Shown: in pieces, positions 1 to 64,000 of the stretch
Position numbering within the stretch: position 1 is the first letter of the stretch
Layout: every line of letters begins with the position of its first letter
Origin: Geobacillus thermocatenulatus
GTDB taxonomy: Bacteria; Bacillota; Bacilli; Bacillales; Anoxybacillaceae
Assembly: GCF_002217655.1 (NCBI RefSeq)
Contig: NZ_NEWK01000001.1
Span: 1,312,001 to 1,376,000 of the forward strand
Direction of reading: 5' to 3'
DNA: 64,000 nucleotides
Translations under genes and position numbers: made by a program
The notes under the pieces: model-generated
What the model was told of the DNA's origin: nothing
Seen by the model: the letters and a program-made list of their open reading frames with translations, nothing else
Databases searched by the model: none

Positions 1-516
1 GTTAATGAGATAGCCGTGGGCGGCATGGATTTCAATGACGTCAAAGCCGGCTTCTTTTGCCCGCCGCGCCCCGTTTTGGAACGCCTGCACCGTTTCTTCA
101 ATGTCGGCTTTCGTCATTTCTTTTGGCGTCGGCGACGAATCATCAAACGGGACGGCTGACGGAGCGATGATCTCTCCCGGCACTTGCGATTTTCTCCCCG
201 CATGGGCAAGCTGGATGCCGATGGCCGCTCCATGCTCTTTCACAAGCCCAACGAGTTCGCGAAGCCCGGCGATATGGTCATCGCTCCAAATGCCTAAGTC
301 GCGTTCAGAAATGCGGCCTTGCGGCGTCACGCCAGTCGCTTCAACGATAATCAAGCCGACTTGGCCGACAGCGCGAGCCGGGTAGTGGATTTTATGCCAC
401 GTGCGTACGGCGCCGTCTTTCGTGTCGCACGAATACATGCACATTGGCGACATGACAATTCGGTTTTTCAGCGTCAGCCCGCGGATTGTATACGGCGAAA
501 ACAGCATCGTGTTCAT
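1..516 (-). CDS. namA: NADPH dehydrogenase NamA/YqjM, N-terminal part (cut by window edge)
   Basis: Old-yellow-enzyme family flavoprotein (FMN-dependent ene reductase). The 172 codons visible begin [20 protein letters not shown] and include MSPMCMYS near residues 22-29, the [11 protein letters not shown] segment and AHAGRKSQ, all typical of the YqjM class; the last visible residues are [12 protein letters not shown], the conserved barrel strand with the substrate-binding histidines. The family is about 340 residues, so roughly the C-terminal half lies outside the window. The start at 516 follows a GAAAGGAG ribosome-binding site. It lies downstream of proC in the same orientation, as yqjM lies close to yqjO in B. 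subtilis. Confidence 0.93.
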
Positions 517-559
517 GACAAGCAGCTCCTTTCTAGGCCAATGAATGGTTCATGACTGA

Positions 560-587
560 ATGATAGCACGCTGCTTATCAAAAGCAA
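560..587 (-). promoter_or_regulatory. Putative sigma-A promoter of namA
   Basis: Read on the minus strand, TTGCTT (582-587) and TATCAT (560-565) are separated by 16 bases and lie about 45 bases before the namA start. The match is moderate; position between the proC terminator and namA supports it. Confidence 0.45.
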
Positions 588-623
588 AATAAAACGGATT
601 GTCGCCGTGTTCGGGCTAGGCGG

Positions 624-643
624 GAAAAGGAGCGGCGCGCTCC
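624..643 (-). terminator. Short hairpin terminator after proC
   Basis: On the minus strand GGAGC-GCGCC-GCTCC is followed by TTTT, directly after the proC stop codon. The stem is short, so readthrough into namA is possible. Confidence 0.5.
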
Positions 644-656
644 GGAGGTCCGCTCT

Positions 657-1499
657 TTACGCTTCGGCGATGGCAGCGAGAAGAGCGCTGCCGAGCTCTT
701 CGGAGCGGGCCGTCGCCCGGCGGATGCAGGCGATGACCGCTTCTTGGAACCGGTATTGCTCAAGCACGCCAATGCCGGCTTCGGTCGTGCCGCCTGGGCT
801 CGTGACTTCACGGCGCAGGACGGATGGGTGCTTGTCGGACGCTTTTAGCATCTCGGCTGCGCCGATGATCGTCTGCAAAATGAGCCGTTTGGCGACATCT
901 CGCTCAAGGCCGATATCCGCCGCCGCTTTTTCCATCGCTTCGACCAAGTAATACACATACGCCGGACCGCTTCCGGACAGGCCGGTGACCGCATGCAAGT
1001 CCTTCTCCGGCACAACAGCGACGATGCCGACCGTTTCAAACAGCTGTTTGGCGATCTCAAGATGTTCTTTCGCGGCGAAGCGGCCGCCAGCGATGGCGGT
1101 CGCCGACAAACCGACGGCGGCGGATGTGTTTGGCATGGCGCGCACGACAGGAATGTTGCGCCCGGCGAGCCGTTCGATCGTTTCCGTTGTCACGCCGGCC
1201 AACAGTGAAAGAATAAGATGATCGGACCGGATGGATGGTGAGATGGCGTTCATGGCTTCGGCGATGTCTTTCGGCTTCATCGCCAAAATGACGATATCCG
1301 CTTGTTTGACGGCTTCTTGCGCGCACCCCGCTGCGCAAACACCGTATTGGCGCGCCAGTTCCTCGAGCCGAGCGCGGTTTTGTCGGTTGGCGACGACAAT
1401 GTGCGCCGGATGGCAAAACGCTTTCGTCATGCCGGCGATGAGCGCTTCCGCCATCGAGCCGGCGCCGATGAGCGCGATCGTTCGTTCGTTGTTCATCAT
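657..1499 (-). CDS. proC: Pyrroline-5-carboxylate reductase
   Basis: Catalyses the last step of proline synthesis, reducing pyrroline-5-carboxylate with NAD(P)H in the cytoplasm. The 280-residue product has the dinucleotide-binding GAGSMA motif at residues 12-17, the VVRAMPNTSA segment and the C-terminal family signature around VTSPGGTTEAG. Two adjacent ATG codons (1499 and 1496) follow an AAGGAGGAG site; either could be used, and a longer reading frame upstream lacks a ribosome site. It corresponds by position to B. subtilis proI (yqjO). A T-box leader just upstream indicates control by tRNA-Pro charging. Confidence 0.95.
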   Translation of the reverse strand: MMNNERTIALIGAGSMAEALIAGMTKAFCHPAHIVVANRQNRARLEELARQYGVCAAGCAQEAVKQADIVILAMKPKDIAEAMNAISPSIRSDHLILSLLAGVTTETIERLAGRNIPVVRAMPNTSAAVGLSATAIAGGRFAAKEHLEIAKQLFETVGIVAVVPEKDLHAVTGLSGSGPAYVYYLVEAMEKAAADIGLERDVAKRLILQTIIGAAEMLKASDKHPSVLRREVTSPGGTTEAGIGVLEQYRFQEAVIACIRRATARSEELGSALLAAIAEA

Positions 1500-1538
1500 T
1501 CCACTCCTCCTTGCCTTGGTGTATCCATCCAAAAGAAA

Positions 1539-1798
1539 AAGGTTTCCCGTCCTGCAAAAGGACGGAAAACCTTCGTTTCCGCGGTACCACCTTTTTTGGC
1601 CCGATTTGGCCCAAGCGCCAAACAGGCCCGACTCTGCCCCGATAACGCCGGGGAGGCGTTTAGGTTGGCCTAACAGCTCCTAGGGTAGGTTCAACCGCAA
1701 AGAGGGCCGCAAAGCCTTCCAGCCGCGGGCTTCGCTCTCTGGTGCCGTTTGCGGTTTACTGGCCCTGTTCATCGCCTGTTTTGCCGTATCATGATTTA
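1539..1798 (-). ncRNA. T-box leader (probable tRNA-Pro sensor) of proC
   Basis: The minus strand carries the diagnostic T-box sequence GGTGGTACCGCGG (1579-1591), then a terminator hairpin (1539-1573) with arms around AAGGTTTTCCGTCC. The 5' part contains stem I features (CCAGTAAACCG, AGAGAGCGAAG). A CCU proline triplet followed by A (1687-1689) sits where the specifier codon is expected. Uncharged tRNA pairing with the T-box bulge should favour the antiterminator and allow proC transcription. The class is certain from the motif; proline specificity is inferred from the CCU triplet and the downstream gene. Confidence 0.93.
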
Positions 1799-1804
1799 TT
1801 TGTC

Positions 1805-1834
1805 ATTATGCCGCGGGACGAGCACGGTTGTCAA
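1805..1834 (-). promoter_or_regulatory. Sigma-A promoter of the proC T-box transcript
   Basis: On the minus strand a perfect TTGACA (1829-1834) and CATAAT (1805-1810) are spaced by 18 bases, immediately upstream of the T-box leader. Confidence 0.8.
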
Positions 1835-1923
1835 GAGAGGAGAGCGAATTTTTTTGCAATTTCGTCGTGCGGAAGAAAAAGGCATGACAAATGGATGAAA
1901 TCAGTGTAAACTGTAAAATAAAA

Positions 1924-1944
1924 TATAATGAATCATTATTCATT
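1924..1944 (+). promoter_or_regulatory. Putative -10 element and palindromic operator before yqjP
   Basis: A TATAAT (1924-1929) overlaps a perfect inverted repeat AATGAAT-catt-ATTCATT (1927-1944). The overlap with a -10 element suggests a repressor site. No convincing -35 is seen. The regulator is unknown. Confidence 0.4.
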
Positions 1945-2004
1945 TTGCATGATGAAACGGTTCGAACGGGATGGTTCATGAACTTTGGGAAAGAAGGGAA
2001 CGCA

Positions 2005-2976
2005 ATGAACGAAGAACGAGTGTATCGGATCACGGTGCCGACGCCGTTTCCGGTCGGCGATGTGCATATGTACGTGATCGCCGGCGATCGGTTGACACTG
2101 GTCGATGCCGGAGTGAAAACAGAGGAGGCATGGCAGCTGTTTGTGAAGCAGCTTGGCGAGGTCGGTTATGCGCCAGAGGATATTGAACAAATCGTCATTA
2201 CTCATCATCATCCGGATCATGTCGGCTTGCTTGATTATTTTCCGCATGCGCCGATCATCGGCCATCCGAAAGCCGATCCGTTTTTGCGCCGTGAACGTTC
2301 GTTTATGGAACGGTACGTCCAATTTTTTCAGGAATTTTTTACGGAATGCGGCGTTGACCGCCGTTTGTTCAGTCAGCTGTCCAAAGAAGGCGGCTCGCTT
2401 CGCTACGCAAGCCGGCGCGGGCTTGACATCATGGTGACGGAAGGGGACGCGGCGCCGGGGTTGCCAGGGTGGCAGGTCATCGAAACGCCGGGGCATGCAC
2501 AAAGTCATATTGCTCTTTACCGCGAGGCGGATGGGGTGTTGATCGGCGGCGATCATTTGCTTGTTCATATTTCCCCGAATCCAATGATGGAGCCGCCGGC
2601 GGAAGGGGAGACGGAGCGGCCGAAACCGTTGTTGCAGTACAACGAATCGCTGCAAAAAATGCTGCAATACGACATCGCTCGCTCGTTAAACGGCCATGGC
2701 GACGATGCGACCGATATTCCCTCGCTCGTTCGCGAGCGGCTCGATAAGCAGCGCCAGCGCGCCGAGCGGGTGCTCGAAATGGTGAAAGAACGCCCGCATA
2801 CGGTGTTTGACGTTTGTCAAAAGCTGTTCCCAACAGCTTACGAACGCCAGCTCATGCTGACGATGTCGGAGACGATCGGCCAGCTTGATTATCTCGAGGC
2901 GAACGGGTATGTGACGAAAAAACAGGAAGCTGGCCGATACGTTTACGAAGCGGTGGGGGTGTCGGTGTGCGGCTGA
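2005..2976 (+). CDS. yqjP: Metallo-beta-lactamase-fold hydrolase (YqjP-like)
   Basis: Binuclear metal hydrolase of the metallo-beta-lactamase superfamily; the substrate is not known. The 323-residue product carries the metal-binding HHHPDH at residues 67-72, a second histidine in TPGHAQSH and a third in LNGHGDD, all in canonical order. The C-terminal 80 residues resemble the winged-helix-like tail of this subgroup. The start at 2005 is chosen because GAAGGGAA precedes it; an in-frame extension to 1891 lacks a ribosome site. The stop overlaps the start of yqjQ by ten bases, implying one operon, as in B. subtilis. Confidence 0.88.
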   Translation: MNEERVYRITVPTPFPVGDVHMYVIAGDRLTLVDAGVKTEEAWQLFVKQLGEVGYAPEDIEQIVITHHHPDHVGLLDYFPHAPIIGHPKADPFLRRERSFMERYVQFFQEFFTECGVDRRLFSQLSKEGGSLRYASRRGLDIMVTEGDAAPGLPGWQVIETPGHAQSHIALYREADGVLIGGDHLLVHISPNPMMEPPAEGETERPKPLLQYNESLQKMLQYDIARSLNGHGDDATDIPSLVRERLDKQRQRAERVLEMVKERPHTVFDVCQKLFPTAYERQLMLTMSETIGQLDYLEANGYVTKKQEAGRYVYEAVGVSVCG

Positions 2977-3755
2977 AGGGGCGCCATGTCGTCATCACCG
3001 GAGCGTCGGGAGGAATCGGCGAGCAAATCGCCTATGAAGCGGCGCGCCAAGGGGGGGTGCCGGTGCTCTTGGCGCGCAGCGAAGAAAGACTGAAAGCAAT
3101 CAGCGCGCGGATCGAAGCGGAAACCGGTATTCGCGCCCCGTATGCATCGCTTGATGTCAGCGACCGCGGCATGATCGAGGCGGTTGTTTCCCAGCTCATT
3201 GCGGATCTTGGCGCGATCGATGTGTTGGTCAACAACGCCGGGTTTGGCGTCTTTCGCTATGTCGAGGACATCGACTTGGATGAAATGGAGAGGATGTTTG
3301 CCGTCAACGTCTTCGGCCTCATCGCCTGTACGAAGGCGGTGTATTCTCATATGAAAGAGAGAGGAAGCGGCCATATTATCAACATTGCGTCGCAAGCCGG
3401 CAAAATCGCGACGCCGAAGTCAAGCGTCTACTCAGCGACGAAACACGCGGTCGTTGGCTTTACCGACAGCCTCCGCCTCGAGGCAGGGCGCTTTGGCATT
3501 TTCGTCACGGCCGTCAATCCGGGGCCGGTGGAGACGAACTTTTTTTCGACCGCTGATGAATCGGGAGAGTATGTGCGCAATGTCTCGCGTTGGATGCTGC
3601 GCCCGGAGGCGGTGGCGAAGCGCGTTGTTGCCGCGATGATGACGCCGACGCGCGAAGTGAACATGCCGCGCTGGATGGATCTCGGCAGCCGGCTGTATCG
3701 CTTTGCGCCGGGTTTGGTGGAAAAGGTGGCGAAACGGGCGTTTTTCCAAAAGTAA
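2967..3755 (+). CDS. yqjQ: Short-chain dehydrogenase/reductase YqjQ
   Basis: NAD(P)-dependent oxidoreductase of the classical SDR family, 262 residues. Visible motifs are TGASGGIG (residues 11-18), NNAG (89-92), catalytic Ser142, and Tyr155/Lys159 in YSATK. The C-terminal tail after residue 200 is of the kind seen in membrane-associated or fatty-acyl-acting SDRs, but the substrate is unknown. It starts with GTG inside the end of yqjP, so translation is probably coupled. Gene order matches B. subtilis. Confidence 0.9.
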   Translation: MRLKGRHVVITGASGGIGEQIAYEAARQGGVPVLLARSEERLKAISARIEAETGIRAPYASLDVSDRGMIEAVVSQLIADLGAIDVLVNNAGFGVFRYVEDIDLDEMERMFAVNVFGLIACTKAVYSHMKERGSGHIINIASQAGKIATPKSSVYSATKHAVVGFTDSLRLEAGRFGIFVTAVNPGPVETNFFSTADESGEYVRNVSRWMLRPEAVAKRVVAAMMTPTREVNMPRWMDLGSRLYRFAPGLVEKVAKRAFFQK

Positions 3756-3770
3756 GTCAAAGAAGCTGGT

Positions 3771-3802
3771 CGAAAACGATCATGTTGTTTGATCGTTTTG
3801 CG
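3771..3802. terminator. Hairpin terminator after yqjQ
   Basis: CGAAAACGATC-atgttgttt-GATCGTTTTGCG forms an 11-bp stem 16 bases after yqjQ; A/T-rich flanks on both sides suit bidirectional use with the convergent gene. Confidence 0.7.
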
Positions 3803-3817
3803 TCTATGGAATGCGAG

Positions 3818-3847
3818 AGGGTGTCCCGAGCTTGTGGGACACCCTTT
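3818..3847. terminator. Second, probably bidirectional terminator
   Basis: AGGGTGTCCC-gagcttgt-GGGACACCCT followed by TTTC, lying between the convergent yqjQ and the minus-strand yqzH-like gene. Confidence 0.7.
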
Positions 3848-3901
3848 CACAATCGCAGCACCGCTTTTCTTTCTCATTAGGGGCATTTGACACAAGTCAG
3901 G

Positions 3902-4099
3902 TCAAGAACCGGCGATGAACCGGTAGACTGCGTCATGGACAAGTTCATACATGTCCGCGTTTGGCTGCCTCTCTTTGGCGGCGGCAATGCGGGTGCAAAG
4001 CTCGCGCCAGTCGTCTTCGTCAAGCGGCATCATGTCATCATCGTAGCCGTAATGCCGCAGACAGTTGCGCACTTGTTTTTGCAGCCATTGTTCATCCAT
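3902..4099 (-). CDS. yqzH: Small conserved protein, YqzH-like
   Basis: A 65-residue acidic protein rich in Trp, Asp and Glu (DDDMMPLDEDDW, residues 20-31), ending in a helical DAVYRFIAGS. It resembles the small YqzH proteins found at the same position in Bacillus genomes; function unknown. The start follows a GGAGG-type site overlapping the preceding region (CTAACCTCC on the plus strand). It is transcribed away from the CDGSH gene in the same direction, 17 bases downstream of it, so the two probably form one transcript. Confidence 0.65.
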   Translation of the reverse strand: MDEQWLQKQVRNCLRHYGYDDDMMPLDEDDWRELCTRIAAAKERQPNADMYELVHDAVYRFIAGS

Positions 4100-4116
4100 C
4101 GACCTAACCTCCGTTG

Positions 4117-4332
4117 CTATTCAGTGGGCTCCGGTGACGGAGCGCGGACAACGGATTGGAAGCGGCCTTTGTGCGAGCCGTCGCAAAACGGTTTGTTGTT
4201 TGACAGCCCGCAGCGGCAGAGCGAAAACGTTTGTTTCGTCACAAACGGCTTTCCTTCTCCATCGAGCAGTTCCACATCGCCGGTGACGCGCAGCGAACCA
4301 TTGTCATTCACTTTGATTTGCACGTTTGCCAT
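4117..4332 (-). CDS. CDGSH iron-sulfur domain protein
   Basis: A 71-residue protein with the mitoNEET-type 2Fe-2S binding motif: C-R-C near residues 38-40 and CDGSHKGRF near 50-58, supplying three cysteines and one histidine. Members of this family carry redox-active or transferable 2Fe-2S clusters; the role in Bacillaceae is not settled. The N-terminal half (NVQIKVNDNGSLRVTGDV) matches the usual beta-rich lead-in. An AGGAGG site precedes the ATG. The neighbouring HesB-like gene is also iron-sulfur related but divergently transcribed. Confidence 0.9.
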   Translation of the reverse strand: MANVQIKVNDNGSLRVTGDVELLDGEGKPFVTKQTFSLCRCGLSNNKPFCDGSHKGRFQSVVRAPSPEPTE

Positions 4333-4416
4333 CGCTTGTTCCTCCTTTGCTTTGACAGTTTCGCGTGTTGGCAGGTAAAATGAAAAGGAAAATCAATAAG
4401 GAAAAAGGAGTCAGGC

Positions 4417-4761
4417 ATGAGTGTATCGATCACGTTTACGGATGCAGCCAAACGGGCGCTTGCCTCTATTGTAGCGCAATCCGAGCGGCAGTTAAAGCTG
4501 GCGTTTGACACGGACGGCTGCGGCTGTTTGGTCGACGGCGTGCCGGCGCTATGGCTTGTCGACAAGGCCGATGACGATGATGTGGCCGTTGAGACGAATT
4601 TCGCACCGGTGCTCGTGGAACGGTCGCGGCTCATCTTTTTTGATGAAGCGATGACGATTGACCTCAAGCCCGGAACGACCGTTTTTCAGCTCAAAAGCCC
4701 AGGGCAAACGTTGAATGGTCATATGCCGCTTGTCGAGGTGAAATCTGGCCATGAACGGTAA
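4417..4761 (+). CDS. yqkB: HesB-like iron-sulfur biogenesis protein YqkB
   Basis: A 114-residue protein of the FeS-biogenesis (A-type carrier-like) family, recognisable by SITFTDAAKRAL at the N terminus and the FDTDGCGCLVDG segment near residues 28-39, which supplies a Cys-Gly-Cys. A canonical A-type carrier has a further C-terminal CGC; that is absent here, as is usual in the YqkB subgroup. The stop overlaps the yqkC start by 11 bases, so the two are co-translated. The exact role is not established. Confidence 0.82.
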   Translation: MSVSITFTDAAKRALASIVAQSERQLKLAFDTDGCGCLVDGVPALWLVDKADDDDVAVETNFAPVLVERSRLIFFDEAMTIDLKPGTTVFQLKSPGQTLNGHMPLVEVKSGHER

Positions 4762-4990
4762 GCTAGAGCAGCTCGCAAAGACGGCGAAGCAAAAAACATG
4801 GGTGTCGTTCACCCATGAAAACGATCCGTACAGCTTGCTTCATTGGTCGGTCGCCGGCCCGTATCATGAAGCGAAAAACGTCTGGCTGCTGCAAAACGAA
4901 ATGACGTTTGAAACGAAAGAGTTTCCGACGCTGGAGGCGGCCATTGCTTGGCTTGGCGAGCATATGCCGCACATCACCGAGGTGTTGTAA
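4751..4990 (+). CDS. yqkC: YqkC/DUF2552 family protein
   Basis: A 79-residue protein with the conserved aromatic segment WSVAGPYHEAKNVWLLQNE in its middle. It matches the small DUF2552 family encoded after yqkB in Bacillus; no function is known. Its start lies within the end of yqkB (ATG at 4751), and a strong terminator follows, so yqkB-yqkC is a two-gene operon. Confidence 0.82.
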   Translation: MNGKLEQLAKTAKQKTWVSFTHENDPYSLLHWSVAGPYHEAKNVWLLQNEMTFETKEFPTLEAAIAWLGEHMPHITEVL

Positions 4991-5033
4991 AGGGGCCGCC
5001 CCTAACCCGTTTCGGTCGGGGGCGCCCCTTTCC
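4989..5033. terminator. Terminator after yqkC
   Basis: AAAGGGGC and GCCCCTTT arms, extended by an inner GCCCC/GGGGC stem, span 4989-5031. Symmetric A/T tails suggest it also serves the convergent 39-codon gene. Confidence 0.8.
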
Positions 5034-5076
5034 ATCGTTAGAAGCCGTGTTTTGCGCCGAATGGCGCTTTCCAATG

Positions 5077-5196
5077 TTATTGCGGACTGTTTTGCCACTT
5101 AGTCGGATGGATTGCTTTTTCCAATTCTTCTTTTGCGATCACCGGCTTCACCGTATCGGCGGACGGTTTTCCTTTTTGGGCGCGGTTTTTCGCCAT
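5077..5196 (-). CDS. Putative 39-residue basic protein
   Basis: Reading frame of 39 codons starting MAKNRAQKGKPSAD and ending EKAIHPTKWQNSPQ. A GGAGAG ribosome site sits about seven bases before the ATG, and the frame ends just before the shared terminator, both arguing for a real gene. Lysine- and proline-rich composition and small size recall minor spore or DNA-associated proteins, but I do not recognise the family. Confidence comes only from the ribosome site, context and lack of a competing gene. Confidence 0.55.
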   Translation of the reverse strand: MAKNRAQKGKPSADTVKPVIAKEELEKAIHPTKWQNSPQ

Positions 5197-5271
5197 CCAT
5201 CATCTCTCCTTTTCTTTGTCGTGTAGTTGTATCGTTTGACAAATGAACGATTGTTATGCAAGGGGGCGGAC

Positions 5272-5514
5272 ATGATGAAGAAGATCGGGCGAAAAAAAGA
5301 GCAAGGGACGGAGGCTTTGACGATCGCCGACCGGCTTGGCGCCGCGGTGGAGGCGAAGCTGCTTGAGAAAAAGCGCGCACTTGCCGAGGAAGAACAGCGG
5401 CGTCGGGCGGCGCAAGAGGAGCGGCGCCGCGAGGAAGCGCGCCGCCGTGAGGAACAGAAATCATTTGCCGAGCTGCTTGAGGAAAGCGAGCTTGACTGGC
5501 GGAAGTTTAAGTAG
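5272..5514 (+). CDS. yqkE: YqkE/DUF3886 family protein
   Basis: An 80-residue, highly charged protein, nearly all predicted alpha helix or coiled coil: from residue 30 on it is dominated by Glu/Arg/Lys/Ala (KKRALAEEEQRRRAAQEE). The end LLEESELDWRKFK is the typical DUF3886 tail. Function unknown. Two ATG codons (5272, 5275) follow AGGGGGCG; either is plausible. The MFS gene begins 14 bases downstream, so they are likely one transcript. Confidence 0.8.
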   Translation: MMKKIGRKKEQGTEALTIADRLGAAVEAKLLEKKRALAEEEQRRRAAQEERRREEARRREEQKSFAELLEESELDWRKFK

Positions 5515-5527
5515 AGGAGGATGGAGG

Positions 5528-6721
5528 ATGAAACGGAATGCGGCAACGGAGCGCGCTTCTTCCATTCCGTTATGGGCGTCCGCGGCGGTCGTCGCGCTGG
5601 CCGTCAATTTGCGCGCGCCGCTTACGACAGTCGGTCCGCTCGTTTCCCACTTGCAGCGGGAACTTGGCCTTTCCTACGCCGCCGCTGGGGCGTTGACGAC
5701 GATTCCGCTTTTGGCGTTTGCCTTCTTGGCGCCGGCCGCCGCGACTCTCGCCCGCCGGTTCGGGATGAAGCGGACGCTCTTTTTTTCGTTGATCGTGTTG
5801 CTCGTTGGCGAGCTTCTCCGGCCGCTTTCCGACAGTTCTTGGCTGTTTGCCGGCACGGTGCTGATCGGTGCGGCCATTGCAGTGGACAACGTCTTGATGC
5901 CGGCGCTGGTGAAAGAATCGTTTCCTGAACGAGTAGGCTTCATGATGGGCATTTATACAGTGACGATGAACATGAGCGCGGCGTTCGCCTCCGGGATTGC
6001 CGTTCCGCTTGCGGATGGCTGGGGGCTTGGCTGGCAAGGGGCGTTTCGCTTTTGGGCTTTGTTTGCGGTGTTGGCGCTTTTCGTTTGGCTGGCGCAAGCG
6101 CGCGGCCGGGAACCGAACGGCGCGCCGTCGGGAAGCCGCCGCTCAACGCTTTGGCGGTCATGGCTTGCCTGGCAAGTGACGCTGTTTATGGGATTGCAAT
6201 CGTTTTTCTTTTACTGCGTCGTCACTTGGCTGCCGGAGCTTGGGCAAAGCAAGGGGTTGGCGCCCGGTGCGGCCGGATGGCTGCTCTTTTTCTTCCAGTT
6301 CGCCCAGCTCCCGATGATGTTCGTCTCTCCGATGCTCGCGGAGCGGATGGACAATCAAAAGGCGCTTATTGGTTCAGCTGTGCTTGGCATGGGGGCTGGG
6401 ACGCTTGCCTTTTTCGGCGGGCAAGGGTGGTGGCTGTGGGCCGGGGCGCTTCTTGCCGGCATCGGCGCTGGCATGGCGTTTTCGCTGGCGATGATGCTGT
6501 TTACGCTGCGGACGCGTCGTCCGCTCGCCGCCGCTCAATTGTCCGCCATGGCGCAATCGGTCGGCTATTTGCTTGCGGCGTCCGGTCCGCCGCTATTCGG
6601 CGTATTGTATGATGCGTCCGGACAGTTCACCGGCCCGCTTGGCATGTTGTTGGTCGTTTGTGCGGCCATGATGGTGTTCGGCTTAGGGGCAGCGAGGAAT
6701 CAGTATGTGGAAGAGGATTGA
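5528..6721 (+). CDS. MFS transporter, CynX/NimT-like
   Basis: A 397-residue polytopic membrane protein with about 12 hydrophobic segments. The opening ASAAVVALAVNLRAPLTTVG, with its LR(A/P) motif after the first helix, and the RRFGMKR loop after helix 2 (residues 78-84) are typical of the CynX/NimT branch (cyanate, nitroimidazole or unknown substrates). An AGGAGGATGGAGG site precedes the ATG at 5528; an in-frame extension to 5336 overlaps yqkE in another frame and is rejected. Substrate cannot be deduced. Confidence 0.85.
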   Translation: MKRNAATERASSIPLWASAAVVALAVNLRAPLTTVGPLVSHLQRELGLSYAAAGALTTIPLLAFAFLAPAAATLARRFGMKRTLFFSLIVLLVGELLRPLSDSSWLFAGTVLIGAAIAVDNVLMPALVKESFPERVGFMMGIYTVTMNMSAAFASGIAVPLADGWGLGWQGAFRFWALFAVLALFVWLAQARGREPNGAPSGSRRSTLWRSWLAWQVTLFMGLQSFFFYCVVTWLPELGQSKGLAPGAAGWLLFFFQFAQLPMMFVSPMLAERMDNQKALIGSAVLGMGAGTLAFFGGQGWWLWAGALLAGIGAGMAFSLAMMLFTLRTRRPLAAAQLSAMAQSVGYLLAASGPPLFGVLYDASGQFTGPLGMLLVVCAAMMVFGLGAARNQYVEED

Positions 6722-6753
6722 TCAGCTTTTGTGAAATGACCGGCCCATTTGGA

Positions 6754-6797
6754 AAAAAGAGCCCGTAACGGACATTGACAGCCGTTGGGCTCTTTTG
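6754..6797. terminator. Long-stem terminator between convergent genes
   Basis: AAAAGAGCCC and GGGCTCTTTT arms with an inner AACGG/CCGTT stem. It serves the MFS gene and possibly the convergent aldo/keto reductase. The bases from 6798 to 6951 hold no gene or repeat that I can support. Confidence 0.85.
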
Positions 6798-6951
6798 GTT
6801 TGTTTTTTCGTTTTGCCTCTTGTCAGCGCTATGGACGCCGGCAAGTTCAGTGACGCATATAGGCAGGGAATAGAGGCAAGCAACGGCCTGCGGTTACCGG
6901 CTTCACCGGCAATCGGCGCCCTGATTGAGCGTGATAGCGTGCGCCCTGCGC

Positions 6952-7872
6952 TTATCGGTGCGCCTCATACACTGAGCGTTTTGTCATTTGTTTCAGCCAT
7001 TCGTATTCGTCGCGGCCAAGCGGCGGAGCGGAAGCGGCGGCGATGTTTTCCTCGAGCTGCCGAAGACGGCTTGCGCCCGGAATGACGGCGGCAACGACCG
7101 GGTCATACAAGCAAAATTGCAAGGCGGTGGCGGTCAATGAGCGGCGTTTTTCGCTTTTTTCCTTCAGCTTCGGGATGAGCGCCTGCAGTTCTTCATATGA
7201 ATAATCGAGGTAGCCGTGTTGTTTCACCGCGCTGCCCGCCTGCTCAAGTGGGCGGCTCGTGAGCAAGCCTTTTGCGACCGGACCGCGGGCGATCACGCTG
7301 ATGTTGTGTTCGCGAAGAAGCGGGAACCATTCTTCCGGGCGGCGGTCAAGCAAGCTGTATTGCATCATGACGCTGACGATGTTCGAGCGCTTCACATATT
7401 CGCGAATGACGTTTGGGCGGATCGAGGAGATGCCGTACCAACGGATGACGCCTTCTTGCTTCAACTCTTCGAACGCTTCAATCGTCTCATCGATCGGGTC
7501 GTCGATCGTGCCGCCGTGGAGCTGGTATAAGTCAATGTAGTCCGTTTGCAGGCGGCGCAGGCTCTCTTTGACCGCTTGTTTGATATAGGCTTTTGACGGA
7601 TCCCAGTCCCAGCCGCTGCCATCCGGCCGCCAACGGTTGCCGACTTTTGTCGCGATGATGACTTGGCCGCGTTTTCCTTTTACCGCTTTGCCGACAAATT
7701 CCTCGTTTAAGCCGCGGTCGTATAAATCGGCTGTATCCAAGTAGTTGATGCCGCGCTCCAATGCTTCATGGATGAGATAGATGGCATGGTTTTCATCCGT
7801 GCCGAGCGACATGCAGCCGAGTCCAATTTCGCTGACGTATAAGTCTGATGTGCCGATGCGGCGTTTGTTCAT
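6952..7872 (-). CDS. yqkF: Aldo/keto reductase YqkF
   Basis: NADPH-dependent aldehyde/ketone reductase of the AKR superfamily, 306 residues. Catalytic tetrad residues can be placed: Asp and Tyr in LDTADLYDRGLNEE (about residues 46-59), Lys in IIATKVG, His in LYQLHGGT. The C-terminal half includes IARGPVAKGLL and the cofactor-binding IPGASRLRQLEENI. The start MNKRRIGTSDL at 7872 follows GGGGGCG. Position next to nudF matches B. subtilis yqkF. Physiological substrate unknown. Confidence 0.9.
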   Translation of the reverse strand: MNKRRIGTSDLYVSEIGLGCMSLGTDENHAIYLIHEALERGINYLDTADLYDRGLNEEFVGKAVKGKRGQVIIATKVGNRWRPDGSGWDWDPSKAYIKQAVKESLRRLQTDYIDLYQLHGGTIDDPIDETIEAFEELKQEGVIRWYGISSIRPNVIREYVKRSNIVSVMMQYSLLDRRPEEWFPLLREHNISVIARGPVAKGLLTSRPLEQAGSAVKQHGYLDYSYEELQALIPKLKEKSEKRRSLTATALQFCLYDPVVAAVIPGASRLRQLEENIAAASAPPLGRDEYEWLKQMTKRSVYEAHR

Positions 7873-7990
7873 CTTTTACGCCCCCTTTCGCGATCGATGA
7901 TGATATGTTCATTGTACAACGGAAGCGAAAAAATGGCCAAACATGTAGTACAATGGAAAAGAGTCCATCAATCGATAGGGGAGAAGAAGA

Positions 7991-8554
7991 ATGGAGAAGT
8001 TGTATGAAAAAACCGTCCGCAAAGAGAAATTGTTCAGCGGCCGCATCATTGACTTGTATATCGAGGAAGTCGAGTTGCCAAATGGGAAAACGAGCCGGCG
8101 CGAGGTGATCAAGCACCCGGGGGCGGTGGCGGTGCTGCCGCTGTTGCCGGATGGGAAAATCGTTCTTGTCCGCCAGTATCGAAAAGCGCTGGAGCGCGCA
8201 TTAGTCGAGATTCCGGCGGGCAAGCTAGAACAAGGAGAGGAGCCGCTCGCTTCCGCCCGCCGCGAGCTTGAAGAGGAAACAGGCTACCGCGCCCAATCGA
8301 TGCGCCATCTCATTTCTTTTTATACATCACCTGGATTTGCTGACGAGCTCATCCATTTGTACGTCGCTGAAGGGCTTGAAAAAGTTGAAGATGGGGCCGG
8401 CCTGGATGAGGACGAGTTTGTCGAATTGCTGGAAGTGACATTGGAGGAGGCGCTTCATATGCTTCAACAACGTGACATTTACGACGCGAAAACGGCATAC
8501 GCCTTGCAATATTTGCAGCTGCGCCGCGCGCTGGGGGAGCAAAATGCCGAATAA
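7991..8554 (+). CDS. nudF: ADP-ribose pyrophosphatase
   Basis: Nudix hydrolase splitting ADP-ribose to AMP and ribose 5-phosphate, a housecleaning enzyme. The 187-residue product has a perfect Nudix box from Gly77 to Tyr99 (G-x5-E-x7-RE-L-E-EE-T-GY), preceded by LVRQYRKALERALVEIPAG, the usual ADP-ribose pyrophosphatase lead-in. The ATG follows AGGGGAGAAGA. The downstream nuclease gene overlaps its last 11 bases, so the two are co-expressed. Confidence 0.95.
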   Translation: MEKLYEKTVRKEKLFSGRIIDLYIEEVELPNGKTSRREVIKHPGAVAVLPLLPDGKIVLVRQYRKALERALVEIPAGKLEQGEEPLASARRELEEETGYRAQSMRHLISFYTSPGFADELIHLYVAEGLEKVEDGAGLDEDEFVELLEVTLEEALHMLQQRDIYDAKTAYALQYLQLRRALGEQNAE

Positions 8555-9734
8555 AAAAAACGAGCGCGGCCTCGGCCGTTATTACGCTGATTTACATATT
8601 CACATCGGCCGCACCGCCTCGGGCCGCCCGGTGAAAATTACTGGGGCGCGGACGTTGACGCTTGAGAACATCTTGCATGAGGCGGCGGAGGTGAAAGGGA
8701 TCGACCTCGTCGGTGTCATTGACAGCCATGTACCCGAAGTGCTGGACGAGCTCGAGCGGGCAATGGAGAAGCACGGTTGGCGCGAACATGAGGGGGGCGG
8801 CGTCAGCGCCGGAAAGGCGACGCTTTTGTTAGGCAGTGAAATCGAAGTATATGACGACCATTGCCATGGACCGATCCACGTGCTCGTTTTTTTGCCGACT
8901 GTGCAGACGATGCGCACGTTTTCCGGCTGGCTTGGCAAACGGGTAAAGAACGTGTCGCTCAGTTCACAGCGCATTTACGTGTCCGGCCGTGAGCTACAAG
9001 CTGCCGCGAAAGAGCAGGGCGGCTGGTTTATCCCCGCGCATGCGTTCACTCCATTTAAAAGCTTGTACGGAAAAGGGGTCAAACGCAGCTTAACGGAGGT
9101 GTTCGACCCAGATTGGATTGACGCCATTGAACTTGGGTTAAGCGCCGACACGGCGATGGCGGACCAAATCGCCGAATTGCATCGCTACCCGTACTTGACG
9201 AATTCCGATGCCCATTCGCTGCGGAAAATCGCCCGCGAATATGAAGAAGTGCGGCTTTCCGCCCCGACGTTTGCCGAATTTGAAAAAGCGCTGCGCGGTG
9301 AAGACGGGCGCGCGATTGTCGCCAACTATGGTTTAAATCCCAAACTAGGAAAATATCACCGGACAGTGTGCGAGCGCTGCCTTGCGCCGGCTGCACCGGA
9401 CGTCGACAGCTGTGCGGCATGCGGCCATCATCGCTTCGTGAAAGGCGTGTTTGACCGGCTGGCAGAGTTGAAAACGGCGGACCGCGGACCGAAACGGCCG
9501 CCGTACATTTATCAAGTGCCGCTTGAATTCATCCCCGGCCTTGGTCCAAAAGCGTATGAAAAGCTGCTCGCCCGTTTTGGCACGGAAATGCACGTTCTTC
9601 ATGAGGCGGCGGAGGAAGAGATCGCGGAGACGGTGGGAGAAAAATTGGCCCGGCTGATCGTCCTTGCCCGTAGCGGTGCGCTCCATATCGAGGCTGGGGG
9701 CGGTGGGAGATACGGGAAAGTGCGGGAGGGGTAA
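8544..9734 (+). CDS. yqxK: PHP-domain nuclease, YqxK/endonuclease Q-like
   Basis: A 396-residue protein with an N-terminal PHP metal-binding domain (DLHIH at residues 16-20, later IDSHVPEV and TNSDAHS). A four-cysteine zinc-like segment (CERCLAPAA...CAACGHH, about residues 275-295) follows, then a helix-hairpin-helix-like FIPGLGPKAYEKLL. This order matches the endonuclease Q family, which in archaea and some bacilli nicks DNA 5' of deaminated bases. Assignment to that activity here is by family. The start at 8544 lies inside nudF; an earlier in-frame start has no ribosome site. Confidence 0.82.
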   Translation: MPNKKNERGLGRYYADLHIHIGRTASGRPVKITGARTLTLENILHEAAEVKGIDLVGVIDSHVPEVLDELERAMEKHGWREHEGGGVSAGKATLLLGSEIEVYDDHCHGPIHVLVFLPTVQTMRTFSGWLGKRVKNVSLSSQRIYVSGRELQAAAKEQGGWFIPAHAFTPFKSLYGKGVKRSLTEVFDPDWIDAIELGLSADTAMADQIAELHRYPYLTNSDAHSLRKIAREYEEVRLSAPTFAEFEKALRGEDGRAIVANYGLNPKLGKYHRTVCERCLAPAAPDVDSCAACGHHRFVKGVFDRLAELKTADRGPKRPPYIYQVPLEFIPGLGPKAYEKLLARFGTEMHVLHEAAEEEIAETVGEKLARLIVLARSGALHIEAGGGGRYGKVREG

Positions 9735-9896
9735 CCACTCGGGCAGCGCTCCTGCCGTTCATCATCATGCCGTGCGTGCTGCTTGGCCCAGCCCAGCCAT
9801 GCGCCAATGGACCGAGGCGGCGTGCCGCCTGTGGAGTTGGCCACACGTCGGTGTTGAGCTGCTTTTTCATTCCATCATCAGCCTTTTCGAAAAACA

Positions 9897-9925
9897 GTCA
9901 TACCGAAAGCGGATGGACATACAAT
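9897..9925 (+). promoter_or_regulatory. Sigma-E-type promoter of spoIIM
   Basis: GTCATA (9897-9902) and CATACAAT (9918-9925), spaced 15 bases, match the mother-cell sigma-E consensus well. spoIIM is a known sigma-E gene in B. subtilis. Confidence 0.7.
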
Positions 9926-9958
9926 CTACTAAGAGACAAAGTAGGAGGACGAAGCACA

Positions 9959-10624
9959 ATGAGAACCCATCCGCTCAAATCAGCTGTCGCTGTCCATTGG
10001 CGTGAACATGCTTCGCTGTATGTGTTTGTCATCGTCCTGTTTCTCATGGGCGTCATTTTCGGCGCCATTGTCGTCAACAGCCTTGGTTTCAGTCAAAAGC
10101 AAGACTTGTACTATTACTTGACGCAATTTTTTGGACAAGTGTCAAAAGACAATATCGCAAGCGCCCATGATATGTTTCGGCAAAGCTATATGCACAACGT
10201 CAAATATACCGCGCTGATGTGGGTGCTTGGCATTTCTGTCATTGGCTTGCCGATCATTCTTGTTTTGCTGTTTTTCAAAGGCGTCGTCGTCGGCTTTACG
10301 GTTGGCTTTTTAGTCAACCAAATGGGTTGGCGCGGGTTTCTTTTGTCGTTTGTGTCCATCATGCCGCAAAATTTGGTGGCCATTCCACTCATGATCGTCA
10401 TGGGCGTCATTTCGATTTCGTTTTCCTTGCACATGGTGCGCAACCAGTTTATGAAGCGGCCGCATGGATCGATGTTTCCGATGGTGATGCGCTATGCGGC
10501 AGCGATGGCGGCGGTCGCCCTTGGGCTGCTTCTTTCCTCGGCGGTGGAGGCGTATCTTTCGCCGGCCTTGATGAAACAGGCGGTTCAATGGACAATGAGT
10601 TTCATCATAATCAATATTATATAG
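9959..10624 (+). CDS. spoIIM: Stage II sporulation protein M
   Basis: Integral membrane component of the SpoIID-SpoIIM-SpoIIP machine that drives mother-cell membrane migration during engulfment. The 221-residue product has about five hydrophobic segments (for example YVFVIVLFLMGVIFGAIVV near residues 20-38) and the conserved SIMPQNLVAIPLMI. AGGAGG precedes the ATG at 9959 by ten bases, and a sigma-E-type promoter lies just upstream. In-frame codons upstream to 9767 lie before the promoter and are not translated. Confidence 0.93.
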   Translation: MRTHPLKSAVAVHWREHASLYVFVIVLFLMGVIFGAIVVNSLGFSQKQDLYYYLTQFFGQVSKDNIASAHDMFRQSYMHNVKYTALMWVLGISVIGLPIILVLLFFKGVVVGFTVGFLVNQMGWRGFLLSFVSIMPQNLVAIPLMIVMGVISISFSLHMVRNQFMKRPHGSMFPMVMRYAAAMAAVALGLLLSSAVEAYLSPALMKQAVQWTMSFIIINII

Positions 10625-10690
10625 TAACCATTATCATTTCTTCATAATAGTGATTTTACTTTGATACTTCCCTCGCGCATTTGTTATAAT
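10625..10690 (+). promoter_or_regulatory. fur promoter with Fur/PerR-like box
   Basis: TTGATA (10661-10666) and TATAAT (10685-10690) are spaced 18 bases. Just upstream, the minus strand of 10625-10645 reads GAAATGATAATGGTTACTAT, resembling a Fur or PerR box; autoregulation or PerR control is therefore plausible but not shown. Confidence 0.6.
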
Positions 10691-10721
10691 GAGGGGTGAA
10701 TGGCGAGGGAGGAATGAAAAC

Positions 10722-11174
10722 ATGGAAGATCGTGTGGAACGAATCAAGAAGCAGCTGCATTCGGCGGGCTACAAGCTGACGCCGCAGCGGGAAGCGACGG
10801 TAAGAGTTCTGCTTGAACATGAAGAAGACCATTTAAGCGCGGAAGACGTCTACCTCCTCGTGAAAGAAAAATCCCCGGAAATCGGGTTGGCGACCGTTTA
10901 TCGGACGCTCGAGCTGTTAACCGAGCTGAAAATTGTCGATAAAATCAATTTCGGGGACGGGGTGTCGCGCTATGACCTCCGCAAGGAAGGAGCGGCCCAT
11001 TTCCACCACCACCTCATCTGCTTGGAATGCGGATCGGTGGCGGAAATTCAAGAAGATTTGCTTGAGGATGTCGAAGCGATTGTTGAGGAGAAATGGAAAT
11101 TTCAAATTAAAGACCATCGTTTGACGTTCCACGGCATTTGTCACCGTTGCCAGCAAAAGCATGAAGAAAAATAA
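10722..11174 (+). CDS. fur: Ferric uptake regulator Fur
   Basis: Iron-sensing transcriptional repressor, 150 residues. The winged-helix domain runs to about residue 85 (GYKLTPQREATVRVL, ATVYRTLELL). The metal-sensing domain has HFHHHLICLECG, where HHH and the first CxxC lie, and the second CxxC in HGICHRCQQKH. AGGAGG lies nine bases before ATG 10722. Position before yqzK and xerD matches B. subtilis fur, which distinguishes it from its paralogues PerR and Zur. Confidence 0.95.
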   Translation: MEDRVERIKKQLHSAGYKLTPQREATVRVLLEHEEDHLSAEDVYLLVKEKSPEIGLATVYRTLELLTELKIVDKINFGDGVSRYDLRKEGAAHFHHHLICLECGSVAEIQEDLLEDVEAIVEEKWKFQIKDHRLTFHGICHRCQQKHEEK

Positions 11175-11202
11175 AAACCTTTTCCAGCGGGAAAGGTTTT
11201 TT
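11174..11202 (+). terminator. Terminator after fur
   Basis: AAACCTTTTCC-agc-GGGAAAGGTTT followed by TTT, one base after the fur stop codon. Confidence 0.85.
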
Positions 11203-11274
11203 GCGTATAAACAACCAAACAAATGGCATATCCTCATACTAGCAAGCTGACAAGCAGCTGATAGGGAGGATGCC

Positions 11275-11487
11275 ATGAAAACCGTTTGGCAAATGGTGAA
11301 AGTGTTTCTTTTATTTACGGGATGCACCATTTTATTTTATTATAGTCTTGTATGGTTTAACCGCGAGTACGAGTATTACCACCGATACGATGAGCCGAAG
11401 GGATCGGCGGTCAAAGTATCGGCGGCGGAAAGTGCGCCGCCAAGTTGGCTCGACCGGCTGTTATTTTTTTATCGCGATGGGGAGTAG
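11275..11487 (+). CDS. yqzK: YqzK/DUF4227 family membrane protein
   Basis: A 70-residue protein with one N-terminal transmembrane segment (VKVFLLFTGCTILFYYSLV, about residues 8-26) followed by a charged extracytoplasmic or cytoplasmic tail. It matches the DUF4227 proteins encoded between fur and xerD throughout Bacillaceae. Function unknown. GGGAGG precedes the ATG, and xerD starts six bases after its stop, so they are co-transcribed. Confidence 0.85.
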   Translation: MKTVWQMVKVFLLFTGCTILFYYSLVWFNREYEYYHRYDEPKGSAVKVSAAESAPPSWLDRLLFFYRDGE

Positions 11488-11493
11488 AGAGCG

Positions 11494-12390
11494 TTGGAAT
11501 ACGAGTTGAAAGATTTTCTGCATTATTTGACGGTGGAGCGGAATTTGGCGCACAATACGATCGTTTCTTATGAACGCGATTTGAAAAAATATGTCCGCTA
11601 TTTGCGCCAAGTCGAGCAGCTTCAGGCGTGGGGCGAAGTGGAGCGCCTCCATATTCTCCATTTTTTAAAGTTTTTAAGCGAACAAGGGCAATCAGCAAGG
11701 ACGATCGCCCGTCATTTGGCGTCGATCCGTTCGTTTCATCAGTTTTTGCTAAGGGAGAAAATCGCGGCGCAAGACCCGACCGTCCATATCGAAACGCCGC
11801 AGTTTGAACGGACGCTGCCGAAAGTGCTGTCGGTCGAGGAAGTCGAGGCGCTGCTTGCAGCGCCGCAAGTGAGCACACCGTTTGGGCTGCGCGACAAGGC
11901 GATGCTGGAGCTGTTGTATGCAACGGGCATGCGCGTCAGTGAGCTTGTGCAGCTCAACTTAAGCGATGTGCATTTGACGATGGGGTTTGTCCGCTGCTAT
12001 GGAAAAGGGCGGAAAGAGCGGATCGTGCCGATCGGGCGCATGGCGATTGAAGCGCTTGCCCACTATTTGGAGCACGGGCGCCCGCAGCTTGTCAATCCGC
12101 GGCGGCGGGCAACGGAGGCGCTGTTTTTGAACCATTATGGCCAGCGGTTGACACGGCAAGGGTTTTGGAAAATTTTAAAGCGGCTCGCGAAAGAAGCCGG
12201 CATCGAAAAAGAATTGACGCCGCATACGCTTCGGCATTCGTTTGCGACGCATCTGCTTGAGAACGGAGCCGATTTGCGCGCTGTGCAAGAGTTGCTTGGG
12301 CATGCTGACATTTCGACGACGCAAATGTATACGCATGTGACGAAAACGCGCCTGAAAGACGTGTACAAACAGTACCACCCGCGCGCCTAG
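11494..12390 (+). CDS. xerD: Site-specific tyrosine recombinase XerD
   Basis: Resolves chromosome dimers at dif together with XerC (CodV in bacilli). The 298-residue product has the SAM-like N-terminal domain (residues 1-85) and the catalytic domain: first Arg in ATGMRVSEL, Lys in GKGRKERIV, His-x-x-Arg in [10 protein letters not shown], His in LGHAD, and the nucleophilic Tyr in TTQMYTHV. The start is TTG at 11494; no ATG gives a complete domain. Gene order (ripX of B. subtilis) supports XerD over XerC. Confidence 0.93.
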
Positions 12391-12412
12391 CAGCTGCTGT
12401 ATGCTAGGCGCT
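12382..12412 (+). terminator. Hairpin after xerD
   Basis: GCGCGCCTAG-cagctgctgtatg-CTAGGCGC overlaps the xerD stop; the following T-run is weak (TTGTCTGTCGTTTT). Confidence 0.6.
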
Positions 12413-12423
12413 TGTCTGTCGTT

Positions 12424-12473
12424 TTGGTTGTCAGACTTCTGACCAATTGGCCATAGGCGTGTTTTCGCGAAAA
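12424..12473 (+). promoter_or_regulatory. Two palindromes upstream of the deoB operon
   Basis: GTCAGA-ct-TCTGAC (12430-12443), flanked by TTGG and CCAA, and a perfect TTTTCGCGAAAA (12462-12473) lie 50-100 bases before deoB. They look like operators, but I cannot assign the regulators. Confidence 0.5.
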
Positions 12474-12522
12474 TACGGGAACGATAGAAAGAGACTCCAT
12501 TTTTCATTGCAGGCAGGGGGGA

Positions 12523-13710
12523 ATGAATGTGAAAGCGACATACCGGCGCGTCTTTTTGATTGTGATGGATTCAGTCGGCATCGGCGAGGCGCCGGATGCC
12601 GAGAAATACAACGACAAAGGAGCGGATACGCTCGGCCATATCGCTGAGCATCGCGGCGGCCTCTATATGCCGAACATGGCGAAGCTCGGCCTAAGCCATA
12701 TTCGTGAGATCAAAGGGGTGCCGAAAGTCGATCGACCGCTCGCGTACTATACAAAAATGAAGGAAGCATCGGCTGGAAAAGATACGATGACAGGCCATTG
12801 GGAGCTGATGGGCCTTCGCATCGACAAGCCGTTCCGCGTCTTTCCGAACGGGTTCCCAGATGAATTGATCGCTGAGCTCGAGCGGCGCACCGGCCGGAAC
12901 GTGATCGGCAACAAACCGGCGAGCGGAACAGCGATCATCGAAGAGCTTGGCGAAGAGCATATGAAAACAGGGGCCATCATCGTCTATACATCAGCCGACT
13001 CCGTCTTGCAAATCGCCGCCCATGAACAAGTTGTGCCGCTTGATGAATTGTACCGCATTTGCGAAATCGCCCGCGAATTGACGCGCGACGAGCCGTATAT
13101 GGTCGGGCGCGTCATTGCCCGACCGTTCATCGGCACACCCGGCCATTTTGAGCGAACCGCCAACCGGCACGACTATGCGCTTAAGCCGTTTGGCAAAACG
13201 GTGATGAATGAATTGAAAGACGCCGGTTATGAAGTGATTGCCATCGGGAAGATCGCCGATATTTACGACAATGAAGGAGTTACCCAGTCGTTGCGAACGA
13301 CATCCAATATGGACGGAATGGATAAGCTCGTCGACACGCTCGGCATGGACTTTACCGGGTTGAGTTTCGTCAATCTCGTCGATTTTGACGCTAAATACGG
13401 CCATCGCCGCGACCCAAAAGGTTACGGCGATGCGCTCGAAGAGTTTGACGCCCGGCTTGCCGATGTGTTGCCGCGCTTGACAGCGGACGACTTGCTTATC
13501 ATCACCGCTGACCATGGCAACGACCCGATTCACCATGGAACCGACCATACGCGCGAATATGTGCCGCTTTTGGTGTACAGCCCGCGATTTCGCGGCGGCA
13601 AGCCGCTCCCAGTCCGCGAGACGTTTGCCGATGTCGGCGCAACGATTGCGGATAACTTTCAAGTCAACCGGCCGCCGCACGGAACAAGCTTTTTGGCTGA
13701 TTTGGACTAA
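12523..13710 (+). CDS. deoB: Phosphopentomutase
   Basis: Interconverts (deoxy)ribose 1-phosphate and 5-phosphate in nucleoside breakdown; a two-manganese enzyme of the alkaline-phosphatase superfamily. The 395-residue product shows the metal-binding Asp in [13 protein letters not shown] (about residue 16), the catalytic Thr region ADTLGHI and KDTMTGHWE, and late metal ligands in ADHGND and [17 protein letters not shown] site precedes the ATG. It heads the deoB-punA-pdp operon, whose products feed pentose phosphates to central metabolism. Confidence 0.97.
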
Positions 13711-13733
13711 TGTTGGATGAGGGGGAAAAGAGG

Positions 13734-14561
13734 ATGGATCGACAAGCGATTGAAAAAGCTGCTCGTCATTTGCGTCCATTGATGCCCACACCTCCTAAAA
13801 TCGGCCTCATTCTCGGATCCGGGCTTGGCGTGCTCGCGGATGAAATTGAAGAGGCGGTTCGCATTCCGTATGAAGAGATTCCCGGATTTCCAGTGTCGAC
13901 CGTTGAAGGACACGCCGGCCGGCTCGTATATGGGCGGCTTGAGGGGGCGAGTGTTGTCGCCATGCAAGGGCGGCTTCATTATTATGAAGGGTATTCGCTT
14001 CAGGAAGTGACGTTTCCCGTCCGGGTGATGAAGGCGCTTGGCGTCCGCGAATTGATCGTGACAAACGCTGCAGGCGGCATCAATGAATGGTTCCAGCCCG
14101 GCGATTTCATGATCATTTCCGACCATATCAACCTGCTCGGCACAAATCCGCTCATTGGTCCGAACGATCCGGAGCTTGGTCCACGCTTTCCGGACATGAC
14201 GGAAGCGTACAGCCGGCGGCTGCGCGAGCTCGCCAAGGAAACGGCGGCGAGACTTGGCGTTCGCGTGCATGAAGGAGTATATGTCTCCAATACGGGGCCG
14301 TCGTACGAAACGCCGGCGGAAATCCGCATGATTCGTACGCTCGGCGGCGATGCGGTCGGCATGTCGACCGTCCCGGAAGTGATCGTCGCCCGCCACGGCG
14401 GCATTGAAGTGCTTGGCATTTCGTGCATTTCGAATATGGCGGCAGGGATGTCGGATGCTCCGCTTCACCATGATGAAGTGGTTGAAACGGCCGAGCGGGT
14501 GAAGACGGATTTTTTGCGGTTTGTGAAAGCGATTGTCGCTGAAATGGCGAAATCAAAATGA
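13734..14561 (+). CDS. punA: Purine nucleoside phosphorylase
   Basis: Phosphorolyses inosine/guanosine-type nucleosides to base and ribose 1-phosphate. The 275-residue product is of the trimeric PNP type: LGSGLG (about residues 27-32), [19 protein letters not shown], and the base-binding VTNAAGGIN and [14 protein letters not shown]. The start at 13734 follows GGGGGAAAAGAGG. It corresponds to B. subtilis pupG, the neighbour of drm (deoB). It ends four bases into the upstream reading frame of pdp. Confidence 0.96.
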
Positions 14562-14575
14562 AAAAGGTGATCGCG

Positions 14576-15877
14576 ATGCGAATGGTCGATTTGATTGCGA
14601 AAAAGCGCGACGGAAAGGCGCTGACGAAGGAAGAAATTGAGTGGATCATCCGCGGGTATACAGCCGGAGACATTCCCGATTACCAAATGAGTGCGCTCAC
14701 GATGGCCATTTATTTCCGCGGCATGACCGAGGAAGAAACGGCCGCCCTGACGATGGCGATGGTGCACTCCGGCGAAATGCTCGATTTGTCGAGTATTCGC
14801 GGCGTGAAAGTCGATAAGCACTCGACCGGCGGCGTCGGCGATACCACGACACTTGTGTTAGGGCCGCTGGTCGCTTCTGTCGGCGTGCCGGTGGCGAAAA
14901 TGTCTGGGCGCGGCCTCGGCCATACGGGCGGCACGATCGACAAACTCGAGTCCGTGCCCGGGTTTCATGTCGAGATCAGCAAAGACGAGTTCGTTCGACT
15001 CGTGAATGAACATAATATCGCCATTATCGGCCAAACGGGCGATTTGACACCGGCTGACAAAAAGCTATATGCGCTTCGCGATGTGACGGCAACCGTCAAC
15101 AGCATTCCGCTCATCGCCTCGTCGATCATGAGCAAAAAAATCGCCGCTGGGGCGGATGCCATCGTCTTGGATGTGAAAACGGGCGCCGGAGCGTTTATGA
15201 AGGAACTTGACGAGGCGCGCCGGCTCGCGCGGGCGATGGTCGACATTGGCAAGCGCGTCGGCCGCCGGACGATGGCGGTCATTTCTGACATGAGCCAGCC
15301 GCTCGGCTATGCCGTCGGCAACGCCTTGGAAGTGAAAGAGGCCATCGAAACGTTAAAAGGAGACGGTCCACACGATTTAACCGAACTTTGTTTGACGCTC
15401 GGCAGCCATATGGTCTATTTGGCAGAGAAGGCCCCATCGCTTGATGAGGCGCGCCGTTTGCTTGAAAAGGCAATTCGCAGCGGGGCCGCCATCGCAGCGT
15501 TCAAAACGTTTTTGGCCGCTCAAGGGGGAGATGCATCGGTCGTCGACGATCTCGACAAATTGCCAAAGGCGGCCTATACGTCGACCGTCACGGCGGCTGC
15601 CGACGGCTATGTCGCCGAGATGGCCGCCGATGACATCGGCACGGCCGCCATGTGGCTCGGCGCCGGCCGGGCGAAAAAAGAAGACGCGATCGATTTGGCG
15701 GTCGGCATTGTGCTCCAGAAAAAAATCGGCGATCGCGTGCAGAAAGGGGAAGCGCTCGCCACGATTCACAGCAACCGGCCAGATGTGCTTGACGTGAAAG
15801 AAAAGATCGAGGCGGCTATTCGTCTGTCGCCGCAGCCGGTTGCTCGACCGCCGCTCATTTATGAGACCATCGTATAG
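14576..15877 (+). CDS. pdp: Pyrimidine-nucleoside phosphorylase
   Basis: Phosphorolysis of uridine, thymidine and deoxyuridine. The 433-residue product has the family signature [17 protein letters not shown] (about residues 108-124), the phosphate-binding KHSTGGVGD and a C-terminal biotinyl-like domain. [10 protein letters not shown] is the usual N terminus and AAAAAGGTGATCGCG precedes it; an ATG at 14558 is in frame but less likely. In B. subtilis pdp is in a different operon, so its presence here between punA and dacF is a lineage difference. Confidence 0.95.
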
Positions 15878-15927
15878 AGAGGGACGCTGGCGATCCGCAA
15901 GGAAGAAAGCAGTTGTTCAAGAAGAAG

Positions 15928-15962
15928 ACGCCTGAAACGCGTGTTTCGGGCGTTTTTTTATT
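15928..15962 (+). terminator. Terminator of the deoB-punA-pdp operon
   Basis: ACGCCTGAAAC-gcgt-GTTTCGGGCGT followed by seven T. Confidence 0.9.
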
Positions 15963-15985
15963 TTTTGGAAAATGAGCTGTTTTTT

Positions 15986-16014
15986 GTATAAAAATATCTC
16001 ACCTGGAAAAAATG
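15986..16014 (+). promoter_or_regulatory. Sigma-F/sigma-G-type promoter of dacF
   Basis: GTATA (15986-15990) and GGAAAAAATG (16005-16014) fit the forespore consensus GYATA / GGNNANANTR with a 14-base spacer. It ends about 30 bases before the dacF start, and dacF is a forespore gene in B. subtilis. Confidence 0.6.
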
Positions 16015-16042
16015 GCATGTATAAAGAATGGAGGTTTGGGAG

Positions 16043-17218
16043 ATGAAAACGACAGTCACTCGTCTTCTTTTCTTGCCGTTTCTTCTTTTTCTTCCTCTTT
16101 CTGCCCATGCCGAGGCGAAAGAGATGAAGGAGGCGAACGTGAAGCTCGCCGATGAGGCGAAATCAGCCATTTTGATTGAACGCGACACCGGGAAAGTATT
16201 GTATGAAAAAAATGCCCATGAACCATTGCCGCCGGCGAGCATGACGAAAATTATGACGATGCTGCTAGTCATGGAAGCCATCGATGAAGGAAAGCTGTCC
16301 TACGATGAAAAAGTGCGGGCGAGCGAATACGCCGCGTCAATGGGTGGATCGCAAATTTTCCTCGAGCCGGGCGAGGAAATGACCGTTGATGAGCTGCTGC
16401 GCGGCATTGCCATCGGTTCGGCCAATGACGCCTCGGTTGCTATGGCGGAGCGCATTGCCGGGTCGGAAGAAGCATTTGTCGAGATGATGAATGAAAAAGC
16501 GAAACAGCTCGGCTTAAAAAACACCCATTTCGCCAATGCGACCGGCCTGCCAGCGGAACATCACTACAGCAGCGCTTATGATATGGCCATGATGGCGCGC
16601 GAACTGTTGAAATATGAGGATATTACGAAATATACGAGCAAATACGAAGACTATTTGCGCGAGAATACGGACAAAACGTTTTGGCTCGTCAATACGAACC
16701 GGCTTGTCAAATTTTATCCGGGCGTTGACGGCCTGAAAACCGGATATACAGCTGAAGCAAAATATTGTTTGACCGCCACAGCGAAAAAGAACGGCATGCG
16801 CGTCATCGCTGTTGTGTTTGGAGCGCCGACGCCAAAATCGCGCAATGCGCAAATTACGAAGATGCTCGATTACGCGTTTTCCCAATATCGAACTCACCCG
16901 GTGTACAAACGGAATGAAACTGTCGCCCGCGTCAACATAAGCAAAGGCAAACGGTCATCCGTCGAAGCGGTGACGTCGGAGCCGGTGTCGGTGCTGACGA
17001 AAAAAGGGCAGTCGGTCGAGCAGATCGAAAAAGTGATCAAAGTGAAAGACAATGTGAAAGCACCCGTTCGCAAAGGTGATGAGCTTGGCGTCCTCATTTT
17101 AAAACAGGATGGAAAAGAAATGTTGCACAGCCCGATCGTCGCCAAGCAAACGGTCGAAGAAGCGAGCTTTTGGGACTTGTTTAAGCGGGTGTTTGGCCGC
17201 TTCGTGCAGGCGGGATAA
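16043..17218 (+). CDS. dacF: D-alanyl-D-alanine carboxypeptidase DacF
   Basis: Low-molecular-weight penicillin-binding protein that trims pentapeptide side chains in the spore cortex. The 391-residue product has a signal peptide (about residues 1-24, ending SAHAEA), the active-site SMTK (SxxK), SAND (SxN) and KTGYT (KTG) motifs, then a C-terminal beta domain (from about residue 280). The start at 16043 follows a GGAGG site. It precedes spoIIAA as in B. subtilis and can be transcribed into it late in sporulation. Confidence 0.95.
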   Translation: MKTTVTRLLFLPFLLFLPLSAHAEAKEMKEANVKLADEAKSAILIERDTGKVLYEKNAHEPLPPASMTKIMTMLLVMEAIDEGKLSYDEKVRASEYAASMGGSQIFLEPGEEMTVDELLRGIAIGSANDASVAMAERIAGSEEAFVEMMNEKAKQLGLKNTHFANATGLPAEHHYSSAYDMAMMARELLKYEDITKYTSKYEDYLRENTDKTFWLVNTNRLVKFYPGVDGLKTGYTAEAKYCLTATAKKNGMRVIAVVFGAPTPKSRNAQITKMLDYAFSQYRTHPVYKRNETVARVNISKGKRSSVEAVTSEPVSVLTKKGQSVEQIEKVIKVKDNVKAPVRKGDELGVLILKQDGKEMLHSPIVAKQTVEEASFWDLFKRVFGRFVQAG

Positions 17219-17248
17219 TGTCAAGTTTTGCAGTCTTTTCGCTCTCTT

Positions 17249-17306
17249 TGGCGAACGACCACTAGTTTTGTCGGGCGGCAGGATTTCGGGCGGACAGCAG
17301 CGAAAT
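17249..17306 (+). promoter_or_regulatory. Spo0A box and sigma-H-type promoter of spoIIAA
   Basis: TGGCGAA (17249-17255) matches the 0A box TGNCGAA. AGGATTT (17280-17286) and GAAAT (17302-17306) resemble a sigma-H -35/-10 pair. This agrees with the known sigma-H plus Spo0A~P control of spoIIA in B. subtilis. Confidence 0.6.
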
Positions 17307-17343
17307 GTCTCCATATCCTGAAATGGACAAGGGGGAACACGCT

Positions 17344-17694
17344 GTGAGTCTCGCGATCGACTTGGAAGTGAAGCAAGACGTGCTCATCGTTCGCCTGTCT
17401 GGGGAGCTTGACCATCATACAGCCGAAGAATTGCGTGAACAAGTGACGGATGTGCTCGAAAACCGAGCGGTCCGCCACATCGTGCTCAATTTAGGACAAT
17501 TGACGTTCATGGACAGCTCTGGCCTCGGCGTCATTCTCGGACGCTATAAACAAATCAAAAACGTCGGCGGGCAGATGGTCGTATGCGCCGTATCGCCGGC
17601 CGTCAAACGGCTGTTTGACATGTCGGGTCTGTTTAAAATCATCCGCGTTGAGGCGGATGAGCAATTCGCCTTACAAGCATTGGGGGTGGCGTAA
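17344..17694 (+). CDS. spoIIAA: Anti-sigma-F factor antagonist SpoIIAA
   Basis: STAS-domain protein that, when unphosphorylated, displaces sigma-F from SpoIIAB in the forespore. The 116-residue product has the phosphorylation site in TFMDSSGLG with Ser58 in the known position, plus the conserved [14 protein letters not shown]-like segment. It begins with GTG at 17344 after AAGGGGGA. SpoIIAB begins immediately after the stop. Confidence 0.97.
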
Positions 17695-18135
17695 ATGCGC
17701 AACGAAATGCACCTCCAATTTTCTGCCCGCAGCGAAAATGAATCGTTTGCCCGTGTGACCGTCGCGGCGTTCGTTGCCCAGCTTGACCCGACGATGGACG
17801 AACTGACGGAAATTAAAACGGTTGTCTCTGAGGCGGTGACAAACGCGATCATTCACGGCTACAACAACGATCCGAACGGCATCGTCTCCATTTCGGTCAT
17901 CATTGAAGACGGTGTCGTCCATTTGACGGTGAGAGACGAAGGAGTCGGCATTCCTGACATCGAAGAAGCACGCCAGCCGTTGTTTACGACAAAGCCCGAG
18001 CTCGAGCGGTCAGGGATGGGCTTTACCATTATGGAAAACTTCATGGACGAAGTCATCGTCGAATCGGAAGTGAACAAAGGGACGACGGTGTATTTGAAAA
18101 AGCATATTGCGAAAAGCAAAGCGTTATGTAACTGA
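17695..18135 (+). CDS. spoIIAB: Anti-sigma-F factor / serine kinase SpoIIAB
   Basis: GHKL-type kinase that binds sigma-F and phosphorylates SpoIIAA. The 146-residue product has the N box [13 protein letters not shown] (Glu46, Asn50), the G1 box DEGVGIPD and a G2-like GMGFTIM. The start ATG directly follows the spoIIAA stop, so the two are translated from coupled sites. Confidence 0.97.
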
Positions 18136-18148
18136 GGGAGACATGCCT

Positions 18149-18901
18149 ATGGATGTCGATGTCAAGCAAGATCAGTCGCCAATCAAAGATCAGGAGATGA
18201 AAGAGCTGATCCGCCGCAGCCAAGAAGGCGATCAAGAAGCGCGTGATGAAATTATTGAAAAAAACATGCGCCTCGTCTGGTCGGTCGTTCAACGTTTTTT
18301 AAACCGAGGCTATGAAGCGGACGACTTGTTTCAAATCGGCTGCATCGGCTTGTTAAAGTCGGTCGACAAGTTTGACCTGTCGTATGACGTCAAGTTTTCG
18401 ACGTACGCCGTGCCGATGATCATTGGGGAGATTCAGCGGTTTCTTCGCGACGACGGCACCGTCAAAGTGAGTCGTTCGCTGAAAGAGATGGGCAATAAAA
18501 TCCGCAAAGCGAAAGACGAGCTGTCGAAAACGCGCGGGCGGGCGCCGACGGTTACGGAAATCGCCGACCATTTAGGCATTTCCCCTGAGGAAGTCGTTCT
18601 CGCCCAAGAGGCCGTCCGCTCGCCGACATCGATTCACGAAACGGTGTACGAAAACGACGGCGATCCGATTACGTTGCTTGATCAAATTGCTGACGCCGAC
18701 GAGGCGTCATGGTTTGACAAAATCGCCTTAAAAAAAGCGATCGAAGAACTCGACGAGCGCGAGAGGCTGATCGTCTATTTGCGCTATTACAAAGACCAAA
18801 CCCAGTCCGAAGTGGCATCGAGGCTCGGCATCTCTCAAGTGCAAGTATCCCGGCTGGAAAAGAAAATATTGCAGCACATAAAGGACAAAATGGACGGATA
18901 G
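18149..18901 (+). CDS. sigF: RNA polymerase sigma-F factor
   Basis: First forespore-specific sigma factor. The 250-residue product has region 2 (NMRLVWSVVQRFLNRGYE, DLFQIGCIGLLKSVDKFD), region 3 (SRSLKEMGNKIRKAKDEL) and region 4 with the DNA-binding helix (SQVQVSRLEKKIL). GAGGGAG lies eight bases before ATG 18149; another ATG at 18143 is too close to it. The stop codon sits in the loop of a perfect inverted repeat. Confidence 0.96.
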   Translation: MDVDVKQDQSPIKDQEMKELIRRSQEGDQEARDEIIEKNMRLVWSVVQRFLNRGYEADDLFQIGCIGLLKSVDKFDLSYDVKFSTYAVPMIIGEIQRFLRDDGTVKVSRSLKEMGNKIRKAKDELSKTRGRAPTVTEIADHLGISPEEVVLAQEAVRSPTSIHETVYENDGDPITLLDQIADADEASWFDKIALKKAIEELDERERLIVYLRYYKDQTQSEVASRLGISQVQVSRLEKKILQHIKDKMDG

Positions 18902-18913
18902 TCCATTTTGTCC
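18883..18913 (+). terminator. Perfect inverted repeat over the sigF stop
   Basis: GGACAAAATGGAC-ggata-GTCCATTTTGTCC: 13-bp perfect arms with the TAG stop spanning loop and arm. There is no long T-run, so termination is uncertain; it could be a 3' stability element. Fifteen bases of the left arm and loop recur directly at 18928-18942. Confidence 0.5.
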
Positions 18914-19039
18914 GCACGGAGTGGGCAACAAAATGGACGGATGTCAATTCATCGGCGGTGAACCATGAATCGCATCCGTCTTTTGGTGTGTAAGCGCATC
19001 TTGGAACGCTTTTTCCGGAGCAAGCAACAAAAGTCTAAA

Positions 19040-19072
19040 AAAGAATGGGCATTTTTTGCCCATTCTTTTCTA
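19040..19072 (+). terminator. Terminator of the spoIIA-sigF operon
   Basis: AAGAATGGGC-attttt-t-GCCCATTCTT followed by TTC and TTTTT. Confidence 0.85.
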
Positions 19073-19106
19073 TTTTTATGAAATCGATGGTGAACGCCGA
19101 CAGGCC

Positions 19107-19136
19107 GCATGATCGGTGTTTTTGCCAACCAAACTA
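19107..19136 (+). promoter_or_regulatory. Sigma-G-type promoter of the spoVA operon
   Basis: GCATGA (19107-19112) and CAAACTA (19130-19136) with a 17-base spacer agree with the sigma-G consensus; spoVA is the classical sigma-G operon. Confidence 0.65.
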
Positions 19137-19171
19137 AAGAAAAACAAAATGGGGACAAAGGTGTGAAGCAA

Positions 19172-19795
19172 ATGGCCAACACCGTATTTATCAAGCCGCG
19201 CCATCGCGTGCAAGTCAAGCCGGGGGCGGTGGTGACGCTCGGGCAGGCGGCCCAAATCGCTGCGCCGGATGGTGGGCTCATTCGGCGGTTGAAGACGATT
19301 CCGCTCTATCGCATCCAGCCCAGCGATAAAAATATCGTCATCATCGATATGATGCAAATGATCAGAGCTGTGTTTGATGTGGATTCCTCGCTTGATGTGC
19401 AGATGATCGGCCCATCGCAGACGATCATTGAAGTCGTCTATGAAAAACGGAACGTTTCGACCGCTTCCTTCGTTCTCGTTTGGCTTCTTTTGTTCGTCGG
19501 TTCGGCGATGGCGATCATGAACTTTCACGAGGACGTCAGCATGCAACAAGTGCATCGCCATCTGTACGAAATGATGACCGGCCAAGCGGTCGATAAACCG
19601 CTGCTTTTGCAAATTCCGTATTCGCTTGGGCTCGGCATCGGGATGATTTTATTTTTCAACCATTGGTTCCGCAAACGAATCAACGAGGAGCCCAGCCCTC
19701 TTGAAGTCGAAATGTTCAACTACCAGCAATCGATCGATCAGTACGTCATTTTGCATGAAAACAAAGAAAGCTTGAGGCCTCTTGACGACGCTTGA
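19172..19795 (+). CDS. spoVAA: Stage V sporulation protein AA
   Basis: First gene of the spoVA operon, whose products import dipicolinic acid into the forespore and release it at germination. The 207-residue product has an N-terminal globular domain and two C-terminal membrane segments (SFVLVWLLLFVGSAMAIMN and the one near IPYSLGLGIGMILFF). MNFHEDVSM and INEEPSPLEVEMFNYQQ are hallmark SpoVAA stretches. GGTG-type ribosome site before ATG 19172; an in-frame ATG at 19109 lies inside the promoter. Confidence 0.93.
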   Translation: MANTVFIKPRHRVQVKPGAVVTLGQAAQIAAPDGGLIRRLKTIPLYRIQPSDKNIVIIDMMQMIRAVFDVDSSLDVQMIGPSQTIIEVVYEKRNVSTASFVLVWLLLFVGSAMAIMNFHEDVSMQQVHRHLYEMMTGQAVDKPLLLQIPYSLGLGIGMILFFNHWFRKRINEEPSPLEVEMFNYQQSIDQYVILHENKESLRPLDDA

Positions 19796-20213
19796 GATTT
19801 TGCTGGTAGTGTTCGTCGGCTTCGCCGGAGGGTTGGCGGTCGGAACCGGATTTGTCGCTTTTTTGGTCGTGCTTGGAGTCATCCCGCGCCTGACGCAGCT
19901 GACGAAAACGCCAAAACGCATTCACGCCTATGAATGGGGGGCTGTAGCCGGGGCCATCGTTGGCGGTTGGATGAGTTTGCGCCATTCGGTTTGGCATTTA
20001 TCCAAATATTGGCTAGTGCCGATCGGATTGTTTCATGGTGTGTTTATCGGAATGCTCGCTGCCGCTTTAACAGAGGTGTTGAACGTTTGGCCGATTTTAG
20101 CGAAGCGGATCGGCGTCGATGATAAAATCGTCATTTTACTTATGGCCATCGCCTTTGGCAAAGTGGCCGGTTCGTTGTTTCATTGGCTTTATTTTGTCGA
20201 TCACTTTCGCTGA
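19782..20213 (+). CDS. spoVAB: Stage V sporulation protein AB
   Basis: A 143-residue integral membrane protein with about four hydrophobic segments, starting MTTLEILLVVFVGFAGGLAV. It overlaps the end of spoVAA by 14 bases and starts with TTG at 19782, with a weak GAGG nearby, suggesting translational coupling. SpoVAB is required for dipicolinate uptake, but its own biochemical role is unclear. Confidence 0.9.
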   Translation: MTTLEILLVVFVGFAGGLAVGTGFVAFLVVLGVIPRLTQLTKTPKRIHAYEWGAVAGAIVGGWMSLRHSVWHLSKYWLVPIGLFHGVFIGMLAAALTEVLNVWPILAKRIGVDDKIVILLMAIAFGKVAGSLFHWLYFVDHFR

Positions 20214-20230
20214 CAAAGGGGGAAGGAAAC

Positions 20231-20659
20231 GTGGGATTAAAGTCCGATTATGTCCGCGAGGTGAAGGCGTTTCAGCCTTCTCCCCCATACGCCGCCAATG
20301 CGGTAAAAGCGTTTTTTGTCGGTGGGATGTTTTGTGCGTTGGCGCAATGGCTCGCTGATTGGTATGGCGGCACGTTTGCCGCTTCGCCGCTCGAGGCCCA
20401 TCTGTGGGCGTCTATGGTGATGGCTGGATTGGCGATTGTGCTGACGGCCGTCGGGAAATATGATGATTTCAGCCAATTTGCCGGTGCGGGGGCGACGATG
20501 CTCATTACAGGGCTGGCCAATGCGATCGCCAGCGCCGCTATCGAGCATCGCAGCGAAGGATGGACGGCCGGGGTGGCCGGGCAGATGTTGAAAGCCGGTG
20601 GGGCAGCGGTCATTTATGGTCTGATTGCCGCCTATGTGCTTGGCCTTGTTTGGCCGTGA
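20231..20659 (+). CDS. spoVAC: Stage V sporulation protein AC
   Basis: A 142-residue membrane protein, reported in B. subtilis to act as a mechanosensitive channel for dipicolinate release. Features include AANAVKAFFVGGMFCALAQ, and GKYDDFSQFAGAGATMLITG, shared with SpoVAE. It begins with GTG at 20231 after GGGGGAAGGA. About four membrane segments are visible. Confidence 0.93.
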   Translation: MGLKSDYVREVKAFQPSPPYAANAVKAFFVGGMFCALAQWLADWYGGTFAASPLEAHLWASMVMAGLAIVLTAVGKYDDFSQFAGAGATMLITGLANAIASAAIEHRSEGWTAGVAGQMLKAGGAAVIYGLIAAYVLGLVWP

Positions 20660-20677
20660 CGAAAAGAGGGATTGGCC

Positions 20678-21706
20678 ATGAAACGTGTCGGAAAGCAGAC
20701 ATGGGTGTTTGACGATGGTGTTTACATCCAAGCGGCCGCTGCCGCGGTCGGGCCGCTTGAAGCCGACGGGCCGCTCGGAAGTTATTTTGATGTTTGCCAT
20801 CGCGACTTATATTGCGGCGAAGCGACGTGGGAGCTGGCCGAGCGGAGGCTGATGCGGGAGGCGGTGGACTGCTGCTTGCAAAAGGCGGGCGTCTCTGCCG
20901 AAGAAGTCGATCTATTTTTGGCCGGTGATTTGTTAAACCAAAATGCGACATCGAATTATGTCGCCCGCGAGCTGCCGATTCCGTTTTTATGCTTGTTCGG
21001 CGCCTGTTCGACCTCGATGCAAACGTTGGCGGCAGCCGCTGCGTTTGTCGCTGGTGGATTGGCTGATCGGGCGCTTGCGGCGACAAGCAGTCATAACGCG
21101 ACGGCCGAACGGCAGTTTCGCTACCCGACTGAACTGGGGGTGCAAAAGCCGAAAACGGCGACGTTCACCGTCACGGGCGCCGGCGCCGCGCTCGTTGGCC
21201 GCGCGCCGGGACGTTGGCGCGTCCGGGCGGCGACGATCGGCAAAGTCGTTGACGCCGGGCTGAAAAACCCACTCGACATGGGGGCGGCGATGGCCCCGGC
21301 GGCGGCCGATACGATCGAGCAGCATTTCCGTGACTTAGGCGTCTCGCCGGGCGATTACGATTTGATTGTCACCGGCGACTTGTCGCGCGTCGGCAGCGTC
21401 ATCGTCCGCGAGTTGCTTGCTGAATCAGGCTACGATGTGACCGACGTTTACAACGATTGCGGGCTGATGATTTACCGGCCAGATCAAAAGGTGTTCGCCG
21501 GCGGCAGCGGCTGCGCCTGCTCGGCGGTCGTCACGTACGGGTATTTGCTTCAAGAGCTCGCCCGCGGAACGTTTCGACGCCTGTTTGTCGTCGCTACCGG
21601 GGCGCTCTTGAGTCAAACGATGGTGCAGCAAAAACAGTCGATCCCAGCGATCGCTCACGGCGTCGTCATCGAAGCGGCTGGACAGGAGCCGGATTTGCCG
21701 CCGTAG
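20678..21706 (+). CDS. spoVAD: Stage V sporulation protein AD
   Basis: A 342-residue soluble protein with a thiolase-like fold that binds dipicolinic acid. FGACSTSMQTLAAAA contains the cysteine of the thiolase-like nucleophile position, and TSSHNATAERQFRYPTELG is a family hallmark. ATG 20678 follows AAGAGGGATTGG; a TTG six bases upstream is less likely. It lies between the two membrane subunits SpoVAC and SpoVAEb, with which it probably forms the transporter. Confidence 0.95.
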   Translation: MKRVGKQTWVFDDGVYIQAAAAAVGPLEADGPLGSYFDVCHRDLYCGEATWELAERRLMREAVDCCLQKAGVSAEEVDLFLAGDLLNQNATSNYVARELPIPFLCLFGACSTSMQTLAAAAAFVAGGLADRALAATSSHNATAERQFRYPTELGVQKPKTATFTVTGAGAALVGRAPGRWRVRAATIGKVVDAGLKNPLDMGAAMAPAAADTIEQHFRDLGVSPGDYDLIVTGDLSRVGSVIVRELLAESGYDVTDVYNDCGLMIYRPDQKVFAGGSGCACSAVVTYGYLLQELARGTFRRLFVVATGALLSQTMVQQKQSIPAIAHGVVIEAAGQEPDLPP

Positions 21707-21745
21707 GACGTCTTTTATTTGGGAATGATCAGGAGGGAATGTGAT

Positions 21746-22096
21746 ATGGAATACGTCCGTGCCTTTCTCGCCGGCGGGCTGCTGTGCGCCATCGTTCAGC
21801 TCATCATCGACCGCGGCAAATGGACGCCGGCTGGCGTCGCCGGTTCGCTTGTCGTCTTTGGCGTACTCCTTGGCTTTGGCGGCGTCTATGATCCATTCGT
21901 CGCTTGGGCTGGCGCCGGGGCGACGATGCCGCTATGCGGATTTGGGTATTGGTTGGCGAAAGGGGCCATGGCAGAACCGCGGCCGGAGGGATTTGTCGAA
22001 ACCGGAGCAGCGGTGTTCCGATTTGCCGGCGCCTTGTTCGCTTTTATCGTGGCTGGCTCTTTTGCCGCGGCGCTCACTTGCAAACCGAAAGGGTAG
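21746..22096 (+). CDS. spoVAE: Stage V sporulation protein AEb
   Basis: A 116-residue membrane protein homologous to SpoVAC ([20 protein letters not shown] parallels the SpoVAC GKYDDFSQFAGAGATM). Start ATG 21746 after AGGAGGGAATG. It corresponds to SpoVAEb of B. subtilis, here a separate gene from SpoVAEa. Confidence 0.9.
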
Positions 22097-22098
22097 AG

Positions 22099-22713
22099 AT
22101 GATGGAAAAACGACGAGTCATTTTAGTAACGGATGGGGACGAGTTCGCCTGCCGGGCGATTGAGCGGGTTGCCGCCGAGATCGGCGGCCGTTGCATTTCT
22201 CGCTCGCAAGGCAATCCGACGAAACTGAGCGGTGAACAGTTGGTCGAACTCATTTTGCAAACGCCGCACGATCCAGTGTTTGTCATGTTTGACGATTGCG
22301 GCGCCCTCGGGGAGGGGGCCGGAGAGCAGGCGCTTCGCTATGTGGCGGGGCATGAGCAAATTGAGGTGCTCGGGGCGCTGGCGGTTGCCTCCAATACGCA
22401 CCAGCATGAATGGACAAAAGTGCATGTGAGCATCGACCGTGACGGCGTGATGACCGAATATGGGGTCGATAAAGAAGGCGTCCGGGACCTCGAGATCGGG
22501 CGGATCAATGGCGATACCGTCTACTGCCTTGACCGGCTGAACATCCCGCTCATCGTCGGCATCGGCGACATCGGCAAAATGGGATATCGAGACCATGCGA
22601 AATACGGAGCGCCGATTACGCGCAAGGCGGTCGAGTTGATTCTCGAAAGGAGTGGTGGCCATGCCGGAAAAAGAAAAGAAACCGAAAGCGCCGATCGCGA
22701 AGCGGCTCGTTGA
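22099..22713 (+). CDS. spoVAEA: Stage V sporulation protein AEa
   Basis: A 204-residue soluble protein starting [18 protein letters not shown], the typical SpoVAEa opening, with [15 protein letters not shown] and the C-terminal [13 protein letters not shown]. Two ATG codons (22099, 22102) directly follow the spoVAE stop. Its 3' end overlaps spoVAF by about 50 bases in another frame. Role in germination is auxiliary. Confidence 0.9.
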
Positions 22714-24139
22714 CAACGCGAAGTTTTTGCAACAGCGGATCGGCGTCGGGACAAGCTTTGATTTAGGCGTGCGGAAAATCTATGTCCTAAACCGGGAAGT
22801 ACATATTTACTACTGCAACGGTTTATGCGACACGCAATACATTATCGAATTGTTAAAACAAATTGTGCGCGTCAACGATGATGAACGCCAGGCGTCCCAA
22901 GCGTGGCAGATCATCGAAAATCGACTCGTTCATCAGCAAGTCAGTCCGGTGACGAGCCTCGACGAAGCGGTTGACAAGCTGCTGTCGGGCTTGATCATCG
23001 TCTTGATTGAAGGCGAATCGACCGGATTTGCTGTCGACGTCCGCAGCTATCCGGGTCGGCAGCCGCAAGAGCCGGATACGGAAAAAGTTGTGCGCGGCGC
23101 CCGCGACGGCTACGTCGAGAACATCATTGTCAACACGGCGCTCACCCGCCGCCGCATCCGCGACGAGCGGCTGCGCTTTGAAATTTTGCAAGTCGGCGAG
23201 CGGTCAAAAACGGACGTATGCATCGCCTATATTAAAGACGTCGCTGACCCGGGGCTTGTTGAACTCGTCAAGAAAGAGTTGCAGCAAATCAACGTCGATG
23301 GACTGACGATGGGCGACAAAACAGTCGAAGAGTTTTTAGTCAAGCAAGGATACAACCCGTACCCGCTCGTCCGTTATACCGAGAGGCCGGATGTAGCAGC
23401 GACGCACCTGCTTGAAGGGCACGTGCTCATTATGGTTGATACATCGCCAAGCGTCATCATCACGCCGACAACATTTTTCCACCACGTCCAGCATGCCGAG
23501 GAATACCGGCAGTCGCCAGGGGTCGGGACGTTTGTGCGCTGGGTGCGGTTTTTAGGCATTTTGACGTCGTTGTTTTTGCTGCCGCTGTGGGTGCTGTTCG
23601 TCCTTGAACCGTCGTTGCTGCCCGAATCGTGGGCGTTTATTGGGCCGAACAAACAAACGAACATCCCGATCATTGTGCAAATTTTGCTCGCTGATTTTGG
23701 GATTGAGTTTTTGCGGATGGCAGCCATTCATACCCCGACGCCGCTATCAACCGCGATGGGTTTGATTGCCGCCGTCTTGATCGGACAAATCGCCATCGAT
23801 GTCGGGCTGTTTGTGCCGGAAGTGATCTTGTACATTTCGGTGGCGGCGATCGGTTCATTTGCGACGCCAAGCTATGAGTTGAGCGTGGCGAATAAGATTT
23901 CTCGATTGGCATTGGTCATTCTTGTCGCCTTGTTTAAAGTGCCCGGGCTCGTCATTGGCACGACCGTTTATTTGCTTTGGCTCGCCAGCATCCGCTCGCT
24001 TAATACGCCGTACTTATGGCCGTTCATCCCGTTCGATCCAGCGGCATTTATGCAAATTGTCGTCCGCCGTTCGGTTGCCGGAGCGAGAGTGCGCCCGAGC
24101 ATCGTTCACCCGCAAGACCGGCAAAAACAGCCGTCATGA
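22661..24139 (+). CDS. spoVAF: Stage V sporulation protein AF (GerA family)
   Basis: A 492-residue homologue of GerA-type germinant receptor A subunits. The N-terminal soluble half (to about residue 280) contains [17 protein letters not shown] and [18 protein letters not shown]; the C-terminal half has about five membrane segments and [23 protein letters not shown] 22661 follows GAAAGGAGTGG. It is the last spoVA gene, terminated just downstream. Confidence 0.94.
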
Positions 24140-24157
24140 CGCGAACGATCCATTTGG

Positions 24158-24194
24158 AAGCGGCCGTCTCCACCTATTGGCGGCCGCTTTTTTC
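24158..24194 (+). terminator. Terminator of the spoVA operon
   Basis: AAGCGGCCG-tctccacctattgg-CGGCCGCTT followed by TTTTT. Confidence 0.88.
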
Positions 24195-24218
24195 GTTTTA
24201 GCGCTATTGCAACTTTTT

Positions 24219-24410
24219 TATAATTATGATAAGTTATATTTAATTGCTTGCACTGATGGTGCTTGCCTCAGTGCTTCGCACGTTTGCACGGACGGAATGG
24301 GCATGGCCCAGCGCGGGGTGTGCGGCCTTCCGTTTCAAGGCAGAGCCGATGGCGCTCTGCGGTTTTCCATTTTGTAAAGGCAGTTGCCGATTTTGCAAAC
24401 TGTCTTTTTT
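24219..24410 (+). ncRNA. Structured leader of lysA with attenuator-like terminator
   Basis: This 230-base untranslated region contains a TATAAT (24219-24224), alternative hairpins sharing bases (GCACTGA/TCAGTGC at 24250-24274 versus GTGC-ttc-GCAC at 24271-24281), and a possible three-way junction closed by ACGGAA/TTCCGT (24292-24333) containing TGGGC-atg-GCCCA. Next comes a GCAGAGC/GCTCTGC hairpin, then GGCAGTTGC/GCAAACTGTC with six T (24379-24410). I do not recognise the lysine riboswitch or T-box core motifs. A cis-regulatory RNA is inferred from structure and position. Confidence 0.5.
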
Positions 24411-24452
24411 GCTTTTGCCATGCGATTTCGATAGAGGAATGAGGGGTTTGCG

Positions 24453-25772
24453 ATGTTTCTTCACGGGACAAGCCGCGTGAATGAACAAGGGCATTTGGAA
24501 ATCGGCGGCGTCGATGTGGTCGAGTTGGCCAAAACGTATGGCACGCCGCTTTATATTTATGACGTTGCGTTGATCCGCGCTCGGGCGCGCGCGTTTAAAG
24601 AAGCGTTCCAGCGTCACGGCGTGCGGGCGCAAGTCGCGTATGCGAGCAAGGCGTTTTCCGCCGTCGCCATCGTGCAGCTGGCCGCTGAGGAGGGATTGTC
24701 GCTTGACGTCGTCTCAGGCGGTGAGCTGTATACGGCGCTTGCGGCCGGTTTTCCGCCTGAGCGCATCCATTTTCATGGCAACAACAAAAGCCGGGACGAA
24801 TTGGCGATGGCGCTTGAACACGGCATCGGCTGCATCGTTGCCGACAACTTTTACGAACTCGAGCTGATCGAAGAGCTAGCGGCGTCATCCGGTCGGACGG
24901 TGCCGGTTTTGCTCCGCGTGACGCCGGGGGTCGAGGCGCATACGCACGATTACATTTTAACCGGGCAAGAAGATTCAAAGTTCGGCTTTGACTTAAACAA
25001 CGGTCAGGCGGACGAGGCGTTTCGCCGTGTTATGGCATCGGCCGCGTTTCAGCTGCTCGGCGTTCATTGCCATATCGGCTCGCAAATTTTTGAAACAGCT
25101 GGGTTTGTGCTCGCGGCGCAAAAAGTGTTTGCCAAGCTGGCGGAGTGGAACAAGGAGCACGGATTTGTCCCAGCGGTTGTCAATCTTGGCGGCGGCTTTG
25201 GCATCCGCTATACGGAGGAAGACGACCCGATTCCGGTGACAGCGTACGTCGACTGCATCGTGGAAGAGGTGAAAAGGCAGGCCGAAGCTTGCCGCTTGCC
25301 GTTGCCGGAAATTTGGATCGAGCCGGGGCGGTCGCTCGTGGGTGATGCGGGAACGACGATTTATACGATCGGTTCGCGCAAAGAGGTGCCCAACGTCCGC
25401 ACCTATATTGCCGTTGACGGCGGCATGAGCGACAACATCCGCCCGGCGCTTTACGGAGCGAAATACGAAGCCGCGCTCGCCAACCGGGTGTTCGGCGAGC
25501 CGACGGAAGTCGTATCGATCGCCGGGAAGTGTTGCGAGTCAGGCGACATGCTCATTTGGGACATCGCCCTGCCGGAAGCGAAGCCGGGCGATTATTTGGC
25601 CGTTTTTTGCACCGGCGCTTACGGCTATTCCATGGCGAACAATTACAACCGTCTGCCGCGCCCAGCCGTTGTGTTCGTTGAAAACGGCGACGCCCAGCTC
25701 GTTGTGAAACGGGAGACATATGAAGATTTGATCCAATATGATTTGCCTTTGAAAACGAAAGTGAAAAAGTGA
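24453..25772 (+). CDS. lysA: Diaminopimelate decarboxylase
   Basis: Pyridoxal-phosphate enzyme forming lysine from meso-diaminopimelate. The 439-residue product has the PLP lysine in YASKAF (Lys66), HCHIGSQ, the phosphate-binding GGGFGI, the substrate loop EPGRSLVG and the interface CCESGD motif. The ATG follows GAGGGG. It lies after spoVAF as in B. subtilis; the island beginning just downstream separates it from ypuA and ppiB. Confidence 0.97.
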   Translation: MFLHGTSRVNEQGHLEIGGVDVVELAKTYGTPLYIYDVALIRARARAFKEAFQRHGVRAQVAYASKAFSAVAIVQLAAEEGLSLDVVSGGELYTALAAGFPPERIHFHGNNKSRDELAMALEHGIGCIVADNFYELELIEELAASSGRTVPVLLRVTPGVEAHTHDYILTGQEDSKFGFDLNNGQADEAFRRVMASAAFQLLGVHCHIGSQIFETAGFVLAAQKVFAKLAEWNKEHGFVPAVVNLGGGFGIRYTEEDDPIPVTAYVDCIVEEVKRQAEACRLPLPEIWIEPGRSLVGDAGTTIYTIGSRKEVPNVRTYIAVDGGMSDNIRPALYGAKYEAALANRVFGEPTEVVSIAGKCCESGDMLIWDIALPEAKPGDYLAVFCTGAYGYSMANNYNRLPRPAVVFVENGDAQLVVKRETYEDLIQYDLPLKTKVKK

Positions 25773-25802
25773 AGGCCGCCGGTTGGAAAGAGAACGGCCT
25801 TC
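25771..25802 (+). terminator. Terminator after lysA
   Basis: GAAGGCCG-ccggttggaaagagaa-CGGCCTTC starting at the lysA stop. A TGAAAATAA / TTATTTTCA inverted repeat at about 25836-25868 probably belonged to the convergent ypuA before the island entered. Confidence 0.75.
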
Positions 25803-25869
25803 ACAAAGAAAAGGCGCCCGCTGCTTTTTTTTCTGTGAAAATAATGAATCCATGAGCGGTTATTTTCAT

Positions 25870-25911
25870 GCTTGGGTGGCGAGTAAAAGCTTACTCATGG
25901 ATGTTTTTTGT
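25870..25911 (+). repeat. Orphan IS605-type left end
   Basis: About 42 bases (GCTTGGGTGGCGAG..., hairpin GAGTAA-aagc-TTACTC, then CATGGATGTTTTTTGT) match the left end of the tnpB element at 32536-32577 with only a few differences, and both copies follow TTCAT. No tnpB or tnpA follows this copy; cadC begins instead. Confidence 0.75.
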
Positions 25912-25916
25912 TTTTA

Positions 25917-25958
25917 ATTCAAATAAATATTTGAATAATAAAAGAAATGGGGTATAAT
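25917..25958 (+). promoter_or_regulatory. cad promoter and CadC operator
   Basis: A perfect inverted repeat ATTCAAATA-aa-TATTTGAAT (25917-25936) is of the cadO type bound by CadC. It overlaps the -35 TTGAAT (25931-25936), spaced 16 bases from TATAAT (25953-25958). Binding would block RNA polymerase until cadmium, lead or zinc releases CadC. Confidence 0.85.
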
Positions 25959-25998
25959 ATATTCGAACGGAAATTTGAATATGAAAGGGGGATAATGA

Positions 25999-26367
25999 AT
26001 GAGTAAGAAAGATACATGTGAAATTTATTGTTATGACGAAGAAAAAGTCAATCGAATACAAGGGGAATTGCAAAAAGAAGATATATCCAGTGTTGTCCTG
26101 TTGTTTAAAGCACTGGCAGATGAAAATAGGGCAAAAATTGTCTATTCACTTTGCCAAGATGAAGAGTTATGTGTATGTGATATTGCTAATATCATCGGGG
26201 CTTCTGTTGCAACAACTTCCCATCATTTACGCACCCTTTATAAACAAGGGATTGTAAAGTATCGAAAAGAAGGAAAGCTAGCATTTTATTCGCTGGATGA
26301 TGACCATATTAAGCAGTTAATCATGATTGCGTTAGTACATGAGAAAGAGGTGAAAGTCCGTGTCTGA
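25999..26367 (+). CDS. cadC: Metal-responsive repressor CadC (ArsR/SmtB family)
   Basis: A 122-residue winged-helix repressor. The metal-sensing cysteines fall at positions 7, 11, 58 and 60 (CEIYC and ELCVCD), the same arrangement as staphylococcal CadC. The recognition helix is in [20 protein letters not shown] precedes the ATG. The gene is AT-rich compared with flanking chromosomal genes, suggesting horizontal acquisition. It overlaps cadA by eight bases. Confidence 0.94.
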
Positions 26368-28498
26368 ACAACAAGCAAAATTATCTAAATCAGAAGCGAA
26401 AACCTACCGTGTTCAAGGATTTACTTGTGCAAACTGTGCGGCAAAGTTTGAAAATAATGTAAAATCATTGCCAGGTGTTCAAGATGCTAAAGTAAACTTT
26501 GGAGCATCTAAAATTACCGTTTGGGGTACAACAACCATCGAAGAATTAGAAAAAGCAGGAGCTTTTGAAAACTTAAAGGTTCGGGAAGATAAAGAAAAAT
26601 CAGTCAAGCGTGAACCTTTTTGGAAGCAAAAAGAGAACATTAAAGTGTATATTTCCGCCGTTTTGCTTGTGATCAGTTGGTTTTTAGGGAAGCAATACGG
26701 AGAAGAGCATATCTTTGCGACAATTGGATATGCTGCAGCAATTTTAATCGGTGGATATTCGTTATTTATAAAAGGTTTCAAAAACCTAGTTCGATTGAAT
26801 TTTGATATGAATACGCTGATGACAGTGGCGATTTTAGGAGCTGCAGCGATTGGTGAATGGGGAGAAGGTGCAACGGTTGTTATTCTATTCGCCATTAGCG
26901 AAGCCTTAGAGCGTTATTCCATGGATAAAGCTCGTCAATCCATTGAATCGTTGATGGATATTGCTCCAAAAGAAGCATTAATTCGTCGCGGAAATGAAGA
27001 AATGATGGTCCCTGTTGACGATATTCAAGTCGGAGATATTATGATCGTAAAGCCTGGTCAGAAATTAGCGATGGATGGAATCGTCATCAAGGGTACATCT
27101 ACGCTAAATCAGGCTGCCATTACGGGAGAAAGTGTTCCAGTAACCAAAACAGTCGGTGATGAAGTCTTTGCAGGAACATTGAATGAAGAAGGGTTATTGG
27201 AAGTAAAAGTGACAAAACGAGTGGAAGATACAACTCTTTCGAAAATCATCCATTTAGTGGAAGAAGCTCAAGCAGAACGAGCACCTTCTCAAGCGTTTGT
27301 AGATCGTTTTGCCAAATACTATACACCAGCCATTATCATTTTTGCTCTTTTACTAGCCGTTATTCCTCCATTATTTATGGGTGCTGATTGGAGCGAATGG
27401 ATTTATCGAGGTCTAGCTGTATTAGTGGTTGGTTGTCCGTGTGCGTTGGTTATTTCCACGCCTGTTTCGATTGTAACTGCCATTGGAAATGCAGCGAAAA
27501 ACGGTGTGTTAATTAAAGGTGGTATTTATTTAGAGGAAGCAGGATCTCTAAAAGTCATCGCTTTTGATAAAACAGGAACATTAACAAAAGGTGTTCCTTC
27601 CGTCACCGATGTGGTCACTTATAATGGCGATGAAAATGAACTAATGACCATTACAGCAGCCATTGAAAAAGGCTCACAACATCCACTTGCTTCCGCCATT
27701 ATAAGAAAAGCAGAAGAAGATGGATTGAATTTTAATGATGTATCGGTTGAAGAATTCCAATCCATTACAGGTAAAGGGGTCAAAGCCAAAGTAAACAACG
27801 AAATGTATTATGTCGGAAGTCCAGGTCTTTTTGAGGAACTTCTTCCAAATGGCATCCAATCAGAAATAAAAGAACAAATTACAACCCTTCAAACACAAGG
27901 GAAAACGGTCATGGTATTAGGGACGGAAAAAGAAATTCTGGCGTTAATTGCCGTGGCAGACGAAATAAGAGAATCATCCAAAGAGGTTATTCGAAAACTT
28001 CATCAAGTCGGTATTGAAAAAACGGTAATGTTGACAGGGGATAACCAAAGAACAGCCGAAGCCATCGGAAAACAAGTCGGCGTTTCCGATATTAAAGCCG
28101 ATTTACTTCCAGAAGATAAACTGAATTTCATCAAAGAGCTTCGTGACAAGCATCAAAGCGTGGCGATGGTTGGAGATGGTGTGAACGATGCACCAGCTCT
28201 TGCAGCTTCAACCGTTGGTGTGGCAATGGGTGGTGCTGGAACCGATACAGCCCTAGAAACAGCCGATATTGCCTTAATGTCTGATGATTTAAGCAAATTG
28301 CCATATACGATTAAATTGAGCCGCAAAGCTTTAGCGATTATTAAGCAAAACATTACTTTCTCTTTAGGGATTAAGGCATTGTCATTACTGTTAATTGTGC
28401 CTGGTTGGTTAACGCTATGGTTAGCGGTATTTGCCGATATGGGAGCAACATTAATCGTAACATTAAACAGCATGCGATTGCTAAAAGTCAAAGAATAG
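26360..28498 (+). CDS. cadA: Cadmium/zinc/lead-exporting P-type ATPase CadA
   Basis: P1B-type heavy-metal efflux ATPase, 712 residues, in the cytoplasmic membrane. In order: heavy-metal-associated domain with CANC (Cys23, Cys26), membrane helices, TGES actuator loop, the CPC transport motif near residue 360, phosphorylated Asp in DKTGTLT near 402, the HP motif in SQHPLA near 440, and GDGVND. GTG start at 26360 after AAAGAGGTG. The last base of the TAG stop is also the first base of the adjoining ISL3 element, so the C terminus may be slightly altered. Confidence 0.96.
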
Positions 28499-29822
28499 GC
28501 TCTTCACCACAAGTTGTACTTGATCATTTAAGGTAGGTGTGCATAGAGGGTACAAAAAATGCGAATTTTCCTGTATGGTAAAGGTGACCAAACCAAACCA
28601 TGGAGGGAAATTCGCATGTACTCTCAGTTTATCAAAGAACTCATCGATTGACCAGATGTTTTGATTCAAAAGGTGCGAAAAGAAGGGGAACGTTGGATTT
28701 TCGAACTTTCTCTACCCGAACAATGCCCGTTATGTCCTGTCTGCTTGAAGCGCACGATCAAAATGACAGACAAAAAGAAGCAATGGATGCATGGCTATGC
28801 TCAGCGAATCGGAATTTTTTGGATCGAACTTCCTGTCGAGCGCAGACGTTGTAGCACGTGTGGCGTGACGTTCAGCACGTCGTATCCAGCCATCTCTCCT
28901 CGAAGTGTGGCGACGGATGCTTTTCAGCGATGGGTCGCGCAATCTTGCATCGGAACATCCATTCAGGCGGTGGCTCGTATGCTCAAGCTTCCTTACACGA
29001 CCGTTGAACGATGGTTTTATACCCATGCCCCTTCCTTCCTATCGAATGACGTCCAACCAAAGGCGGTTTGTGTCGATGAGTTTGCTTTTCGAAAAGGGCA
29101 CGACTATGGAGTGGCGATCATGGATGCCGAAACGGGAGAAGTGTATGCCATGGAAGCAGGAAAGAACGAGGAAGCCATTGGGCGTGCATTGGCTCATGTA
29201 TCTCGTTCCGTTCAGTATGTCGTGAGTGACTTGGCTCCAGCGATGAAAAAAGCGATTCAACGGGTTTGCCCAGAGGCGACACATGTCGTCGACTATTTCC
29301 ATGTCATTCAGCTGTTTACCGATGCTTTAGAACGTTGTCGCAAATATTTGGGCAAAGGAGGCAAGAAACACGGAAATGTTCGTTACGTTTGCCGTTTATT
29401 GAGCCAATGCCCAGAGAAATTGACGGAGGAAGAACGTCAAATCATACGAGAATGGTGTAATGAAAGCGATTACTTAAAGTCTGTTTACCAATCGCTCCAA
29501 CATGTTCGCTATGTGTTCAAAAGCAAAGATGAGCAACAGGCGAAACGACGCTTGAAGGCTTGGATTCATCGGTATTTGTTTTGTCCTTGTTCCGTTGTTC
29601 GTGCCATCGCAAAATCACTCGTCAAACGAACAGACGAAATGATATCGTGCATTTTATCCCATTATTCGAATGGGAAGATGGAGGGAACGAATAACAAGAT
29701 CAAGCTGATGAAACGTCGGGGATACGGATACCGAAATATCCAGCGTTTTGCACTGCGGGTTCGGCTGGAAACAGCTAACATACTTTCATGACAGGTGCAA
29801 GTACATCTTTTGGTGATGAACC
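28498..29822 (+). mobile_element. ISL3-family insertion sequence
   Basis: Imperfect 25-bp terminal inverted repeats (GGCTCTTCACCACAAG... at 28498-28522 and its counterpart at 29798-29822, 21 of 25 matching) enclose one transposase gene. The 8-bp flanks (AAAGAATA and TCTTTTCG) differ, so no target duplication remains. The left end abuts the cadA stop and the right end lies in an IS110 transposase fragment, implying rearrangement after insertion. Confidence 0.85.
28616..29791 (+). pseudogene. ISL3 transposase with premature stop at codon 12
   Basis: The frame opens MYSQFIKELID at 28616 after a GGAGGGAAATTCGC site, then meets TGA (28649-28651) and continues in the same frame as PDVLIQKVRKEGERW to a complete ISL3 transposase end (YGYRNIQRFALRVRLE). 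Zinc-finger cysteines (CPLCPVC, CSTCG) and the acidic catalytic core (CVDEFAFRKGHDYG, SDLAPAMKKA, GKMEGTNNKIK) are intact. Translation could restart at TTG 28661, losing 15 residues; whether that is functional is unknown. Confidence 0.8.
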
Positions 29823-29996
29823 TCTTTTCGGGAAAGCATGCAGTAAATGGTGACAAGCATTCGGTGCGCGATCGCAACGAGTGCTTTTTTCTTTCCCCGG
29901 CGAGCCGCCAATGACCAAAATTTCGCCGCCAACGGTTGATTCCTGCATCGGGATAACGCCCATGCCGCCTCGCATAACGCGGATTTAATATGAGGA
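29823..29996 (-). pseudogene. IS110-family transposase, 3' fragment
   Basis: Reads KSALCEAAWALSRCRNQ... WSLAARRGKKKALVAIAH, the serine-containing C-terminal domain of IS110 transposases. It continues, after removal of the IS4/IS701-like insertion and one copy of its 7-bp duplication, the frame of the larger fragment at 31368-32309 (joining as GNPHIKSALCE). Its own end is lost: the right inverted repeat of the ISL3 element interrupts it at 29822. Confidence 0.85.
29990..29996. repeat. 7-bp target duplication, left copy
   Basis: ATGAGGA, repeated at 31368-31374 on the other side of the IS4/IS701-like element. Confidence 0.85.
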
Positions 29997-31367
29997 CTGT
30001 AGATGAGCATTTTTCATTACAATAATTTCCATGGTTAGAGAGACAAACAGGGTCCCCCTTACGCGATACGGAGCTGTTTTTTGATCACATCAATGGGAAT
30101 ATCTTGCTTCGCGGCGTTATAAATGAACTCGACGACACTGTGGTCTTTCCGCGACCGAAGAAGCTCCAGCCCGGCGGAAAGGGTTTGTCGGGATTCGGCG
30201 ATGCTGTACACGCAGGCCAAGAGCACCACCGCCCAATACCGTTTCACCGCCCGAATGTGGCGGACCCGGTATCCATCCAGCTTCAATTGGTCTTTTGCCT
30301 GCCGGAAAAAGCACTCGATCGTCCAACGCTGAGCATAGTAACGCAAGATGTCTTCGTCCCCGAGCTCCCGATCGGTGCTCAAGACGACATGGAGATGTTC
30401 CGGCGTCAGCGGCTGATCCGCCTTCCAAGCCAGCAGCACCACCGCATCATCGAGGCCATGGATGGCCCCCTCATAGCGATACACGCAATAACGCTCCTGA
30501 CCCACCGTGACGAGGTGGGTGTCTTGGGGCTCGATATAGCGAGCAAACTGCTTGGCTTGGACGGCGACGCCATTCGGATAAAGAATCCGGTTCGTCTTGA
30601 GCATGGCGATGACATGGAATCCCTTTTTCAGACAGGCTTCGATGAGCGTTTGGGACGGATACCACGAATCCATGAGCACATACACCGGCTGAGCCCGCTT
30701 CACCTTGAGCGAGGAAAGCATCTCGATCGCCAAGTCGATTTTGCTCCTTCCCGCCGCCTTGTCATACAGACGAAACGCGAACGGAAACGCTTGCGTGAAG
30801 GTGTGCACCATCAGCCAAACGAGCGAATGCCCCCAAACCGATTGATGATCTTTGTGCGAGTAGTGCCAATCACACCCTTGAATGGCGTGTGCAGCCCGTG
30901 ACGAAGGCTTCGTTTTTTGGCAAATCGTATCATCAATCGAGACAAAAAGAGGCTGATTCTTTCGCTCGACCAGGGGCTCGATTCGGCGGAGGATCCACTC
31001 TTGAAGCTTCCCAAGCAGCCTTTCCTCATCCCAAGGGCTTTTCGTGAAAAAGTGACTGAGCGTCGTTCGATGATTCGGATGAAAGCTCCAGTGATGAATA
31101 TCGGTCAATGTTCCCGAGAATCCCTTGGTGGTCAAGGCATCGACGATATGAATGAGATGCTTGATGACCGGTTTGGAAAGCTGCAGCGTTAACCCCAAAG
31201 TGAAGAAAAACTTGTGGATTCCTTGGTGATGTGCTAATCTATTCATGAGACATGAACCTCCTTGTGTGAATGGGTTTTGAGCACATCTATTTTACCCAAG
31301 GAGTCCGGTTCATGTCTCCTTTTTTGTTTGGTTGTCAATTTATGTTAGTGAATTTGCTCATCTACAG
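29997..31367 (-). mobile_element. IS4/IS701-like insertion sequence, intact
   Basis: 1371 bp with perfect 13-bp terminal inverted repeats (CTGTAGATGAGCA at 29997-30009 and its complement at 31355-31367), flanked by a 7-bp direct repeat ATGAGGA. It carries one full-length transposase gene and interrupts an IS110 transposase gene. Intact ends and duplication suggest a recent insertion. Confidence 0.92.
30059..31246 (-). CDS. DDE transposase (IS4/IS701-like)
   Basis: A 395-residue RNase-H-fold transposase. Candidate catalytic residues are Asp in VSIDDTICQKT, Asp in VLMDSWYPS and Glu in RWTIECFFRQAKDQLKLDGYR, the usual IS4-type spacing with a Y-(2)-R-(3)-E-(6)-K-like signature. The ATG follows AAGGAGGTTC. 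The frame is uninterrupted and full length, so the protein may be active. Exact IS name not determined. Confidence 0.88.
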   Translation of the reverse strand: MNRLAHHQGIHKFFFTLGLTLQLSKPVIKHLIHIVDALTTKGFSGTLTDIHHWSFHPNHRTTLSHFFTKSPWDEERLLGKLQEWILRRIEPLVERKNQPLFVSIDDTICQKTKPSSRAAHAIQGCDWHYSHKDHQSVWGHSLVWLMVHTFTQAFPFAFRLYDKAAGRSKIDLAIEMLSSLKVKRAQPVYVLMDSWYPSQTLIEACLKKGFHVIAMLKTNRILYPNGVAVQAKQFARYIEPQDTHLVTVGQERYCVYRYEGAIHGLDDAVVLLAWKADQPLTPEHLHVVLSTDRELGDEDILRYYAQRWTIECFFRQAKDQLKLDGYRVRHIRAVKRYWAVVLLACVYSIAESRQTLSAGLELLRSRKDHSVVEFIYNAAKQDIPIDVIKKQLRIA

Positions 31368-31374
31368 ATGAGGA
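31368..31374. repeat. 7-bp target duplication, right copy
   Basis: ATGAGGA, the partner of 29990-29996. Confidence 0.85.
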
Positions 31375-32309
31375 TTACCCTTTACCGTTCGTGTACTTTT
31401 GCGTTTTCCAGCGCTTTCGTGATTTCCCGGGGCCACCCCAGCCCAAGAAGCGAGGCGCTGCGGTGTCGGGAACTGTCCCATATCCACTCCGATTTCGGCG
31501 ATGATGACGGCGGCGGTTTCCTTTTTCACTCCAGGAATCGTCATCAGAAGATCCACTTCCTGTTGATACGGTTGTAAGAGATGGTCGATACGTTGGTCCA
31601 TCTCCTGAATCAAGCTTTCCAAATACTCGATGTGCTTCCACGATTGGCGAATCATGAACAACTCATGTTCGGTTAATGTCCCAAAGAGCGATTCCTGAAT
31701 TTGTTGCTTTTTCCCTTTCATTCTTCCGTGAAGGCAAGCGTCGATATCGGCTTCTTCGATGTACCCCTGTTCCATTAAACGGGTCAAGAGTTTTCGGCCC
31801 GATACTCCGAAGATGTCGGAAATCACCGTACCCAGCTTGATATTGGAACACTCCAATACTTTATGAATTCGGTTTTTTTCCGCAATCAATTGACCCACCC
31901 ACTTTTTGCGTAAACGGGTCAAGTCCCGCAATTCTCGAATTGGCGCGGGTGGCACAAAACTCTTTTCAATCAGTCCATAACGCAATAATTTAGCGATCCA
32001 TTCCGCATCGGATACATCCGTTTTTCTCCCTGGGACATTCTTGATTCGCTGAGCGTTGGCCAAGGTAATGTCAAAGTAGTCCTCTAAAATGTTAAAGACC
32101 GGTTTCCAGTAAACCCCCGTACTCTCCATCGCTAGATGAGTGATTTCTCGATCCTCGAGCCATTTCAGGAGGCGAAACAAGTCTTTGGTAAACGTCGAAA
32201 ACGTTTCGATCTCCTTTTGAATGTGGTCTTCTTCTCCCCAAAGCGCACAAACGACAATCGTTTTGGCATGAACATCTAAACCTGCGCAACGATGATAAAG
32301 CACATCCAT
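31368..32309 (-). pseudogene. IS110-family transposase, 5' fragment (split by insertion)
   Basis: Begins MDVLYHRCAGLDVHAKTIVV at 32309 behind a GAAGGAGTCC site; the RuvC-like DEDD domain is present (first Asp in GLDVHAK, Glu in AMESTGVYWK, DVSDAEWIAKL), followed by the helical linker and IPGVKKETAAVIIAEIG. The frame runs to RTVKGNPH and then enters the inserted element. Together with 29823-29996 it gives nearly the whole protein. It is inactive as it stands. Confidence 0.88.
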
Positions 32310-32530
32310 GATCCGGACTCCTTCCATTGATGAATTCGCAAACAGTGAGTCCACTTGTTCGTTAGGCATTTTTCTGTTCGTAGTCACCTTTTCCAAATGA
32401 AAAGGGCTTACAATGGGTGGAACACCAAATGGACTCAAACAGTTTTTTGTACAGGGTCGAACCACCATTAAAAAGCACGTCTTTCCAAACTGTTTGCGTT
32501 CATCCTCCATTATGGAAGGAGAGATGGATT
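32310..32530 (-). other. IS110 5' non-coding region (possible bridge-RNA locus)
   Basis: About 220 bases without a gene upstream of the IS110 start. In IS110-group elements this position encodes the bridge RNA that pairs with donor and target DNA. No RNA boundary can be defined by eye, and the element end is not visible because IS110 elements lack inverted repeats. Confidence 0.35.
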
Positions 32531-32577
32531 TTCATGCCTGGGTGGGGAGTAAAATTTACTCATGGATGTTTTTTGTA

Positions 32578-32634
32578 TCACTAAAAAATATGATATAATA
32601 TATGATATAATATATTATATAATATATTTAGTGA
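32578..32634 (+). repeat. AT-only inverted repeat before tnpB
   Basis: TCACTAAA and TTTAGTGA arms enclose about 40 bases of almost pure A/T built from ATATGATATAAT-like units, giving several overlapping -10-like hexamers and a possible hairpin in the tnpB leader. Confidence 0.6.
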
Positions 32635-32650
32635 AAGAGAGGTGAGACAA

Positions 32651-33769
32651 ATGGACATGACGTTAACAGCCAAAATCAAAATTTACCCAACAGCGGAACA
32701 AGCAGAAGTATTGAAAGCCACCCTTTCCGCTTATCGACAAGCGTGCAACGCTGTATCTGTTGTGATTTTTGACACAAAAGTGCTTGTACAAGCCAAGTTA
32801 CACGACATGACCTATCGTCTACTTCGATCAAACTACGCTTTGCGTTCGCAAATGGCGCAATCTGTGATTAAAACGGTGATCGCTAGATACCGTTCCCTAA
32901 AAAGCAATGGTCACGAATGGACATTGGTTCGCTTTAAAAAACTTGAATATGATCTCGTTTGGAATCGAGATTATTCGCTTGTTCAAGGCGTATTTTCTGT
33001 CAATACGCTAGAAGGACGAATCAAAGTACCATTCGAACCAAAAGGCATGGAACAATATTTTGATGGCTCATGGACGTTTGGCACAGCCAAACTCGTCTAC
33101 AAGCATAACAAATTCTTTTTGCACATTCCCTTGACCAAAACGATTCCAACCGTGGATGAACACAACATCCGCCAGGTGGTCGGTGTCGATGTGGGTGTTA
33201 ACTTTCTTGCAGCAGCTTATGATTCGCAAGGGAAAACCACCTTTTTTAACGGGCGAAAAATCAAGCATATGCGTGCCAAGTACAAACGAATGCGAAAAAC
33301 CCTCCAGCAAAAAGGGACGGCTTCTGCGCGTCGGAAGTTGAAAACAATCGGACAACGAGAAAACCGTTGGATGACGGATGTGAACCATGCTGTCACGAAG
33401 GCACTCGTTCGTCAATATGGAGAACGTACCCTTTTTGTATTAGAAGATTTAACAGGCATTCGTGAAAAAACAGAACGTGTACGTATCCATGACCGATATG
33501 AAACCGTATCGTGGGCGTTCTATCAGTTCCGTCAAATGTTAGAGTATAAGGCACGTTTGCATGGGTCAAAAGTGATGGTGGTTGCTCCGCATTACACCTC
33601 TTTGACATGTCCAAAGTGTGGTCATACGGAAAAAGCCAATCGAAACAAGCGTACACACACCTTTTGTTGCCGAACATGCGGATACACCTCAAACGATGAC
33701 CGCATTGGTGCTATGAACCTTCAACGAAAAGGAATAGAGTACATCGTTGAAGGAACGACACAGGCATGA
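32651..33769 (+). CDS. tnpB: RNA-guided nuclease TnpB (IS605 family)
   Basis: A 372-residue TnpB. The split RuvC triad is complete: Asp180 in VGVDVGVNF, Glu265 in FVLEDLTGI, Asp350 in SNDDRIGAMN. A zinc ribbon uses CPKC (Cys320, Cys323) and a second pair near CRTC (340, 343). Such proteins cut DNA next to a short motif using an RNA from the element's right end. ATG 32651 follows AGAGGTGAGACAA; a GTG nine bases upstream is possible. No internal stops or gaps, so it is probably active. Confidence 0.92.
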   Translation: MDMTLTAKIKIYPTAEQAEVLKATLSAYRQACNAVSVVIFDTKVLVQAKLHDMTYRLLRSNYALRSQMAQSVIKTVIARYRSLKSNGHEWTLVRFKKLEYDLVWNRDYSLVQGVFSVNTLEGRIKVPFEPKGMEQYFDGSWTFGTAKLVYKHNKFFLHIPLTKTIPTVDEHNIRQVVGVDVGVNFLAAAYDSQGKTTFFNGRKIKHMRAKYKRMRKTLQQKGTASARRKLKTIGQRENRWMTDVNHAVTKALVRQYGERTLFVLEDLTGIREKTERVRIHDRYETVSWAFYQFRQMLEYKARLHGSKVMVVAPHYTSLTCPKCGHTEKANRNKRTHTFCCRTCGYTSNDDRIGAMNLQRKGIEYIVEGTTQA

Positions 33770-33921
33770 CCTGCGTCGTTGGGTAGTTGTCAACCTGCCC
33801 CTAATGCAACCCCAAGTCAAGGAAGGAGGACGAAGTCCGCTCGCACTTCTGGGGAGTTGCAAGCCCCCACTTCAAGCGTTAGCGAAGTGGGGGTAGTTGA
33901 CTGTTGATTTGAGGAAAATGC
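33740..33921 (+). ncRNA. Probable omega RNA of tnpB, with guide
   Basis: The 3' end of tnpB and the right end form the expected scaffold, including the terminal hairpin CCCCCACTT-caagcgttagcg-AAGTGGGGG (33874-33893). The guide would be the bases after 33901 (TGTTGATTTGAGGAAAATGC), which are the 3' end of ypuA. With TTCAT in front, that is the empty donor site. RNA ends are estimated. Confidence 0.7.
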
Positions 33922-34776
33922 TGATTTGATCGCGTTCCAAATTTCTTTGAAGATGTCGATAAGGTTTTGAATGAACGTTTTCCCTTCTTCTGACTGCAAA
34001 AACGCCGATAGCTGTTCTTTCGCCTTGCTCAGCTGATCGTTCACTTGATCCCAATTAATATGGGCGTTTTGCATTTTATGGAAAAGGGAAATCAGGTTGT
34101 TGATTTCATTCTCGCTCAGCGTAATGCCAAGGTCGTTGGCGATTTTTTCAATAAGGGCGCGCAAATCAGCGTCCGTCTGCGGTGGGTTGTTGGCGATTTC
34201 TTGTTTGATTTTCGCCAGCAGGGCGACCGCTTTGTCCGCGCCGATCGAATCGGCGAGCTTCGCCGTCTGCACCATTTCCTCGTTCGCCACTTTTTTGACA
34301 TCATCAGGGATGGCTTGGTCCGAGGAAATTTCATACGCCTTCATCAGCCCCGTCAGCGCTGCGGTGCCGGAAACCGGAAACGGGGCGGTGATGTAAATAT
34401 CGGCATCTTTCACCCCTGCGGTGATCAAGGCGTTTGTATACATCTCTTTCGTCACCCATGTGATGTTGTGCGTTTCGACATGAAGCCCCGAGCCGGGCTC
34501 TTTTATCGTGATCATCGACGACGAGATGGCGCGCGTGCCGATTTGCGCTTTCGGAATGAGTCCGTCCAAATATTTATGCTCCTCAACGTTTGAGACGGTG
34601 ATCGTTTGCGCCCCGTCCGGCGCCTTCATTTCGTCGAGCACTTTTTGCTTTTGTTCATTCGTTAAGTTTTCCCCGAGCGTCACAATGACATCGCCCGGCG
34701 CGGCATCGGCCGCTGCGATGCCCGGAGATGCCAAGAGCACCGCCCAAAGCAGCGATGAAGCGATCGTTCGTTTCAC
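33817..34776 (-). CDS. ypuA: YpuA/DUF1002 secreted protein, C terminus extended by IS insertion
   Basis: DUF1002 protein with a signal peptide (VKRTIASSLLWAVLLASPG..., residues 1-23). The body includes DVIVTLGENLTNEQKQKVLDEM and APFPVSGTAALTGLMKAYE. The GTG start at 34776 follows AGGAGGCGAGCTAT. Native sequence ends ...FSSNQQ at the IS605 junction (33901/33902); the frame then runs 27 residues through the transposon end to 33817. Restoring the TTCAT flank gives CAA CAA TGA, the likely original stop. Function unknown. Confidence 0.85.
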   Translation of the reverse strand: MKRTIASSLLWAVLLASPGIAAADAAPGDVIVTLGENLTNEQKQKVLDEMKAPDGAQTITVSNVEEHKYLDGLIPKAQIGTRAISSSMITIKEPGSGLHVETHNITWVTKEMYTNALITAGVKDADIYITAPFPVSGTAALTGLMKAYEISSDQAIPDDVKKVANEEMVQTAKLADSIGADKAVALLAKIKQEIANNPPQTDADLRALIEKIANDLGITLSENEINNLISLFHKMQNAHINWDQVNDQLSKAKEQLSAFLQSEEGKTFIQNLIDIFKEIWNAIKSAFSSNQQSTTPTSLTLEVGACNSPEVRADFVLLP

Positions 34777-34960
34777 ATAGCTCGCCTCCTGTTTACGAAA
34801 ATGCATTATCATTATACCGTACGCTCGCCTGCTTGGCTATCGGCAAAAAGCGACGCGGTCAGGCGGCGTGCGAATTTGAAAAGACATTTTTTCTTTTGTT
34901 TCACTTGGCAATCATGGTATGATAAAAGCAGTTTCGATGTCGAAAAGGAGCTGGATGCTT

Positions 34961-35401
34961 GTGGCGAAAAAAGGATATATTCTAATGGAAAACGGCGGGA
35001 AAATCAAGTTTGAACTGTTCCCAAACGAGGCGCCGGTGACGGTGGCCAATTTTGAGAAGCTCGCAAACGAAGGCTTTTATAACGGGTTGACGTTCCACCG
35101 CGTCATCCCTGGATTTGTCAGCCAAGGAGGATGTCCACGCGGCAACGGAACGGGCGATGCCGGCTATACGATCCCGTGCGAGACGGACAACAATCCACAC
35201 CGACATGTCACCGGCGCGATGTCCATGGCGCACCGCGGCCGCGACACCGGCAGCTGCCAGTTCTTTATCGTCCACGAGCCGCAGCCGCACTTGGATGGGG
35301 TGCACACCGTCTTTGGCCAAGTGACATCGGGCATGGACGTCGTGAGGACGATGAAAAACGGCGACGTGATGAAGGAAGTGAAAGTATTTGACGAACCGTA
35401 A
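34961..35401 (+). CDS. ppiB: Peptidyl-prolyl cis-trans isomerase B (cyclophilin)
   Basis: Cytoplasmic cyclophilin that speeds proline isomerisation. The 146-residue product has the active-site [13 protein letters not shown] (Arg and Phe), [16 protein letters not shown] and [15 protein letters not shown] at 34961 gives [12 protein letters not shown], ten bases after AAAGGAG; ATG at 34955 is an alternative. Position after ypuA agrees with B. subtilis. Confidence 0.95.
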
Positions 35402-35516
35402 ACAGCGCATGAGCGAGGATGATCGGACTGTTCGAAACAACTGGCGCTTGTTTTTCTTTTTGCTTGCGGCCAGCCTGTTGTGGGGAGCGGCGTATTGGAT
35501 TTGGGTTGCGGAATGA
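35388..35516 (+). CDS. Putative small single-span membrane protein
   Basis: A 42-codon frame (TTG start, [12 protein letters not shown]...) with one strong transmembrane segment ([20 protein letters not shown]). It overlaps the end of ppiB by 14 bases and has GAAGGAAG eight bases upstream, so translation could be coupled. An internal ATG at 35409 would give 35 residues. I do not recognise the family; it may be a lineage-specific small protein. Confidence 0.5.
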
Positions 35517-35538
35517 TGATGCAGGGCGTTTCGTGTGG

Positions 35539-35544
35539 TATAAT
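35539..35544 (+). promoter_or_regulatory. Extended -10 of the rib operon
   Basis: TGG followed by TATAAT (35539-35544), 20-25 bases before the riboswitch; no good -35 is visible, which suits an extended -10 promoter. Confidence 0.6.
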
Positions 35545-35565
35545 GAACATAACGATATAGTGATG

Positions 35566-35696
35566 CATCCTTCGGGGCAGGGTGAAATTCCCGACCGGCG
35601 GTGATGGGGCTTTCCGCCCCTCAGCCCGCGAGCCGAAAGGCAGGATCCGGTGCGATTCCGGAGCCGACAGTATAGTCTGGATGGGAGAAGGATGCC
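35566..35696 (+). ncRNA. FMN riboswitch (RFN element)
   Basis: The conserved RFN core is clear: ATCCTTCGGGGCAGGGTGAA, CCCGACCGGCGGT, CAGCCCGCGAGCC, CCGACAGTATAGTCTGGATG and the closing GAGAAGGAT. FMN binding should favour the terminator downstream (35854-35885) and shut off riboflavin synthesis. Confidence 0.97.
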
Positions 35697-35853
35697 AATA
35701 TGCGCACGGCTGTTTTCGGCCGGTTCAGACCCATGGGCAGCGTCTGTCGGCCGACTAGGCATGGTAGTATCTTTTGTTTCCGACCGGCCGGTATAGCCTG
35801 CTTAGCGAACGTGTGTTTGTTTGCGCATCATTGGTCATTCTCTCATCAATGAG

Positions 35854-35885
35854 CCCCCGGGGACATCCCGGGGGTTTCGTTTTTA
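35854..35885 (+). terminator. Riboswitch-controlled terminator before ribD
   Basis: CCCCCGGG-gacat-CCCGGGGG followed by TTTCGTTTTT, about 160 bases after the RFN element and 18 before ribD. Confidence 0.88.
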
Positions 35886-35902
35886 TTGAAGGAGGGAGTG
35901 CG

Positions 35903-37045
35903 GTGCATAACGATGAACATTATATGCGGCTCGCTCTCGATGTGGCCAAAGCTGGGGTCGGGCAAACGTCTCCCAATCCTGCAGTTGGCGCGGTCGTTGT
36001 CAACGGTGGGACGGTCGTTGGGCTTGGCGCCCATTTGAAAGCGGGTGAGCCGCACGCTGAAGTCTATGCGATCCGCATGGCTGGCGAGAAGGCGCGCGGT
36101 GCGACGGTGTACGTGACGCTTGAGCCGTGCAGCCATTATGGAAAAACGCCGCCATGTGCCGATTTGCTCATCCAGGCGGGCGTCCGTCGCGTCGTCGTTG
36201 CCACGACCGACCCGAATCCGCTTGTCGCGGGAAAAGGGATTGCCAAGCTGCGCCAAGCGGGCATTGACGTTGATGTTGGCGTATTAAAAGACGAAGCGGA
36301 CGAATTAAATCGGATGTTTTTCCACTATATCGCCGCAAAAACGCCGTTTGTCACGTTGAAGTTCGCATGCAGCCTCGATGGCAAAATCGCGACGGCGACG
36401 GGGGAAAGCAAATGGATTACATCAAGCGCGGCGCGTGAGGATGTCCATCGCCTTCGTGCGCAGCATGACGCCATTTTGGTCGGCGTCAACACCGTTTTGA
36501 CCGACAACCCGAAGCTTACCGTCCGCTTTGGGGAAAAGCGGAAAAACCCGCTGCGCATCATTTTAGATACAAAATTGCGTACACCGCTTGACGCCCATGT
36601 CGTCGCTGACAAGGAAGCAGAAACGTGGATCATCACCGGCGGCGTCAGTCGGGAACAAGCAGCGGCGTATGAGCGCCTTGGGGTGCGTGTATTTTCAATG
36701 CCGACGGCCCAGATCGATGTCCGCGATGTGCTCCGTCTGCTTGGGGAGCAGGGAGTCATGTCGCTGTTTGTCGAAGGCGGCTCGCGCGTTCATGACAGCT
36801 TCCTCCGCGCGGGAGCAGTCAATGAGGTCATCGCCTATATCGCTCCGAAGCTGATCGGCGGCCGCGGGGCGCCGACGTCGGTCGGCGGCCTTGGCTTCGC
36901 CCGGCTTGCTGAAGCGGTGGAGCTTGACATCCGCCGCATCGAGACGATCGGCCCGGACATCAAAATCGTCGCCGCGCCGAAACGGAAGGAGGAATCGTTG
37001 TGTTCACTGGCATTATTGAAGAGATCGGCACGATCGAACAAATGA
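35903..37045 (+). CDS. ribD: Bifunctional riboflavin deaminase/reductase RibD
   Basis: Deaminates and then reduces the pyrimidine intermediate of riboflavin synthesis. The 380-residue product has the zinc deaminase domain (His51-Ala-Glu53, Cys76 in PCSHYG, Cys85 in PPC) and the reductase domain (TLKFACSLDGKIAT, SLFVEGGSRVHDSFL). GTG 35903 follows GGAGGGAG. Its last 46 bases overlap ribE; the C-terminal tail after APKRKEESL is therefore probably non-essential. Confidence 0.96.
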   Translation: MHNDEHYMRLALDVAKAGVGQTSPNPAVGAVVVNGGTVVGLGAHLKAGEPHAEVYAIRMAGEKARGATVYVTLEPCSHYGKTPPCADLLIQAGVRRVVVATTDPNPLVAGKGIAKLRQAGIDVDVGVLKDEADELNRMFFHYIAAKTPFVTLKFACSLDGKIATATGESKWITSSAAREDVHRLRAQHDAILVGVNTVLTDNPKLTVRFGEKRKNPLRIILDTKLRTPLDAHVVADKEAETWIITGGVSREQAAAYERLGVRVFSMPTAQIDVRDVLRLLGEQGVMSLFVEGGSRVHDSFLRAGAVNEVIAYIAPKLIGGRGAPTSVGGLGFARLAEAVELDIRRIETIGPDIKIVAAPKRKEESLCSLALLKRSARSNK

Positions 37046-37644
37046 AGCAAACCGGCGATGCCATCGTGATGACGATTGGCGCCAAGCGGGTGCTCGAAGA
37101 TGTGCGGCTTGGCGACAGCATCGCCGTCAACGGCGTCTGCTTGACCGTCACATCGTTCACCGAACGGCAGTTTACGGTCGATGTCATGCCGGAGACGGTG
37201 AAAGCGACGGCGCTAAAGACATTAAAGCCGGGGGCGAAGGTGAATTTGGAGCGGGCAATGGCGGCTGGAGGACGGTTTGGCGGCCATTTCGTCACCGGGC
37301 ATGTGGACGGCGTCGGGCGCATCATCCGGCAGTGGCCGAAAGCGAACGCCGTCTACTATGAAATCGAAGTGCCGGCCTCGCTGCGCGCCTATATGATTGA
37401 GAAAGGATCGGTCGCAGTCGATGGGACGAGCTTGACGATTTTCGGTCTGAGCGAGCGCACGTTCATCGTTTCACTCATTCCGCATACGCGTGAGGCGACG
37501 ATTTTAGGCGAAAAGCGGCCGGGCGATCTCGTCAATATCGAGTGCGACATGATCGGCAAGTACGTCGCCGCTTTCCTCACCGCGAAAGCGACGCCGACCT
37601 CCAAATTGACGGTCGAATTTTTGGAGCAGCACGGCTATAAATAG
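37000..37644 (+). CDS. ribE: Riboflavin synthase alpha chain
   Basis: Dismutates two lumazine molecules to riboflavin. The 214-residue product shows the internal duplication of the family: [10 protein letters not shown] plus NGVCLTV in the first half, and GHVDGVG plus DGTSLTI in the second. GTG start after GGAGGAATCGTT, inside the 3' end of ribD. Confidence 0.96.
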
Positions 37645-37664
37645 TGGAAAAGGGGGCAAGCTTG

Positions 37665-38858
37665 ATGTTTGACACGATTGAAGCAGCGCTTTCGGCGCTG
37701 AAAAACGGAGAAGTGATCATCGTTTGCGATGACGAAGACCGCGAAAATGAAGGCGATTTTGTCGTGCTGGCCGAAAAAGCTACTCCGGATGTCATTAACT
37801 TTATGATCACTCATGGCCGCGGGCTCGTCTGCGTGCCGATTACGGAGGAATTGGCGGAGCGGCTCGAGCTTGAGCCGATGGTCACTCATAACACGGACGC
37901 GCATGGCACAGCGTTTACGGTGAGTGTCGACTACAAAACGACAACGACGGGAATCAGCGCCTACGAGCGGGCGGCGACGATTCAGGCGCTGCTTGATCCG
38001 AATGTGAAAGCGAGCGATTTTAAACGTCCTGGCCACGTTTTTCCGTTGATTGCGAAAAAGGGAGGCGTCTTGCGGCGCGCCGGCCATACAGAAGCGGCGG
38101 TTGATTTGGCCCGTTTGTGCGGCGCGAAGCCGGCCGGCGTCATTTGCGAAATCATTAAAGAGGACGGGACGATGGCTCGCGTTCCTGATTTGCGGCAAAT
38201 CGCCGACCAGTTCGGATTGAAAATGATCACGATCAAAGATTTGATCGCCTATCGGAGCCAGCGGGAAAAGCTCGTGAAACGGGAGGTGGACGTTTGGCTG
38301 CCGACCGAATTCGGCGAATTTCGCGCCATCGGCTACACAAACGTGCTCGACGGAAAAGAGCATGTGGCGCTTGTCAAAGGAGAGATCATCCCGGATGAGC
38401 CGATCTTGGTGCGCGTCCATTCCGAATGCTTAACTGGCGATGTGTTTGGCTCGTACCGGTGCGACTGCGGTCCGCAGCTGCATGCGGCGCTCAGGCAAAT
38501 CGAGGCGGAAGGGCGCGGGGTGTTGCTTTACATGCGCCAAGAAGGGCGCGGCATCGGCCTTATGAACAAGTTGCGCGCTTACAAGCTGCAGGAGCAAGGT
38601 TATGACACCGTCGAGGCGAACGAAAAGCTCGGCTTCCCCGCCGATTTGCGCGATTATGGCATCGGGGCGCAAATTTTGAAAGATCTTGGCGTGACGAAAA
38701 TGCGCCTGCTCACGAACAACCCGCGCAAAATCGCCGGCTTAAAAGGGCATGGACTCGAAGTCGTTGAACGGGTGCCCATTCAGATGCCAGCGAAAAAGGA
38801 AAATGAAAAATATTTGCGCACGAAACATGAAAAATTAGGACATATGCTTCATTTTTAA
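37665..38858 (+). CDS. ribBA: DHBP synthase / GTP cyclohydrolase II RibBA
   Basis: Bifunctional start of riboflavin synthesis, 397 residues. The N-terminal half makes dihydroxybutanone phosphate ([10 protein letters not shown] at 22-31, [11 protein letters not shown] near 141). The C-terminal half opens GTP, with zinc ligands Cys255, Cys266 and Cys268 and the RQEGRGIGL loop. ATG 37665 after AGGGGGCAAGCTTG. Equivalent to B. subtilis ribA. Confidence 0.97.
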
Positions 38859-38878
38859 TGATGGGAGGAGCAACGAAC

Positions 38879-39343
38879 ATGCGCATCATTGAAGGAAACT
38901 TAGTCGGCACCGGATTGAAAATCGGCATCGTCGTCTCTCGTTTTAACGAATTCATCACGGGCAAGCTTTTATCTGGGGCGATCGACGGCTTGACGCGCCA
39001 TGGCGTGAGCGACAGCGACATCACTGTCGCCTGGGTGCCGGGTGCGTTTGAAATCCCGCTTGTGGCGAAAAAAATGGCGGAATCGAAGCAGTTTGACGCT
39101 GTCATTACGCTTGGCGCCGTCATCCGTGGGGCAACGAGCCATTTTGACTACGTCTGCAGCGAGGCGGCCAAAGGCGTCTCCCACGCGGCGCTTGCAAGCG
39201 GTGTTCCGGTCATTTTCGGCGTGTTGACGACGGACACCATTGAACAGGCGATCGAGCGGGCCGGCACGAAAGCGGGCAATAAAGGATGGGAAGCGGCGGT
39301 GTCGGCGATCGAAATGGCGAACGTCTTGCGGACGCTTGCGTAA
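38879..39343 (+). CDS. ribH: 6,7-dimethyl-8-ribityllumazine synthase
   Basis: Joins the two riboflavin precursors; forms a 60-mer shell in bacilli. The 154-residue product has [32 protein letters not shown] and [11 protein letters not shown], all active-site stretches. GGGAGGAG precedes the ATG. It is the last gene of the riboswitch-controlled operon. Confidence 0.97.
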
Positions 39344-39367
39344 TTTGCGTAAAAAGGCATGAAATGG

Positions 39368-39438
39368 TTCACAATATCGGTGAGAATGTTTATAATACGT
39401 ATAGAGAAAATGACAAAAACTTTTCCATTTCGGAAAAG
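39368..39438 (+). promoter_or_regulatory. Separate promoter and leader hairpin of ribT
   Basis: TTCACA (39368-39373) and TATAAT (39391-39396) spaced 17 bases. A CTTTTCC-atttc-GGAAAAG hairpin (39420-39438) follows. ribT can therefore be transcribed independently of the riboswitch. Confidence 0.65.
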
Positions 39439-39454
39439 CGTTTGTCGATAATGA

Positions 39455-39820
<366 letters not shown>

Positions 39821-39842
39821 CGAAACTAGCGCGGCTCCGCGC

Positions 39843-40382
39843 TCAGGCGGGCGGCGGAGGGGGAGGGAAGCCAACTCCTTCCGCTTTGGCCCGTTTTTTT
39901 TGTTCGCGTGCGGCGACGACGTCCGAGCGGTCGCGGCGCCGGTGTTTATCCACAAGATCAAGGTTGGCTAGGTCGCTGGCTTGCCCCCAAACGAGCTGCC
40001 GGTGGGCGCAGGCGGCCTGGCATTGCTCATAAAGGGAACGGTCGCGAATCGGCAGTTCGACGCTTTCGTACGGTTCGCCGCGAGTGATCCGCCCAGCCGT
40101 CTCGTCGAGCAAGCGGGCGAGCGCCTCGTCATCGAGGCCGAGCCGCCGGATCATCTCTTGCGCTTCGTCAAGCAGCGCCCGCGCCCGTCGAATGAGGCGC
40201 AGCGCTCCCGAGACGTTGCCGCGCCGGTAATGGTAAAAAGCGACCGCCGTTTGAATGAGCACAAGCCAACCTTTGTTTCGACCGTCTTGTTTCCAATGTT
40301 CCTCCAAAATTTCGTGGCATTCAAAATAATCGCGGTCGCTATGGAAATGGACCAAATACTCGATATACGCTTTTGGATACAT
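39843..40382 (-). CDS. ypuF: DUF309 family protein YpuF
   Basis: A 179-residue, mostly helical protein. The N terminus shows the DUF309 signature [14 protein letters not shown] (about residues 18-31), followed by [20 protein letters not shown]. The last residues are a proline tract, GFPPPPPPA. Function unknown; the HE-x-x-E-x-x-W pattern suggests metal binding. Convergent with ribT and divergent from scpA, as in B. subtilis. Confidence 0.85.
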
Positions 40383-40576
40383 CGGCCATCGTTCCTTTCA
40401 AAAGTGGGCCGCGCCATGTGAAGGCGGACGGCTCTTCTTCGATTATACGACTTCGGCGGCCTGCGGCGCAAAAAAGAGACTGTTTTCCGTTCGCTTCGCC
40501 GCTTCGTTATGATACAATAAATGTACTGCAGCTGGAGACGAGCCTACCGGGCGGTGGTTCTGGAAAAAATGGTGGG

Positions 40577-41332
40577 ATGGATGTGCAATTGCCGTACAAC
40601 GTCAAAATCGAAGCGTTTGAAGGGCCGCTTGATCTGCTTTTGCATTTGATCAACCGCTATGAAATCGATATTTACGATATTCCGGTCGCGCAAATTACGG
40701 AGCAGTATATGGCGTACATTCACACCATGCAGGAGCTTGAGTTGGATATCGCCAGCGAATATTTAGTGATGGCGGCCACCTTGCTTGCGATCAAAAGCAA
40801 AATGCTGTTGCCGCCCTCCAATGAGGAAGCTGTCGACGGCGACATCGAGTGGGGCGATGACGGGGACCCGCGCGAGGAGCTGGCGCAGCGGCTGCTTGAA
40901 TATAAAAAGTTTAAAGAGGCGGCGCGCGAACTGAAGCGGCGCGAAGAGGAGCGGGCGCTTTTGTTTACAAAGCCGCCGAGCGACTTAAGCGCATACGCGG
41001 ATGAGAAAAAGGCGGCGCCGCTGGATGTGAACGTATACGATATGCTTGGCGCCTTGTCGAAGCTGTTGCGCCGAAAAAAACTGCAAAAACCGATGCGGGC
41101 GAAAATCTCCCGCCAAGATATTTCCGTCGAACAGCGCATGGCGGAAATTTTGCATGAACTAAAGCAGGCGAACGGGCGGAAAAACTTTTACGAGCTGTTT
41201 CCGTCCTACGATCGTTCGTATATCGTCGTGACGTTTTTGGCCATTTTAGAGTTGATGAAGCAAGATGAAATCATCGTTGAGCAAGAACGGAATTTCAGCG
41301 ATTTGTTTCTGGCGGTGAAACCAGCCGGTTGA
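40577..41332 (+). CDS. scpA: Segregation and condensation protein A
   Basis: Kleisin subunit linking the SMC heads in the chromosome condensation complex. The 251-residue product opens [17 protein letters not shown], has the long helical middle and ends with the winged-helix domain ([17 protein letters not shown]). ATG 40577 follows GGTGGG; longer in-frame upstream codons lie before a TGnTACAAT-type -10 at 40513-40518 and are not expected to be translated. Confidence 0.96.
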
Positions 41333-41507
41333 GGCGGTGCGGTTTGGCCGCGGCGGTTCGCTGCGGCGGGCCGCTTTTCTTTTGTTGTTTGCCCATGCCA
41401 TGATAAGGCGGAGAGCTGACTCACATTGGGGTGAGAAGACTTGGGAAACGACGAAAACAGGAGGAAAGGAGGAGGGGCGCCAACGAGTTTGGCGTGGCAG
41501 AAGGGCG

Positions 41508-42161
41508 ATGGAACAAAACGAAAGAGAAAAAAAGGGCGCCGGTGCGCCAAATTCGGCAAAGGCGATCGTGGAAGCGCTGTTGTTTGCTGCCGGCGATGAA
41601 GGGCTGTCGCTTTCACAAATTGCTGCTGTGTTGGAAGTCAGCGAGCTAGAGGCGAAAGCGGTGATCGAGGAGCTTCAACAAGACTGTCGACGGGAAGAGC
41701 GCGGCATCCAGCTTGTCGAACTTGGCGGCGTGTTTTTGTTGGCGACAAAAAAAGAACACGCCCCCTATTTAAAGAAGTTGGTCGAAGCGCCGGGAGCATC
41801 GCCGCTGTCACAGGCGGCGCTTGAGACGCTCGCCATTATCGCATACCGCCAGCCGATTACGCGCGCGGAGATTGAGGAAATTCGCGGCGTAAAAAGCGAC
41901 AAGCCATTGCAGACGCTGATGGCACGGGCGCTCATTAAAGAGGTTGGACGAGCCGAAGGAACCGGGCGGCCGATTTTGTACGGGACAACCCCGGAATTTC
42001 TCGATTATTTCGGGCTAAAAACGCTCGAGGAGCTGCCGCCGCTGCCGGAATGGGCGGACGATGGCGAATCCGAGCGGGAAGCGGATTTATTTTTCGAAAA
42101 ATTAGCAGAAAATTTGAGCGATGGGCAGCCGGAATATGGTAAACTAAAGAAAAATGGCTGA
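41508..42161 (+). CDS. scpB: Segregation and condensation protein B
   Basis: Kleisin-associated partner of ScpA, two winged-helix domains. The 217-residue product includes [15 protein letters not shown] and [23 protein letters not shown], plus [15 protein letters not shown]. The start at 41508 has AGAAGGGCG just before it. The C-terminal acidic tail ([12 protein letters not shown]) is variable in the family. Confidence 0.95.
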
Positions 42162-42179
42162 TCGGGAAGGAGAGCGCTC

Positions 42180-42581
42180 ATGAACGTTTGCCGCCTGTAC
42201 GGTGAAGAGCTGCAAAAGTCGCAATCGAACACGTTTGAAGACTATTTCAACCGCTCGGAAGTCACGTACCGCGACGGGGGCGAAGAGCGGACGCTGTCTG
42301 TGTTGTATTTGCGCCATTTTGAGGCGGCGCTGCTTGATTGGCTGCCGTATGAAAGCGATCCACTGTTTACGGCTAACGGGCGCGACATTCATTTGCGCGA
42401 CATCATTGCTCTTGTCTGTTTATGGAAAAATCCGGCGTATCGGAAGCGAAAGCGCGTCTACATTCATGATGAAGAGGAATTGCGCCGTTATTTTGCTGAG
42501 GTAGACGCCAAAACGCTGCAGGCGCTTGTCAGCGAATGGGCGGAAACCGGCGAGTGCCGCTTGCCTGAACGGTCGGCGTAA
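42180..42581 (+). CDS. Conserved hypothetical protein
   Basis: A 133-residue soluble protein (MNVCRLYGEELQKSQSNTFEDYF...), with GAAGGAGAGCG before the ATG and a terminator after the stop, 18 bases downstream of scpB. It has no membrane segment and is rich in aromatic and acidic residues (LLDWLPYESDPLF). I do not recognise the family. In B. subtilis ypuI occupies this place, but I cannot confirm homology. Confidence 0.7.
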   Translation: MNVCRLYGEELQKSQSNTFEDYFNRSEVTYRDGGEERTLSVLYLRHFEAALLDWLPYESDPLFTANGRDIHLRDIIALVCLWKNPAYRKRKRVYIHDEEELRRYFAEVDAKTLQALVSEWAETGECRLPERSA

Positions 42582-42583
42582 CG

Positions 42584-42611
42584 AGAAAATGCGGTTGGCG
42601 CCGCGTTTTCT
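42584..42611 (+). terminator. Hairpin after the scpB operon
   Basis: AGAAAATGCGG-ttggcg-CCGCGTTTTCT immediately follows the hypothetical gene. Confidence 0.7.
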
Positions 42612-42687
42612 GTGCGTCTGGACAAGGAAACCGTTTGGTGCAGCCGGCGGTTTGCCAAAGCAGCCTGCCTTTTTCAGAAAAAAGGGG

Positions 42688-42734
42688 GGGCTGACCCAAA
42701 ACGCGAATATGTTTTGGGTCAGCCCGATTTTTTT
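42688..42734 (+). terminator. Strong terminator
   Basis: GGGCTGACCCAAAAC-gcgaatat-GTTTTGGGTCAGCCC with a following ATTTTTTT: a perfect 15-bp stem. The stretch from here to 42938 shows no further gene. Confidence 0.92.
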
Positions 42735-42938
42735 GAGCGGTTTATCTATGGCTCATTTGCAGACCCGCTGCAGGGAAGCATCACCGCGATTCTGTTCTTC
42801 CTTGCTGTCTTTTCCTATGATGACTGCCCTCGCTCCTCTATGTATGAGCGGCCGGGAATTTGGGTGAATGCGGACAAGAACGATTTCCCCATGACAGCAT
42901 ACGATATGGCGAACAAAACAGGAGGAGGTTTTTACCAA

Positions 42939-44252
42939 ATGGACGATCAGGTGTTGTTCGCCCAATATGCGGCTAGGGTGAACGAATGGGGAAATCAAGT
43001 CAAGGAGACGCTCGCTTTGCGTGGGGCAAGCACGGATGGCGCTTCGTCGCTGCTCGAGTTTATTGCCGAGCATGACGGCGAGTGGACGGAAGAGGCCGTC
43101 CGCGAGCTTCAGCGCCTTGCCGATGACGTGTATGTCGGTGCGCTTCGCCAGTATGTCATGGAAGCGGCTGCGTGGGGAAGACAAGTTGAACAGGCGCTGT
43201 CTGCACGCAGGATGGCTGAGGATGTTGGGCTTTCGTCTTTGTTGGCGTACATCGATGGACACGGCGATGAATGGACCGAAGAAGCGATTTACGAGCTCCA
43301 GCGTCTTGTCGATGACGTATACACTCGGGCCGTCCGCCTGGCTGATTCGTCAGCTGCCGATCGGGAAGAAGAGGCGACGCAAGAACAAGTCGAAGGGGAA
43401 TCGGTGTCGCCTGAACTGGAGAGTGAAAACAAAGAGAACGAAGACGGATGGCTTGACACCAGCGGGACGGCAGAGCGGGTTGAGGACGCAAAAGAGCCGG
43501 CTTTTATGGCGGAGCTCTCCGACTCGCCGACTGATGCAGCTGACGGCGAGCCGGATCAAGTGGACAACGTGACCGATGGAAAGCGACGCTGGGTGGATGC
43601 GGACGACGGCGGTGAGCCGCGTCAACAAGTAGCGCCCGGCCGTCATGTCTTGCCGCCGCTGCCGTACCGTTATGATGCGCTCGAGCCGCATATTTCCGAA
43701 GAAATCATGCGCCTTCACCATACGAAGCATCATCAAAGCTATGTCGACGGTCTTAATCAGGCGGAGCGGATGATGGCCGAGGCGCGCCGGACGAACAATT
43801 TTGATCTGTTGAAACATTGGGAGCGGGAAGCGGCGTTCCACGGCTCCGGGCATTATTTGCATACAATCTTTTGGTACAACATGCATCCAGAGGGCGGCGG
43901 CGAGCCGCGCGGGGAGCTGCGGGCGCAAATCGAGCGCGATTTTGGCAGTTTTACCGCCTTTCGCCGTCATTTCACCGAAGCGGCGAAAAGCGCCGAAGGG
44001 GTCGGCTGGGCGCTGCTCGTTTGGGCGCCGCGAGCGCACCGTCTGGAAATTTTGCAGGCGGAAAAACACCAGCTCATGGCGCAATGGGATGTGATCCCGC
44101 TTCTCGTGCTTGATGTGTGGGAGCATGCCTACTATTTGCAATACAAAAATGATCGGGCGGCGTACATCGAACATTGGTGGAACGTCGTCAACTGGCGCAA
44201 CGTTGAAGAACGCTTTCATGAGGCGCAGAAGCTTCGTTGGCAGCCGTTTTAA
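42939..44252 (+). CDS. sodF: Fe/Mn superoxide dismutase with duplicated N-terminal extension
   Basis: A 437-residue protein. Residues 236-437 are an Fe/Mn superoxide dismutase; metal ligands can be placed at His260, His308, Asp392 and His396 (LDVWEHAYY). Residues 8-69 and 70-132 are a tandem duplication (GEWTEEAVRELQRLADDVY against DEWTEEAIYELQRLVDDVY), then an acidic, low-complexity linker to about 235. ATG 42939 follows AGGAGGTTTTTACCAA. A comparable long extension is known in Geobacillus thermodenitrificans SOD, where it was reported to raise heat resistance. No signal peptide. Confidence 0.9.
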   Translation: MDDQVLFAQYAARVNEWGNQVKETLALRGASTDGASSLLEFIAEHDGEWTEEAVRELQRLADDVYVGALRQYVMEAAAWGRQVEQALSARRMAEDVGLSSLLAYIDGHGDEWTEEAIYELQRLVDDVYTRAVRLADSSAADREEEATQEQVEGESVSPELESENKENEDGWLDTSGTAERVEDAKEPAFMAELSDSPTDAADGEPDQVDNVTDGKRRWVDADDGGEPRQQVAPGRHVLPPLPYRYDALEPHISEEIMRLHHTKHHQSYVDGLNQAERMMAEARRTNNFDLLKHWEREAAFHGSGHYLHTIFWYNMHPEGGGEPRGELRAQIERDFGSFTAFRRHFTEAAKSAEGVGWALLVWAPRAHRLEILQAEKHQLMAQWDVIPLLVLDVWEHAYYLQYKNDRAAYIEHWWNVVNWRNVEERFHEAQKLRWQPF

Positions 44253-44287
44253 ACGGGCGGGGGGGAACCCCCTGCCCGTTTTTTTGG
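44251..44287 (+). terminator. Terminator after sodF
   Basis: AAACGGGC-GGGGGG-aa-CCCCC-T-GCCCGTTT followed by TTTTT, overlapping the stop codon. Confidence 0.88.
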
Positions 44288-44435
44288 GAGAGCAGGCGCT
44301 GCGATCCATCAGGACACCTGTCCGCCGTTTCAAGGAGCGGCTTTCTCTTTGCAGGGAAAATGTCATCAACGCGCCCAGCGCAAGCGCCGGAGCGGATCGT
44401 TCAGGCTGTCTCCCCTTGCAACAGCATTTTTTCAT

Positions 44436-44462
44436 CATATTTGTCCCATCGAGGCATACACT
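44436..44462 (+). promoter_or_regulatory. Sigma-E-type promoter of dacB-spmA-spmB
   Basis: CATATT (44436-44441) and CATACACT (44455-44462), 13-base spacer, is close to the sigma-E consensus. It gives a leader of about 130 bases containing hairpins over the ribosome site. Confidence 0.7.
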
Positions 44463-44601
44463 TGTACAAAACGCGGCTTTGGGGTTCAGCCTGTTTCCGC
44501 CGCGACGTTTCTTCGGCTGCGGCCCGTTCAGCCTAATCGGAAAGGAGGAACAGGCGATTCCTCCCCGCTCCTTAAAGGAGGGGGATCCTCGCCGATATGA
44601 G

Positions 44602-45750
44602 ATGAATAAGCAGAAGCGGCTCATTGCGCTCATTCTTGCACTCGCTGCGGGGATTATGGCATTTGTTCCAGAGCGGATGCGCGCTATGGATGGGGTGAGC
44701 GCAAAAAGCGCGATTTTGATAGAGCAGCATTCCGGGCGGGTTTTGTTTGCCAAGGATGCCTATACAAAACGGCGCATCGCCAGCATTACGAAAATTATGA
44801 CCGCCATTTTGGCGATTGAATCGGGGAAGATGGACGACACGGTGACGGTCAGCGCCCGCGCTGTCCGGACCGAAGGGTCGTCAATTTACTTGCGCCAAGG
44901 GGAGAAAATCAAACTGCGCGATTTGGTATATGGGCTGATGCTTCGTTCCGGCAACGACGCGGCGGTGGCCATCGCTGAACATGTCGGCGGCAGCGTCGAA
45001 GGATTTGTTTTTTTAATGAACCAAAAAGCGGCTGAAATCGGGATGCGTGATACCGAGTTTGCCAATCCGCACGGGTTGGATGACGCGGAAAACCACTACT
45101 CAACCGCGTACGATATGGCGCTGCTCATGCAATATGCGATGAAAAACAAAGAGTTTCGGCGCATCTCGGGGACGAAGGTGTACCGCGCCCCCGCTCCGCC
45201 CGGCGAAGACGGCGCGCGTGTGTGGCGAAATAAAAACAAGTTGTTGACAAGTCTTTACGAATATTGCACCGGCGGCAAAACCGGCTATACGAAACGGGCC
45301 CATCGCACGCTCGTGACGACGGCATCCAAAGGCGGCATCGATTTGATCGCCGTGACGTTGGATGCACCGGACGATTGGAATGACCATATCGCTATGTACG
45401 AATATGGATTTTCTCATTATCACATCGCCAAAGTGAGCAGCGAGCGGGTGGTCGACAAAATTTCTGATCCGTTTTACCGCGGGCGGCTGCAGGCGGTCCG
45501 CGATTTGCGATATCCGGTGACCGATAAAGAGGAGAGCGGGCTGCGGGTGAAAGTGTATTTGCTGAAGCCGCGCAAGGAATGGGAAAAATACCCAGAACGG
45601 GCGCCGACAGAGGTCGGAAAGGCGGTGCTTTATTTGCATCAAAAGGCGGTTGATTCGGTGCCGCTGCTGTATGAACCGGGAAAGGAAGGAAGCGGCCGAG
45701 GGTTTTTATGGCAAGTATTTCGCTTTTTAGGTGTGAGAAGAGATGGTTAA
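44602..45750 (+). CDS. dacB: D-alanyl-D-alanine carboxypeptidase DacB (PBP5*)
   Basis: Mother-cell penicillin-binding protein controlling cortex cross-linking. The 382-residue product has a signal segment (RLIALILALAAGIMAF), SITK (SxxK) in IASITKIMTA, SGND (SxN) and KTGYTK (KTG). ATG 44602 gives a normal signal peptide, but the nearest good ribosome site (AAAGGAGGGGG) is 16 bases away and lies in a hairpin. The stop overlaps spmA by eight bases. Confidence 0.93.
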   Translation: MNKQKRLIALILALAAGIMAFVPERMRAMDGVSAKSAILIEQHSGRVLFAKDAYTKRRIASITKIMTAILAIESGKMDDTVTVSARAVRTEGSSIYLRQGEKIKLRDLVYGLMLRSGNDAAVAIAEHVGGSVEGFVFLMNQKAAEIGMRDTEFANPHGLDDAENHYSTAYDMALLMQYAMKNKEFRRISGTKVYRAPAPPGEDGARVWRNKNKLLTSLYEYCTGGKTGYTKRAHRTLVTTASKGGIDLIAVTLDAPDDWNDHIAMYEYGFSHYHIAKVSSERVVDKISDPFYRGRLQAVRDLRYPVTDKEESGLRVKVYLLKPRKEWEKYPERAPTEVGKAVLYLHQKAVDSVPLLYEPGKEGSGRGFLWQVFRFLGVRRDG

Positions 45751-46339
45751 CCTCATTTGGGTGATGATGGCGGTCATTGGCATCGTCTTTGCGGCGGCCA
45801 ACGGCACGATGGACGAAGTGAACAAAGCGGTGTTTGAAAGCGCCAAAGAAGCGGTGACGATCAGCATCGGCATGGTCAGCATTTTAGTGTTTTGGCTCGG
45901 GCTGATGGCGATCGCTGAACGCGCCGGCTTGCTTGACAAAGCGGCGCGCCTGTTTATGCCGCTCGTACGCCGCTTGTTTCCAGAGGTGCCGCCCGGCCAT
46001 CCTGCTCTCGGCTATATCGTCTCGAATATGGTCGCCAACATGTTCGGCCTTGGCAATGCGGCGACGCCGATGGGCATAAAGGCGATGGAGCAGCTAAAAA
46101 AGCTCAACGGCGGCCGCGACGAGGCTAGCCGGTCGATGGTGACGTTTTTGGCCATGAACACATCAGGCATTACGCTCATTCCGGCGACCGTCATCTCGAT
46201 CCGCATGACGTACGGTTCAGCGGCGCCGAGCGAGATCATTGGGACGACGATCGTCGCTTCGACGATTTCGACGATTGGGGCGGTATTGATTGACCGGTAC
46301 TATTATTGGAAACGGATGCGGAAAGGCAGGAAGCCATAA
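45743..46339 (+). CDS. spmA: Spore maturation protein A
   Basis: A 198-residue nucleoside-recognition (Gate) domain membrane protein needed for spore core dehydration. Hallmarks are NMVANMFGLGNAATPMGIKAM and MVTFLAMNTSGITLIP. Translation is coupled to dacB by overlap. The transported or sensed molecule is unknown. Confidence 0.95.
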   Translation: MVNLIWVMMAVIGIVFAAANGTMDEVNKAVFESAKEAVTISIGMVSILVFWLGLMAIAERAGLLDKAARLFMPLVRRLFPEVPPGHPALGYIVSNMVANMFGLGNAATPMGIKAMEQLKKLNGGRDEASRSMVTFLAMNTSGITLIPATVISIRMTYGSAAPSEIIGTTIVASTISTIGAVLIDRYYYWKRMRKGRKP

Positions 46340-46872
46340 TGGCCATCGTCCAACTTCTTTCTGTTTGGCTGATCCCTGCGCTCATTGCTTTTATTTTGCT
46401 TTACGGTACAGCAAAGAAAGTGCCGACGTACGAAGCGTTTGTGGAAGGCGGCAAGGAAGGGATCGAGATCGCGTTTTCGCTCATCCCGTATTTGGTCGGC
46501 ATGTTGGTGTCGGTCGCCATTTTCCGAGCCTCAGGGGCGCTTGATGCCATGATGGAAGTGATCAAACCGCTGGCTGATGCCATTGGACTGCCGGCCGAAG
46601 TCGTTCCGCTTGCGGCTCTCCGCACGCTTTCCGGCACGGCGGCGCTCGGCATGACGACCGATTTGATCGCTACTTACGGCCCGGATTCGTTCATCGGGCG
46701 CCTTGCTTCTACGATCCAAGGCAGTACGGAGACGACGCTTTACGTGCTCACCGTCTATTTTGGCGCCGTCGGCGTCAAAAAAATGGGCGATGCGTTAAAA
46801 GTCGGCATTTTGGCCGACATTCTCAGCTTTATTGTTTCTGTTTTCATCGTTTTGTTTGTATTCGGGCGCTAA
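46339..46872 (+). CDS. spmB: Spore maturation protein B
   Basis: Partner of SpmA, 177 residues, Gate domain membrane protein, with ALRTLSGTAALGMTTDLI and STIQGSTETTLYVLTVYFG. Its ATG overlaps the last base of spmA. Followed by a GC-rich terminator. Confidence 0.95.
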   Translation: MAIVQLLSVWLIPALIAFILLYGTAKKVPTYEAFVEGGKEGIEIAFSLIPYLVGMLVSVAIFRASGALDAMMEVIKPLADAIGLPAEVVPLAALRTLSGTAALGMTTDLIATYGPDSFIGRLASTIQGSTETTLYVLTVYFGAVGVKKMGDALKVGILADILSFIVSVFIVLFVFGR

Positions 46873-46890
46873 ACGGCGCCTTTTTTCGTT

Positions 46891-46913
46891 CCCGCCGTCC
46901 GGCGGGCTTTTTG
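46891..46913 (+). terminator. Terminator of the dacB-spm operon
   Basis: CCGCCG-tc-CGGCGG core with GC followed by TTTTTG. Confidence 0.8.
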
Positions 46914-47006
46914 TTTGCAAAGGGAACGGGAAAAATGAAAAATAAAAAGTGCTCTGCTTGTATCTGTTAGACGGAAAGGGTAAGATGATGAAAGAGGTGA
47001 GAGAGA

Positions 47007-47738
47007 ATGGAACGGTTGCAAAAAGTGATCGCCCGCGCCGGCATCGCGTCAAGGCGCAAGGCGGAAGAACTCATTTTGCAAGGGCGGGTGAAAGTGAACG
47101 GCCGCGTCGTCAAGGAGCTTGGCGTCAAGGTCGGGCCGCGCGATGATGTCGAAGTCGACGGCATCCCGATCGAGCGCGAAGAGCCGGTGTATTATTTGCT
47201 GTACAAGCCGCGCGGGGTGATTTCCAGTGTCAAAGATGACAAAGGCCGCAAAGTGGTGACCGATTTTTTCAAAGATCTGGACAAACGCATTTATCCGATC
47301 GGGCGGCTTGACTACGATACGTCTGGACTGCTTTTGTTGACGAATGACGGCGACTTTGCCAACCTGCTTATGCACCCGCGGTATGAAATTGAAAAAGTGT
47401 ACATTGCCAAAGTGAAAGGCATTCCAACGCACGAACAGCTGAAGCGGCTCGAACAAGGAGTGCAGTTGGAAGATGGCATGACGGCGCCAGCCAAAGTGAA
47501 GCTGCTCTCCGCCGACCGGAAGAAGGGGACAGCCATTGTGGAAATCCGTATCCACGAAGGACGAAACCGGCAAGTGCGCCGCATGTTTGAGGCGATCGGC
47601 TGCGAGGTGCTGAAGCTGAAGCGGGAGCGGTACGCGTTTCTCGATTTGAAAGGGCTGCGCCCCGGCGAATACCGCGAGCTGACGCCGCATGAGGTGAAGT
47701 TGCTGCGTGTCCTTGCCCAATCCGGGGGAAGAAAATGA
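47007..47738 (+). CDS. rluB: 23S rRNA pseudouridine synthase RluB
   Basis: Modifies a uridine in helix 89 region of 23S rRNA. The 243-residue product has an S4 RNA-binding domain (MERLQKVIARAGIASRRKAEELI), the catalytic Asp in IGRLDYDTSGLLLLTNDG, and the signature EGRNRQVRRMFE. GAGGTGAGAGA precedes the ATG. Equivalent to B. subtilis ypuL. Confidence 0.94.
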   Translation: MERLQKVIARAGIASRRKAEELILQGRVKVNGRVVKELGVKVGPRDDVEVDGIPIEREEPVYYLLYKPRGVISSVKDDKGRKVVTDFFKDLDKRIYPIGRLDYDTSGLLLLTNDGDFANLLMHPRYEIEKVYIAKVKGIPTHEQLKRLEQGVQLEDGMTAPAKVKLLSADRKKGTAIVEIRIHEGRNRQVRRMFEAIGCEVLKLKRERYAFLDLKGLRPGEYRELTPHEVKLLRVLAQSGGRK

Positions 47739-47790
47739 CGAAGATTGTCACATAACGTTCATATCCTTGCGCATAAACGAGCGAGGGACT

Positions 47791-47855
47791 TTGCTATAAT
47801 GGAAAATGGGAGATTGTGGACCGCTTGCCTCCCCTCTAGCGTTGGCTGTGGGGGA
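47791..47855 (+). promoter_or_regulatory. resA promoter -10 and leader hairpin
   Basis: TGCTATAAT (extended -10 at 47793-47800) is followed by a CCTCCCC...GGGGGAGG hairpin in the leader. No clear -35, which would suit an activator such as ResD. Confidence 0.5.
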
Positions 47856-47880
47856 GGAGAAACGTAAAGGGGTTTGAACG

Positions 47881-48405
47881 ATGAAAAAACAACAGCGCTT
47901 AGTGATGAGGACAGCGATTTTGCTCGTGTTGCTCGCGGCGATCGGCTATACGATTTACACGAATTTTTTCACGGAGAAAACGGCTGTCGCTGTTGGTTCG
48001 ACGGCGCCTGATTTTGTGCTGACCGATTTGAAAGGGCATGAACATCGTCTTTCAGACTATCGCGGCAAAGGTGTTTTTTTGAACTTTTGGGGAACGTGGT
48101 GCAAGCCGTGCGAGCGGGAGATGCCGTATATGAACGAGCTGTACCCGATTTACAAAAAACAAGGGGTTGAAATTTTGGCTGTCAATGTCGGTGAGCCGAA
48201 GTTGAGCGTTGAAAAATTCGCGGAACGGTTCGGCTTGACATTTCCGATTGTGATCGACCGTCAAGATCAAGTATTGAACGCTTATAACGTCGGGCCGCTG
48301 CCGACAACGTTCTTGATTGACAAAAACGGCGAAGTAAAACAAATCATTACCGGAACGATGACGAAAGAAGACATCGAACGGCATCTAGAAAGCATCAAAC
48401 CGTAA
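47881..48405 (+). CDS. resA: Thiol-disulfide oxidoreductase ResA
   Basis: Membrane-anchored thioredoxin-like protein that keeps apocytochrome c cysteines reduced on the outside. The 174-residue product has an N-terminal anchor (MRTAILLVLLAAIGYTIY) and the active-site WCKPC (Cys74, Cys77); B. subtilis ResA has CEPC, so the dipeptide differs. It heads the resABC genes. Confidence 0.95.
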   Translation: MKKQQRLVMRTAILLVLLAAIGYTIYTNFFTEKTAVAVGSTAPDFVLTDLKGHEHRLSDYRGKGVFLNFWGTWCKPCEREMPYMNELYPIYKKQGVEILAVNVGEPKLSVEKFAERFGLTFPIVIDRQDQVLNAYNVGPLPTTFLIDKNGEVKQIITGTMTKEDIERHLESIKP

Positions 48406-48418
48406 GGAGTTTTGCGCC

Positions 48419-50083
48419 ATGGAACACGTCAAATGCGAATGCGGCCATGTCAATCCTCATGGCACGGCGTTTTGTGAATCGTGCGGCAAGCCGCTTGCCG
48501 ATTTGGGAGAAAAACTGATTTTGGACATGCGCTACGAAGGAAGCGCGCGCCGATCGCAAACATACAAAAAAACGATGATCGACCAAATTTGGGCGTTTTT
48601 CTCGTCGGTCAAAGTCGGGGTGGCGCTCATCGTCATCACGCTCATTGCTTCGGCGATCGGCACGATTTTCCCTCAGCAAATGTATATTCCGCCGAACGTC
48701 GATCCGGCGGAGTATTATAAGCAGCAGTACGGCTGGGCAGGGAAGCTGTATTATGAGCTCGGCTTTAACAACTTGTACGGCTCATGGTGGTACATTTTGC
48801 TCATCGCCTTAATCGGCGTCTCGCTCGTCATTTGCAGCTTGGACCGGGTCGTTCCGCTTTACCGCGCCTTGAAGCGGCAAGGGGTGAAGCGCCATCCGCG
48901 CTTTTTAGAGCGGCAGCGGTTGTTTGGCGTCTCGCATGTGAGCGATCTCGACAAGACGATGGCGGTGTTGAAAGAACGGCTGGCTGCGCGGCGCTACCAT
49001 GTCCGCGAGGAAGACGGGCATTTGCTCGCTGAAAAAGGGCGGTTTTCCCGCTGGGGGCCGTACGTCAATCATATCGGCCTCATCATTTTCTTGATCGGGG
49101 CGATGCTTCGTTCCGTTCCCGGCATGTACATCGATCGGGTGATGTGGATTCCGGAAGGGGAGACGAAAGAAATTCCTGGGACGAACGGCCGCTACTTTTT
49201 AAAGAGTGAAAAATTTATTTTTGAAACATATGAGAAAGGCAAAGACAACGAAGTGTTCAACGCTGCCATCGACCGCGTCGGCAACGGGATGATCGCCAAA
49301 AACTATCAAACAAACGTCGTGTTGTATAAGCGCGTCGGTCCTGTGATCCCCGGCGCCAAGCCGAAGCTTGAAAAAGTGAAGGAGTATCCGATTCGCGTCA
49401 ACGAGCCGCTGGAGTTCGACCATTATGCGCTCTACCAAGTCGATTTCCGCTTGAATGAGCCGAAAGCGATGTCATTTCAGTTGGCGGACAAGCAGTCGGG
49501 GAAAACGTTCGGCACGGTGACGGTCGATTTGTATGATCCGAAAGAGTCGTACAATCTCGGACATGGGTATCGCGTTGAGCTATTAAGCTATTTTCCTGAT
49601 TTTGAGTTTGATGAAGACGGCAATCCGTCAACGAAGTCGCGCGTGCCGAACAATCCGGCGTTCGTGTTCAAAATGTACGCGCCGGACCGTCCGAAAGGGG
49701 AGACAAGCTTTGTCGCCATCCAGCAGACGATCGAACCGTTTGGCAACAACAAATACAAAATGGCGTTCGCGGGGCTTCAAACCCGCAATGTCTCCGGTTT
49801 GACCGTCCGCCGCGACTTTACGCTTTGGATTTTAGGGGTAGGCGGCGCGATTTTCATGATCGGGCTCATCCAAGGGATGTATTGGAACCACCGCCGCATT
49901 TGGGTGCAGCGGGTAAACGGCGAGCTATGGGTCGCCGCGCACACGAATAAAAACTGGTTCGGCTTGAAAAACGAACTGCGCCGTTTGCTTGACGGCACCG
50001 GCGTCATGATGCCGGCTGATCAGCTCGAAAACGACAAAAAAGCCGGACAAGGGGGACAAGTCCATGGACATGGCACAGCTTAG
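48419..50083 (+). CDS. resB: Cytochrome c biogenesis protein ResB
   Basis: System II cytochrome c synthetase subunit (Ccs1), 554 residues. It begins with a zinc-ribbon-like segment ([10 protein letters not shown]...CESCGKPL, residues 6-25), then membrane helices, a large extracytoplasmic region and a last helix ([20 protein letters not shown]). Works with ResC to attach heme. ATG 48419; the 3' end overlaps resC. Confidence 0.94.
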
Positions 50084-51257
50084 CAGCACGTTGCTCTATA
50101 TCGCGTTCGTTCTATATTTAATCGGCACGTTCTTTTTTGGCGGCGCCATTCGCGACAAGCGAAAAGAACGGCAAGAGAAGGACCGTTGGTCGCAGCTCGG
50201 CATCTCCGTGACGATCATCGGCTTTCTCGCCCAAGTCGGCTATTTTGTGACGCGCTGGATCGCCGCCGGGCACGCGCCCGTGAGCAACTTGTTCGAGTTT
50301 ACGACCTTTTTCGGCATGATGCTCGTCGCTGCCTTTATCATTATTTATTTTATTTACCGGGTGAGTGTGCTCGGCTTGTTTGCGCTGCCGGTCGCGTTGC
50401 TTGTGATTGCTTACGCAAGCATGTTTCCGCGGGAAATTTCGCCGCTCATTCCCGCCTTGCAAAGCGATTGGTTGCACATCCATGTGACGACGGCGGCGGC
50501 TGGTGAAGCGATTTTGGCCATCAGCTTTGTCGCTGGGCTCATCTATTTGATTCGCGTCGTCGATCAATCGAAGCCGTCGAAACGGACGTTTTGGCTCGAA
50601 GTGGTCATGTTTTGCTTAATTACCACGCTCGGCTTTGTCATCGTTTCGACAGCGTTCGGTCTTTCTGGGTATGAAGCGAAGTTCACGTGGGTCGACAAAA
50701 ACAAGCAGACGGATGAGGTCAGCTACGATATGCCGGCGCTTGTCGGACCGCATAAAGGAGAGCTGATGAAAGAAAGCGCCGGCCGCATGGAGCCGCTTGT
50801 TGAGATGCCGGCGATCATCAATGCAAGAAAGCTCAATACGGTCATCTGGTCGCTCATAGCCGGAACGGCGCTGTACATCATGCTTCGGATTTTCTTGCGC
50901 AAGCGCGTTGCCGCCGCGCTCAAGCCGCTCGTGAAGAACGTGAACTTGGATTTGACCGATGAGATCAGCTATCGGGCGGTGGCGATCGGATTCCCCGTGT
51001 TTACGCTCGGGGCGCTCATTTTCGCGATGATTTGGGCGCAAATCGCTTGGACGCGTTTTTGGGGCTGGGACCCGAAAGAAGTATGGGCGCTGATCACTTG
51101 GCTGTTTTACGCTGCCTTTTTGCATCTTCGTTTGTCAAAAGGCTGGCATGGTGAAAAGTCGGCGTGGCTTGCTGTCATCGGCTTTGCCATTATTATGTTT
51201 AACTTAGTGGCGGTCAACCTCGTCATTGCGGGATTGCACTCGTACGCCGGAACATAA
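50064..51257 (+). CDS. resC: Cytochrome c biogenesis protein ResC
   Basis: System II heme-handling subunit (CcsA/CcsB), 397 residues with about eight membrane segments. The tryptophan-rich WWD-type heme-binding motif is in [18 protein letters not shown]. Overlaps resB by 20 bases. Confidence 0.95.
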
Positions 51258-51267
51258 TGGAAAACAA

Positions 51268-51299
51268 CCGGATGCTCTGTTGGCGAGCATCCGGTTTTT
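51268..51299 (+). terminator. Terminator between resC and resD
   Basis: CCGGATGCTC-tgttggc-GAGCATCCGG followed by TTTTT. resD-resE must then have their own promoter or depend on readthrough. Confidence 0.88.
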
Positions 51300-51353
51300 C
51301 GGTAAACTAGAAAATAGGGAGTGTTTCCATTGATGATGGGAGGGTGCAAAGCA

Positions 51354-52079
51354 TTGGAAAAACAAGAAAAAACCATCCGTGTTTTAGTGGTTGACGATGA
51401 AGAGCGCATCCGGCGGCTTTTGAAAATGTATTTGGAGCGGGAAAACTATGTGATCGATGAGGCCGGCGACGGCAATGAAGCGTTGGAGAAGGCGTTGACG
51501 AATGATTATGACGTCATTTTGCTCGATCTGATGCTGCCGGGCAAAGATGGAATGGAGGTGTGCAAAGAAATCCGCGAGCAAAAAACGACGCCGATTATGA
51601 TGTTGACGGCAAAAGGCGAAGAATCCAATCGCGTGCAAGGGTTTGAAGTCGGCACGGATGATTACATCGTCAAGCCGTTCAGTCCGCGCGAAGTCGTGCT
51701 GCGCGTAAAAGCGCTGTTGCGCCGCGCGGCGAACGCCGCCTACGCGCCGGTGGAGACGACGGCGAAAGACGTGCTTGTGTTTCCGCATTTGACGATTGAC
51801 AACGACGCCCACCGGGTGACGGTCGACGGCAAGGAAGTCAGCTTAACGCCGAAAGAATATGAGCTGCTTCTCTTTTTGGCCCGCTCGCCCGACAAAGTGT
51901 TCGACCGCGAACAGCTGTTGAAGGAAGTATGGCATTACGAGTTTTTCGGCGACTTGCGCACGGTCGACACCCACATTAAACGGTTGCGCGAAAAATTGAA
52001 TAAAGCGTCGCCGCAGGCGGGAAAAATGATCGTCACCGTCTGGGGCGTCGGCTACAAGTTTGAGGCAGTGAACGACTGA
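51354..52079 (+). CDS. resD: Response regulator ResD
   Basis: OmpR-type regulator of aerobic and anaerobic respiration genes, including resABC. The 241-residue product has the receiver domain ([11 protein letters not shown], phosphorylated Asp58 in LLDLMLPG, Lys in IVKPFSP) and winged helix ([21 protein letters not shown]). TTG 51354 follows GGGAGG by nine bases; an ATG 33 bases upstream precedes that site. Overlaps resE by one base. Confidence 0.94.
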
Positions 52080-53872
52080 TGTGGCTGTTTCGCAGCGTCG
52101 TCGGCAAGCTATGGTTTACGATTTTGCTGCTCGTTTCGTGCGTGCTCTTTATTTTAAGCATTTTGCTTATTAAATTTTTGGAAGATTATTATGTGCAGGA
52201 AGCGGAAAACGACTTGACCCGCCTGGCGACAAAAGTGGCCGAGGTGATGCACGATTACCGCGACGAGCGGCTTGCCCGCTCGATCGCTTGGACGCTGGTG
52301 GACAATCGCACGAAGGCTGTCATCGTCGCTGATGAGTCGCACTATTGGTATTCGCCTGGCGATGCTGGTTTGGACAATATGCCGCTGTCGTCGATCCGCC
52401 AAGATCGGGACTTGCGGCGTGTGCTGACAGATGGGAAAACGGTGAAAAAGCGTTTGTATATGCCAGAGCGGCAGCCAAAAGAAAAGCTGCCCCGTGATAT
52501 GATCATGGTCGGCGTGCCGATGTCGATGCCGGATGGCAGCCGAGGAGCTGTGTTTATCTATCAGTCGCTCGAGGCGATCGCCGACGCGACGGAGCGGACG
52601 AAAGAGCTTATTTTTCTCGCTGCGTTTATCGCCATTGTCATGACAACGTTTTTTGCCTTTTTCTTGTCGACGCGCATCACCGCCCCGCTTCGGAAAATGC
52701 GGCAAGCCGCGTTTGAAATGGCGCGCGGCCATTTTGACATGAAAGTGCCGATTTTAACCAATGACGAAATCGGGGGGCTGGCGATGGCGTTCAACCAAAT
52801 GGGGCGGCGTCTGCAGTTTAACATCAACGCCTTAAACCAGGAAAAAGAACAGCTCGCCAGCATTTTAAGCAGCATGGCCGATGGCGTCATTACGTTTAAC
52901 CGCGACGGGGAAATTTTGATTACGAACCCGCCGGCTGAGCGGTTTTTGCAGGCGTGGTATTTTGAGCAAGGGAACGACGCGGAAGCGATGGCGCCGTTGC
53001 CGCCGCAAGTGAAAGAGTTGTTCGCCCGCGTCGTTCACGAGGAGAAGGAGCAATCGACGGAAGTGACGCTGCAGGGGCGGACGTGGGTGATTTTAATGAC
53101 GCCGCTGTACGGCAAAACGATGGTGCGCGGTGCGGTGGCTGTTTTGCGCGACATGACCGAAGAGCGACGGCTTGACAAGCTGCGCAAAGACTTTATCGCC
53201 AACGTTTCGCACGAATTGCGAACCCCAATTGCCATGCTCCAAGGCTACAGCGAGGCGATCATCGACGATATCGCGGCGAGCGAAGAAGAGAAGAAAGAGA
53301 TGGCGAAAGTCATTTACGACGAGTCGCTGCGCATGGGCCGCCTTGTTAACGATTTGCTTGACTTAGCGCGCATGGAGGCCGGCCATATCGAACTCCATTA
53401 TGAGCGCGTTCAGCTCGTGCCGTATATTGAGCGAATCATCCGCAAATTCCAAGGGCTGGCGAAAGAAAAGCAGATTGAGCTGACAGCCGAGTTTCGCGAT
53501 CGGGACATCGAAATCGCTCTCGATCCGGATCGGATCGAACAGGTGTTGACGAACTTAATTGACAACGCCATCCGCCATACGGAATCGGGCGGCACAGTTC
53601 GCCTCATCATCGAACCAAGCGGCGACGGCGTGACGATCCATGTCCAAGACTCTGGTTCCGGCATTCCCGAAGAGGATTTGCCGTTTGTGTTTGAACGGTT
53701 TTACAAAGCCGATAAAGCGCGCACGCGCGGCCGTTCCGGCACCGGGTTAGGCCTTGCCATCGCCAAAAACATCGTCGAAGCGCATAAAGGGCTCATCACC
53801 GTCCACAGCAAACGGAACGAAGGAACGACGTTTTCGTTTTATTTGCCGGCCCGCGGACCGAAAGGAGCGTAG
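52079..53872 (+). CDS. resE: Sensor histidine kinase ResE
   Basis: Membrane kinase of the ResDE pair, 597 residues. Two membrane helices (about 10-30 and 175-195) flank an extracytoplasmic domain; HAMP, a PAS-like domain ([22 protein letters not shown]) and the HisKA box [12 protein letters not shown] (His378) follow, then the ATPase domain (N box [28 protein letters not shown]). It begins at the resD stop. Confidence 0.95.
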
Positions 53873-53889
53873 CGCCGTTTGGAAGAGCG

Positions 53890-53910
53890 GGGAAGCCGCG
53901 GCTTCCCTGC
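53890..53910 (+). terminator. Hairpin after resE
   Basis: GGGAAGCC-gc-GGCTTCCC with a weak pyrimidine tail. Confidence 0.6.
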
Positions 53911-53952
53911 TTCTTTCATGCTGAAGCGGACAGGTTGACGGATTTGTTTTAG

Positions 53953-53986
53953 TGGTATAGACAACTAGAATATATAATGTTATAAT
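53953..53986 (+). promoter_or_regulatory. NagR (dre-type) operator and nag promoter
   Basis: TGGTATAGACAACT (53953-53966) is the operator type bound by NagR/YvoA. It overlaps a -35 TAGACA (53958-53963), spaced 17 bases from TATAAT (53981-53986). Repression should be relieved by glucosamine 6-phosphate-type ligands. Confidence 0.85.
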
Positions 53987-54011
53987 GAGAGACAGAAAGT
54001 GGGGAATCGCG

Positions 54012-55232
54012 ATGAAGCAGTGGATATTGAAAAATGCGGCAGTGTATGCAGAAACAGGAAACATTGAACAAGGGTATGTGCTGATCGAAGGGGAAAAAGT
54101 GGCCGCGATCGGGCCGATGTCGTCATGCCCAACAGATGCAGGGGCGGAAGTGATCGAACTTTCCTCACGGTTTTCCATCGTGCCGGGATTCATTGACGTC
54201 CATATTCATGGGGCGGCTGGGGCGGATGTCATGGATGCGATCCCGGAGGCGCTTGACAAGATGGCCAACGCCTTGCCGGCGGAAGGGACGACAAGTTTCC
54301 TGGCGACGACGATGACGGCGCCAAGCGAACAAATCGAAGCCGCGCTTCGCAACGTCGCTCGCTATATGGCGGAGGCGAACAGGCCGGGAGCCGCCGAAGT
54401 GCTCGGCGTTCATCTGGAAGGGCCGTTTTTGTCGCCGAAGCGCGCCGGAGCGCAGCACCCGCGCCATCTCGCCGATCCGGACATCTCACTGTTCCAGCAC
54501 TGGCAAAAGGCGGCGGGCGGCCATATCCGCCTTGTGACGCTTGCCCCAGAGCGGGACGGGGGGCTGGAACTGGCCTCCTACTTGAAACGGACGGGTGTGA
54601 TCGCTTCGATCGGCCATTCCGATGCCGTTTACGACGAAGTAAAAGCGGCGGTCCATGCAGGGGTGACGCATGCGACCCACCTGTTCAATGGGATGCGCGG
54701 CATCCATCACCGTGAACCGGGTGTCGCCGGTGCGGTGCTTATGTTTGAAGAAGTCATGTGCGAGCTGATCGCCGACGGGCTGCACGTCGCGCCGCCGATG
54801 GTTCGCTTCGCTTACCGGAATAAAGGAAGCGAGGGGCTTATCTTAATCACCGACGCCATGCGGGCGAAATGTCTCGGCGATGGGCAGTATGATCTTGGCG
54901 GCCAGGAGGTGTCCGTCCGCGGCGGGGAGGCGCGGCTTGCCGATGGCACGCTGGCGGGAAGCGTGCTCAAGCTTGGCGAGGCCATCCGCCGTGTGCTCGA
55001 CTATACGGGCTGCACGTTGGAAGAGGTGATCCGCATGGCGAGCTGGAATCCGGCGAAACAGCTTGGCTTGCTTGATCGGAAAGGCAGCTTGCGGCCCGGC
55101 AAAGACGCGGATGTTGTCGTGTTGAATGAACGATATGAAGTCATGATGACGTTTTGCCGCGGCGTTCTTGCTTATCGCAAGCCGGATGAAAGGAGGAAGA
55201 GCGATGGCCATAATGCTTTTGGAAGTTGCTGA
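54012..55232 (+). CDS. nagA: N-acetylglucosamine-6-phosphate deacetylase
   Basis: Amidohydrolase removing acetate from GlcNAc-6-phosphate. The 406-residue product has the metal site DVHIHGAAG, Glu in HLEGPFLS, GHSDA, HATHLFNGM and LITDAM. ATG 54012 after GTGGGGAATCGCG. The last 29 bases overlap nagB. First gene of the nag operon. Confidence 0.96.
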   Translation: MKQWILKNAAVYAETGNIEQGYVLIEGEKVAAIGPMSSCPTDAGAEVIELSSRFSIVPGFIDVHIHGAAGADVMDAIPEALDKMANALPAEGTTSFLATTMTAPSEQIEAALRNVARYMAEANRPGAAEVLGVHLEGPFLSPKRAGAQHPRHLADPDISLFQHWQKAAGGHIRLVTLAPERDGGLELASYLKRTGVIASIGHSDAVYDEVKAAVHAGVTHATHLFNGMRGIHHREPGVAGAVLMFEEVMCELIADGLHVAPPMVRFAYRNKGSEGLILITDAMRAKCLGDGQYDLGGQEVSVRGGEARLADGTLAGSVLKLGEAIRRVLDYTGCTLEEVIRMASWNPAKQLGLLDRKGSLRPGKDADVVVLNERYEVMMTFCRGVLAYRKPDERRKSDGHNAFGSC

Positions 55233-55965
55233 CTACGCAGAGATGAGCCGTCAGGCGGCGGACATCATCATCAAACAAGTCAAGGAAAAGCCGACCGCCG
55301 TTCTCGGCTTGGCGACCGGCTCGACGATGCTCGGCGTGTACCGCGAATTGGCCGCCGATCATCGTCAGAATGGGACATCGTATCGGCTCGTGCGCACGGT
55401 CAATTTGGATGAGTATGTCGGGCTCGGTCCGGATCATCCGAACAGTTATCGCCATTATATGAATGAGCATTTGTTTTCAAAGCTTGACATCCCGCTTCAC
55501 GAGACGCATGTGCCGAACGGCTTGGCCGCTGATCTTGACGAAGAATGCCGCCGCTACGAACGGCTCATCGATGAAGTGGGCGGCATCGATTTGCAGCTTT
55601 TGGGCATCGGATGCAACGGCCATATCGGGTTCAACGAGCCTGGGACGCCGTTTTCATCGGCCACCCATGTCGTCGAGCTTGCCGCTTCCACGCGCAAGGC
55701 GAACGCCCGTTTTTTCCCGTCGCTTGATGCAGTGCCGCGCCAGGCGATTACGATGGGGATTGCGACCATTTTGCGGAGCCGCCGCATTCTGCTGTTGGCG
55801 TCAGGTGAGGAAAAAGCGGAGGCCATGGCCCGACTTCTCGAAGGCGTTGTCACACCGGACTTGCCGGCTTCCGCGCTTCACCTTCATCCGGACGTGACGA
55901 TCATCGCCGACCGAGAGGCGCTCTCGCTCATCCCAAAGGAAAAGCGGTGGGTGGATGCGCCGTGA
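55204..55965 (+). CDS. nagB: Glucosamine-6-phosphate deaminase
   Basis: Converts glucosamine 6-phosphate to fructose 6-phosphate and ammonia. The 253-residue product has GLATGSTMLGVY, NLDEYVGL (catalytic Asp), GIGCNGHIGFNEPG and the late DVTIIADREA. AGGAGGAAGAGCG precedes the ATG. Length agrees with the short (monomeric) Bacillus form. Confidence 0.96.
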   Translation: MAIMLLEVADYAEMSRQAADIIIKQVKEKPTAVLGLATGSTMLGVYRELAADHRQNGTSYRLVRTVNLDEYVGLGPDHPNSYRHYMNEHLFSKLDIPLHETHVPNGLAADLDEECRRYERLIDEVGGIDLQLLGIGCNGHIGFNEPGTPFSSATHVVELAASTRKANARFFPSLDAVPRQAITMGIATILRSRRILLLASGEEKAEAMARLLEGVVTPDLPASALHLHPDVTIIADREALSLIPKEKRWVDAP

Positions 55966-56693
55966 TCGATAAACAGTCACCGATTCCGATTTACTATCAG
56001 CTCGAGCAATATATGAAAGAAAAGATCGAAAAAGGGGAGTGGCAGCCGGGCGAAATGATCCCGTCTGAGCGCGAGTTGGCGGAAATGTATGACATCAGCC
56101 GGATGACCGTTCGGCAGGCGGTCAACAATTTAGTGAACGATGGCTATCTCATCCGCCGGCGCGGGAAAGGAACATTTGTCGCCGCGAACAAAATCGAGCA
56201 GCCGCTGAAAGGGCTGACGAGCTTTTCCGAAGATATGCGATCACGCGGCATGGAGCCGGGCACGATCGTCCTTAGCTTTGAGACGGTTCCGGCTTCCGGG
56301 AAGCTCGCTGAAGGACTTGGCGTCACAGAAGGCGATGACCTTTACGAAGTCCGCCGTCTTCGGTTGGCCGACGGCTTGCCGATGGCGTTGGAGACGCTGT
56401 ACATTCCGGTCAATCTCGTCCCCGGACTGACGCGTGATGTTGTAAGCGGTTCCGTCTATGAATTTATTGAAAAAGAAAAAGGGATGATCATCGGCTCCGC
56501 AGTTCAAACATTGGAAGCATCTGTCGCCCGCAAGGTGGAGGCGGAGCATCTGAAGATGAAAGAAGGGGCTCCAGTGTTGCTGCTTGAGCGCCGCACGCAC
56601 CTTGTCGACGGTCGGCCGCTTGAAGTCGTCAAATCGGTGTACCGCGGCGACCGGTACAAATTTATGATTGAGATGAAAAGGGGAGGATCATGA
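55962..56693 (+). CDS. nagR: GntR/HutC-family repressor NagR
   Basis: Repressor of GlcNAc use, 243 residues, equal to B. subtilis NagR (YvoA). N-terminal winged helix (PSERELAEMYDISRMTVRQAV, then YLIRRRGKGTFVA) and C-terminal UTRA ligand domain. GTG start overlapping the nagB stop. Its probable operator lies before nagA, so the operon is autoregulated. Confidence 0.95.
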   Translation: MIDKQSPIPIYYQLEQYMKEKIEKGEWQPGEMIPSERELAEMYDISRMTVRQAVNNLVNDGYLIRRRGKGTFVAANKIEQPLKGLTSFSEDMRSRGMEPGTIVLSFETVPASGKLAEGLGVTEGDDLYEVRRLRLADGLPMALETLYIPVNLVPGLTRDVVSGSVYEFIEKEKGMIIGSAVQTLEASVARKVEAEHLKMKEGAPVLLLERRTHLVDGRPLEVVKSVYRGDRYKFMIEMKRGGS

Positions 56694-58057
56694 TGTTAGG
56701 GTTTTTGCAACGGCTTGGAAAAGCGTTAATGTTGCCGATTGCCGTATTGCCGGCGGCAGGATTGTTGCTTCGGCTTGGCCAGCCTGATTTATTGAACTTG
56801 CCATTTATCGCCGCCGCAGGCGATGCGGTGTTTTCCAATTTAGCGCTCATTTTTGCCATCGGTGTGGCCATCGGTTTTTCAAAGGACGGCAACGGTGCGG
56901 CGGCGCTCGCTGGGGCGATCGGCTATTTTGTGTTGACGAAAGGCGCTGCCGCAATTGATAAAGACATTAATATGTCTGTATTAGGCGGCATCATCTCCGG
57001 GGTGATCGCCGGGCTTTTATACAACCGTTATCATGATATCAAGTTGCCGGATTGGCTCGGCTTTTTCGGCGGACGGCGGTTTGTGCCGATCGTGACATCG
57101 CTTGTCATGCTCGTGCTTGCCTTGATTTTTGGCTATGTATGGCCGCCGATTCAAGACGGCATCAACGAGGTCGGCCATTGGATCGTCGGCGCTGGGGCGG
57201 TTGGCGTCGGCATTTTCGGGTTCCTCAACCGGCTGCTCATTCCAGTCGGATTGCACCATGTGTTAAACAGTTTCGTCTGGTTTGTGTTTGGCGAGTATCA
57301 TGGAAAAACGGGTGATTTAAGCCGCTTTTTCGCCGGCGACCCGGATGCGGGCATTTTTATGGCCGGCTTCTTCCCGATCATGATGTTTGGTCTGCCCGCG
57401 GCAGCGCTGGCGATGATCGCGGCGGCGAAAAAAGAGCGTCGCAAAGCGGTCGCCGGCGCGCTCCTTGGCGTGGCGTTGACGTCGTTTTTAACCGGGATTA
57501 CGGAGCCCATTGAGTTTCTCTTCATGTTTTTATCGCCATTGCTCTACGTTGTCCATGCCGTGTTGACCGGCTTGTCGCTCGCAGTGGCGACAATGCTTGA
57601 CATCCACCATGGGTTTACGTTCTCGGCCGGGGCGATTGATTTTTTCTTAAACTACGGCATTGCGAAAAAACCGTATTGGTTGATTGTTCAAGGTCTTGTA
57701 TATGCTGTCGTCTATTTCGTCGTCTTCTATTTCCTCATTACGAAGCTCGATTTGAAAACGCCGGGGCGTGAAGAGGAGGTAGAGGGCGAGTTTGCCGACA
57801 GCGGTGCGGCGCAGTCGGGCGTCCAATACGAGGACCTTGCTGCAAAATATATCGAGGCGTTGGGAGGAAAAGATAATCTTGCCCAAATTGACAATTGTGT
57901 CACACGCTTGCGCCTAAAAGTGAAAGACATGTCAAAAGTCAACGAAGCAGAATTGAAACGTTTGGGAGCGAAAGGTGTGCTTCGCCTCAACCAAACGGAT
58001 TTGCAAGTGGTCGTCGGCACGGATGTCGAATTTCTGGCCAACGCGATGAGAAAATAA
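56693..58057 (+). CDS. nagP: PTS transporter IIBC, N-acetylglucosamine-type
   Basis: Phosphotransferase permease, about 454 residues. The IIC domain has around ten membrane segments, GFLNRLLIPVGLHHVLNSFVW and GITEPIEFLFMF; the IIB domain after about residue 375 has the phosphorylated Cys in IDNCVTRLRL (about 402). No IIA domain is present, so a general IIA must serve. Two ATG codons (56690, 56693) follow GGGGAGG. Substrate GlcNAc is inferred from the operon. Confidence 0.9.
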   Translation: MLGFLQRLGKALMLPIAVLPAAGLLLRLGQPDLLNLPFIAAAGDAVFSNLALIFAIGVAIGFSKDGNGAAALAGAIGYFVLTKGAAAIDKDINMSVLGGIISGVIAGLLYNRYHDIKLPDWLGFFGGRRFVPIVTSLVMLVLALIFGYVWPPIQDGINEVGHWIVGAGAVGVGIFGFLNRLLIPVGLHHVLNSFVWFVFGEYHGKTGDLSRFFAGDPDAGIFMAGFFPIMMFGLPAAALAMIAAAKKERRKAVAGALLGVALTSFLTGITEPIEFLFMFLSPLLYVVHAVLTGLSLAVATMLDIHHGFTFSAGAIDFFLNYGIAKKPYWLIVQGLVYAVVYFVVFYFLITKLDLKTPGREEEVEGEFADSGAAQSGVQYEDLAAKYIEALGGKDNLAQIDNCVTRLRLKVKDMSKVNEAELKRLGAKGVLRLNQTDLQVVVGTDVEFLANAMRK

Positions 58058-58106
58058 GGAACAACGAAGCCGTTCTTTTAAGGGACGCCAGAAAGGGGGA
58101 GCTCCG

Positions 58107-59024
58107 GTGAAGCGGCTGCTGGATTGCAACGCCTCCGATTTTCGTCGGATGACAGGAAAACAGTTAAAACAATCGATTCAAGCGTCAGAAGGCAGGGTGA
58201 TCGTCGCGGAAGTCATCGGGGAATTTGCGCCGCTGTATCCGGCGGTCACCAACGCCGAACTGGCCGCGGCGTTTGGGGCGGATTTGCTGTTGTTGAATTG
58301 GTTCGATGTGTTCCGGCCGGTTGTGAACGGGTTGGACACGAACGAACCGAATCAAATGGTGGAACGGTTAAAGCAGTTGACAGGGCGCCCGGTTGGCGTC
58401 AATTTGGAGCCGGTTGACCCAAATGCAAAGCAGCTTGAGGAGCTTGCGGCGCTGCCAAAAGGGAGAATGGCAACGGCCGAGTCGCTGCAACAAGCAAAAC
58501 AGCTAGGATTTGATTTTGTTTGCCTAACCGGAAACCCGAAAACAGGCGTGACGAATGATGAGATTGTGAAAGCCATCGAAACGGCGCGGTCCATTTTAGG
58601 CGAGGACGCTCTCGTGATGGCTGGGAAAATGCACGCGGCAGGCGTTGCCGATGAAGCGGGAAGCGGGATCGTATCGGAAGAAGTGGTGGTGCGTTTCATT
58701 CACGCTGGTGCGGATGTCGTTTTGATGCCGGCTCCTGGAACGGTGCCGGGGGTGATATTAGACAAGACAGAGAAGCTTGTTCAGGTGGCGCATGAACATG
58801 GGGCGCTTGCGATGCTGACGATCGGCACAAGCCAAGAAGGAGCTGACGAGAGTACGATTCGTCAAATCGCGCTTGCAAGCAAAATGGCTGGGGCGGATCT
58901 ACATCATATCGGCGACTCTGGCTATCATGGCATCGCTGTTCCAGAGAATATTATGGCGTATTCGATCGCCATTCGCGGCAGACGCCATACGTATATTCGC
59001 ATGGCAAGATCGCCGTTGAGATAA
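58107..59024 (+). CDS. Uncharacterised probable TIM-barrel protein in the nag operon
   Basis: A 305-residue soluble protein, about 50 bases after the PTS gene with GGGGGAGCTCC before its GTG start. Alternating strands and helices with repeated glycine turns (VIVAEVIGEF, FVCLTGNPKTG, ALVMAGKMHAAG, LHHIGDSGYHG) suggest a phosphate-binding beta/alpha barrel. Homologues have been labelled as phosphonomutase- or HAD-like, without experiment as far as I know. The operon suggests action on an amino-sugar phosphate. Confidence 0.75.
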   Translation: MKRLLDCNASDFRRMTGKQLKQSIQASEGRVIVAEVIGEFAPLYPAVTNAELAAAFGADLLLLNWFDVFRPVVNGLDTNEPNQMVERLKQLTGRPVGVNLEPVDPNAKQLEELAALPKGRMATAESLQQAKQLGFDFVCLTGNPKTGVTNDEIVKAIETARSILGEDALVMAGKMHAAGVADEAGSGIVSEEVVVRFIHAGADVVLMPAPGTVPGVILDKTEKLVQVAHEHGALAMLTIGTSQEGADESTIRQIALASKMAGADLHHIGDSGYHGIAVPENIMAYSIAIRGRRHTYIRMARSPLR

Positions 59025-59045
59025 AGTGGAATATGATCAGTCGGT

Positions 59046-59077
59046 CCCAAAAGCATTCGCTTTTGGGGCGTTTTTTT
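59046..59077 (+). terminator. Terminator of the nag operon
   Basis: CCCAAAAGC-attc-GCTTTTGGG-GCG followed by seven T. Confidence 0.92.
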
Positions 59078-59168
59078 GCCGGGAGAGGATAGGATGGGAG
59101 CCAAGATGATGGAAAAATAAGTTTGCGGATGTGGGAAACATTTGCCTTGTACTGCCGCCTCTATTTAT

Positions 59169-59381
59169 CATCCTGAACCGAGAAGACCCCCACTTTCACG
59201 CGTGAGCGGAAGTGGGGGATGAATGGGGATGGGTCATCGCTCTTCCTCTTGCTTTCACAGAATAGAAAGTGTAAAGAACCGTGGGACGCACGGGGATGGC
59301 TTGGTGGACAGCCTGCCGTGGGGCGGGTGTTCTCAAGAATCTCCCACTTCTAAGCGTACGCGTAGGTGGGAGAGCGTTCAA
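59169..59381 (+). mobile_element. Relic or mini IS605-type element (orphan right end)
   Basis: Between a TTTAT (59164-59168) and a terminal GTTCAA (59376-59381) lie two hairpins: CCCCCACTT...AAGTGGGGG near 59187-59218 and CTCCCACTTC-taagcgtacgc-GTAGGTGGGAG near 59340-59372. The segment resembles the 3' end (omega RNA region) of tnpB elements, but there is no tnpB. The gene-free stretch 59025-59459 holds this relic, a terminator and a tandem repeat. Confidence 0.6.
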
Positions 59382-59427
59382 TTTGTGATCAAATGAAAGA
59401 ACAAATTTGTGATAAAATTAAAAAACA
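59380..59427 (+). repeat. Tandem 24-bp direct repeat before the kinase gene
   Basis: AATTTGTGATCAAATGAAAG... (59380-59403) and AATTTGTGATAAAATTAAAA... (59404-59427) are adjacent and match at 21 of 24 bases. The second contains a TGTGATAAAAT that could be an extended -10 for the kinase operon. Confidence 0.65.
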
Positions 59428-59459
59428 AATGGGAAAGCATTGCGAGTGGCGGGGAGAAT

Positions 59460-60212
59460 ATGATGATTGCCGAGCCATTATTTCATCTCATTCTCATTTT
59501 CAGCGTATTGTTGCCGCTTGTATCGTTGACAGTGTTGGCGCTGTTGGGAGTAGCGGAAAAAGAAGTGGATTATTGGCAGTTGGAACATGCGCGCCTTCGA
59601 TTGGAAAAAGAACTTCAAGAAAGCAAGTATATGCAACTCCATCAACAAATCCGACCGCATTTCTTTTTCAATGCGTTGAACGCTTTCTTATCCTTGGCGC
59701 GCTTAGGAAAAAATGAAGAAATGATTCGGGGAATGGAGCATTTTGCGCTGTTTTTGCGTGATAGCTATGAGACGAAACAGCCGCTTATTCCGTTCAAACA
59801 AGAATGGGCGCATACAAGCAACTATCTAGCGGTGCAGCAGCTTCGCTTCGGTTCACGGCTGTCGGTGTCGGTGCAAATGGATCCGGATGGAGAGCGTGCG
59901 CTCATTCCTTCTTATACGTTGCAAACGCTGGTGGAAAACGCATTCAAACATGGCCTTGAGAAAAAAGCGGGTGAAAAATGTTTGGCGATCGATTTTCGAC
60001 GCCAAGGCAACTGGGTATATTTGCGCGTCTGCGATAATGGCAATGAAGGGAAGGAGTTATCCATCGCGAATGGAGGTGTCGGCTTGGATAATTTGCGCAA
60101 GCGGTTTGCTCTTTTGTTTGATTTGCCAACTCAGCTTGTGTTGCAAAAAGATGATCGCGGGTGGACAGAGGCGCTTGTCGTTTGGCCGTATGTTCCAGGG
60201 GATGAGGGATAA
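59460..60212 (+). CDS. Sensor histidine kinase, LytS/YesM type
   Basis: A 250-residue kinase with one or two N-terminal membrane segments (FHLILIFSVLLPLVSLTVLALLG), a short coiled coil and a His_kinase domain with the phosphorylated His67 in QQIRPHFFFNAL, then an ATPase domain (TLVENAFKHGLEKK, DNGNEG, GGVGLDNLRKR). It lacks an extracellular sensor domain, so its signal may be membrane-borne or come from a partner. GGGGAGAAT precedes ATG 59460. Confidence 0.85.
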   Translation: MMIAEPLFHLILIFSVLLPLVSLTVLALLGVAEKEVDYWQLEHARLRLEKELQESKYMQLHQQIRPHFFFNALNAFLSLARLGKNEEMIRGMEHFALFLRDSYETKQPLIPFKQEWAHTSNYLAVQQLRFGSRLSVSVQMDPDGERALIPSYTLQTLVENAFKHGLEKKAGEKCLAIDFRRQGNWVYLRVCDNGNEGKELSIANGGVGLDNLRKRFALLFDLPTQLVLQKDDRGWTEALVVWPYVPGDEG

Positions 60213-60215
60213 ACG

Positions 60216-60917
60216 ATGAAGGTGCTGATTGTCGATGATGAATATTTGGAATTGGAACAACTCACGTATTTGGTGAAGCGGAAATATCCGCATTGGGAAG
60301 TATGGCCGGCGGAGGATGCCGCAGAGGCGAAACGGTTGGCCGCATCCCATCGCTTCCGGCTGGCGCTGATCGATATCCACCTTCCTGGACAGTCCGGGTT
60401 GGATTTGGCCTATGAGCTCAAACAAAAACAGCCCGATCTTGCCTTGATCATTATCACAGCCTACCAAGATTTTGCTTATGCCAAACGGGCGATTCAGCTT
60501 GAAGTGCTCGACTACTTGGTGAAGCCGCTCATCGAGAGCGAGTTTGATCAAGCGTTGTCGAAATTTGAACAAAAGCATCCGGAAGCGCTTGTCTCGTCCC
60601 CGCTCATCCGCGCGGCGCTCGAATATGTGCACTGTCATTATGCACAAAAAATCAGCTTAACCGAGGTAGCCGTTGCCGTGCATGTACATCCAGCCTATTT
60701 GAGCAGGCTGTTTGTTGAGGAGATCGGCATCCATTTTAAGGATTACGTCAATCGATATCGGATTGAAAAGGCGAAAGAGCTGTTGACCAAAAAGCCGGAT
60801 TGGTCCATGGCACGCATTGCTGAGGAGACAGGATTTTCTAGTCAACATCATTTCAGTCATTTGTTTCGAAAATATGTCGGCATCCCGCCTACGAAGTATA
60901 AGGAGACCAATGGATAA
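60216..60917 (+). CDS. AraC-type response regulator
   Basis: A 233-residue YesN-like regulator: receiver domain with Asp53 in LIDIHLPG and Lys in YLVKPL, then a C-terminal AraC DNA-binding domain (ISLTEVAVAVHVHPAYLSRLF and ARIAEETGFSSQHHFSHLFRK). Pairs with the upstream kinase, three bases apart. The likely targets are the downstream genes. Confidence 0.9.
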   Translation: MKVLIVDDEYLELEQLTYLVKRKYPHWEVWPAEDAAEAKRLAASHRFRLALIDIHLPGQSGLDLAYELKQKQPDLALIIITAYQDFAYAKRAIQLEVLDYLVKPLIESEFDQALSKFEQKHPEALVSSPLIRAALEYVHCHYAQKISLTEVAVAVHVHPAYLSRLFVEEIGIHFKDYVNRYRIEKAKELLTKKPDWSMARIAEETGFSSQHHFSHLFRKYVGIPPTKYKETNG

Positions 60918-62206
60918 TGGACTGGTATATGCTTTTATTCATGGCATGCGTACTGCTGCTTGCTGCTGTGCCGCATATTGGTCGCTGCAGTTTTATCGGA
61001 GCGGAGGCGCTTGGATTAAGCAAGGGGGTCAATGCCCTGTTACTGCGTTTCGCATCCGGTGAGCTGCTGTTGTTTGGATGTTATGCTTTTATTCATGGTG
61101 GGGTGGCGGCGGGGGTGGTGACGGCTATGGCGGTGTGGGCCGCCGTTTTTGTGCTTTGGCGTTCAGCAGTGGCCGTACGCTATCGTTCCCTAACAGAGGA
61201 AGGGGATCGCTGGCCGGACTGCTGTTTTACGGCGCGGGCTTTGTTTTTCTTTCGGTTTTTTGTTCGCCTTCTTTCGATCGGCCGGCTGCTTACCGTTGTC
61301 GTGTTATGTGCCTATTTGTTGCAGCAACTCTTTCGTTTTTCTCCGACTTTTTTATTCATTTGGTTCGTCTATGTGTACGTGTTTACCGTGCTCGCCGGTT
61401 GGTTGGGGATGCGGAAAATCGGAACGGTTCTGCTATACATTGTTTATATAGTGATGGGAATGGTTCCGTTTGCCTATTATCTAACGGGTGGTGTGGCGCG
61501 GCAATATGAGATGATTGTACGCACTGTCCCAGCTTCCCTCGATGTGAACATGGTTTCGTTGTTCGTGTTGTTTTGGGCTGTGCTGGCGGCGGCTGCCGGG
61601 CAATGGTTGGCCGACGAGTATGTATGGGATATTGCATCAATATTGAAAAAAGAACGCGTTGCGCTGACGTTTTCTATGGCCGCGTTTTGCCTTGCTCCGC
61701 TTCCGTTGGCCGTCGCAGCCTTATGCGTCCCGTATGCGGCGGCCGCTTCGACTGCCGCCATACTGAAACGGTGGCTGCTTCATTCTTCTGTCTTGATTGC
61801 TTGGCCGCTTACTATTGCCTTGCTGGCGGCGTTGTCACTTAGCTTATCCCTTTCCTTGCATTCCGTTGTGCAAATTTTTTGGCACAGGTGGAGCAGGCAT
61901 CTCTCATGGACATATGTCATCTCTTTTTTGCTTGTACTAGCCCTCTTTTTTATTGCTCCTCTTCTTCCGATGCGGATGGTCATGTTTTCGACCGCCTTGC
62001 TTGCCTCCTCGTGTTTTGGGTTGGCTGCTTTACGGACAGGAGAGAAACCGATGGGGGTTATAGGCATGATCGGATGGGTATGTTTGTTTGCTATCGCCTG
62101 GCGATGGGGAATGCGCTATAATGTGCTGGAGGCCATAGCATGGAATGGGATTGGCGGTTTCTTGTTTACTCAGATTTATCGATTAATTCAAAAAATAAAG
62201 AAGTAA
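60917..62206 (+). CDS. Polytopic membrane protein of unknown function
   Basis: A 429-residue protein with roughly ten to twelve hydrophobic segments and few charged residues. It is translationally coupled to the response regulator (TAATG overlap). No transporter signature is recognisable to me; it could be a transporter-like sensor partner of the kinase or a permease. The C terminus is short and basic (IQKIKK). Codon use looks like the host's. Confidence 0.75.
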   Translation: MDWYMLLFMACVLLLAAVPHIGRCSFIGAEALGLSKGVNALLLRFASGELLLFGCYAFIHGGVAAGVVTAMAVWAAVFVLWRSAVAVRYRSLTEEGDRWPDCCFTARALFFFRFFVRLLSIGRLLTVVVLCAYLLQQLFRFSPTFLFIWFVYVYVFTVLAGWLGMRKIGTVLLYIVYIVMGMVPFAYYLTGGVARQYEMIVRTVPASLDVNMVSLFVLFWAVLAAAAGQWLADEYVWDIASILKKERVALTFSMAAFCLAPLPLAVAALCVPYAAAASTAAILKRWLLHSSVLIAWPLTIALLAALSLSLSLSLHSVVQIFWHRWSRHLSWTYVISFLLVLALFFIAPLLPMRMVMFSTALLASSCFGLAALRTGEKPMGVIGMIGWVCLFAIAWRWGMRYNVLEAIAWNGIGGFLFTQIYRLIQKIKK

Positions 62207-62287
62207 CAAAAATGAATCAAAAAAATGCAAAATAGTTTGTTTGCTCCCTGTTATAATGAGACAAAAACGAAAGGGAGGAAAGCGGAC

Positions 62288-63193
62288 ATGTCATTTGTTC
62301 CATGCACAACGGCCATTTATGCATTTAGCAAAAACCACCAACCGGTTCGAACAGTCCAGTCAGGGGAAACGTTTGTCATCGAAACGTACGACTGTTTCCA
62401 AAATCAAATTACTTCAAGCGAAACGCCGTTTGACTCGATCGATTGGAATCATATCAATCCGGCGACCGGACCGATCTATATTGAAGGGGCGGAACCCGGT
62501 GACATTTTAGCGGTAAAAATTGAACAGATTCGCCTCAAAGGACAGGGGGTCATGGCTGTCGGCCCAGGGCTCGGGGTGCTTGGAGACCGGATTCCGCAGT
62601 TTGAGGCAAAAATGATTCCAGTAGAAGAAAACCGGGCCGTATTTGACGAGCATCTTTCTATTCCATTAAATCCAATGATTGGCGTTATCGGGGTAGCGCC
62701 GAGCGGTGAGGATGTGTCGTGCGGGATGCCCGGGCCGCATGGCGGCAATATGGATACAAAGCTCATTACAACAGGGGCAACCGTTTACTTCCCGGTTTTT
62801 GTCAAAGGGGCGTTGTTCGCATTAGGCGATTTGCATGCGGCGATGGGGGACGGCGAAATCGGCGTGTCTGGTATCGAAATTTCGGGGGAAGTGACGGTCA
62901 CCGTCCGGGTGATGAAAGGATATTCGCTCAACCATCCACTGTTGCAAAACGATGATGGCATTGCGACGATCGTCTCGGCCAAAACGTTGGATGAGGCGGT
63001 CAAACAGTCGGTTGAGGAAATGGTTAATTTGCTGTTGCCGCACACTCCGTTGACGCTGAACCATTTGACGATGGTGCTTAGCGCTGTCGGTCAGACACAA
63101 ATCAGTCAAGTCGTTGACCCGCTCGTCACGGCGCGTTTCTTTGTACCGCGATTTGTGCTTGAAGCGTATGGCATCCGCCTGTTTGAGGATTGA
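62288..63193 (+). CDS. Acetamidase/formamidase family protein
   Basis: A 301-residue homologue of the FmdA_AmdA family, which hydrolyses short amides to ammonia and acid. Typical stretches: DWNHINPATGPIYIEGAEPGD, GMPGPHGGNMDTKLIT and FALGDLHAAMGDGEIGVSGIE, which contain the probable metal-binding His and Asp residues. A TATAAT at 62252-62257 and GGGAGG before ATG 62288 suggest its own promoter. Substrate unknown. Confidence 0.9.
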   Translation: MSFVPCTTAIYAFSKNHQPVRTVQSGETFVIETYDCFQNQITSSETPFDSIDWNHINPATGPIYIEGAEPGDILAVKIEQIRLKGQGVMAVGPGLGVLGDRIPQFEAKMIPVEENRAVFDEHLSIPLNPMIGVIGVAPSGEDVSCGMPGPHGGNMDTKLITTGATVYFPVFVKGALFALGDLHAAMGDGEIGVSGIEISGEVTVTVRVMKGYSLNHPLLQNDDGIATIVSAKTLDEAVKQSVEEMVNLLLPHTPLTLNHLTMVLSAVGQTQISQVVDPLVTARFFVPRFVLEAYGIRLFED

Positions 63194-63206
63194 GGAGGGA
63201 ACGGCG

Positions 63207-64000
63207 ATGGCGCAACTTGAAACGAACACATCGGTTGAGTCGCTCGGTTATAAACAGGAATTAAAACGGTCGCTCACATTTGTTGATTTGTTGATTTACG
63301 GAATGGTGTTCATGGTGCCGATCGCTCCTTTCGGCATTTACGGGTATGTAGCGCAAGGGTCAAAAGGGATGGTCGCCTTAGCATACTTAATCGGAATGGT
63401 GGGGATGATTTTCACCGCCTTGAGCTACGCCAGAATGGCCGAAGCGTTTCCAATCGCTGGTTCCGTGTATTCTTACGCCCAGCGGGGAATGAATGAATAT
63501 GTCGGTTTTATGGCAGGCTGGGTCATTTTGCTTGATTACATTTTTGTTCCGGCTCTTCTCTATTTGGTCAGCGCTGCTGCCTTAGCCGATATTGTGCCCC
63601 AAGTGCCGATTTCCGTGTGGCTCATTCTGTTCATTGGCATGAATACGATCATTAATATTCTTGGAATCGAGATGACGGCCAAAGCGAACAAAGTGATTGT
63701 TGTTTTAGAGCTCATCGTCCTTGCAGTGTTTGTGATCACAGGAATTATTGCGATTATAAAAGGCGTCAATGGAGCGCAGTTTACGTTCAAACCGCTGTAC
63801 GATCCTAATCATTTCAGCGCGGAGACGGTGATGGGGGCGGTGTCGGTGGCCGTCTTGAGCTTCCTTGGTTTTGATGCGGTGTCGACGCTGGCTGAGGAAA
63901 CAAGGGACGGGAAATCATCGATCGGCAAAGCGATCATTTTCGCTTTGCTCGTTGTCGGTGCGCTTTTCATCGTGCAAACATGGGTCGCCGCTCTCATTTG
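63207..64000 (+). CDS. APC-family amino acid/amine permease (cut by window edge)
   Basis: First 264 codons of an APC-superfamily permease: ELKRSLTFVDLLIYGMVFMVPIAPFGIYG, then membrane segments and LGFDAVSTLAEETRDGKSSIGKAI, the conserved APC loop. GAGGAGGGAACGGCG precedes ATG 63207, 14 bases after the amidase stop, so the two form one operon. Probably imports an amide, amine or amino acid related to the amidase. Confidence 0.88.
   Translation, partial: MAQLETNTSVESLGYKQELKRSLTFVDLLIYGMVFMVPIAPFGIYGYVAQGSKGMVALAYLIGMVGMIFTALSYARMAEAFPIAGSVYSYAQRGMNEYVGFMAGWVILLDYIFVPALLYLVSAAALADIVPQVPISVWLILFIGMNTIINILGIEMTAKANKVIVVLELIVLAVFVITGIIAIIKGVNGAQFTFKPLYDPNHFSAETVMGAVSVAVLSFLGFDAVSTLAEETRDGKSSIGKAIIFALLVVGALFIVQTWVAALI

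Follow-up and report, generated by a model that had tools for sequence, protein, structure and literature searches.

Displacement of the ypuA stop codon by a tnpB-only IS200/IS605 element in Geobacillus thermocatenulatus and the probable later loss of the element's left end

Introduction

The closest described system is ISDra2, whose TnpB carries a RuvC-type nuclease domain, whose ends form hairpins, and which inserts on the 3' side of a fixed short motif and duplicates no target sequence; IS605-type TnpA works on both ends of the element (PMC8612924). The tnpB element beside ypuA in Geobacillus thermocatenulatus shares these features, and, as in ISDra2, the flank past its right end would form the guide. 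It differs in its target motif, which is TTCAT rather than the TTGAT of ISDra2, and in that it has no tnpA and has lost its left end, so that it cannot be an excisable unit. A literature search returned nothing on a Geobacillus TnpB with TTCAT or on a C-terminal extension caused by IS605; related TAMs have reportedly been described in an IS605 study of G. stearothermophilus.

Two further systems bear on the locus. The IS110 family combines a DEDD transposase with RNA-guided target choice (PMC11187229). An element next to the tnpB element resembles this family in its DEDD/Transposase_20 protein, in the non-coding region upstream of the transposase gene, and in a conserved terminus beside a recurring T-tract target. 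Here it is merely a neighbour, truncated on its left, split by an IS4-like element, and the source of a misleading TTTTCAT. Gene-drive behaviour of TnpB is known for IS200/IS605 elements (PMC11870625). As in that system, the presumed guide at ypuA matches the empty alleles of sister genomes, with TTCAT as the presumed TAM. Unlike it, the present copy is chromosomal, lacks both TnpA and a left end, and would carry an 8-kb block instead of just the element, and any drive here would be hypothetical.

At ypuA an ordinary insertion of an IS605 element was succeeded by IS-mediated decay, and the region is mostly ordinary transposon debris. Judging from comparisons with related genomes, we assign a probability of about 0.88 to the reading that an IS605 insertion was followed by IS110-type recombination, which deleted the left end and left an immobile remnant.

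Results

The element, its right end and the empty site

The window, that is, the whole stretch of 64,000 nucleotides that was analysed, lies within a 1.72-Mb contig. Its features around the 3' end of ypuA are as follows.

32642-33769, plus strand: tnpB, 375 codons from GTG (or from ATG at 32651), encoding a RuvC-type nuclease and apparently intact (Pfam; PDB relatives)
33755-33901, plus strand: right end (RE) of the element, closing with GTTGAC, with hairpin CCCCCACTTC...GAAGTGGGGG (copies with a common end base; fold)
33817-33901, minus strand: 27-codon extension of ypuA (STTPTSLTLEVGACNSPEVRADFVLLP plus TGA), within the element's right end (ORF)
33902-34812, minus strand: native coding part of ypuA, ending ...SSNQQ (ORF; Pfam DUF1002, E = 3.9e-84; empty-site homologues)

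The tnpB product contains the Cas12f1-like_TNB and OrfB_IS605 domains of Pfam, the TNB/Zn-ribbon and OrfB_IS605 combination, and its relatives in the PDB include ISDra2 TnpB. Six sister copies are all full length and encode proteins 97-99% identical to it. The right end has a subterminal hairpin and an end that is common to independent copies. Elsewhere in the same genome it recurs seven times, with six of the matches ending at the base corresponding to 33901 and the remaining one a base short of it. Of the 16 right ends compared in this and three sister genomes, 15 close with GTTGAC and then diverge. The right boundary after TTGAC at 33901, proposed in the initial annotation, is therefore confirmed to the base. 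The region is presumed to be the omega-RNA scaffold; an Rfam search over the right end found no family. Empty sites, together with the left flanks of 12 other copies, place insertion 3' of TTCAT without target duplication. The element is thus a left-truncated, tnpB-only (IS1341-type) member of IS200/IS605.

A ypuA gene is present in fourteen Geobacillus genomes, the source genome counted. Sequence comparison of the ypuA loci revealed an empty site, ...GGGCGCCTTCTTTCAT followed directly by TGTTGATTTGAGG, with a ypuA TGA stop, in G009, G013 (putative G. zalihae) and G003 (putative G. proteiniphilus); the ypuA stretch of G009 is 100% identical to that of the source genome. The predicted empty site, TTCAT and then TGTTGATTTG, is matched exactly in these three sister species, where ypuA ends ...SSNQQ-TGA at the predicted base, which bears out the proposal that an IS605 insertion removed the ypuA stop. 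The empty site of G002 (G. jurassicus) has one mismatch within the 20-base test pattern, which brings to four the sister genomes with an empty site and the native stop. In farther species the same position is occupied by TTTAT, CTCAT or some other sequence. The prediction held because TTCAT is both the target of the family and the native left flank, and not because the TTCAT at 32531-32535, discussed below, is that flank. For this Geobacillus tnpB family, direct comparison with empty sites fixes both the boundary and the TTCAT target.

The ypuA stop codon and the 27-residue tail

The full ypuA frame runs on the minus strand from 34812 to 33817 and traverses the right end of the tnpB element, gaining 27 codons (STTPTSLTLEVGACNSPEVRADFVLLP) after the native ...SSNQQ, so the read-through described earlier is real as a reading frame. 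On the opposite strand TTCAT reads ATGAA, and insertion 3' of TTCAT therefore falls one base ahead of the ypuA TGA. Base 33901, which belongs to the element, completes the last native Gln codon as its third base and changes it from CAA to CAG. Among the three minus-strand frames that enter the right end, that of ypuA stays open for 27 codons, and the other two stop after 9 and 6.

The TTCAT/ATGAA relationship has a general side effect, in that it lets these elements unhook the TGA of a convergent gene one base from the end. Rough ORF calling (ORFs of at least 100 codons) in the 64-kb window and five Geobacillus loci found that 10 of 560 TTCAT sites overlap a convergent ORF's stop codon. For a genome that holds roughly a dozen such elements, one stop loss is unsurprising at this frequency, and the loss of a stop codon by such an insertion is unremarkable.

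It is extremely unlikely that the ypuA extension is an artefact of assembly or annotation. IS-rich junctions are prone to misassembly, but the RE-ypuA junction is of the clean element/flank type and has the same form as in other copies, the TTCAT target in the sister genomes obeys the rule of the family, and this junction is independent of the uncertain left side.

The left end of the element

Upstream of tnpB the element is incomplete, and two features mark its truncated edge.

32569-32574, no strand: T6 tract, junction between an IS110-family terminus and the truncated tnpB element (copy comparison)
32575-32641, plus strand: remnant of the left region (GTATCACTAAAAAATATG...), without the true left end CGTCTTTGGCGAGGAGACCCCC...GAATCGCTTTTTT (copy comparison)

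In six of six copies that retain a left end, the element begins TTCAT followed by CGTCTTTGGCGAGGAGACCCCCACTTC... (in a longer form, TTCAT followed by CGTCTTTGGCGAGGAGACCCCCACTTCAACGACCAAAGGGAGTAAGTGGGGGAGGAATCGCTTTTTTGTTTTTGTATCACT...) and forms a hairpin. These left ends come from the G013 and G009 copies and from a partial copy in G011. The left-end hairpin has the stem CCCCCACTT...AAGTGGGGG, which matches the hairpin at the right end, and each of the two folds well when taken as a single strand (z about -3.2). The true left end (CGTCTTTGGCGAGG...) gave 0 matches in the window with up to 3 mismatches allowed, and sequence of the element picks up again only at the T-tract 32569-32574, continuing with GTATCACT.

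Positions 32528-32568 instead hold ATTTTCATGCCTGGGTGGGGAGTAAAATTTACTCATGGATG, an IS110-family terminus that encloses TTCAT at 32531-32535 (TTTTCAT at 32529-32535). The genus contains 12 further mismatch-free copies of ATTTTCATGCCTGGGTGGGGAGTAAAATTTACTCATGGATG, in G003, G004, G009 and G011. At the cad loci of G011 and G003 it joins IS110-family coding sequence to the region upstream of cadC, and in G004 it adjoins the same IS110 element as in the window, in each case with no tnpB. The initial annotation had taken this TTCAT for the left flank of the element and 32535/32536 for its left boundary. Neither assignment survives: the motif lies inside an IS110-family terminus with 12 identical copies elsewhere, and the six real left ends differ from the sequence found here, the real one being missing from the window.

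An intact IS605 element spanning 32536-33901, with TTCAT at its left and a ypuA stop that TnpA excision would restore, is accordingly scarcely credible. TTTTCAT does stand ahead of 32536 and, joined to 33902, gives an in-frame TGA, and the sequence 3' of it has a weak hairpin. Against this, the terminus at 32528-32568 is found without tnpB at other loci, the six copies retaining a left end show a different one, the native sequence preceding TTTCAT (the lysA terminator) is absent at 32520, and the source genome has no intact TnpA by PF01797. In IS-dense regions, neighbouring IS110 termini can forge left ends of tnpB elements.

The 8.07-kb block between lysA and ypuA

Compared with the empty site, the extra sequence between lysA and ypuA amounts to ~8.07 kb (25832-33901) and not to the tnpB element alone. 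Sequence is shared with the sister species through lysA as far as the T-tract at 25831, and the match resumes at 33902, the block taking the place of half of the lysA/ypuA terminator found in those species. From left to right it comprises an IS110 terminal unit, cadC-cadA, an ISL3 element, an IS110 element split by an IS4-like element, the T-tract, the left-truncated tnpB element and its RE. The features to the left of the T-tract are listed below, together with the adjoining terminator half.

25811-25831, no strand: left half (AAGGCGCCC...T-tract) of the terminator that lysA and ypuA share, without its right arm GGGCGCCTT (empty-site comparison)
25832-25911, plus strand: IS110-family terminal repeat unit with a 75-bp period, at the left edge of the insert (repeat comparison)
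25999-28498, plus strand: cadC-like ArsR regulator and heavy-metal P-type ATPase, CadA-like (Pfam; relatives)
28500-29822, plus strand: ISL3-family element directly 3' of cadA (Pfam; same junction in G009)
29823-32568, minus strand: IS110-family element with a DEDD transposase, left ~170 bp missing (copy comparison; Pfam)
29997-31367, minus strand: IS4-like (DDE) element within the IS110 element (inverted arms; overlap of the two IS110 pieces)

The IS110-family element is 99.9% identical to a full 1,539-bp copy in G004 and has DEDD and Transposase_20 domains and an upstream non-coding region. It does not have both ends, its left ~170 bp being gone at the junction with ISL3. The IS4-like insertion is flanked by a 7-bp duplication, ATGAGGA, at 29990-29996 and 31368-31374, and the ISL3 element has no obvious flanking duplication. 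The 75-bp terminal unit is tandemly arrayed in G004.

Several observations accompany the block. The IS4-like element cuts the IS110 transposase frame, which in G004 is 452 codons between stops. The ~1.54-kb IS110 element and the 75-bp repeat of its terminal sequences adjoin T-tracts, often terminators, as at 25832-25911 and 32528-32574 of the window and at 2061-2335 and 3834-4209 of locus L066 (G004). The 75-bp unit is found singly or tandemly repeated, and some of the arrays enclose the IS110 element. The bidirectional lysA/ypuA terminator is one-armed (25811-25831), and with this arm lost both lysA and ypuA are probably without their native terminator.

A single large IS605-type transposon, with a left end at 25870, the right end at 33901 and cadC-cadA as cargo, could have inserted in one step at TTCAT, which implies TTCAT followed by CGTCTTTGG... 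as the left edge of the block. A repeat resembling 32528-32568 does lie at that edge, and at the opposite edge stands a genuine IS605 right end. This origin is nonetheless very unlikely, since the left-edge repeat is no IS605 left end but an IS110-family terminal unit, the 38 bp ahead of it belong to the same tandem unit and not to the lysA terminator with TTCAT, and the cadCA genes of sister genomes are located elsewhere with no IS605 ends directly upstream. The repeat at 25862 was also considered as a second IS605 left end, giving an 8-kb composite, and was rejected as an IS110-family terminus in G003, G004, G009 and G011.

Proposed history of the locus

Our preferred reading, insertion followed by IS110-type recombination, comprises two steps. 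In the first, which the empty sites demonstrate, a tnpB-only IS200/IS605 element entered the lysA-ypuA junction on the 3' side of TTCAT, parting ypuA from its TGA so that it reads 27 codons into the right end. In the second, IS110-family elements and small derivatives of their terminal repeats, both of which adjoin T-tracts, would have arrived at two such tracts, one in the lysA terminator and the other inside the left end of the element. Recombination between IS110-type repeats, and probably also between ISL3 copies, would then have brought in the cadC-cadA segment, and the stretch between the two T-tracts, comprising half of the terminator, the native TTCAT and the left end of the element, would have been deleted. 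The outcome is an immobile remnant with an intact-looking tnpB, an intact RE/omega-RNA, and a ypuA with a fixed 27-residue tail.

Many loci have an IS110-family terminus beside a T-tract, and the most economical explanation is therefore that elements inserted at such copies or that the copies recombined with one another. The end states of the second step are read directly from the comparisons, and we infer the order of its events. No Geobacillus genome was found in the intermediate state, with a tnpB element that retains its left end at the lysA-ypuA junction. The junctions are read from the assembly, in which misassembly is possible in so IS-rich a region.

Excision

The expectation that excision would restore the ypuA stop exactly holds as string arithmetic only, there being no excisable unit. 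The one Y1 transposase gene found in the source genome with PF01797, a search that could miss a divergent Y1 transposase, is interrupted by stops (G000:C1:1493851-1494202; L078); several sister genomes have intact Y1 TnpA genes by the same profile. With the left end absent and the TnpA gene broken, TnpA cannot excise the element, and exact excision from the ypuA locus is not supported. For the same reasons the ypuA stop is not awaiting restoration, and the 27-residue extension is effectively fixed unless recombination replaces the locus. The source genome carries several IS605-type elements despite the interruption of its sole Y1 gene.

The putative guide

By analogy with ISDra2, the flank 3' of the RE is the presumed TnpB guide.

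33902-33921, plus strand: putative TnpB guide, TGTTGATTTGAGGAAAATGC (ISDra2 analogy, PMC8612924; matches to sister empty sites)

Its target on the empty allele would be TTCAT plus TGTTGATTTGAGGAAA, with TTCAT as the presumed TAM. In a search of 14 genomes, the 20-base pattern TTCAT plus TGTTGATTTGAGGAA has an exact match at the empty lysA-ypuA site in each of G003, G009 and G013. No other locus in these genomes matches within two mismatches, and the one- and two-mismatch versions, among them the genome's own RE junction with TTGAC in place of TTCAT, lie only at lysA-ypuA. An active TnpB would thus be expected to cut the empty allele of relatives and to spare its own genome.

The remnant might on this basis be a homing unit, in which TnpB and the right-end RNA, though unable to excise, still recognise the sister empty allele TTCAT plus TGTTGATTTG...; we regard this as very unlikely. 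If it were true, natural DNA exchange with cutting and repair could favour replacement of the empty allele by the 8-kb block including cadC-cadA, and the block would be a transposase-independent, RNA-guided genomic island. Spread of the whole block by TnpB is speculation, consistent with plasmid TnpB drive (PMC11870625). Should the remnant TnpB still be active, the locus would lend itself to testing RNA-guided homing in the absence of transposition.

Minor observations

On the minus strand at 28552-28620, in the left part of the ISL3 element, lies a sub-threshold Rfam match to Ref64, an Enterococcus sRNA; the Ref64 family may be an IS-derived hairpin. The source genome also carries six short (~0.4 kb) non-autonomous elements (L068-L073) without tnpB, whose right end is 86-96% like that of the tnpB element. 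Their left ends read TTCAT followed by CCTATTTCGCGCAGGAG, with the TTCAT flank in all six, and they are possible RNA-only partners of the TnpB encoded at 32642.
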